This document shows positions 1 through 64,000 of a stretch of 64,000 nt of DNA, piece by piece. The stretch is taken from the NCBI GenBank assembly GCA_963930775.1, contig OZ005689.1, positions 4,340,001 to 4,404,000 on the forward strand, written 5' to 3'. Source of the stretch: Cliona cf. orientalis (Eukaryota; Porifera; Demospongiae; Clionaida; Clionaidae). The notes below the pieces were generated by a model. It was not told where the DNA came from. It saw only the letters and a program-made list of their open reading frames with translations, and did no database searches. Each line of letters begins with the position of its first letter. Within the stretch, counting starts at the first letter, position 1. A program made the position numbers and the translations under genes.

Positions 1-1215
1 TACAATACGTGTGTTTTCACTGGCCATGCCTAATTATAATCGACTACACCTACCAATGCTACCAGTATGCTGTTTTCACTGTATATGCTTGAAGGGTAAG
101 CGGGATCGTCTAGTCAAAGTCTACACCTGTATAATGGTATGGCACATTGCTTAGGAAACTTGGGATTACGTACGTGGAGAAGTCTCAGTATATCTGGGGC
201 ATGTGTACTAGAGAAGGTAGCTACGGTTTTCACTAGCCTGAGAACAGTGAGCTCTAGAAGTTAGTTATCATTGGATGCTTTCTCACAGATTTACAGTGTA
301 GGAGGGGTTGGCCTATGAAGGTCCATTCTCAGTGCACCCTCTGTCCCGTTGCCACGTTCACAAGTGTCAGCAATTGCCAAATCATGTTCTTAATACTTTC
401 TGCTATGCTGTGATTACTGTGCCAAGTTTGATAAGACTCCTTGTCAAAATTTATGTTGCATTCTTAGATGATGTGTTTATGATAACGAGAGCAGCTTGTG
501 ATTGTGGCTTTTTATAGTATTATACCATACACCATAATAAATATAAGTTAGACACTGAAGCCAAGGGATCTACAGGATTTAGAATACTGAAGACACTGAT
601 ATAAAATCCCGAAGGTGAAGCCTGAGGGTTTTATGAGTATCTGAAGTATTCTAAAGACTGTAGATCCCATTGGCTGAAGTGTCTAACTTGTTTAGACTCT
701 AACATGCTGTTGCTTGGTAACTTCTTGTATGTTATTGCCGAAAGAACTAGCTTTCTAAGTAGAGGGGTTCTTAGAACCCTTGTTTTTAACCAATCAAATC
801 ATAAATATTTGTGACAACTAGTGCAATTAGTTGATATCGTATGACATTGTGATTCCTGGAATGTTTAGGTAACCAATTGAAGTACATGTACATGACATTG
901 TATTAATTTTTCTGTTAGTCTGAAGGTAAGCATGCATGGGGAGAGCCTAGTGGAAGATTATATTATAATATTATAGAGATTGTGTGCTTTCTTGGAAGTG
1001 TATCTAATACTACTCTACATGACGTTGTGTTATTTTGATCTAAAGCGAGAGGTCGATATTAAATGTCTTGTACTTATGTTTAGTTTATTGGGAACCTTAC
1101 CTGCATCAGCAGCACAAACAGGTGGTAGCCATGGTAGTGTACTGTAGTTAAACTCAATCAGATTAGTTATATATACATTGTAACCAATATTGCATTGTTG
1201 TTTCCATTTATGCAG
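1..1215. other. Non-coding stretch, probably introns of the UROS gene, with a hairpin element
   Basis: I could not place any further UROS exon here with confidence, although the gene's 5' exons should lie to the left. The open frame at 308-517 has no recognisable domain. A hairpin-forming repeat sits at about 545-695 and is listed separately. The rest is AT-rich sequence without clear signals. Confidence 0.5.
545..695. repeat. Imperfect palindromic element (MITE-like hairpin)
   Basis: The left arm, which includes agttagacactgaagcca and then ggatctacag, is matched in reverse complement by the right arm, which includes ctgtagatccc and then tggctgaagtgtctaact. The arms are about 50 bases long around a short centre. 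This architecture recurs elsewhere in the window. Confidence 0.65.
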
Positions 1216-1588
1216 ATGCTACCGGATACTGTATGGGTGGTGTACTTCAGCCCATCAGGAGTCAATTTTGCTCAGGAACACATCAAACGAACAAAAAAGA
1301 GTCACCAAGTAAGAAAATTGAATACACCCCCACTTCAAAATTCCGTTCCTGAAAGACATGTGTTATGCTAATGGTTACTTGGGACAGTGTTGGTTCTAGT
1401 GACGACCCCTTACCATCTGTTACTGTATGTTTTAAAAAAGCTTCTCTCTCTCTTTCTTATAGGTGGCTGCAATTGGTCCAACAACAGCTGAAGCTCTTAT
1501 TAATGCTGGCATTCAAGTTGATGCTTCAGCAAACAAACCAAATTCTGAATCACTAGTGCTAGCAATCGGACAGGCAGGCCAGACGTAA
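1216..1588 (+). CDS. UROS: Uroporphyrinogen-III synthase, C-terminal exons (partial)
   Basis: Two coding exons, 1216-1308 and 1463-1588, are joined in phase 0 across an intron with GTAAG and TAG ends. The translation contains VVYFSPSGV followed by AAIGPTTAEAL, which match the conserved FSPSG and AAIGPTTA motifs near the C-terminus of eukaryotic uroporphyrinogen-III synthase. This heme-pathway enzyme closes and isomerises hydroxymethylbilane to uroporphyrinogen III in the cytosol. About 73 residues are visible; the family is about 260 long, so the N-terminal two thirds lie upstream, outside the window or in exons I could not place. The ATG at 1216 is internal and not a start. The protein ends at TAA 1586-1588. 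Confidence 0.85.
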
Positions 1589-2205
1589 ACTGGTCTAGTA
1601 GTAAAGATCGGAACATTTAATACGGCTGCTACTACTTGCAGGACAAGCTAGAAAGTTGAGCACAGCAAGTGTTGCTGCATTCAATAATAATATTATTTTC
1701 ATCTATTAAAAATTTGTGATCATACGCTGTGCTGTTCTTGTCACTTGTGTTAATTACTTTTGTATTGTGACCTTGATTAATAATTAACTTTGCTAAAATA
1801 CCGGTAGTAAATAACCAGGGTGCTACCACATTCAATCAAGGAAGAGTTTATACTCTCTGGCTGTTTAAGTGGAGTGACAATGTTATGGCTGATGGACTGC
1901 ATGCACGTGCATGACTTGTGCATGGCTAATGCTGATCTACAGGCTCAACAGCTATAATACTATAGGTATACTGCATGAATAATCTCAAAGCATCTAGTGA
2001 TCAACTTCATCAAAAGATACTACCATATATACCTAGCACGCGCAAATTCATGCAATCATTTATTATAATTATAGAGCTTCCAAGGAGTTGGATAATTGGT
2101 AAGTTCCTCCTAATAGACGTGATGCCCTGTGGAAGTGTGTCATGCACAAGGAAAGTCTATAGACATTCAGGATTTCTTAACTTAACTTTAACGAAAGAAA
2201 TTGAA
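1589..2205. other. Intergenic, no gene seen
   Basis: AT-rich sequence downstream of UROS. The short open frames on both strands here show no domain or splice logic. I see nothing supportable. Confidence 0.5.
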
Positions 2206-2484
2206 AAGTCACTGTTCCTCCAAATGCCTTTGACAATGCCTTGTATTATTGTATGGCAATACAAAATAATATTATTATCAAAACTCAAACTCAAATGTGC
2301 AAACCTATTATGGATGTAGGATAAATACAAACTCAAGGGTGCAAAAGTATAATATTATAATAATTAATATTATAGCTAGGTTTGCACATTTGAGTTTGAG
2401 TTTTGATAATTTTGTCACGTTTGGATTGCCATACTATTAGCTATACAGGGCATTGTCAAAGGCATTTGGAGGAACAGTGACTTT
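2206..2484. repeat. Long inverted repeat, about 100-base arms
   Basis: The left arm, about 2208-2307, starts gtcactgttcctccaaatgc. It is matched in reverse complement by the right arm, about 2376-2481, which ends in gcatttggaggaacagtgac. The spacer is about 68 bases. A further partial copy of the right arm follows to about 2600. This looks like a non-autonomous transposon of MITE type or a foldback element. Confidence 0.75.
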
Positions 2485-2673
2485 TTTTGTCACGCTTGGA
2501 TTGCCATACTTTTGTACCTTCCATATGCAAAGTTTATACTTTTACACCCTTGAGTTTGAATTTTGATAATTTTATCACGTTTGGATCGCCATAGAATTGT
2601 ATTTATATAGAAACCAAACCTTACTAGGCCAGCATTCAGGAAGAGATGGCTAGACCATGCATACACAGAAATC

Positions 2674-2680
2674 TATAAAA
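2674..2680 (+). promoter_or_regulatory. TATA box of cysteine-rich peptide gene 1
   Basis: TATAAAA lies about 195 bases before the coding ATG at 2871 and is followed by TTCAAGCC, a pair also found at the two other peptide genes. A 5' UTR intron from about 2770 (GTGAGA) to the CAG at 2862-2864 is likely. Confidence 0.7.
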
Positions 2681-2870
2681 AGCGATGGAAAATTCAAGCC
2701 TCATTCAAAGCAATCAGTCTACAATCAGATTCCGAAATTTATCAACTTTTTCCATCAATTCTTACAGTGGTGAGATTATAATAATTATTTATGACTCATC
2801 CAATAAGTATTATTGTCAGAAAGAATGCTTGGAGTTCCAATTTATCTGTTGAACTGTGCATGCAGGAATC

Positions 2871-3804
2871 ATGATTCGAAAAGTATTCATTCTTGGTCTG
2901 GTTGTGGCAGCCTGCCTGGAACTCACTCAGGCCGGAAAACCAAATTTCCAAGCCAAGATAGAAGATTATGCTGAGGCCCTTATTCAAGGTATGCAAGCAT
3001 GCAATGCCATGTGATTATGTACATGTTATTCATTTAAATAAAATTCATGTGCTTCACTGCAGCAGCAAATTATTAAACAGTAAAAGATATTAGTCCCATA
3101 ATCAAATAAAAATTATCACCTACTGAGTTAATAATAAAAACCGAATTCCTTGCATGCACCCTCCCCAAACATTGCTGTTGGTTCATGGAAATAGCAGAAT
3201 CTGACTCCAATTATTCACTTAGCGTAATCAATTACTATAGGCTATTAAACCTGCACTACCTAAAACTGTGGCTATCGCTACTAGTAAAATTATTGCTTTG
3301 CTGTTTACTCTCATGCCCACATTATTGACAGAGGTGATCAACCAGAGCTTTGAGGAGATGGTATCAGGTAACTAATCAAATTTGTAGAAAACAATAAACT
3401 TATAATATTATACATGCATGATTTGCCAATTGTGTTGCTTCAAAGTCAGCATGCGTGCATGGTGCACTGTATAATTTAATTTGGTATAGCCAGCAATAAT
3501 TACTACTGTACATGTCCTATTACCGGTATACTTCTCCTGGTGCAGCACCCAGCATGTCACATGACTTATACGTGTGCATTATACTTAATTCTGGATCCAA
3601 TAATATTCAGCACAAAAGAGCAAAGACTGCAATAAGGCGACTTTCCGCAAGGAAATTAAACACATGCATAATTGCGATGGAAAGTGTTGTTCAAAGAACA
3701 GGGACGGAACAGATGGGTATAAGTGCGACGGAAGCAGTCAAAACTACTGTGGGTACTGTTTCGGAAGTTTTGAATGTAAGTTATTGTTTACAGACAAATT
3801 TTAA
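2871..3804 (+). CDS. Small secreted cysteine-rich peptide, copy 1
   Basis: Three coding exons, 2871-2988, 3332-3367 and 3611 to 3776 or 3804, all joined in phase 1. Exon 1 encodes MIRK plus a hydrophobic signal peptide and the start of an acidic propiece. Exon 2 is a 12-codon mini-exon continuing the propiece. Exon 3 encodes the cysteine-rich mature region, with cysteines spaced like copies 2 and 3 (C, C, CC, C, C, C). It does not stop where the other copies stop: it reads on through GSFEC, giving an eighth cysteine if the GTAAGT at 3777 is not used, with TAA at 3802-3804. If that donor is used, an extra exon near 4027 or 4048 would end the protein. The dibasic KK before the first cysteine in the other copies is KSK here. 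I do not recognise a named family. Confidence 0.72.
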
Positions 3805-5815
3805 TATTGCATGCCATAGTAATACTAAGTTCACAGCTTATCCTTGTGGTAAAATTTAATGGAATTGCCTAATAATTTATTTATGGTCAACACAATCATT
3901 GGTATAGACTACAATTTTTACAGCATAAAGAAATCTTCGTAAGAAGAAAGTTTCATAGTACAATATTTACATTCTTTTTTTTAAAAAAAATATACATGCA
4001 TGATTGTATCATTCCTGTATTTAACAGTCGCTATCCTTCCTATTAGGAATTTCATCTGCTGTTGAACAAGTTCTACCACAAACTGAGCAGTTGTAGATAA
4101 TAAAACAGTTTCAGATTGAATTGGAAACAGTTTGTTCATTATAGGTTATTCAGTTTTAGCTACTATGCTGCCAGAACATTGTATATCAAATGTGTAAAAT
4201 TATATAGAGAGAGTATACACAAGACCAGTGCATGATAATACAGTAGAGGTAGGCATGGTGACAGACAACATGCACAATGTACAAGTAGGTGCGAAACGTT
4301 GGCATTAATACTATTACCGGTAGCTCATTGTGTGAGTAGTATACACCCCACTTAAATTTAGCTCCAGAAAGAAGGTGATGTATTATTATTATTATGCTAG
4401 CTTTGACGTTAAAGTGCTGGCTCTAATGACGCCCCTTACCACATTACTAATTGCCACCTGATACTTATGGGACATATTAAATATTGCCACTCCATACAAT
4501 AAATCAACCAGAGAGTATAAAATTAATTCCACCTGCATGTATGCCACTATATTATAGCATGATTGAATATGATGCACCTCATTCATCTGGTGTTTAGCAA
4601 AGTGTTTATTTATAATACAAATGGAAATGACCTCAAAGGCCCTCGGGCTTCAGTGCAATAAATACCATACATCCCTAGTGCCTGCATGTGATATAACTAT
4701 ACTAGCTATATAGCTACACAAAGTACTACACTAATGATTTATATAATTTAGTGGTGTAGCTATTTTCTCCGCAGCTTCTGGTAAACATTAAATTTAAAAC
4801 AGAACACTAAAATTGATCAAAAATTTTAAATTTTAGCACCATAGTGGGCATTAGTAGTTCAGTAGCCGCCTGCAGCTGTGCATGTGATAACGTATACTAT
4901 TATTTATAATATTATTATAGCTAATGTCATTTGCATCCAACACCTTATAATTGAAAAAACAACATTAACAACATAGAATAGACAAGGACATAATCAAAAC
5001 TTGAAGCTATAATTATGTTTGAATGACTGAAGGCTGCATGCCTGTAGTAGCCTGCATGATCTTTATGGAGTCAAGTCGTTGTTCTTAATTGTCGTGATGA
5101 AATAGCTGTCAAACAATTAGGGGAAGGCATCAGATCTCCAAAGCTTATACAGTGAGTGGAAAGGCTGCACGTGTACGATGAAGATATCACCTAGAAAATA
5201 TAATAATTTCAATATTATTATACTAGCTAGCACAACACAATCATATAAAATCTTGAAAACCTGTGCTAGCTTTAGCTGCAGTCTTCTTTCACCCATATTT
5301 TGAGATTATCTTTCTTCAGGAGAGATCTTCACGAGATCTAGAGATCAGCTCGAGCACAAATTTTGCACTTCCTTTAGCCTGTCGATATCACTTTGAGAAG
5401 GTAGCTGTCCCACATTTGTGCTACATACTCCAGGTGTGGTTGAACTGTTATAGGCCTATGTATACTGACAGCTGTAGCTTTGAAATTCAGAAATATTATG
5501 TCCAATAATTAGAAGCACACCAGGTATTTCAATTAACTTTCACTTACTCCAATTTTGATCCACACCGATGAAGTGATGCAGGGTAAGTTGATGGAACACC
5601 TCTTCGACAGAATTCTCTATCGATTAACATTCAAGAGTTGCTCATCACCGACTGTATACTGCAGTTATACTTGTAGCTCTGTTTTGTAGGAGTTCCTGCT
5701 TCAACTGATCTACTGTGGATCACATGTACCTGCCATAAGAAAATGTGTATAGATATATCTAATTAAAAATTCAGCTAGCTCTCTTACTTTCTCTTACTTT
5801 CAATGTGTTGACCAT
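3805..5815. other. Intergenic or 3' region of peptide gene 1, no further gene seen
   Basis: Around 4048-4096 the text resembles the 3' segment found downstream of copies 2 and 3 (ending near ACTGAGCAG), so it may be the 3' UTR of copy 1. A segment near 4335-4445 resembles 1315-1415, suggesting a dispersed repeat. The rest is AT-rich without supportable coding. Confidence 0.45.
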
Positions 5816-7115
5816 GTGCTCAACTGTCTCCTCTGCAATCTCACATGGGTACAATCCCATGCGCCTTAGAAAATCACAGTAGCTATATACAGCTGGCTGC
5901 AACAAGTTCTCATCACCGAAACCAATTCTTCCAGACTGGATACGACATCTAGTAGCTGTTACTATGGCTCTCGAAAGTGTATGGGCACAACCCCATTCAC
6001 CTTAGAAAATCACAATACAGCTGGCTGCAACAAATTCTCATCACAGAGACCATTCTTCGATCCAAACTGAATATGACGTGTAATAGTATAGCTGGCTGCA
6101 ACAAATTCTCATCACGGAGGCCATTCTTCCAAATCATGAATAGCTGTATTATGGCTCTCGAAAGTGTATGGGCACAACCCCATTCACCTTAGAAAATCAC
6201 AGTACAGCTGGCTGCAACAAATTCTTCTCACCGAGACCAATTCTTCCAGACTGGATACGACGTGTAGTAGCTGTTACTATGGCTATCGAAAGTGTATGGG
6301 CATAACCCCATTCACCTTAGAAAATCACAGTACAGCTGGCTGCAACAAATTCTCACCACCGAGACCATTCTTCAAAATAATGGCTGTATTGTGATTCTTG
6401 AAAGTGTTTGGGTACAATCCCATGCACCTTAGAAAATCACAGTAGTGCTGGCTGCAACAAAATTCTCTTCACTGAGACGTATACATTCTTCCAAACTGGA
6501 TACGTGTAATAGCTGTATAATTATGGTTCTCGAAAGTGTATGGGCACAATATCCCATGCACCTTAGAAGGCTGGCTGCAACAAATTCTCATCACCGAGAC
6601 CAATTCTTCCATTCACCTTAGAAAATCACAGTACGGCTGGCTGCAACAAATTCTCATCACCGAGACCGAACTTCTTCCAAACTGGATGTGACGTATAATA
6701 GTACGGCTGGCTGCAACAAATTCTCATCACCGAGACAGAACTTCTTCCAAACTGGATGTGACGTGTAATAGTACGGCTGGCTGCAACAAATTCTCATCAC
6801 CGAGACCGAACTTCTTCCAAACTGGATGTGACGTGTAGTACAGCTGGCTGCAACAAATTCTCATCACGGAGACCTTTCTTCCAAATCATGAATAGCTGTA
6901 TTAGGATTCTTGAAAGTGTATGGCTACAACCCCATGGCATGCACCTTAGAAAATCACAGTACAGCTGGTTGCAACAAGTTCTCTTCACCGAGACGCACAT
7001 GCATTCTTCCAAACTCCATGGATACGATGTGTAATAGCTGTATATACATGTATATGGTTCTCGAAAGTGTATGGGCACAATATCCCTTAGAAATCACAGT
7101 TGCTATACAGCTGGG
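5816..7115. repeat. Composite tandem satellite, about 12 copies
   Basis: The core ctggctgcaacaa recurs about 12 times between about 5890 and 6980. Spacings fall in two classes: roughly 64-72 bases, and roughly 113-131 bases where an extra block is inserted containing tcgaaagtgtatgggcacaa and ccttagaaaatcaca. The short form dominates at about 6570-6850. Open frames on both strands are by-products of the repeat. Confidence 0.85.
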
Positions 7116-9366
7116 TTTTCCTCGCAATAATTAAGTATTCTTTCTCCAGTACAAAGAGAGATTGATCTGTAGGAAGGTAGTGGCTCTTGGATGCCACAAT
7201 TAACGAAGCACACAAAGGATGCAATGCAAGCAGCAGCACATTCAAGCATCTTTCCACGAATTCCAGCTGATCCATTAGACTTTAATAGATGTAGCTATCA
7301 ACAATTCCTCAGTATCCTCTATATACATCACAGTATATCCACATGTAGGGCTTCAGTGCTGGGATTCTTGCCCAGCAATTTGATGGAGCTGCAAATATTC
7401 CACTCTATATCCAAGGGGTTGAAGACGTGACTCGGTCAAGAATGAGTTTAACATCTGCCTTCTCAAAACTGCTGCATGGTGGCTTCTTAGTGTATTGGAA
7501 TGATAGATTTCTGTTTATTCTGCTCTCCAAAACTTCTTTGGTTTCTTGAGATCAAGTTCAGAAAGTAAGTAGACCATTCAGCTGATTTGAGCTCCTAGTT
7601 TGCATTGTCCTTTGCTTGTTGAAGTTTCCAGTCAACTTGGCCCTCTTATATAGCAGAGCTCTTCATTATGATTAATATGTAGATTATACTAATTACTTAG
7701 TTTCTTTGACAGCCACAGGAGATTCTTTCAGCTAAGAACACTCTGGCTTAGAATACATTCATTGTTGAAAGAAAATTTTGGGACCAATTATCAGTGACTG
7801 AGTCCATGCCTCATTGATATCATTAGCTATAATTACGTAGACAATGAAGAATTCTAGTCACTGAAAACTATCAATTAGGTCACATGCTTTCTCCCAGTCA
7901 GCCTGGCTATATAGCTAGCACCAGACAATCCCATGCAAGTCAGCCCTTCGAGTAATTATTTTTAAGCCAAGCTTAGCTGTTGATCTCCAAGACATTTACA
8001 TAGATGTATGGCATGCCCTTGTATATGTGATCAGTATCTGCATGCATTAGAGATGGGAGGGAACAACCTTAGATAATGATACTATGCATATGGTAACAAG
8101 CTAAAGATCAATACTTGTGGAGGCACCATGGTGAACATGTGTTCAACTGTTGGTTCGATTCTTTCTGAGGGGGCACAGGCCTGCTCTGTTATTGTATTGG
8201 TCACATGCTAATATATATTATGTGTTTATTTGCACTTGTGCTAGAATTTCTAACTCAATTCTGTGCATCATATTTTTAGTGATGTACTTCGGCACTCAGC
8301 CCCCCTCTGTAGATAAAACCTAAAATCGCCACTGTATATCTAACATGTAAGCCATGGACATAAAGATTTCAACGTTGAGATATGGTTACAAAATCAATGT
8401 TGGAGTCACTGTAGGGCCGTGTGTACAAAGTAGAGTGCCTCGGGCCGGCCATAGCTACAGCTAGATCGGATGCATTGTCGAATGATCGGCGAGAAGTTTC
8501 AAGAGGCCTGCTAAGCAGGCGCTGGCGCTGGCCACCGAGCCTCTAGGGAAGCGAGAGGCGAGGTCTATTCTTTATCACACTTGTCAGCAGTCTAAGTCTG
8601 GTAGCAGAGCGAGAGCGAGAACATCATTGCACACATACACTCTTATTAGTTGCTATGAGGGGTGTGGCCTCTGCATCCGCTTCCATCTGCGCATGCGCGT
8701 GGTACTAATGGACAATTTTGCCCGGGCAGGATAATAATATTGCATGAACTACGTCTCTATGCTTTGTGAGCATGTACTGTTAATAGATGATCATGCATAC
8801 TAACTTCCACATGATTATGACATTAAAACATACTTGTTAACCAACGACATTTATCCTGCCACATAATTTAACATTCACATATAAATATAAATAATAATAA
8901 TAATTATTATTATTATTATTATTGTAGCTATAACTAGGAGTCTATAGTGGCCTTAATATCTCTTGCTAAACAATGATGGTAGATGCAGCCATATACATGG
9001 TGCTGTTACAGTGTTTATGATTTTGTAGTCCGACTCGAAATTCACATAATATATAGTACACGCAGCTCCACCCTACATCCCATGTAGTCAATAACAATTT
9101 TTATGATTGAAAGTCTATAGTATTATTAAGATGATCATAGCTGTGTATAATATAATAATATTATATGATATCGCAATAAATCCCACATTTGGCTAGCTAT
9201 GTTTGATATGCATTAATTTTTTATATGACAATGTCATGCTCTCACAGGCATGAGCTTCTTCAATCATGCCACATGCCAGTAGCTAGATCATAGCTATTCA
9301 TCATGCATTCTGAAAGCTATATATATGTTGTATTCAGCCAGTTATTGAGAAAATTAATGTACTCCA
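7116..9366. other. Intergenic, no gene recognised
   Basis: Mostly AT-rich, with a locally GC-richer patch at about 8400-8710 that contains gcctcgggccggcc and gcgcatgcgcg. No open frame here has a recognisable domain or a convincing splice context. Confidence 0.4.
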
Positions 9367-9429
9367 TTGTTCTCACTTCATAACCTACAACTAAAAATCC
9401 CCATACCATCATTCTCTTTCTTAATACTA

Positions 9430-10600
9430 GCAATCATAGAGTGTCAACACCTAGTAGCTAACAGTGCTGTCTTCAGTCCATTGTTAGAACCTAGCTTGCC
9501 CTCTATATTATTTGTAGCTTGGCTTAATCTGGACATAGGAATTGATGTCTGTTTCTTTGATGGCCTGGATACATACACCAAAACCTGGCTTCAACTGGCG
9601 TTTCCAGTCTTAGACTACATTATCTATATAGTGATTATTGTAATCATAATCAGTGAATACTCCGGCCCCTCGATTTCTGGACTAATTGGAAAGAGAGGCC
9701 CAATTGCAACTCTGGCTACGCTAATTTTCTTATCTTATGCTAAACTCCTCTCAGTGACTATCACAGCTTTGTCATTTGCTGTCCTTGACTATCCTGATGG
9801 CTCACGAGAGACTGTATGGCTTTCTGACGGAAATGTGCCCTACTTACGAGGTAAACATGTAGCTCTTGTCCTCATTGCCCTGTTGATTATTCTAATACAT
9901 TATAGGTGCCCTCTACACAATTCTTCTTCTTCTCTGGCAGTGGCTTATTCGTGCTCCAAAGTGGAAGATTTTCAAATGGACAAGGAACAATAAGCTCAAT
10001 GCCTTCATATCTGTCCACCACGCTCCATACAATAACAAGTATCGCTACTGGACTGGCTTGCTGCTGCTCGTGAGGGTGGTCTTGTATGTTATTGCCTCAG
10101 TCACTGTGTCCGCAGATCCTCCAACTTCACATTTCAGTGATAAACTATTTAGTGAGCAGTCTCTTTATAATCAAGGAAATCACAGGAGCAAGGATGTACA
10201 AAAATTATTCGTACTAAATTTTGTCGAAATAGGATTATAATATGTCAACCTTATTGCTTTCTCTTCTTTTAGCTGGTACCACTTCAAAATTGACGCTGAA
10301 AAGCAGACTGCTGTGGCCTACATCTCTACCATCATAAGCTTCATCCTTCTGGTTGGAGTGATTGTCTATCACGTGTATTTGCTGGTTAGAAAGGATCATC
10401 CCCGGCCGGGAGAGGAGGTGAATGAGTATCCCCTGGATCCAATTCAACCTGCCAAAGATGAAGTGACTTTCTCTGTCATTGAAATTCCCAAGCCTCGAGA
10501 TCAGCCTCCACCGCCAAAGGAAAACAGAGATAAGATCAAGGTCAAATTTAAGAGATTATATGCACAGCAACACCAATGTATCAGTAACTTCGATCTTTAA
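9430..10600 (+). pseudogene. Broken paralogue of the polytopic C-terminus of the beta-helix membrane protein
   Basis: The segment around 9500-9895 encodes AWLNLDIGID, RGPIATLATLIFLSYAKLL and TVWLSDGN. These align with AWLNLDFGIE, RAVPLLATLSLMSYLKLL and IVIWYLDGN of the intact gene at 15142-18768. Near 9900 the similarity changes frame and resumes with ALYTILLLLWQWL and YRYWTGLLLLVRVVLYV. A last segment, from about 10273 to TAA at 10600, matches the final membrane helix and adds a proline-rich tail. The extracellular domain, the first helix and about 60 residues near helices 8-9 are missing, and the upstream frame has no proper ATG. It is most likely a pseudogene; an unusual intron set or an assembly error could mimic the frameshift. 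Confidence 0.65.
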
Positions 10601-11543
10601 ATTAAAGCTGATGATTCTTTAAGGAGAATCCAGTTTAACTTAATGGTTTATTACTGTATGCACTTGAGATGTTAGTCTATAGTTATTTGCCTTTTAAAAT
10701 AATACTAATGTACATTTTTCTTCTTGAATATCATCAGAGTCTCTTAATGATCTTGTGAATTTAAGTATAGTTTCAAGTCCCCTCAAATTTTGAAGTAGCT
10801 AATGCCTGTGTAGCTACATTGTTGTAATCATAATCAGTAAACCATTTTGGTGATAATATAATATGCATAGCAACCGGCAACCTGATCAAAATAATATGGC
10901 ATGAATACATGGTCAAACTCAATATGAGTTAATGCATCAACAGCATTGTGACTAAAATTAATTAGACAATTAAGTTTGTGTAATAGTATTAGGTAGCTAT
11001 TAATTTTATTGCAAGGCAATAATTTTTGTTGTTTGTGATTTTGACAACGTATTTCAGTTCGATAATTTTTGTTGAAGCTCCATTGCATGCTCTAGATGGC
11101 ATGCACACTGAACCCTAGTAGTATACCGATAGGGATGAGGCTATAGTTTAATTGGCTCTGCTGGTAGAGCAAGAATTCACAGTATTATGTAAAATGTAAA
11201 CGTTTAATAAATCACGATATGCGTGATGGCTAACAGAAATATTTGTGATAAGCATATAATTTTGTTCATTAGAGCCATCAATCATTGAAAAACTAATGTT
11301 TACATTAATATTAAAACTAATGTTTACATTTAGTGTATTTCTACATTCAATGTTTATAATTTCACTATGTCATAGTTATTGCATTTATTTTCAGATATCT
11401 GTGTTGACAGTAAACATCAGGTCTTGTAATGCACTCTAGATAAAAGTCTAACATGATGTATAATGACTTCCTTTAATCTGATTGGTCAGATACATTTTGT
11501 TAACTTTCAGCTGGATCCAAGCAGTGGTCCTTCCCACTTTAGC
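10601..11543. other. Intergenic, no gene seen
   Basis: AT-rich spacer between the broken paralogue and the beta-helix/sushi gene. Nothing supportable was found on either strand. Confidence 0.5.
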
Positions 11544-11550
11544 TATAAAA
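11544..11550 (+). promoter_or_regulatory. TATA box of the beta-helix/sushi receptor gene
   Basis: TATAAAA lies 44 bases before the ATG at 11594, so the 5' leader would be only about 15-20 bases. This spacing fits a direct TATA-driven start. Confidence 0.6.
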
Positions 11551-11593
11551 CTGGAGACTGAAGGTCTGGTTTGAGCCTCAGATATACCACAAG

Positions 11594-14497
11594 ATGAATA
11601 TGCTCCCGCAATCAGCAATCCTAGTATGTCTAATGTTGTTCAGAATCTGCGAATATGGAGAGTGTGAGCAAGTTTACATCATACCTTCGCCGGAGAGTCC
11701 TTGCCCAGCACTGCAGTTACCTTGCTATACTCTAATGGAATACATAAACAGTATAACGCTGTGTCAAAGTTCCAATGTTGCTCTGACTTTTGTTCCAGGA
11801 AACCATATACTTGGAACTGACTTTTCTATCACCAACAAAACCTGCTTTTTGATGTCAACTGTGGCATACTATAATTATAATGCTTCTTCAAGCTGCACTA
11901 TTACATGCATTAATTCAAGCAGAATGGATTTAAGCTTAATTGGTACAGTGCTAGTGAGTGGCCTTTCTTTTATGAAATGTGGAGGCAATATTGCTAGAAA
12001 TGTCAATCGTTTCTTACTTAAGAATTCGAATTTTACCATGGATCCACATTCTGCTTACATGTACAGAGGAAGAGCATGGTCTGTATTTGGATCAGAAATT
12101 CTCTCAATTGATAATTGCATATTCACAAATAATGCAGCATCTTATCAAGCTGGAGCACTGTATGTATCGGCTGTCTTGAACGTAACTATTACTGCATGCA
12201 CATTTAATAATAATACTGCTCGCGGCGGAGGAGGACAAGGGGGAGTTGTGTACATCAGTGCAACAAATTCCATCATTGATGGGTCTATATTTTTCAACAA
12301 CAGTATTCAAGGAGGAGGAGCAGAAGGAGGAGCATTATATGTTGATGCAGTGCAATCTGTCATCAACAATTCTACGTTTGAATGCAATACGATACATGGT
12401 GGCAGTGCAAATGGGGGAGCATTATATATTGATGCAGTGGAATCTGTCATCAGCAGTTCTACATTTGAATGCAATACGATACGTGGTGGCAGTGCAAATG
12501 GGGGAGCATTATATATTGATGTAGTGGAATCTGTCATCAGCAGTTCTATGTTTGAATGCAATACGATACGTGGTGGCAGTGCAAATGGGGGAGCATTATA
12601 TATTGATGCAGTGGAATCTATCATCAACAGTTCTACGTTTGAATGCAATACGATATATGGTGGCAGCGTGAAAGGAGGAGCATTATATGTTAATGCAATG
12701 GAGTCAGTCATTAACAGTTCCTCATTTGAACGCAACACGGTACATGGTGGCAGCGTACAGGGGGGAGCATTGTATGTCAGAGCAGCAAATTCAAGTGTTG
12801 GTATGTCTACATTCATCAATAATACGGTAACTCATGGAGTGCCTTGGTATATTATTGCAAACAGCTCGATTATAAGCCATGATGCTACTTATGAAGGGAT
12901 AGAATTGTACTGGACTTATAACTATATCATGACCCTTACTGATGGAATCTGTGGTGAGTCAAGGATAATAATAGTTTGTGTAACCTATGGCTATACAATC
13001 TATGTGCATAGTGGCCGGCAAGGGTGATCAAACTAGGGTCACCATGCACCCTCGTTCTATATGATAGCTATTATATAGACACTGTTTAGGAAGTTTCTAC
13101 GTGAATTAGAAAATGAAAGGGCTCTATGTAGAATCCCGAGTGAAGTGAAGGTTCTACGGAGCCCTGAGGTCTTCTAAATCACATGGAAACCTAAATCATA
13201 TTAAAGCACTGTATAATAGCCTGAGAATACATTGTAGGGGTTCTATCAAAATCTTGTTGGGATTCTATCAGACTTGTAGGAGTTCCATCACTTTAAACCT
13301 GCTAATGACAAATCAGATTGCAGTATTTGTTACAACTATGATCTAAGAAGCTTTTAATAATATTATTGTTGTTACCAAAGATAATGATAATTATATGCAG
13401 GCCAATTTCCTAGACCAGTGAACTGTCAACCACCTCGACCTCCTATCAATGGTACTGTAAAGTATAACACAACACAGGAGGGGTCACTGTCTGTATACAA
13501 ATGTGATAATGGGTTCATTCCTTATGGAGAATTCAAAACAAAATGCTATCAAACGGGACAATGGTTCCCTGATCCCATGGAACTAACTTGCATTGAAGAG
13601 CCCTGTAAGTGTATTAAATCTATAGCTTAAACCATAATAATAATAATTATTATAACTCAACTAATACAAACTATTTCAGTCAACTGTACCATCCTTCCGT
13701 CTATACCTATTAATGGTGTTCTTCTGAATTTGACTTCAACCTCTGCTGTTATCGGGTGTGCAGCTGATGATAACTTGAATACTGTAACAGTCACATGCGT
13801 GAGCCAAAATGTGTGGAGCCACCCCACTGACCTTATTGAATGTTCTTTGCCTGTGGAAACTACAAATACTAGTAAATGATCTTGACCATGCACACAATGT
13901 CATAATCATAATAATACTTCAGCCGTCTATAATCATTGAATAGATATGATGCATGTATAACCCATACATAATAGTGCATAATAATAAGTTATATAGTATG
14001 CCACATCAGCTAAACTAAATTGTCATTTTCAATACAGGAAAAGGCGGTAGTGGGACGTTGATATTGGCTACGACAACTATCACATCAGTTTTCATCTCTT
14101 GTTTTGTAATCATTATGTTTATAATATTCTGTATATGGGCTGTCATTTTTAAGAAGAAGCATAAAGGTTAGGCTATATTATGCTATTAAGACCATCATGA
14201 ATTATTACTAAAGACCACATGTAAAACTGTATTGCTGTTGATGACAATAACATTATACATCATACTATAGGCAATGGTAATGATCGAAGCGTAGGTACTT
14301 CAACCACTCCCGCACCATATTATGAAGAAATACAACCATCATATTATAATCAAGTATCAAATGAAAATCTGAAACGCAATCAATTGCAAGAAGATCTTGA
14401 GCTTCAGGAGAATACAGCTTATCAAATTACAACTTTGAATTCAAAAGAAATTGAACTTCATGAGAATGCTGCTTATTGCAGTGTCAAAGTTTACTGA
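11594..14497 (+). CDS. Single-pass surface protein: beta-helix repeats, two sushi domains, tyrosine-rich tail
   Basis: Five exons, 11594-12953, 13401-13604, 13680-13871, 14038-14166 and 14271-14497, all joined in phase 1, give 703 residues. A signal peptide (about residues 1-24) precedes a right-handed beta-helix-like region with Asn-rich strands. This contains about six 29-residue tandem repeats of the type GGALYIDAVESVISSSTFEC (about residues 245-415). Exons 2 and 3 each encode a sushi/CCP module with four cysteines. Exon 4 encodes a transmembrane helix (about 593-622) followed by KKKHK. Exon 5 is a cytoplasmic tail with YEEI (Tyr646), YNQV (Tyr654) and two related blocks, ENTAYQI and ENAAYCSV. 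The architecture suggests an extracellular recognition receptor with SH2-binding tyrosines. The exon structure and domains are seen; the signalling role is inferred. Confidence 0.85.
12327..12820 (+). repeat. 87-base coding tandem repeat in the beta-helix
   Basis: Consecutive 87-base units beginning ggagcattatat encode 29-residue beta-helix coils. The three central units are nearly identical at the DNA level and the outer ones are more diverged, which suggests recent unit duplication or gene conversion. The long open frame on the opposite strand (12307-12819) is a shadow of this repeat. Confidence 0.85.
13080..13212. repeat. Palindromic element in intron 1 of the sushi receptor gene
   Basis: The arms run tttaggaagtttctacgtga ... 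gggctct and agagccc-like text ... aaatcacatggaaacctaaa. They are bounded by cactgt on both sides and have a tagaatcccgagtgaag-type centre. It is related in sequence to elements at 20258-20400 and 24640-24782. Confidence 0.7.
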
Positions 14498-15067
14498 CTG
14501 TTTGATCAAGATAGAGAAAGCATGCTCTATTATTATTATTATTATTATAGCTATAGTGTTACAGTATTATATTATGTAGCAAGGTTTTTAAACATCTGCA
14601 GGAGACTGCTACAGAGTGCACATAATTATTAGGACCTAGTTATTGTAGCAGCATGCAATAACTTTTAATTAGAGACAGAGAACTAGTTTTTAGATAATAA
14701 GTTTTTTTTTGTATGGATATCAAACTCCCAAAAGTATAATAAATATGCGCACACAACTAGCTATAGTAGTCTCGAATCCAGACCCCTCCCTTTCCCGCAG
14801 CGCTGGATGTATTGCATCACCAGCACGCTGGTGATGCAATACATCCAATACATCCAGCGCTGCGGGAAAGGGAGGGGTCTGGATTCGAGACTATAGCTAT
14901 AGCTATAAGTGACGATCACAAAAGTCGATGATGATGCATGATAATTGTATTCATGCCCAACACCTTGAGGGCGCGCGCTGATTTGTGCAAACTGTGAAGA
15001 TCAACATTAATTAATGTGATTAACTATTATCCGCACCCTGCACGACCTCTCGCTTTAATTAATGCCA
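14498..15067. other. Intergenic spacer with a long palindrome
   Basis: Apart from the palindrome at about 14760-14905, this holds microsatellite-like attatt runs and no recognisable gene. Confidence 0.5.
14760..14905. repeat. Near-perfect palindrome, arms over 60 bases
   Basis: The left arm, ending at about 14826, contains tctcgaatccagacccctcc. The right arm, from about 14830, returns ggaggggtctggattcgaga, so the two strands mirror each other almost perfectly. The only clear break is a 9-base tandem duplication, aatacatcc, in the right arm. It would extrude as a long hairpin. Confidence 0.9.
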
Positions 15068-15075
15068 TGACGTCA
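15068..15075 (+). promoter_or_regulatory. CRE-like palindrome TGACGTCA
   Basis: A full TGACGTCA octamer, the consensus for CREB/ATF factors, lies 67 bases ahead of the ATG at 15142. The sequence is exact; its use is inferred from position only. Confidence 0.5.
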
Positions 15076-15141
15076 GAGAACTCAATAGCTATATACGTGA
15101 ACGTGACAGGAGAGAGAGTTTAATAGCTACCTCGGGCTGTG

Positions 15142-18100
15142 ATGCTCTTGCTTATACTTGTAGTAAGTCTTGTTGGATTGTTGCTCCACACTCCAGAACT
15201 TGTGGGAGCAGCTGCAGTGATCTACTATGTTACCCCATCTCATGAACCACCCAATCCCGACTGTCCCGCCCCATTCAGTGGTGATCCATGTGAAACTCTA
15301 GACCACTATGCCAGCAATGTCACCGGATATTTTGCTGGGAATGATAATGTGACAATGATATTCTTGAGTGGGAATCACACGTCTAAAATTTGTTTTATTT
15401 TCTCTTGCCCGAGTCCTAGTGAACCCTGTCTGGACCTCACCATGGTCGGTTTGAGGGATGACGTAGAAATTCACCTCGGGTGTGACTTCACGTTATCGTA
15501 TGTTAAGATATTGACCATGTCGAACTTGACTATTCACGGCAATGAAAAGTATGGTGTCATCCTCGAAGAAGCTCCAACTATAGGAATGGCACTGAATCAA
15601 GTGACATTCATGGGTGCACTTTTGTATTTTGGTGGCCACTTGTCCTCCAGCGTCACACTGAACAATTCTCACTTTGAGGCCAGCTTGATCGAGATGGAAT
15701 CCAAATCCTCTAATGTTAATGTATCGATTTTGCAGTCAACCTTTATAACAGGGTCTCACCAGGCAAATACAGTATCCATGTACATGATACATGATTCTGT
15801 GTATGTCACCCTGATCATTAATGGTGTTGTTGTTACAAGTCAGTCTGATATTGAACTACAAGCACCTCCGCCACGGTACAGTAACTGTACATTGTCAACT
15901 CCTGACTCAATAGTGGTAGCAGATGTATCGATATGCTTGATGACTGGCAGGCTTGACACGCATATAACAAATAGTAGCTTTTCACGTGAACATGGAATGG
16001 CATTTCATTACCAGTTGGGGACTAAAGCACATGATTCCATTTTAAATGTTAAGTTTGAAAATGCTTCGTTTCAGAATTACGACAATGGAGCAATAACCTT
16101 AAGATTCCTTACGTTTGCTGTGCGGATAAATGTTAAATTTGTGTACTGCAGCTTTGAGAATAATTCACTCACTAGCACAGCTGATAGTTCCAGCGGAAGT
16201 GGAGCCTCTGGTGTACAAATAATATATCCCCTGCATGGTGAGGCTGATTATACAGATGTCAATCACACAGTCAAATTTGAACGGTGTATGTTTCACCGTA
16301 ATATTGGTCAAGTTGTCTTGCTATACAAGTCAAAATATATAACTTTCGTGGACTGTACATTCACTGAAAACAATGGAACTGGCATTGTTGCTTTTCACAC
16401 CTACCACTTACGTTTCTCTGGTCAAATGAAGTTTCTGAACAATTCAGCATATCGTGGTTCAGGACTGGTTTTAACGGAATCACCGCTTTACATTGACCAC
16501 ACAACTTCTATCACGTTTTATGGAAACTTAGCATCTAACAAAGGTGGAGGTATACTGGTCGAGGGACATTCAGTTACTGCTGAAGACAATCCTGCTACCA
16601 TTCAACACTGCTTTTATCAAATAAAAGGAAAGAATGGTACTCAAAAGTTTAATTTCACCGCCAATTTTGCTTCTCTGGGAGGGCATGACATCTACGGTTC
16701 ACCCTTAGCTAGTTACTGCCTAGCATATTATGATCCGTCGGACCATCAAGCAATAATTATAAGGAGCTATGAACAATTAGAAGCAAATATGTTTCACTTT
16801 CAATCCAAGACCCTCTCCTCTATAACATCTGATCCCCAACGTGTATGCATCTGTAATGATTCTTACAGTCCCGTATGCGACGACGTGGATAGCATATTCT
16901 TATCCGGTTACACTCTTTATCCTGGGGAGGTGTTTAACCTCTCTGTGGCAGTTGTGGGGGTGGAATTTGGTACAGTGGCTGGTGTGGTTCAAACAAACTT
17001 AGTACAACCTGATGGTATAGTAAATCCGGAGTACCATCCGGTGTTTAATGTCACCAAATGCACAGACTTGAACTTCACTGTGTTTCATCCCAGCCCGAGT
17101 CAAGTGACCATGTACCTCACTATCCAAAACCGCTATGCTCCCTACTATGACAAGAAAATAATCATGGAATCCATAACGACTTATCATGAAAACCACAACA
17201 TTATACCTTCTGAATTGCTAACTGTGCCGATATTTGTCGATATCACTCTCCTACCATGTCCACCAGGCTTTCGACTTGTAGGAAAACACCCCAAATGTGA
17301 CTGCTATCCCCAAATTGCTGAATTCATTGTATGTAGTATTGTTAACGGCACAGGTTTAGTGTCTAGAAACCGTACAGTGTGGATTGGCATTGACAATGAC
17401 AACAATAACACAATATTTAGCAAAAGCTGTCCTTTTGAATATTGCCAGTTTGATCAGGTAGTGGTCGATATATCAACTGACACTGACTCACAATGTGCAT
17501 TCAACCGTGCAGGAAGGCTATGCGGTGGATGTATGGAAGGATACAGCTTGGCAATAGGAAGTACTCACTGTCTTCACTGCCCAAATAGCAGCTACTTTGC
17601 TCTAGTACTATTTTTCATTTTTGCTGGCCTTGTACTTGTGCTGCTAATACACATTCTTAACCTCACTATCACACAGGGCACTATCAATGGTATTGTCCTC
17701 TATGCAAACATCATCTGGACTTATGAGGAAGTGCTGTTTCCCAGGAGAGATATGCTGATTCTTCCCCTCAGGATCTTCTTGGCTTGGCTCAATCTTGATT
17801 TTGGAATAGAATCTTGCTTTGTTCGAGGTCTGAGTGCCTTCTGGAGCTCATGGCTACAGTTTATCTTCCCACTCTACATCTGGAGCATAGCCGTGGTGAT
17901 CATACTTATGTGCCGACACTCTACTAGGTTTACAAAGATGTTTGGTGATAGAGCTGTACCTCTGCTGGCTACTCTCTCTCTAATGTCCTACCTTAAACTC
18001 TTGCGTACTATTGTCGATATCTGCTTGTATACAACACTGACTGTCTATCCATCTGAGTCAAAGATTGTTATTTGGTACCTTGATGGAAATCTGCTGTATG

Positions 18101-18768
18101 GTCGCTATCCCCATATCTTCCTACTTTTGGTTGCCATAGCAACTTTTATGCTTGTGTACGTACCATACACAGTGGTCATGTTTTTCATCCAGTGGCTCAG
18201 GAGATTTAGTCACCTCAGGCTGCTCAAGTGGATCTCGAAATTCAATCCGGTTTTTGATGCTCATCTAGCTCCTTTGAAGGACAAGCATCAGTACTGGTTT
18301 GGAGTCCTGTTGATTCTAAGGGGTGTGCTCCTGGTCATTTTCACACTAACATCTGCCGATTATCCAGAAACAAATCTCCTTATCTTATTCATTACTACAA
18401 CTACCTTGTTCTTTTATGCAATGTATTTCCAGTTCTATAAGTCAAAGGTGACGCTGTTACTTGAAGGTTTATCGCTTATGAATCTGATTCTAGTTGCTGG
18501 TTGTAGCCTTTATGTAGTAGCAGTACACGGAGATCAGAGTGCTTTGATCAATGTTTCTGTCTCGATAATGGTGGTGCAATTCTCTGCTGTCATTGTATGG
18601 CACTGTGTTCAAATTTGCTGCTTGAAAAGCATGCAGAGACGAGGCTACTTAAATGTTGAAACTGTCCCTGAATCTGATGTAAACACCAGACAAGTGAACG
18701 CAAAGGCAGATGACTTCGATGAGACAGATGAACTACGTGATTCAGTGCTCATTAGCAAAACTTACTAA
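15142..18768 (+). CDS. Large beta-helix ectodomain protein with polytopic C-terminal membrane domain
   Basis: A single-exon frame of 1208 residues. I start at the ATG at 15142; the codon before it is GTG and not a eukaryotic start. Residues 1-24 form a signal peptide. The ectodomain (to about 815) has many N-glycosylation sequons and beta-helix-like repeats (SxFxxN turns). It ends in a cysteine-rich knot with CGGCMEGYSLAIG near residue 793. About nine to ten hydrophobic helices follow (about 817-1160), including AWLNLDFGIESCF and YWFGVLLILRGVLL, and then an acidic cytoplasmic tail. I know such proteins only as uncharacterised invertebrate surface proteins; receptor or transport function is unproven. 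Partial copies lie at 9430-10600, 19503-20255 and 24380-24640, so this is the intact member of a local family. Confidence 0.85.
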   Translation: MLLLILVVSLVGLLLHTPELVGAAAVIYYVTPSHEPPNPDCPAPFSGDPCETLDHYASNVTGYFAGNDNVTMIFLSGNHTSKICFIFSCPSPSEPCLDLTMVGLRDDVEIHLGCDFTLSYVKILTMSNLTIHGNEKYGVILEEAPTIGMALNQVTFMGALLYFGGHLSSSVTLNNSHFEASLIEMESKSSNVNVSILQSTFITGSHQANTVSMYMIHDSVYVTLIINGVVVTSQSDIELQAPPPRYSNCTLSTPDSIVVADVSICLMTGRLDTHITNSSFSREHGMAFHYQLGTKAHDSILNVKFENASFQNYDNGAITLRFLTFAVRINVKFVYCSFENNSLTSTADSSSGSGASGVQIIYPLHGEADYTDVNHTVKFERCMFHRNIGQVVLLYKSKYITFVDCTFTENNGTGIVAFHTYHLRFSGQMKFLNNSAYRGSGLVLTESPLYIDHTTSITFYGNLASNKGGGILVEGHSVTAEDNPATIQHCFYQIKGKNGTQKFNFTANFASLGGHDIYGSPLASYCLAYYDPSDHQAIIIRSYEQLEANMFHFQSKTLSSITSDPQRVCICNDSYSPVCDDVDSIFLSGYTLYPGEVFNLSVAVVGVEFGTVAGVVQTNLVQPDGIVNPEYHPVFNVTKCTDLNFTVFHPSPSQVTMYLTIQNRYAPYYDKKIIMESITTYHENHNIIPSELLTVPIFVDITLLPCPPGFRLVGKHPKCDCYPQIAEFIVCSIVNGTGLVSRNRTVWIGIDNDNNNTIFSKSCPFEYCQFDQVVVDISTDTDSQCAFNRAGRLCGGCMEGYSLAIGSTHCLHCPNSSYFALVLFFIFAGLVLVLLIHILNLTITQGTINGIVLYANIIWTYEEVLFPRRDMLILPLRIFLAWLNLDFGIESCFVRGLSAFWSSWLQFIFPLYIWSIAVVIILMCRHSTRFTKMFGDRAVPLLATLSLMSYLKLLRTIVDICLYTTLTVYPSESKIVIWYLDGNLLYGRYPHIFLLLVAIATFMLVYVPYTVVMFFIQWLRRFSHLRLLKWISKFNPVFDAHLAPLKDKHQYWFGVLLILRGVLLVIFTLTSADYPETNLLILFITTTTLFFYAMYFQFYKSKVTLLLEGLSLMNLILVAGCSLYVVAVHGDQSALINVSVSIMVVQFSAVIVWHCVQICCLKSMQRRGYLNVETVPESDVNTRQVNAKADDFDETDELRDSVLISKTY

Positions 18769-19184
18769 TGAATGTGTGTATAATAATAATATTATTATTA
18801 TGCATCAGCTATGTATAATATTATGACAATGTCATTGCATGTAGCTAGTTTAATACTGTGCAGTGATGCTATTGTATAATATAACTTTATGCAAATGACT
18901 CAGGTACCCAACGTCTTGCCGCCCTCGAGTCCTCTCCGACTGAACTGAATCATCTCCAGCTCCCAAAGAGTTTTCTCTATCTATCATAATATCAAAAGAT
19001 ACCAATACAGTATTGTTGATAGGTACTGTAAGGAGCATGATCACTAAACTTATGAAATTGAATGTGTGAAATTCGTATGGAATAATTTGAAATAGACATT
19101 GTAGTCACGGTTCCTATACCTATAGTAAATCCATAGATACAATATTGGTAGCTAGACAGAGAAGTGAAATGAAAGTTCGCCTAT
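18769..19184. other. Intergenic, no gene supported
   Basis: Downstream of the large surface-protein gene. A minus-strand stretch at about 18900-18990 is GC-richer than its surroundings and reads as a Ser/Asp-rich peptide, but it has no recognisable domain or splice context. Confidence 0.4.
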
Positions 19185-19500
19185 ATTATAATGTGTGAAA
19201 GACGGTAGCTTGCAATAGCTAGAAAAGGCACCACCTGGTCATTAGATATGTTAATAGTTACATGCTAAGTAATTTCAAAATTGCTACAATGTTGGAAGTG
19301 CATGACTTCATTTCAACAGACACCAGCAAAAGTTAGTCCTCGGAAGTGTACAGAGTTCCTGTATCTCGAGCTTCATGGTTGCTATAAAAGCAAGCAGAAG
19401 TTTCGAACCATTTCAAGCCTGCTCACTTGACTGAAAACAAGCATAGATTGAACTGTGAATTAAAAAATTTCATCACCATCACCATCTACAGTAGCTAGCT
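19185..19500 (+). promoter_or_regulatory. Orphan copy of the peptide-gene upstream module and TATA promoter
   Basis: 19185-19320 resembles the upstream module of peptide genes 2 and 3 (acctggtcatta ... ggaagtgcatgactt). TATAAAAGCAAGCA at 19383-19396, then GTTTCGAACCA and TTCAAGCC, match their promoters. No peptide exon follows; a beta-helix pseudogene begins at about 19503 instead. It appears to be the remains of a further peptide gene whose body was lost. Confidence 0.75.
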
Positions 19501-19502
19501 AT

Positions 19503-20255
19503 ACAGGTTTAGTATCAAGAAACCATACAGTGCGGATTGGCATTGATAATGATAATAAATTTCAGCAAAAGCTGATGTCCTTTCGAGTATTATCAGTTTG
19601 ACCAGGTAGTAGTAATGGACACATACACAATATTATGCATGCGGTGGGTGTGCAGAAGGTTACAGCTTGGCAATATATAGGAAATACCCACTGTTTTCAC
19701 TGTCCAAACACTAGCTAGCTACTTTGGCTCTAGTATTATTCTTTACTTTTGCTGGCCTAGCACTTATCCACATTCTTACCACACAGAGCTATGGTGATTC
19801 TTCCCCTCAGGATCTTCTTGGCCTCGCTCACTCTCAATTTCAGAATAGAATCTTGCTTCGTTAATGTAAAAGGTCTGAGTGCCTTTTGGAGCTCTTAGCT
19901 ACAGTTTATTTTCCCACTCTACATAGCCATGCGATCATACTTGTGTGCTGACACTCTACTAGGCTTACAAAGATGCTTAAATGGGTGATAGAGCTGTTCC
20001 TCTGCTGGCTACTCTCTTCCTGATATCTTATCTTAATGTACTGTTGTCGTATACAACACTGACTGTGTATCCATCTGAGTCAAAGATTATTAAATTAGGT
20101 ACCTTGATGGAAGTTTGCTCTATGGTCGCTATCCCTAAGGGGTATACTCCTGGTCATTTTCACACTAACATCTGCTGATTATCCAGAAACGAATCTCCTT
20201 ATCTTATTCATTGCTACAACTACCTTGTTCTTTTATGCACTGTATATAGGATCAA
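19503..20255 (+). pseudogene. Decayed copy of the polytopic C-terminal region
   Basis: Aligns with about 17350-18430 of the intact gene at 15142-18768. Examples are ggtttagtatcaagaaacc against ggtttagtgtctagaaacc, and cttcccctcaggatcttctt shared exactly. Several internal deletions, frameshifts and stops are visible, and no long frame is retained. The part right of about 20020 is included in the tandem duplication and recurs at 24374-24640. Confidence 0.85.
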
Positions 20256-20257
20256 AA

Positions 20258-20400
20258 GTTTTTAGGCAGTGTTAGTCGGTTTCTATGTAATTTAGAAGAT
20301 GTAAGAGCTCTGTAGAACCCTTGCTCCGCTCGGGATTCTACATAATATTATTATAGGCCTTCGATCTTCTAAATCACGTAGAAACCTCCTAAACTGTACA
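20258..20400. repeat. Palindromic element, unit 1
   Basis: Arms start with tttctatgtaatttagaaga and return with tcttctaaatcacgtagaaa; the centre is cttgctccgctcgggattcta. It shares its arms with the element at 13080-13212 and is inserted at the end of the beta-helix pseudogene. Confidence 0.75.
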
Positions 20401-20811
20401 TGTGTCTATAGCTATTATAATAATATAGCAGCTCTTGTCTGGCACATTGAGAATATATAGACTATATTATTATAAGTATAATAATTGTGCCTGGAGTTCC
20501 TGAACATGATTATACCGTATAATATGTACTTAGTTCAAAATTAATCGTAGCTGATTCCTAGGGTTCCGGAATGCTACATAGGTAATTCTCTTTCTTCTAG
20601 CTTGCTTCAAAGCTATGTATTTTCGGAGCACAATAGTAAATTAAACATTAAGGCTATACTGTAAGGAATATGATCACTAAATTCCTATAATATGAGATGG
20701 TATGAAGTTTTTATAGTACACATGTAGCTGTATATATTATGCAATATACAGATAATTATCGTACTAACTGTACCTATTATAAATTTAATTACCATAATAA
20801 TATGCACTGAT

Positions 20812-21190
20812 AAGACGGTATAGCTTTCATGCAATACTATTAGCATGAAAAGATACTACCTGGTCATTAAGGGATATGTAGGAGTAAGGTGCATGCTAAT
20901 TTAAGCCCTTCTGATTTTAATTGCTACAACAATGGAAGTGCATGACTTAGATTCGATAGATATACCTCCACAGCTAAATTATTTAGCTTACTGATAATAA
21001 TGCATGATATAGATATTATAATATTATGTGAACGACAGTGTAGCTTTCATGTAATAGCGTGAAAAGACACTACCAGGTCATTAACGGTCACATAGGAGTA
21101 AGGTAGCTACATGCTAATTTAAGCCCTTCTGATTTTAATTACTACAATGATGGAAGTGCATGACTTTGACTCAATAGATATAATATTATA
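20812..21190 (+). promoter_or_regulatory. Duplicated upstream module of peptide gene 2
   Basis: Two copies of a roughly 150-base block (about 20812-20970 and 21029-21185). Each contains gctttcatg..a..catgaaaaga, ctacc(t/a)ggtcattaa, ggagtaaggt, catgctaatttaagcccttc and ggaagtgcatgactt. The CTTTCATG and CATGAAAAG parts form a short inverted repeat. The same pair occurs before gene 3 and once at 19185-19320, always upstream of the TATA promoter, so it is a candidate enhancer. Confidence 0.65.
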
Positions 21191-21288
21191 TATGTACCTC
21201 ACAGCTAAATTATTTAGCTTTTTGAATTACATGTATATGAATGTAATTAAGGAGTTCCTATATCTCAGGCCTCGAGCTCAGTGACCAC

Positions 21289-21295
21289 TATAAAA
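21289..21295 (+). promoter_or_regulatory. TATA box of cysteine-rich peptide gene 2
   Basis: TATAAAA is followed by GCAAGCAAAAGTTTCGAACC and TTCAAGCC. Transcription probably starts about 25-30 bases downstream. A 5' UTR intron from about 21391 (GTAAGG) to the CAG at 21468-21470 is likely. Confidence 0.75.
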
Positions 21296-21477
21296 GCAAG
21301 CAAAAGTTTCGAACCAATTCAAGCCCACTCACTTGACTAACAACAGTGCAGATTGAATTGTGGATTGAAGAGTCTCACTATCTACTTCAGTGTAAGGTGA
21401 AATATTACAGAACCCAACCACTTGCACTATGCATATATACCTGTGTTTTGCTAAAATTATGTTCACTGCAGGAAATA

Positions 21478-21991
21478 ATGATTCGAAAACTATTCATTCT
21501 TGGTCTGATTGTGGCAGCCTGCCTGGTACTCACTCAGGGAAAACCAAATTTCCAAGCCAAGATAGAGGATTATGCTGAGGCCCTTATTCAAGGTATACAC
21601 AAAAACATAGTAGTGCATGCATAGAATCGCGTACATAAAATACAACATTATTATTATGTGCACACTATATCATGCATTATAGAGGCTATCAACCAGAGTT
21701 TTGAAGAGTTAGCATCAGGTAACCAATATTAATGCGCTTGAGTACTCATTATTGTGCATCTATGCAGTAATTATTATAATTGTAGCAGTTATGCATTAAT
21801 ATTTATTAATATTATTGGTGATTCCACTCATGACAGTACAAAAGAAGGACTGTACTGGCAAATTCTTAGGTCAAAGGAATCACATGCACAACTGCAAAGG
21901 AAAGTGTTGTTCACCAAACCGGAATGGAAGTAACGGATACAGATGTGATGGAAAAAGTCAGAAATACTGTGGCTATTGCTTCTCCAAATGA
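21478..21991 (+). CDS. Small secreted cysteine-rich peptide, copy 2
   Basis: Exons 21478-21592, 21683-21718 and 21837-21991, joined in phase 1, encode 101 residues. Residues 1-21 are a signal peptide. Residues 22 to about 51 are an acidic propiece (EDYAEALIQ, NQSFEELAS) partly encoded by the 36-base middle exon. The last exon encodes a basic region beginning QKKDC with seven cysteines in the order C, C, CC, C, C, C, and a terminal CGYCFSK. KK before the first cysteine is a possible proprotein cleavage site. Charge and cysteine density resemble secreted antimicrobial or venom-type peptides, but I recognise no named family and the function is unknown. The start is the first ATG after the inferred 5' UTR intron. 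Confidence 0.85.
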
Positions 21992-22184
21992 GGTTAGTAA
22001 AAGCTGTCATCATCAATTTACACAATGTCACGTAGCTAACTTAAAGGCTAGGCAAGCTAGAACATAATATGGAAAGGGTGGAGAGTTGAGCATCATGTAG
22101 TCACTGCTGAGCAGTCACGGCCTACAGTCACACGAGTATATAGTTGTTAGGCTAACTTCAAAGGTATTTTCCCACAGTGATACT

Positions 22185-22300
22185 TAATGTGGCTATTGCC
22201 TCAAATGATAATGTTAACAGGTTAGAAAATTGAGTATGACTAGCCGAAAAGTGTTGCAAAGAAAAGTGACAGGAATAGTCCAAATTACTGTGGCTTATCA
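22185..22300 (+). pseudogene. Relics of extra cysteine-rich exons, unit 1
   Basis: Text at about 22188-22212 (aatgtggctattgcctcaaatga) resembles the 3' end of peptide exon 3. Text at about 22240-22296 (aaaagtgttgcaaagaaaagtg ... attactgtggct) resembles its central part. Neither retains a full frame. The counterparts in unit 2 are at about 26555-26662. They suggest an older, decayed peptide exon before the duplication. Confidence 0.45.
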
Positions 22301-22797
22301 AACTTAACATGAGCGCATGCAAGTTACATTTTTTCCAGTGTCAACAGACTGAACGTAAATTTTAGATCAATTGCTAACCAGCGGCAGTTAGATAGGTGCA
22401 CCTGCCACAAAAAGGTATAATAGTAACAACCCAGCTTTAACTTGCTAATACAGTACTATACATGTACATTATTATTATGATCGTATTTGATATCCATTTA
22501 CTTTTAGGAATTCATGATGGACAAGGTCAGAACTGAGCAGCTATAGATTACATGCATTTACAAAATAGAGAACAATTAGTCCAGTAGATATTATAGCTTT
22601 AGGATGTATGCTCAGTTTCTCTAAGCTTGGATTTGTTTATCATAATTGCAACAAAAATTGTTATGATGAATAAAACATACACTATAATATAGTTGCTTTA
22701 CGATTCGATCAATGTTTGAAGTGCCCTTAATAAGTATGAAGCTTACATTATTTGCCAATCAGTTACATTATACATTGTTAGTGAAGAGTGTCCACGA

Positions 22798-24373
22798 TCA
22801 ATCGATATATTTTGTTAGCGATATTCTTGGCACTATGTTCATAGATTGTAGCTCCTGGAAGAGCAGTTTACAGGCATAGGGTATCTTCAGGGAGGATATG
22901 TCACCAGACGACTTGCAATAATGACACCTGCAAACACAGATGGAATATTCATCAACGTACATGTAGATAGATCAGCCACAAATACAGTAGCCAGCTGCAG
23001 CCTCATCCCCAGGGCACTCCCATGCATGTTTTCAATGTTACCAGGCTCCTCAATCTTTTTCAACTCCCCCCTCTCTTCTCTCGCGGGTGTTCAAAAAAAT
23101 CGGGGAACCTGGGGACAAGGCTGGAAAAAACCTGGTAGCTATGTACAACAGTAGAATTAGAAATAGATACAGTCCCTTAGTTATTAGGTAATTATAGACT
23201 GTTTCTAAGTATGCCGAGTCATACTATACAGTAACTGTGATGCTGGCTCGTAGGCTTGTACACATGTACATGTAGGTGGCTACCCCCTCCCCTTTCCGCA
23301 AGCATTATATGTTTGGAGTGTACCCCTCATAGTCGTCCATCCCCCATCCACTACACATGTACATGTACGTGCACAAAAAAAACACACACACACACACACA
23401 TACATAGACATGCACACCCACTCACCATCCAGAGTATCCCAGGAGTCCACACTTTCCACACACATCCACCTCAAATAATATTATATCGCTAGAGATCATC
23501 AGCCTCTCCAGCAGGAGCATGCTGGCCCCATATCCGATTAGACAATCCCTTTCCATTTCTCCGAGACGAAGCCCCCCCTCTCGGGATCGGCCCTCCGTCG
23601 GCTGTCGAGTGAGCACGGCACGGGGTCCTTTCGATCTGGCATGCATCTTGTCCAGCACCATGTGCTTCAGCTTCTGGTAGTAGACAGGGCCAAAGAACAC
23701 ATAGACACTGAGAGGCTCTCCTGTAATTAGAATACAATTATCACTATTATTGAGGGTAAACGTACAATACTCATATTCTACACACATTCATGCACTTTCA
23801 TTACTATATTACTTGTTGTCTTCAAACTTCTACCCCAAGCCATCACCAAAATAATAAAATGTACATTGTACATGTATATACGTACATGTAATTGGTACAA
23901 GTTGCTAAGCTGTGTTAAAACTTTTACCACCCACAAAAAAGGCAAGTCTACTCCCTCAAAAGTCCGCACTACCTCCTCCCTTCCCCAGTTTCCTATTTCT
24001 TTACGCTATTCCATACCTGTGATTCCAGAAGTGAGGTAGTCCTTCCCAGCGTAGTTGAAGCCGTGTCGAATGAGATCAGCACTCACATCCTCCACCTTGT
24101 CCCCACTAAACGCCGTTCCATAGTGGAACTTCCCATCCAGCACCCCTGCTTTCCCCGCCAACAGCTCCATCAATTTACCGACTGTCATACGTGATGGAAA
24201 GCCGCATGAGGATTCATGACAATATCCGGACATATACCCTGGTCGTTGAAAGGCATGTCTTCTTGATTGGCTATCATTCCACACACTCCTTTCTGACCGT
24301 GACGACTGCTGAACTTGTCGCCAAGCTCGGACCTGTGCATGGTGTGAAGAAGCATCTTGATGAGGTAGGACTC
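22798..24373 (-). pseudogene. Duplicated 3' end of POLR3B (dead copy)
   Basis: Three pieces match the last exons of the intact gene: 22798-22927, 23426-23720 and about 24017-24373. The copy lacks everything upstream, since the tandem-duplication junction cuts it at 24373. It also carries a 2-base insertion near 24203 (gccgcatgag against gccatgag) that shifts the frame before the conserved [10 protein letters not shown] motif, and a 6-base insertion near 23480. It cannot encode a subunit. It is useful as a neutral clock for the age of the duplication. Confidence 0.9.
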
Positions 24374-24640
24374 CTGATATCCTATCTTAAAAACTTTTAT
24401 GACAATGTCATTGTACTGTTGTCGATATCCGCCCGTATACAACACTGACTGTGTATCCACCTGAGTCAAAGATTATTAAATTAGGTACCTTGATGGAAGT
24501 TTGCTCTATGGTCGCTATCCCTAAGGGGTATACTCCTGGTCATTTTCACACTAACATCTGCTGATTATCCAGAAACGAATCTCCTTATCTTATTCATTGC
24601 TACAACTACCTTGTTCTTTTATGCACTGTATATAGGATCA
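24374..24640 (+). pseudogene. Second copy of the beta-helix C-terminal pseudogene fragment
   Basis: Duplicate of 20020-20255. It keeps gtcgatatccgcccgtataca, which is present in the intact gene but deleted in unit 1, so each unit has lost different bases since duplication. No frame is retained. Confidence 0.85.
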
Positions 24641-24782
24641 AAAGTTTTTAGGCACTGTTTAGTCGATTTCTATGTAATTTAGAAGATGTCAGAGCTCTGT
24701 AGAACCCTTGCTCCGCTCGGAATTCTACATATTATTATAGCCCTTCGATCTTCTAAATCACGTAGAAACCTCCTAAACTGTG
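24640..24782. repeat. Palindromic element, unit 2
   Basis: Duplicate of the element at 20258-20400, with the same arms and a cttgctccgctcggaattcta centre. Confidence 0.75.
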
Positions 24783-25183
24783 TCTATAGCTATTATAATA
24801 ATATAGCAGCTCTTGTCTGGCACATTGAGAATATTATTATGGATTATAATATGATAAGTATTGTGCCTGGAGTTCCTGAACATGTACTTAGTTCAAAATT
24901 AATCATAGCTGATTCCTAGGGTTCCGGAATGCTACATAGGTAATTCCCTTTCTTCTAGCTTGCTTCAAAGCTAGGCTAGTGATGAATATTTTCGGAGCAC
25001 AATAGTAAATTAAACATTAAGGCTATACTGTAAGGAACATGATCACTAAATTCCTATAATATGAGATGGTATGAAGTTTTTATAGTACACATGTAGCTGT
25101 ATAATAATATATTATGCAATACAGATAATTATCGTACTAACTGTACCTATTATAAATTTAATTACCATAATATGCACAGATAA

Positions 25184-25555
25184 GACAGTATAGCTTTCAT
25201 GCAATACTATTAGCATGAAAAGATACTACCTGGTCATTAAGGGCTATGTAGGAGTAAGGTGCATGCTAATTTAAGCCCTTCTGATTTTAATTGCTACAGT
25301 AATGGAAGTGCATGACTTTGATTCAATAGATATAATACCTCATCTATAGCTAAATTATTTAGCTTACTGATAATAATGCATAGATATTATAATATATATG
25401 TGAACGACAGTGTAGCTTTCATGTAATAGCATGAAAAGACACTACCAGGTCATTAACGGTCACATAGGAGTAAGGTACATGCTAATTTAAGCCCTTCTGA
25501 TTTTAATTACTACAACAATGAAAGTGCATGACTTTGACTCAATAGATATATCTCA
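25184..25555 (+). promoter_or_regulatory. Duplicated upstream module of peptide gene 3
   Basis: Two blocks at about 25184-25335 and 25400-25555, equivalent to 20812-21190: gctttcatg, ctaccaggtcatta, ggagtaaggt, taagcccttctgatttt and aagtgcatgacttt are all retained. Confidence 0.65.
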
Positions 25556-25656
25556 CAGCTAAACTATTTAGCTTTTTAGAAGTATATGATGTACAATATC
25601 ATGCATGAATGTAGTTAAGGAGTTCCTATATCTCAGGCCTCGAGCTCAGTGACCCC

Positions 25657-25663
25657 TATAAAA
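25657..25663 (+). promoter_or_regulatory. TATA box of cysteine-rich peptide gene 3
   Basis: TATAAAA, again followed by GCAAGCAAAAGTTT and TTCAAGCC; equivalent to 21289-21295. Confidence 0.75.
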
Positions 25664-25848
25664 GCAAGCAAAAGTTTTGAACCAATTCAAGCCCGCTCAC
25701 TTGACTAACAACAGTGCAGATTGAACTGTGGATTGAAGAGTCTCACTATCTAACCTCTGTGAAAGGTGAAAACGCAACCAGTTGCATATTATTATTGACT
25801 ATGCATACCTGTTTTTTTTTTTGCTAAATTATGTACACTGCAGGAATC

Positions 25849-26339
25849 ATGATTCGAAAACTATTCATTCTTGGTCTGATTGTGGCAGCCTGCCTGGTAC
25901 TCACTCAGGGAAAACCAACTTTTCAAGCCGAGATAGAAGATTATGCTGAGGCCCTTATTCAAGGTATACACAAAAACACAGTAGTGCATGCATAGAATCA
26001 CGTACATAAAATACAACATTATATTATATGCACACTATATCATGCATTATAGAGGCTATCAACCAGAGTTTTGAAGAGTTAGCATCAGGTAACCAATATT
26101 AATGCGCTTGAGTACTCATTATTGTGCATCAATGCAGTAATTATTACAGTTATGCATTATTATTGGTGATTCCACTCATGACAGTACAAAAGAAGGACTG
26201 TACTGGCAGATTCATCGGTGAACGGACACACATGCACAACTGCAAAGGAAAGTGTTGTTCAAAAAACCGGGATGGAAGTAACGGATACAAATGTGATGGA
26301 AAAAGTCAGAAACACTGTGGCTATTGCTTCTCCAAATGA
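25849..26339 (+). CDS. Small secreted cysteine-rich peptide, copy 3
   Basis: Exons 25849-25963, 26053-26088 and 26185-26339, phase 1 joins, 101 residues. Same plan as copy 2: signal peptide, acidic propiece, then a basic seven-cysteine region that starts QKKDC and ends CGYCFSK. The middle exon is identical to that of copy 2, and exon 1 differs at four codons. The cysteine-rich exon differs at nine codons, eight of which change the residue (K/R, L/I, Q/E, N/T, P/K, N/D, R/K, Y/H). No cysteine is touched. The mature region is thus more diverged than the surrounding introns. The gene runs convergent with POLR3B, whose stop codon is 816 bases downstream on the other strand. Confidence 0.85.
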
Positions 26340-26554
26340 GCTCGAGGTTAGTAAAAGCTGTCATCATGCATCAATTAACACAATGTCACATAGCTAACTA
26401 AAAGGCTAGGCAAGCTAGAACATAAATTAATATGGAAAGGGTGGAGAGTTGAGCATCACGTAGTCACTGCTGAGCAGTCACGGCCTACAGTCACATGAGT
26501 AGTTGTTAGGCTAACTTAATTTTCGACTCAGCAAAGGTATTTTCGCACAGTGAT

Positions 26555-26662
26555 ACCCATTGCCTCAAATGATAATGTTAAGAGGTTAGAAAGTTGAGTA
26601 TGACTAGCCGAAAAGTGTTGCTAAGAAAAGTGACAGGAGTAGTCCAAATTACTGTGGCTTAT
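26555..26662 (+). pseudogene. Relics of extra cysteine-rich exons, unit 2
   Basis: Counterpart of 22185-22300, with text aaaagtgttgctaagaaaagtg and attactgtggct. Similar to peptide exon 3 but with no usable frame. Confidence 0.4.
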
Positions 26663-27154
26663 CAAACTTAACACGAGCGCATGCAAGTTACATTTTTTTC
26701 AGCGTCAACAGACTGAACGTAAATTTTAGATCAATTGCTAACCAGCGGCAGTTAGATAGGTACACCTGCCACGAAAAGGTATAATAGTAACAGCCCAGTT
26801 TAACTTGCTAATACAGTATTATTATGATCGTACTTGATATCCATTTACTTTTAGGAATTCATGATGGACAAGGTCAGGACTGAGCAACTGTAGATTACAT
26901 GCATTTACAAAATAGAGAACAATTAGTCCAGTAGATATTATAGCTTTAGGATGTATGCTCAGTTTCTCTAAGCTTGGATTTGTTTATCATAATTGCAACA
27001 AAAATTGTTGTGATGAATAAAACATACACTATAATATAGTTGCTTTACAATTCGATCAATGTTTGAAGTGCCCTTAACAAGTATGAAGCTTACGTTATTT
27101 GCCAATCAGTTGCGCTCAGTTACATTGTACATTGTTAGTGAAGAGTGTCCACGA

Positions 27155-32398
<5,244 letters not shown>

Positions 32399-32638
32399 GT
32401 GGCAACGTCTGGATTTTATCGACCATTACCATTCCAATTTCATGCTTGTTGATGGTGGCCACACCCCACATGCAAAGGGCCAAGGGGTTGGGCTTGTACG
32501 CATTTACGTAATTACTTGCACAATTGGCGTGACGACCATTACCCAATCACCGGTTTGTGTTACTTTGTTGTTTGGCATTTGGTGCCGGTGGAGAGTGATC
32601 GTGAATCGTCGAGGCATTCTACCGTTTCCGCCAAAATT
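32399..32638. promoter_or_regulatory. Probable bidirectional promoter between POLR3B and the PNT-only gene
   Basis: Only 240 bases separate the two divergent start codons. The interval contains no TATA box that I can see, and has attggcgtg and accattacc-type text. Shared use is inferred from geometry. Confidence 0.5.
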
Positions 32639-33485
32639 ATGTTGGGGTGCGTGTCAGGTGAGTAGAAAACCCTTTTCTTTCAGTCCCTTCTCTGTCACTC
32701 TGCGCTGTGAGTGTACTAGCAAGTTGTAGCACCAGCGCGAGATTTCTCAGTATCCGTGCCTGTCTGTCACTACTCAGTTCGTTTTAATAATCAATTATTC
32801 GTTTCTTTTGCCACCATAGCCGAACCAGGGGACTCTAGAATGCACGAAGGCGGCAGTAGCCATCAGCCCCAGCACCACGAACTGCCAGCAGGTGAGTAAA
32901 AATGATTGTAAGCTGTAAATACGGTACATGCTACAAGTAGTAGGCAGTACTATTATCATGATTGGTGATGTGCATGGTGATCTAAGACCTAGAAAGCCAC
33001 AAGCATGGTTTGTTACACCACCTATCACCAAGTATTGAGTATGAACCTCTCTTTCCATCTCCCCCCCCCCCCTCTCTCCTCCTCTGTCCCCCACTCTCTA
33101 TTTCTTTTCCTTCTCTCTATTAAACCTTCCTCCCTCTCCCCTTCCTCTTCATCTCTTTTCCTTCTCTCCATCTTTTCCTCCCTTGTTTCTTTCCTCTTCC
33201 CTCACAGACCCCAGACTATGGAACAGACAACAGGTTGCCCAGTGGCTACAAGGCTCTAGTGTTCGTTATCAACTTGGTAACACGTACCCGGAGAGATTCC
33301 CCATGAACGGCAAGGCTCTCGTCATCATGACTAAGGAGATGTTTCTCTATCGCGTCCCGGAAGGTGGTGGCATACTGTACGAGGACATTCAGCTGAAGCT
33401 ACGCAAGGCAATGAGTGAGGCGTTCGAGCAAGCCACAGCTCTTGGACTGACTACCATGAATAGTGTGGCCATCACAAAGTCTTGA
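32639..33485 (+). CDS. Stand-alone Pointed (SAM/PNT) domain protein
   Basis: Exons 32639-32657, 32820-32891 and 33208-33485, both joins in phase 1, encode 122 residues. The short Gln/His/Ser-rich N-terminus is followed at about residue 33 by a PNT domain: LWNRQQVAQWLQ, MNGKALVIMTKEMFLYRVP and GGILYEDIQ. These resemble the TEL/Yan (ETV6-type) Pointed domain more than that of the neighbouring ETS gene. There is no ETS DNA-binding domain before the TGA, and none in the next 2.6 kb on this strand. In Drosophila the PNT-only protein EDL/Mae binds Yan and Pointed through this domain and modulates them, so a similar protein-interaction regulator is the natural hypothesis. The three-exon model is mine; the exon 3 domain is the secure part. 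Confidence 0.78.
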
Positions 33486-34439
33486 AAATGGAACTATTAT
33501 GAACTTTAACTTTCATATCACACTTTCCCCTTTTCTTTCTTCCTTCCCTCTCTCCCTCCGGGGCCCCACCTTGCTCCCAAAAGATCAATATAGTCTAGTT
33601 CACTGATACCATACCACGTCGCCGTGGCCACAAGATGCATACGTGTATCACACATAAAAGTAGACCAGGAATTCCCCCTGGTTTGGCTGCACAAAACTCA
33701 TTTTCTTTTGTTGTCTAATGATTTCCTCGCCTCCAATGATCTCATCTCATGTGCCAATGACTTCAGTCATTTGTTTGTAGTGGTTGCTAATGCGATTATT
33801 GGCCTGCCCACTGTTACTATATTTAGATGTGGGTGCATGTCAGACCACAGACTCATGCATGGTGGAAGTAAGCTTTTGGCACTGGACGTTTAGATTAAAT
33901 AATGCAATTTTCTTCCCATAGCATCACATGTAATCATTTCGTTAATGTTTGTGTACGTGCATGTATGCTCTGAGATCCTAGAGTACGTGTGACCCAATGT
34001 TTACATAAGACTGGTTTTAAAGATGAACGCCGATGATGTAATCTACCTTGTTCCCATATGCGGATCCTATTTCTGATGAGGAAGCCCTCAGGTACATGCA
34101 CGTGCATGTACAGTAAATACTTTACTAGGAATCATTTAGTTTTCAACCACACAATAACAAAGTTCTCGTGAGAATCAATTCTTATTAATAAATTTTGGGG
34201 ACATTTCCCCAATAATTATGGCGTGACATTGTGATCAGGGAAGGCTCCATAATATTATTATTCTCAGTAAACAGACCTAGAGCCAGTAAACTCCACAATC
34301 AAGCTTATCCACTACCTACACCTAGGTTATAGAGCAAGATATTCTACTGAATACTTAATTACGTTGAAGGAATGATGCCATGTCCGTCCTTGTATAGGTA
34401 CCGGTCATGTGTGGGCGCATGCATTGAGATCACAAGGTT

Positions 34440-34645
34440 AATGAAATAGTGAGTGTTAGTATGAGTGAGAGTGTGAGTGTGTGGTGAGTGACGAGGGAGT
34501 GTGTGGGTGTGTGGTGAGTCTGGAGGGAGAGTGTGGGTGGGTGGTGAGTGAGGAGGGAGTGTGTGGGTGTGAGTGTGTGGTGAGTGTGGAGGGAGTGTGT
34601 GGGTGTGGGTGGGTGGTGAGTGACGAGGGAATGTGTGGGTGTTAG
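34440..34645. repeat. GT-rich minisatellite
   Basis: Irregular units of the form gtgagtg(t/a)ggagggagtgtgtgggtgtg repeat across about 200 bases, with interspersed gtggtgagtgacgagg. Confidence 0.8.
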
Positions 34646-35343
34646 CACCTACAATATACAATCACTGTGTTTCGTGACAAATAAATTATGGGAATGACTT
34701 CGTATGCTTGGTGTCGTGACATTATCCGATGTCTTAGAGTGCACGCACATGTCATGCGTTCATTCTTACATATAATATTATAAAAGGTGCACACTTTGCA
34801 ACCTGTATATAGCTCGATCCTGTTCGTGAGTGAATTTCCTCATGATAGCATAGAATTACATAATCTTACCTCGCGACAGTTATTAGCTACAACTGTTACA
34901 GTATTCAGTAATAATGTCAAAAAGCTACAATATTACATTCTTACGATTGTTTACAGTCGATGGTGATGATGATATCAGCAGAACACGCACAAACAGCTAA
35001 CACAGATTACCGAACATGAAACCTTCAAATAGCTATAGGTATAGCCCACATTGGATCGTAAATGTAAAGCGAGCGACTATCAAATGCATGTGTACTCTAT
35101 GGCCCGTGCATGAAGATTTGGTTCGTGACTAAGTTTCCTCACGGATCAAGAGACCACAGTTGCTAGGACTTGATATGTCTCATGACAGCTTAACAAACCA
35201 CAAACGAATGGGATAGAAACATAACAATGAAATCATATCACATACCGACCGTGTAAAGATATTATTACCACTATTATTATCAACAGCTACTATTGTCTGC
35301 AAGTGTAGTAAATTATTACAAAATTTCCAAAGCTTACAAGTTC

Positions 35344-35501
35344 ACTGGCGTAGGAAACATGGGTGCATTGGGTGCTGGTGCACCCATGAAATTTCCGAGT
35401 GGAACACACACTTTGCTCTGAAGTGTTTTTTATGTTATTGATTTAGTGTACACACAGGCATCAGAGCACCCGTTTACCAAATCATCTTCCTACGCCTATG
35501 A
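35344..35501. mobile_element. MITE-like element with short terminal inverted repeats
   Basis: Starts ctggcgtaggaaacatg and ends cttcctacgcctatg. The ends are inverted copies (ggcgtaggaa and ttcctacgcc) about 140 bases apart. No transposase frame is inside, so it would be non-autonomous. Confidence 0.6.
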
Positions 35502-36104
35502 AGTAATGTTTTCCCAGTAGGCCCTATATAGCTGTACTGTGACATTGCACAATTGTTTGTTAACCTGCATGTAATTATTATACTAAGGCATGCATGAGTT
35601 GACCAGGCCATACATGCACATATGTGCTAGTATAAATAAATTCCATGACCAATGTTCATCGTTTTTAAGGATAACTTTTACGTATCTGTACGTAGTTGTA
35701 TTGTCATGTGTACATGTATGATGTAATCCACTAGCTCTCTTACATTGTCATGCTCATAGTGTTATTACGACATAATACCGTGGTCATCAGTTGATATTCT
35801 AGATCTGATAATAATATTATTAATTTGGTAATGCAGCAAATTATAATAACTATTAAGTTTATAAGTATTAAGTGACAATTTTGGCTATGATGAAAATTAA
35901 ATAACACAATCACTAATAATTATAATATTATTACTGTGTGAATCAAAATACTATTATTAATAATGGATTAAAAGGTGAAGGAATTGCGAGGGAAAATTTT
36001 GACAAACAAAAAAAGTCAAAAAGTGCATGTCTTACAAGAATGTGCCGTTTATTAACAGAAAGAATAGTGTATAGTTATTATTATATATTAAGAAATTGAA
36101 AAAG

Positions 36105-48793
<12,689 letters not shown>

Positions 48794-49407
48794 GGATAGC
48801 TGGGTGATCTCACCTAGTATTAAACATGGAATCTGCGTTGTGTGTTGCTACCTTCCGTCCGAGACGCACCACTTCTCTTTGTCGGGATGCTACGTTTCAC
48901 CGTCTAATATCTATAGCACTATCGCACCGTTTTTTAATAATGGCACCCTAAATTTCTTTTAGTAGATTTCACAAAGATTCAGGAACGGATTTGTGCAGGC
49001 GAGGAAGAAGTACAGCCTACAGTTTTATAATCTCGAGCTCCCACGACATCGATAGCATGGGAAATTGTACCGGAAATCGTGACTGCTTCAATTTCCTAAC
49101 CTCCACCACAATCAGGATGTGGTTAGCATGCAGCGCCAGTGCGCGCGCTCATGCATGCATAGCGCATGCTCAGTCTAGCACTTGCTTGGGCGCGAACTAT
49201 GCAGCTGCTATTCAATGCAGCAGCTGCTCTCGCTTTTGTCGAGGTGAATGATTCCCTTACTGAAAGTTTAAGAGTGAGCTAGCTGCTGCTGGTACTGTAG
49301 CTAGCTATTGTGAGGAGCTTCCAGACAGGCCGAAAAAAGTGGGCGTCGGAATTTCCGCTCCAAGCCTTGCAGTTTGACTACTTCTCACAGTGACAATAGA
49401 GAGGGCA
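48794..49407. promoter_or_regulatory. Divergent intergenic region between the ETS factor and ATP1A
   Basis: 614 bases separate the two start codons. The middle (49090-49250) is locally GC-richer and includes gcgcgcgctcatgcatgcatagcgcatgc. It should hold both promoters; I see no canonical TATA box near either start. Confidence 0.5.
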
Positions 49408-62129
<12,722 letters not shown>

Positions 62130-62806
62130 TAAACTGTCGGCAAATACATGTACATGAACAAAAAAAGGTACATCATAGCATTTAGTACTGTTTATCTAGC
62201 TATAATAGATGAGCATCTCATCATAATCCAATAACAGCCACCCAGCATATCACCACACTTATTATTATGTCCATGGATAACCATTATCACTGTATACTGC
62301 AGTCACAGACACATTCAACATCACAGTATTAATATTATGCTTTGAATATTCAGCTTCTGTCTGCATTAATTTTAATAACCTGTTCAAGAACACTGACCTT
62401 CATGGGTATCAATCCACTAGCATAACTGAGCGGAAAATTGAATACTAATTATACAATGGCTGCAGTGCGCACAGGGAATGCTCTAGATCTAGGATTTTTC
62501 ATAGCCTTTTCCAACTTCACAAAAAACGTCAATATGAAAAATTGTACCAGACATGCACTTTATGACTTAATGATTACTACCTGCGCTGAATTCAAACATG
62601 CATAGATGAATTAGCAATCTTGCTAGACGTAGTCAATAGGCACGGCCAACAATTGTATTGCTAAATTCTGTAGCACTTATAAAGGAGCAGAAGGTGATAA
62701 CACTACTTGACAATCGTGATGCAAGATTTGACAATTTTCAATAACAGATGACACATAACTGATCGTTTTACACCTCGTGCATGCACACGGGGTAATGATG
62801 CTGAAA
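62130..62806. other. Intergenic between convergent ATP1A and the downstream minus-strand gene
   Basis: Should contain both 3' ends. No other gene or repeat is recognised. Confidence 0.5.
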
Positions 62807-63486
62807 TCAATAAATAATACAATCTAAATCTTGTACTAGAGGAATCAAAGGGTCAAAGGCTATGTCACAGTCCACGCCATAGGAGTGATTAATTATCTTA
62901 AAGTGAGGAGCCAGTACCACATCCCCACTCTTGGTACACACGACTGGCAGTCCAAGCAAAATCCTGGTATAAGGAGGGATGTCACATTCGCTAGTTTGCT
63001 CTTTCCCCCAGCACTCTTCTAACTTCATATTCCTCACATAGAACAGTTCCTCATTTTGCATTGTTCTATCTGAAGCCTGTTTGTCACCATCTCGCTCATT
63101 TAACTTGTCTAGTGGCTTAAGAGTGATTTTCCACCGCTTATCCCAGTGAACAGTCTGCCCTACAGATATTGGGATCCATTTCTGCTTTGCTGGCTCTGGG
63201 GGAGCTCTTCCCATGATCATTGTGTCACTGTCCGTTTCTGGGAAGAATACAATGCAGTTATGTAATACTGCTATCCTTCTGTCTCGGCTGAGTACCTTTC
63301 TCTGGAACCTAGCGAAGGTTATGTTTCGATTCAACGATCGTCGTGCCCCACCAATGTGAGCAGTAAGCAATTGTATCACTTTCGCCATGATAATGGGCCG
63401 CAGGGACAATAGCTTGCTAATGCTGAAGGACAGGTAGCCATACTCTTGATTCACAGTCAGGTCGATTCTGCTCAAACTTTCATTGG
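62807..63486 (-). CDS. Last exon of an unnamed gene; possibly tRNA(Ile)-lysidine synthase-like C-terminus (partial)
   Basis: The minus-strand frame opens at a splice acceptor (TTTACAG, exon start 63486, incoming phase 1) and ends at TAA 62807-62809, giving about 226 residues. The text includes LLSLRPIIMAKVIQLLTAHI, then VGQTVHWDKRWKITL, and later YTRILLGLPVVC and GDVVLAPHF. A WD.RW/F.I block followed by a LP.V....G.V.APH block recalls the C-terminal region of TilS, which makes lysidine at the anticodon of tRNA-Ile(CAU). Some non-bilaterian animals keep that tRNA in their mitochondria. The ATP-binding N-terminal PP-loop (SGGxDS) would lie further along the minus strand, outside the window, so the call is tentative. 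The ATG at 63502 in the open frame is inside the intron. Confidence 0.4.
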
Positions 63487-64000
63487 CTGTAAAATAAAGC
63501 ATAACATGATTTCAATACAGAGTTTAAATTTGATATTTTTACTATAATAATATTATAGCGGGAAATTTTCAAGGAAGTTCATTGATAAGCTGCTGTCTGT
63601 GAAAATGAAATAAGCACGGTTGTACCGTGTACCGTATATAATCACATATGTCTGTGAAAGTGAAACTGCGAGAAGAAGACTGGTCATTTGTGAAAAAATG
63701 GACCCCACGAAAATTTCCCGCTATGCAACATTACACATTCTGCAAACAAATTTTGGCGAAGGTTGTCATAATGCACAATCACGCTATAAAAGGGAATAGA
63801 ATGGGCATACAGCTTAAATATACTGCATATTTACTTTTAAAACAGAAAGCTTACAGGTGACTACAATGCATGACCACTTTCAATTTAACAGTACCATATT
63901 ATTTTAACCCGGCCATATGTTTCAGCTGCCGATATTGTACATAGCAATGGTGACCCTTACCGAATGAAACCTAGTCCTAGGAACAATACCTTGATATCTC
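63487..64000. other. Intron or upstream region of the last gene
   Basis: No further exon is supported on the minus strand. The plus-strand frame at 63648-63860 has no recognisable domain. Confidence 0.4.

Follow-up and report, generated by a model that had tools for sequence, protein, structure and literature searches.

Between two copies of a small cysteine-rich gene that sit in 4.3-kb tandem units, the third exon, which encodes the predicted mature peptide, has diverged faster than the duplicated noncoding DNA around it. This rate excess holds, on very few changes, and is concentrated in a single loop of the peptide. We also find that a third and older copy of the gene combines a nearly identical exon 1 with a diverged exon 3. 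With about even confidence in the account as a whole, we propose that a 4.3-kb tandem duplication produced copies 2 and 3, copy 1 being older; that after the duplication the loop between the first cysteine and the HMHNC motif would have outpaced neutral DNA, the cysteine scaffold remaining unaltered; that the cause would be selection for altered binding surfaces on duplicated secreted peptides; and that local gene conversion would keep exon 1 alike across all three genes.

Three genes in one cluster

The three genes are clustered within the window, that is, the whole 64-kb stretch of DNA that was analysed, and each encodes a small, probably secreted, cysteine-rich prepropeptide. From inspection of the sequence, exons 1 and 2 appear to encode the signal and pro-region, with predicted cleavage, and exon 3 the mature part; the splicing is predicted, and all exons given here are on the + strand. 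In copy 2, exon 1 lies at 21478..21592, exon 2 at 21683..21718 and exon 3, including the stop codon, at 21837..21991; the corresponding exons of copy 3 lie at 25849..25963, 26053..26088 and 26185..26339. The span that the earlier note had given, 21478..26339, is correct, the end of each exon 3 having been read through to its stop. In both copies, exon 3 carries a putative Lys-Lys processing site followed by a basic mature peptide of 47 residues with seven cysteines, whose spacing, as read from the peptide of copy 2, is C-x13-C-x3-CC-x11-C-x7-C-x2-C. Copy 1 comprises exon 1 at 2871..2988 (signal peptide and start of the pro-region), the 36-base exon 2 at 3332..3367 (pro-region) and exon 3 at 3611..3775 (mature cysteine-rich peptide), and its stop codon is probably split between the donor GTAAGT and a fourth exon.

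Motif matches predict TATA boxes, possibly functional, at 21289..21296 (+) for copy 2, at 25657 for copy 3 and at 2674 for copy 1. A putative 3'UTR exon 4 of copy 2 would occupy 22508..22674 (+), reaching an AATAAA signal at 22669. The acceptor-like word that precedes it is common to all three copies; the candidate exon itself gives a weak match between copies 1 and 2 (61%, E 1e-5) and none among the matches listed for copy 3. Self-BLAST and alignments place tandem unit 2 at 20048..24373 and tandem unit 3 at 24434..28724, both on the + strand. The end of unit 3 continues into a longer gene for an Rpb2-type RNA polymerase subunit on the minus strand (POLR3B in the earlier note), and the upstream neighbour encodes a beta-helix protein (Pfam). 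Rfam reported no RNA family at gathering scores across the window.

Divergence of exon 3 and its variable loop

Codon by codon, copies 2 and 3 compare much as had been described: exon 2 shows no difference, exon 1 has four changed codons (two replaced, two silent), and exon 3 differs at 12/155 bases in nine codons, eight of them replaced and one silent, with every cysteine unchanged. Intron 1 does carry few changes, although we count three substitutions in 89 aligned bases and a one-base gap where about two substitutions had been claimed. Silent divergence across exons 1 to 3 (Sd 2.0/27.7, 0/6.7 and 2.0/27.0) is no greater in exon 3 than in exon 1.

Equal divergence of exon 3 and of introns had been named beforehand as the outcome that would count against a faster exon 3; instead, exon 3 is 7.7% divergent against about 3% for the noncoding DNA of units 2 and 3 (3.1, 2.8, 2.8 and 3.7% under four gap scorings). 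The excess has one-sided Fisher P values of 0.0049, 0.0154, 0.0135 and 0.0148 under the same scorings, the second and third of which converted part of exon 3 to gaps (10/154). When each changed codon is taken as a single event, the excess has P 0.034 or 0.077, depending on the background. Noncoding windows of 155 columns with at least 12 changes are absent under three of the four scorings, where counts are not overdispersed; under the fourth, 10% of such windows do reach that number, with overdispersion of the counts (P 0.0002-0.009). A MAFFT alignment, in which gaps are poorly placed and false substitutions appear beside them (7/96 in intron 2, against 1/96 in all four scorings), raises noncoding divergence to 4.0-4.6% and gives the exon-3 excess P 0.03-0.06. 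In that alignment 565/4022 windows, exon 3 among them, reach 12 changes, and an intron of the polymerase gene (22/283) is as divergent as exon 3, as are other such stretches.

The earlier note had assigned the excess to the mature peptide as such. Exon 3 does stand above the noncoding DNA, but the excess is located in codons 8-14 of its peptide rather than in the whole mature part. Seven of the 12 changes fall within 20 bases (21861..21880, +; clustering P 0.0045), in the presumably exposed loop from the first cysteine to the HMHNC motif, and exon 3 minus this loop has the background rate (4.7% of N sites, P 0.25). The pattern therefore points either to selection on the loop or to a single clustered event. 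Such an event, a multinucleotide mutation or micro-gene-conversion that rewrote some 20 loop bases in one copy while the other exon-3 changes arose by drift, is conceivable but in our judgement rather unlikely. It would fit the richness of exon 3 in transversions (8/12, against 32/100 in noncoding DNA; P 0.026 under the first scoring and 0.06-0.09 under the other three) as well as the clustering and the background rate outside the loop, yet a search of the assembly with both 30-base versions of the loop found no other site within three mismatches, and the loop varies, with changes of length, across an eight-sequence family, as would be expected from repeated selection or from tolerance.

The replacements also follow a pattern among sites. 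The relatives used here are 14 unnamed ENA proteins (P0001-P0014), and seven of the eight replaced codons lie at sites that vary in copy 1, P0010 and P0011 (P 0.018). At these variable sites the replacement rate is 9.0/57.7 against 100/3205 in noncoding DNA (P 1e-4). With six outgroup sequences the same contrast has P 2e-4 to 7e-4 against 100/3205 and 5e-4 to 2e-3 against 118/3225, and the avoidance of family-conserved sites has P 0.04, 0.05 or 0.11 according to the cut-off, 0.11 being that of the strictest.

A dN/dS above 1 in exon 3, which the earlier note had expected, lacks significance: the ratio between copies 2 and 3 is 1.08 (NG86), and maximum likelihood puts omega at 2.68 (kappa 4.25, P 0.32) and 1.72 (kappa 2, P 0.56). 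Setting the neutral rate equal to that of noncoding DNA raises omega to 3.15 and 2.91 (P 0.003 and P 0.005). The NG86 value would suit a relaxation of constraint after duplication, in which a spare copy drifts neutrally and the excess is chance among few changes. It would be in keeping with this that the exon-3 statistics come from one pair of copies and 12 changes, with P values that are modest and uncorrected for the picking of exon 3, and that, polarised by outgroup residues, five replacements fall on copy 2 (one, R/K, less sure) and one on copy 3, two being ambiguous. We nevertheless think relaxed constraint improbable: neither reading frame is broken, variable sites change about 4 to 5 times as fast as noncoding DNA, and most replacements steer clear of sites conserved in the family, a pattern that plain decay would not be expected to give.

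Diversifying selection on exon 3, as the earlier note had it, is plausible: the rate excess over noncoding DNA, an omega of about 3 under the fixed neutral rate, the transversion excess and the avoidance of conserved sites speak for it, while the clustering of the changes and a dN/dS not significantly above 1 speak against it. Between copy 1 and copies 2 and 3, silent sites of exon 3 are saturated and dN is 0.27 and 0.23; the long-term regime on the exon is, to judge from these comparisons, purifying selection. Selection for changed binding surfaces is the most likely cause of the fast loop, and it may reasonably be supposed that the product serves in defence or interaction as a secreted peptide.

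The older copy and the uniform first exon

Copy 1 (2871-3775) is an old third copy. Its exon 1 lies in a stretch of about 140 bases that shares 92% identity with copies 2 and 3, and the flanks hardly align. Silent differences from copies 2 and 3 affect 1/34 and 1/32 same-residue codons in exon 1, as against 13/31 and 16/34 in exon 3; for exons 1 to 3 of copies 1 and 2, Sd is 1.0/27.0, 3.5/6.3 and 21.3/26.0.

One explanation is that exon 1, instead of being homogenised, is frozen by constraint at the nucleotide level (splicing or RNA structure, for example), and that exon 3 therefore appears fast only beside exon 1; this would be compatible with the other readings. The near-identical stretch of copy 1 does stop close to splice sites, the exon-1 peptides of nine ENA proteins are 76-95% identical to that of copy 2, and residue 17 is divided among the relatives (Glu in copy 1, P0005 and P0007-P0009; Val in copies 2 and 3, P0001, P0003, P0004 and P0006; Gln in P0002), so that exon-1 lineages may be old. 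We consider it unlikely all the same. Between copies 2 and 3, exon 1 has diverged as fast as the background (4/115), and this rejects a constant constraint factor (P 0.0064 or less in every setting tried). The folding of exon-1 RNA is ordinary against simple shuffles (z -1.6, -0.4 and +0.7), and the explanation leaves the comparison of exon 3 with noncoding DNA untouched. Local gene conversion is most likely the source of the exon-1 similarity across the three genes.

Relatives and known peptide systems

Among eight aligned relatives the mature part has seven cysteines in six and six cysteines in P0013 and P0014, and the motifs HMHNC, GKCC and CGYCF are nearly invariant. Pfam gave no family above its cut-off for the three precursors and one chance match among eight exon-3 members; DUF4252 (E 0.09) and DUF818 (E 0.057) were taken as chance, as were four amylase matches in the PDB (E 1.8-2.2), where no sequence match to the family was found. 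Searches of viral contigs and GTDB genomes produced no confirmed relatives, and word searches of titles and abstract openings in the open-access literature, made without sequence comparison, did not find the family described. An AlphaFold2 model of the peptide is of low confidence (pLDDT 53, pTM 0.24).

To our knowledge, little of the secreted peptide repertoire of early-branching animals has been charted, and we know of no venom apparatus in the presumed sponge host. The present family comes with its own clean control, tandem units that have noncoding DNA to either side, and has relatives in public assemblies. It can therefore be used to test whether selection, exon-specific mutation or conversion of the signal exon gives rise to the conserved signal and variable mature part seen in venom peptides. 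The fast change of the mature exon in duplicated copies hints, on very few changes, at selection for new variants. A more far-reaching proposal, which we put forward tentatively and regard as less likely than not, is that these genes represent an undescribed secreted-peptide family of a probable sponge that became conotoxin-like in its evolution independently, with exon 1 kept similar by local conversion, the mature loop repeatedly rewritten by diversifying selection and an odd seventh cysteine in part of the family.

Two sponge peptide groups invite comparison. Asteropsins and stryphnines are likewise small and disulfide-rich, and stryphnine precursors also have signal, intermediate and mature parts; the search pattern given in the portion of the source used here has six cysteines, C-x6-C and CC-x3-6-C, whereas our peptide has seven, C-x13-C and CC-x11-C (PMC13418204). 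The ASABF-type peptide of Suberites domuncula is similarly cationic and cysteine-rich with a signal peptide, but, in the passages drawn on, it has eight cysteines, a predicted CS-alpha-beta motif and a 64-residue mature part directly after the signal (PMC3210614); its eight-cysteine arrangement is absent from the eight aligned relatives, which have seven or six. By description, the spider hexatoxin superfamily shares a conserved signal, a dibasic site, a variable mature part, fixed cysteines and gene duplication; the host differs, and the propeptide, variable there according to the excerpted account, is little changed among our three copies (PMC4029134).

The conotoxin genes offer a parallel in gene structure. 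In the sections consulted of PMC3862624, three exons correspond roughly to signal, pro-region and mature peptide, cysteines are fixed and loops variable, recombination and odd cysteine numbers are discussed, and in three-exon superfamilies (Table 5) both Dn and Ds rise from exon 1 to exon 3, as silent divergence does here between copies 1 and 2. Our coding introns, at 89-343 bases, contrast with those of over 3 kb described there (PMC3862624), and the cysteine pattern differs, with nearly invariant motifs and no match to a described Pfam or PDB family on our side. As described for conotoxins in the same portion of that source, the signal and pro-region exon seems to be homogenised while the mature exon diverges.

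Divergence of exon 3 between copies 2 and 3

Copies 2 (exons at 21478-21592, 21683-21718 and 21837-21991) and 3 (25849-25963, 26053-26088 and 26185-26339) of the cysteine-rich peptide gene lie in the tandem units 20048-24373 and 24434-28724. As claimed in the earlier note, exon 3, which encodes the mature peptide, differs at 12 of 155 bases (10 of 154 in two of four gap scorings of the unit alignment), while exon 2 is identical (0/36); exon 1 differs at 4 of 115 bases. Intron 1 is indeed little diverged, with 3 substitutions in 89 bases rather than the "about two" first counted. The noncoding sequence of the units, promoter and 3'UTR included, differs at 100/3205, 90/3196, 88/3193 or 118/3225 positions by gap scoring, and exon 3 exceeds it as had been proposed (P = 0.005-0.015 over the four scorings; 0.03-0.06 on a MAFFT alignment). 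Against exons 1 and 2 pooled, P is 0.039. Neutral simulation gave 12 or more exon-3 substitutions with P = 0.002 at a rate of 3.1% and 0.010 at 3.7%, and 8 or more replaced codons with P = 0.019 and 0.044, respectively. The rate difference is real, yet the sample is small.

The earlier note also expected dN/dS above 1 in exon 3. The point values lie above 1 (NG86 1.08, with S 27.0, Sd 2.0, N 126.0 and Nd 10.0; maximum likelihood 1.7-2.7), but not significantly so; with the neutral rate fixed, ω is 2.9-3.2 (P = 0.003-0.005). For the whole gene the likelihood ω is 0.9-1.2, or 1.7-1.9 with the rate fixed (P = 0.06-0.09), and NG86 gives 0.29 for codons 1-50. The contrast of eight replaced codons to one silent was overstated, because two of the three codons with two base differences have paths combining silent and replacing steps.

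Seven of the 12 substitutions fall within 21861-21880 (clustering P = 0.0045), a loop of peptide codons 8-14 between the first cysteine and the HMHNC motif, with 5.0 nonsynonymous and 2.0 synonymous changes. The remaining 43 codons carry 5.0 nonsynonymous changes in 107.5 sites, which is not over background (P = 0.25), and a single clustered event in the loop is therefore a serious rival to selection. Searching the assembly for both loop versions at up to 3 mismatches found no other site. Sites that vary across the family hold 7 of the 8 replacements with three outgroup sequences (copy 1, P0010 and P0011; P = 0.018), and 7, 7 and 6 of 8 with six outgroups at three cut-offs (P = 0.11, 0.04 and 0.05). 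The rate at such sites is 0.12-0.16 per site versus 0.031 (P = 2e-4 to 2e-3 with six outgroups, over cut-offs and two backgrounds; 5e-5 to 5e-4 with three, over four backgrounds). We regard selection acting on one loop as the leading explanation of the excess, with an equal chance of being right or wrong.

The peptide family and its locus

All three copies have a TATAAAA word upstream, an exon 1 of 118 (copy 1) or 115 bases (copies 2 and 3), an exon 2 of 36 bases and a putative 3'UTR exon 4 with AATAAA; the exon lengths place introns 1 and 2 in phase 1. The precursors comprise 101 residues (copies 2 and 3) or 106 (copy 1). In copies 2 and 3, the mature peptide that follows a presumed Lys-Lys cleavage site is 47 residues long with 7 cysteines, and K+R minus D+E amounts to +7 and +6; the corresponding stretch of copy 1 is 50 residues long, also with 7 cysteines, and comes to +1. 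Protein searches returned 14 ENA relatives, none named (9 exon-1 and 5 exon-3 reading frames). In an alignment of the three window copies with the five ENA exon-3 peptides, all eight sequences share K3, C5, H15, H17, N18, C19, G21, K22, C23, C24, N27, G30, S40, Q41, C44, G45, C47 and F48. The fifth cysteine is absent from two ENA relatives, P0013 and P0014, which leaves them with six rather than seven in the aligned part; the odd cysteine number is therefore a trait of only part of the family.

Short exon-3-like fragments occur in the third intron of copies 2 and 3 (22185-22293, 26628-26657; uncorrected P = 0.005-0.01 in 4 of the 6 tests on these introns, and 0.01 or less in 7 of the 18 tests overall), perhaps relics of exon duplication. 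In intron 1 of copy 1, 21 bases (3262-3282) resemble the exon-3 end of copies 2 and 3 (shuffle P = 0.01, uncorrected).

The assembly (216.8 Mb, 149 contigs) holds at least three copies of the gene, and every one found lies inside the window. We take the host to be an animal and probably a sponge. A Pfam scan of five neighbouring reading frames gave RNA polymerase Rpb2 domains in one (named "POLR3B" in the earlier note), an Ets domain in one, a beta-helix domain above cut-off in one and slightly below in another, and no domain in the fifth. Each unit opens with a remnant (20048-20245, 24413-24631) of the 3' portion of a large upstream beta-helix frame (18005-18426), and another long frame with beta-helix-type matches contains tandem repeats of 87 bases (29 residues) at 12200-12808. 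An element of about 200 bases is doubled upstream within each unit (20797-21220, 25167-25574). Unit 2 also carries truncated polymerase-subunit exons (23425-23720, 24019-24373), whose 17-19 differences from unit 3 are exclusively transitions in all four scorings. A promoter- and 5'UTR-like sequence at 19382-19472 has 82-84% identity to its counterparts in copies 2 and 3; assembly searches found no additional gene copy, and it is likely a relic of another one.

Copy 1 and the uniformity of exon 1

The third, older copy (2871-3775) is nearly identical to the others in exon 1 and strongly diverged in exon 3 and the introns. Its identity to copies 2 and 3 is 92% in the stretch with exon 1, 83% in exon 2 and 67-69% in the stretch with exon 3, and those intron and upstream pieces that were compared score barely above shuffled sequence (z = 0.3-2.3, five comparisons). 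Among codons for the same residue, we counted those with a silent difference from copies 2 and 3: exon 1 has 1/34 and 1/32, exon 2 has 2/9 against either copy, and exon 3 has 13/31 and 16/34. The contrast of exon 1 with exon 3 has P = 1e-4 and 4e-5, and that with exon 2 has P = 0.11 and 0.12.

A simply frozen exon 1 would predict divergence below background between copies 2 and 3, which in fact differ at 4 of 115 bases; the test rejected a single shared constraint factor at P = 0.0064 or less, provided that the old neutral distance is at least 0.5. Older, separate exon-1 lineages are favoured by residue 17: copy 1, P0005 and P0007-P0009 have Glu, copies 2 and 3 have Val as do P0001, P0003, P0004 and P0006, and P0002 has Gln. 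Conversion is nevertheless the better reading of the uniform exon 1.

In conotoxins, according to PMC3862624, both Dn and Ds climb from exon 1 to exon 3; copies 2 and 3 differ from each other without a rise at silent sites from exon 1 to exon 3.
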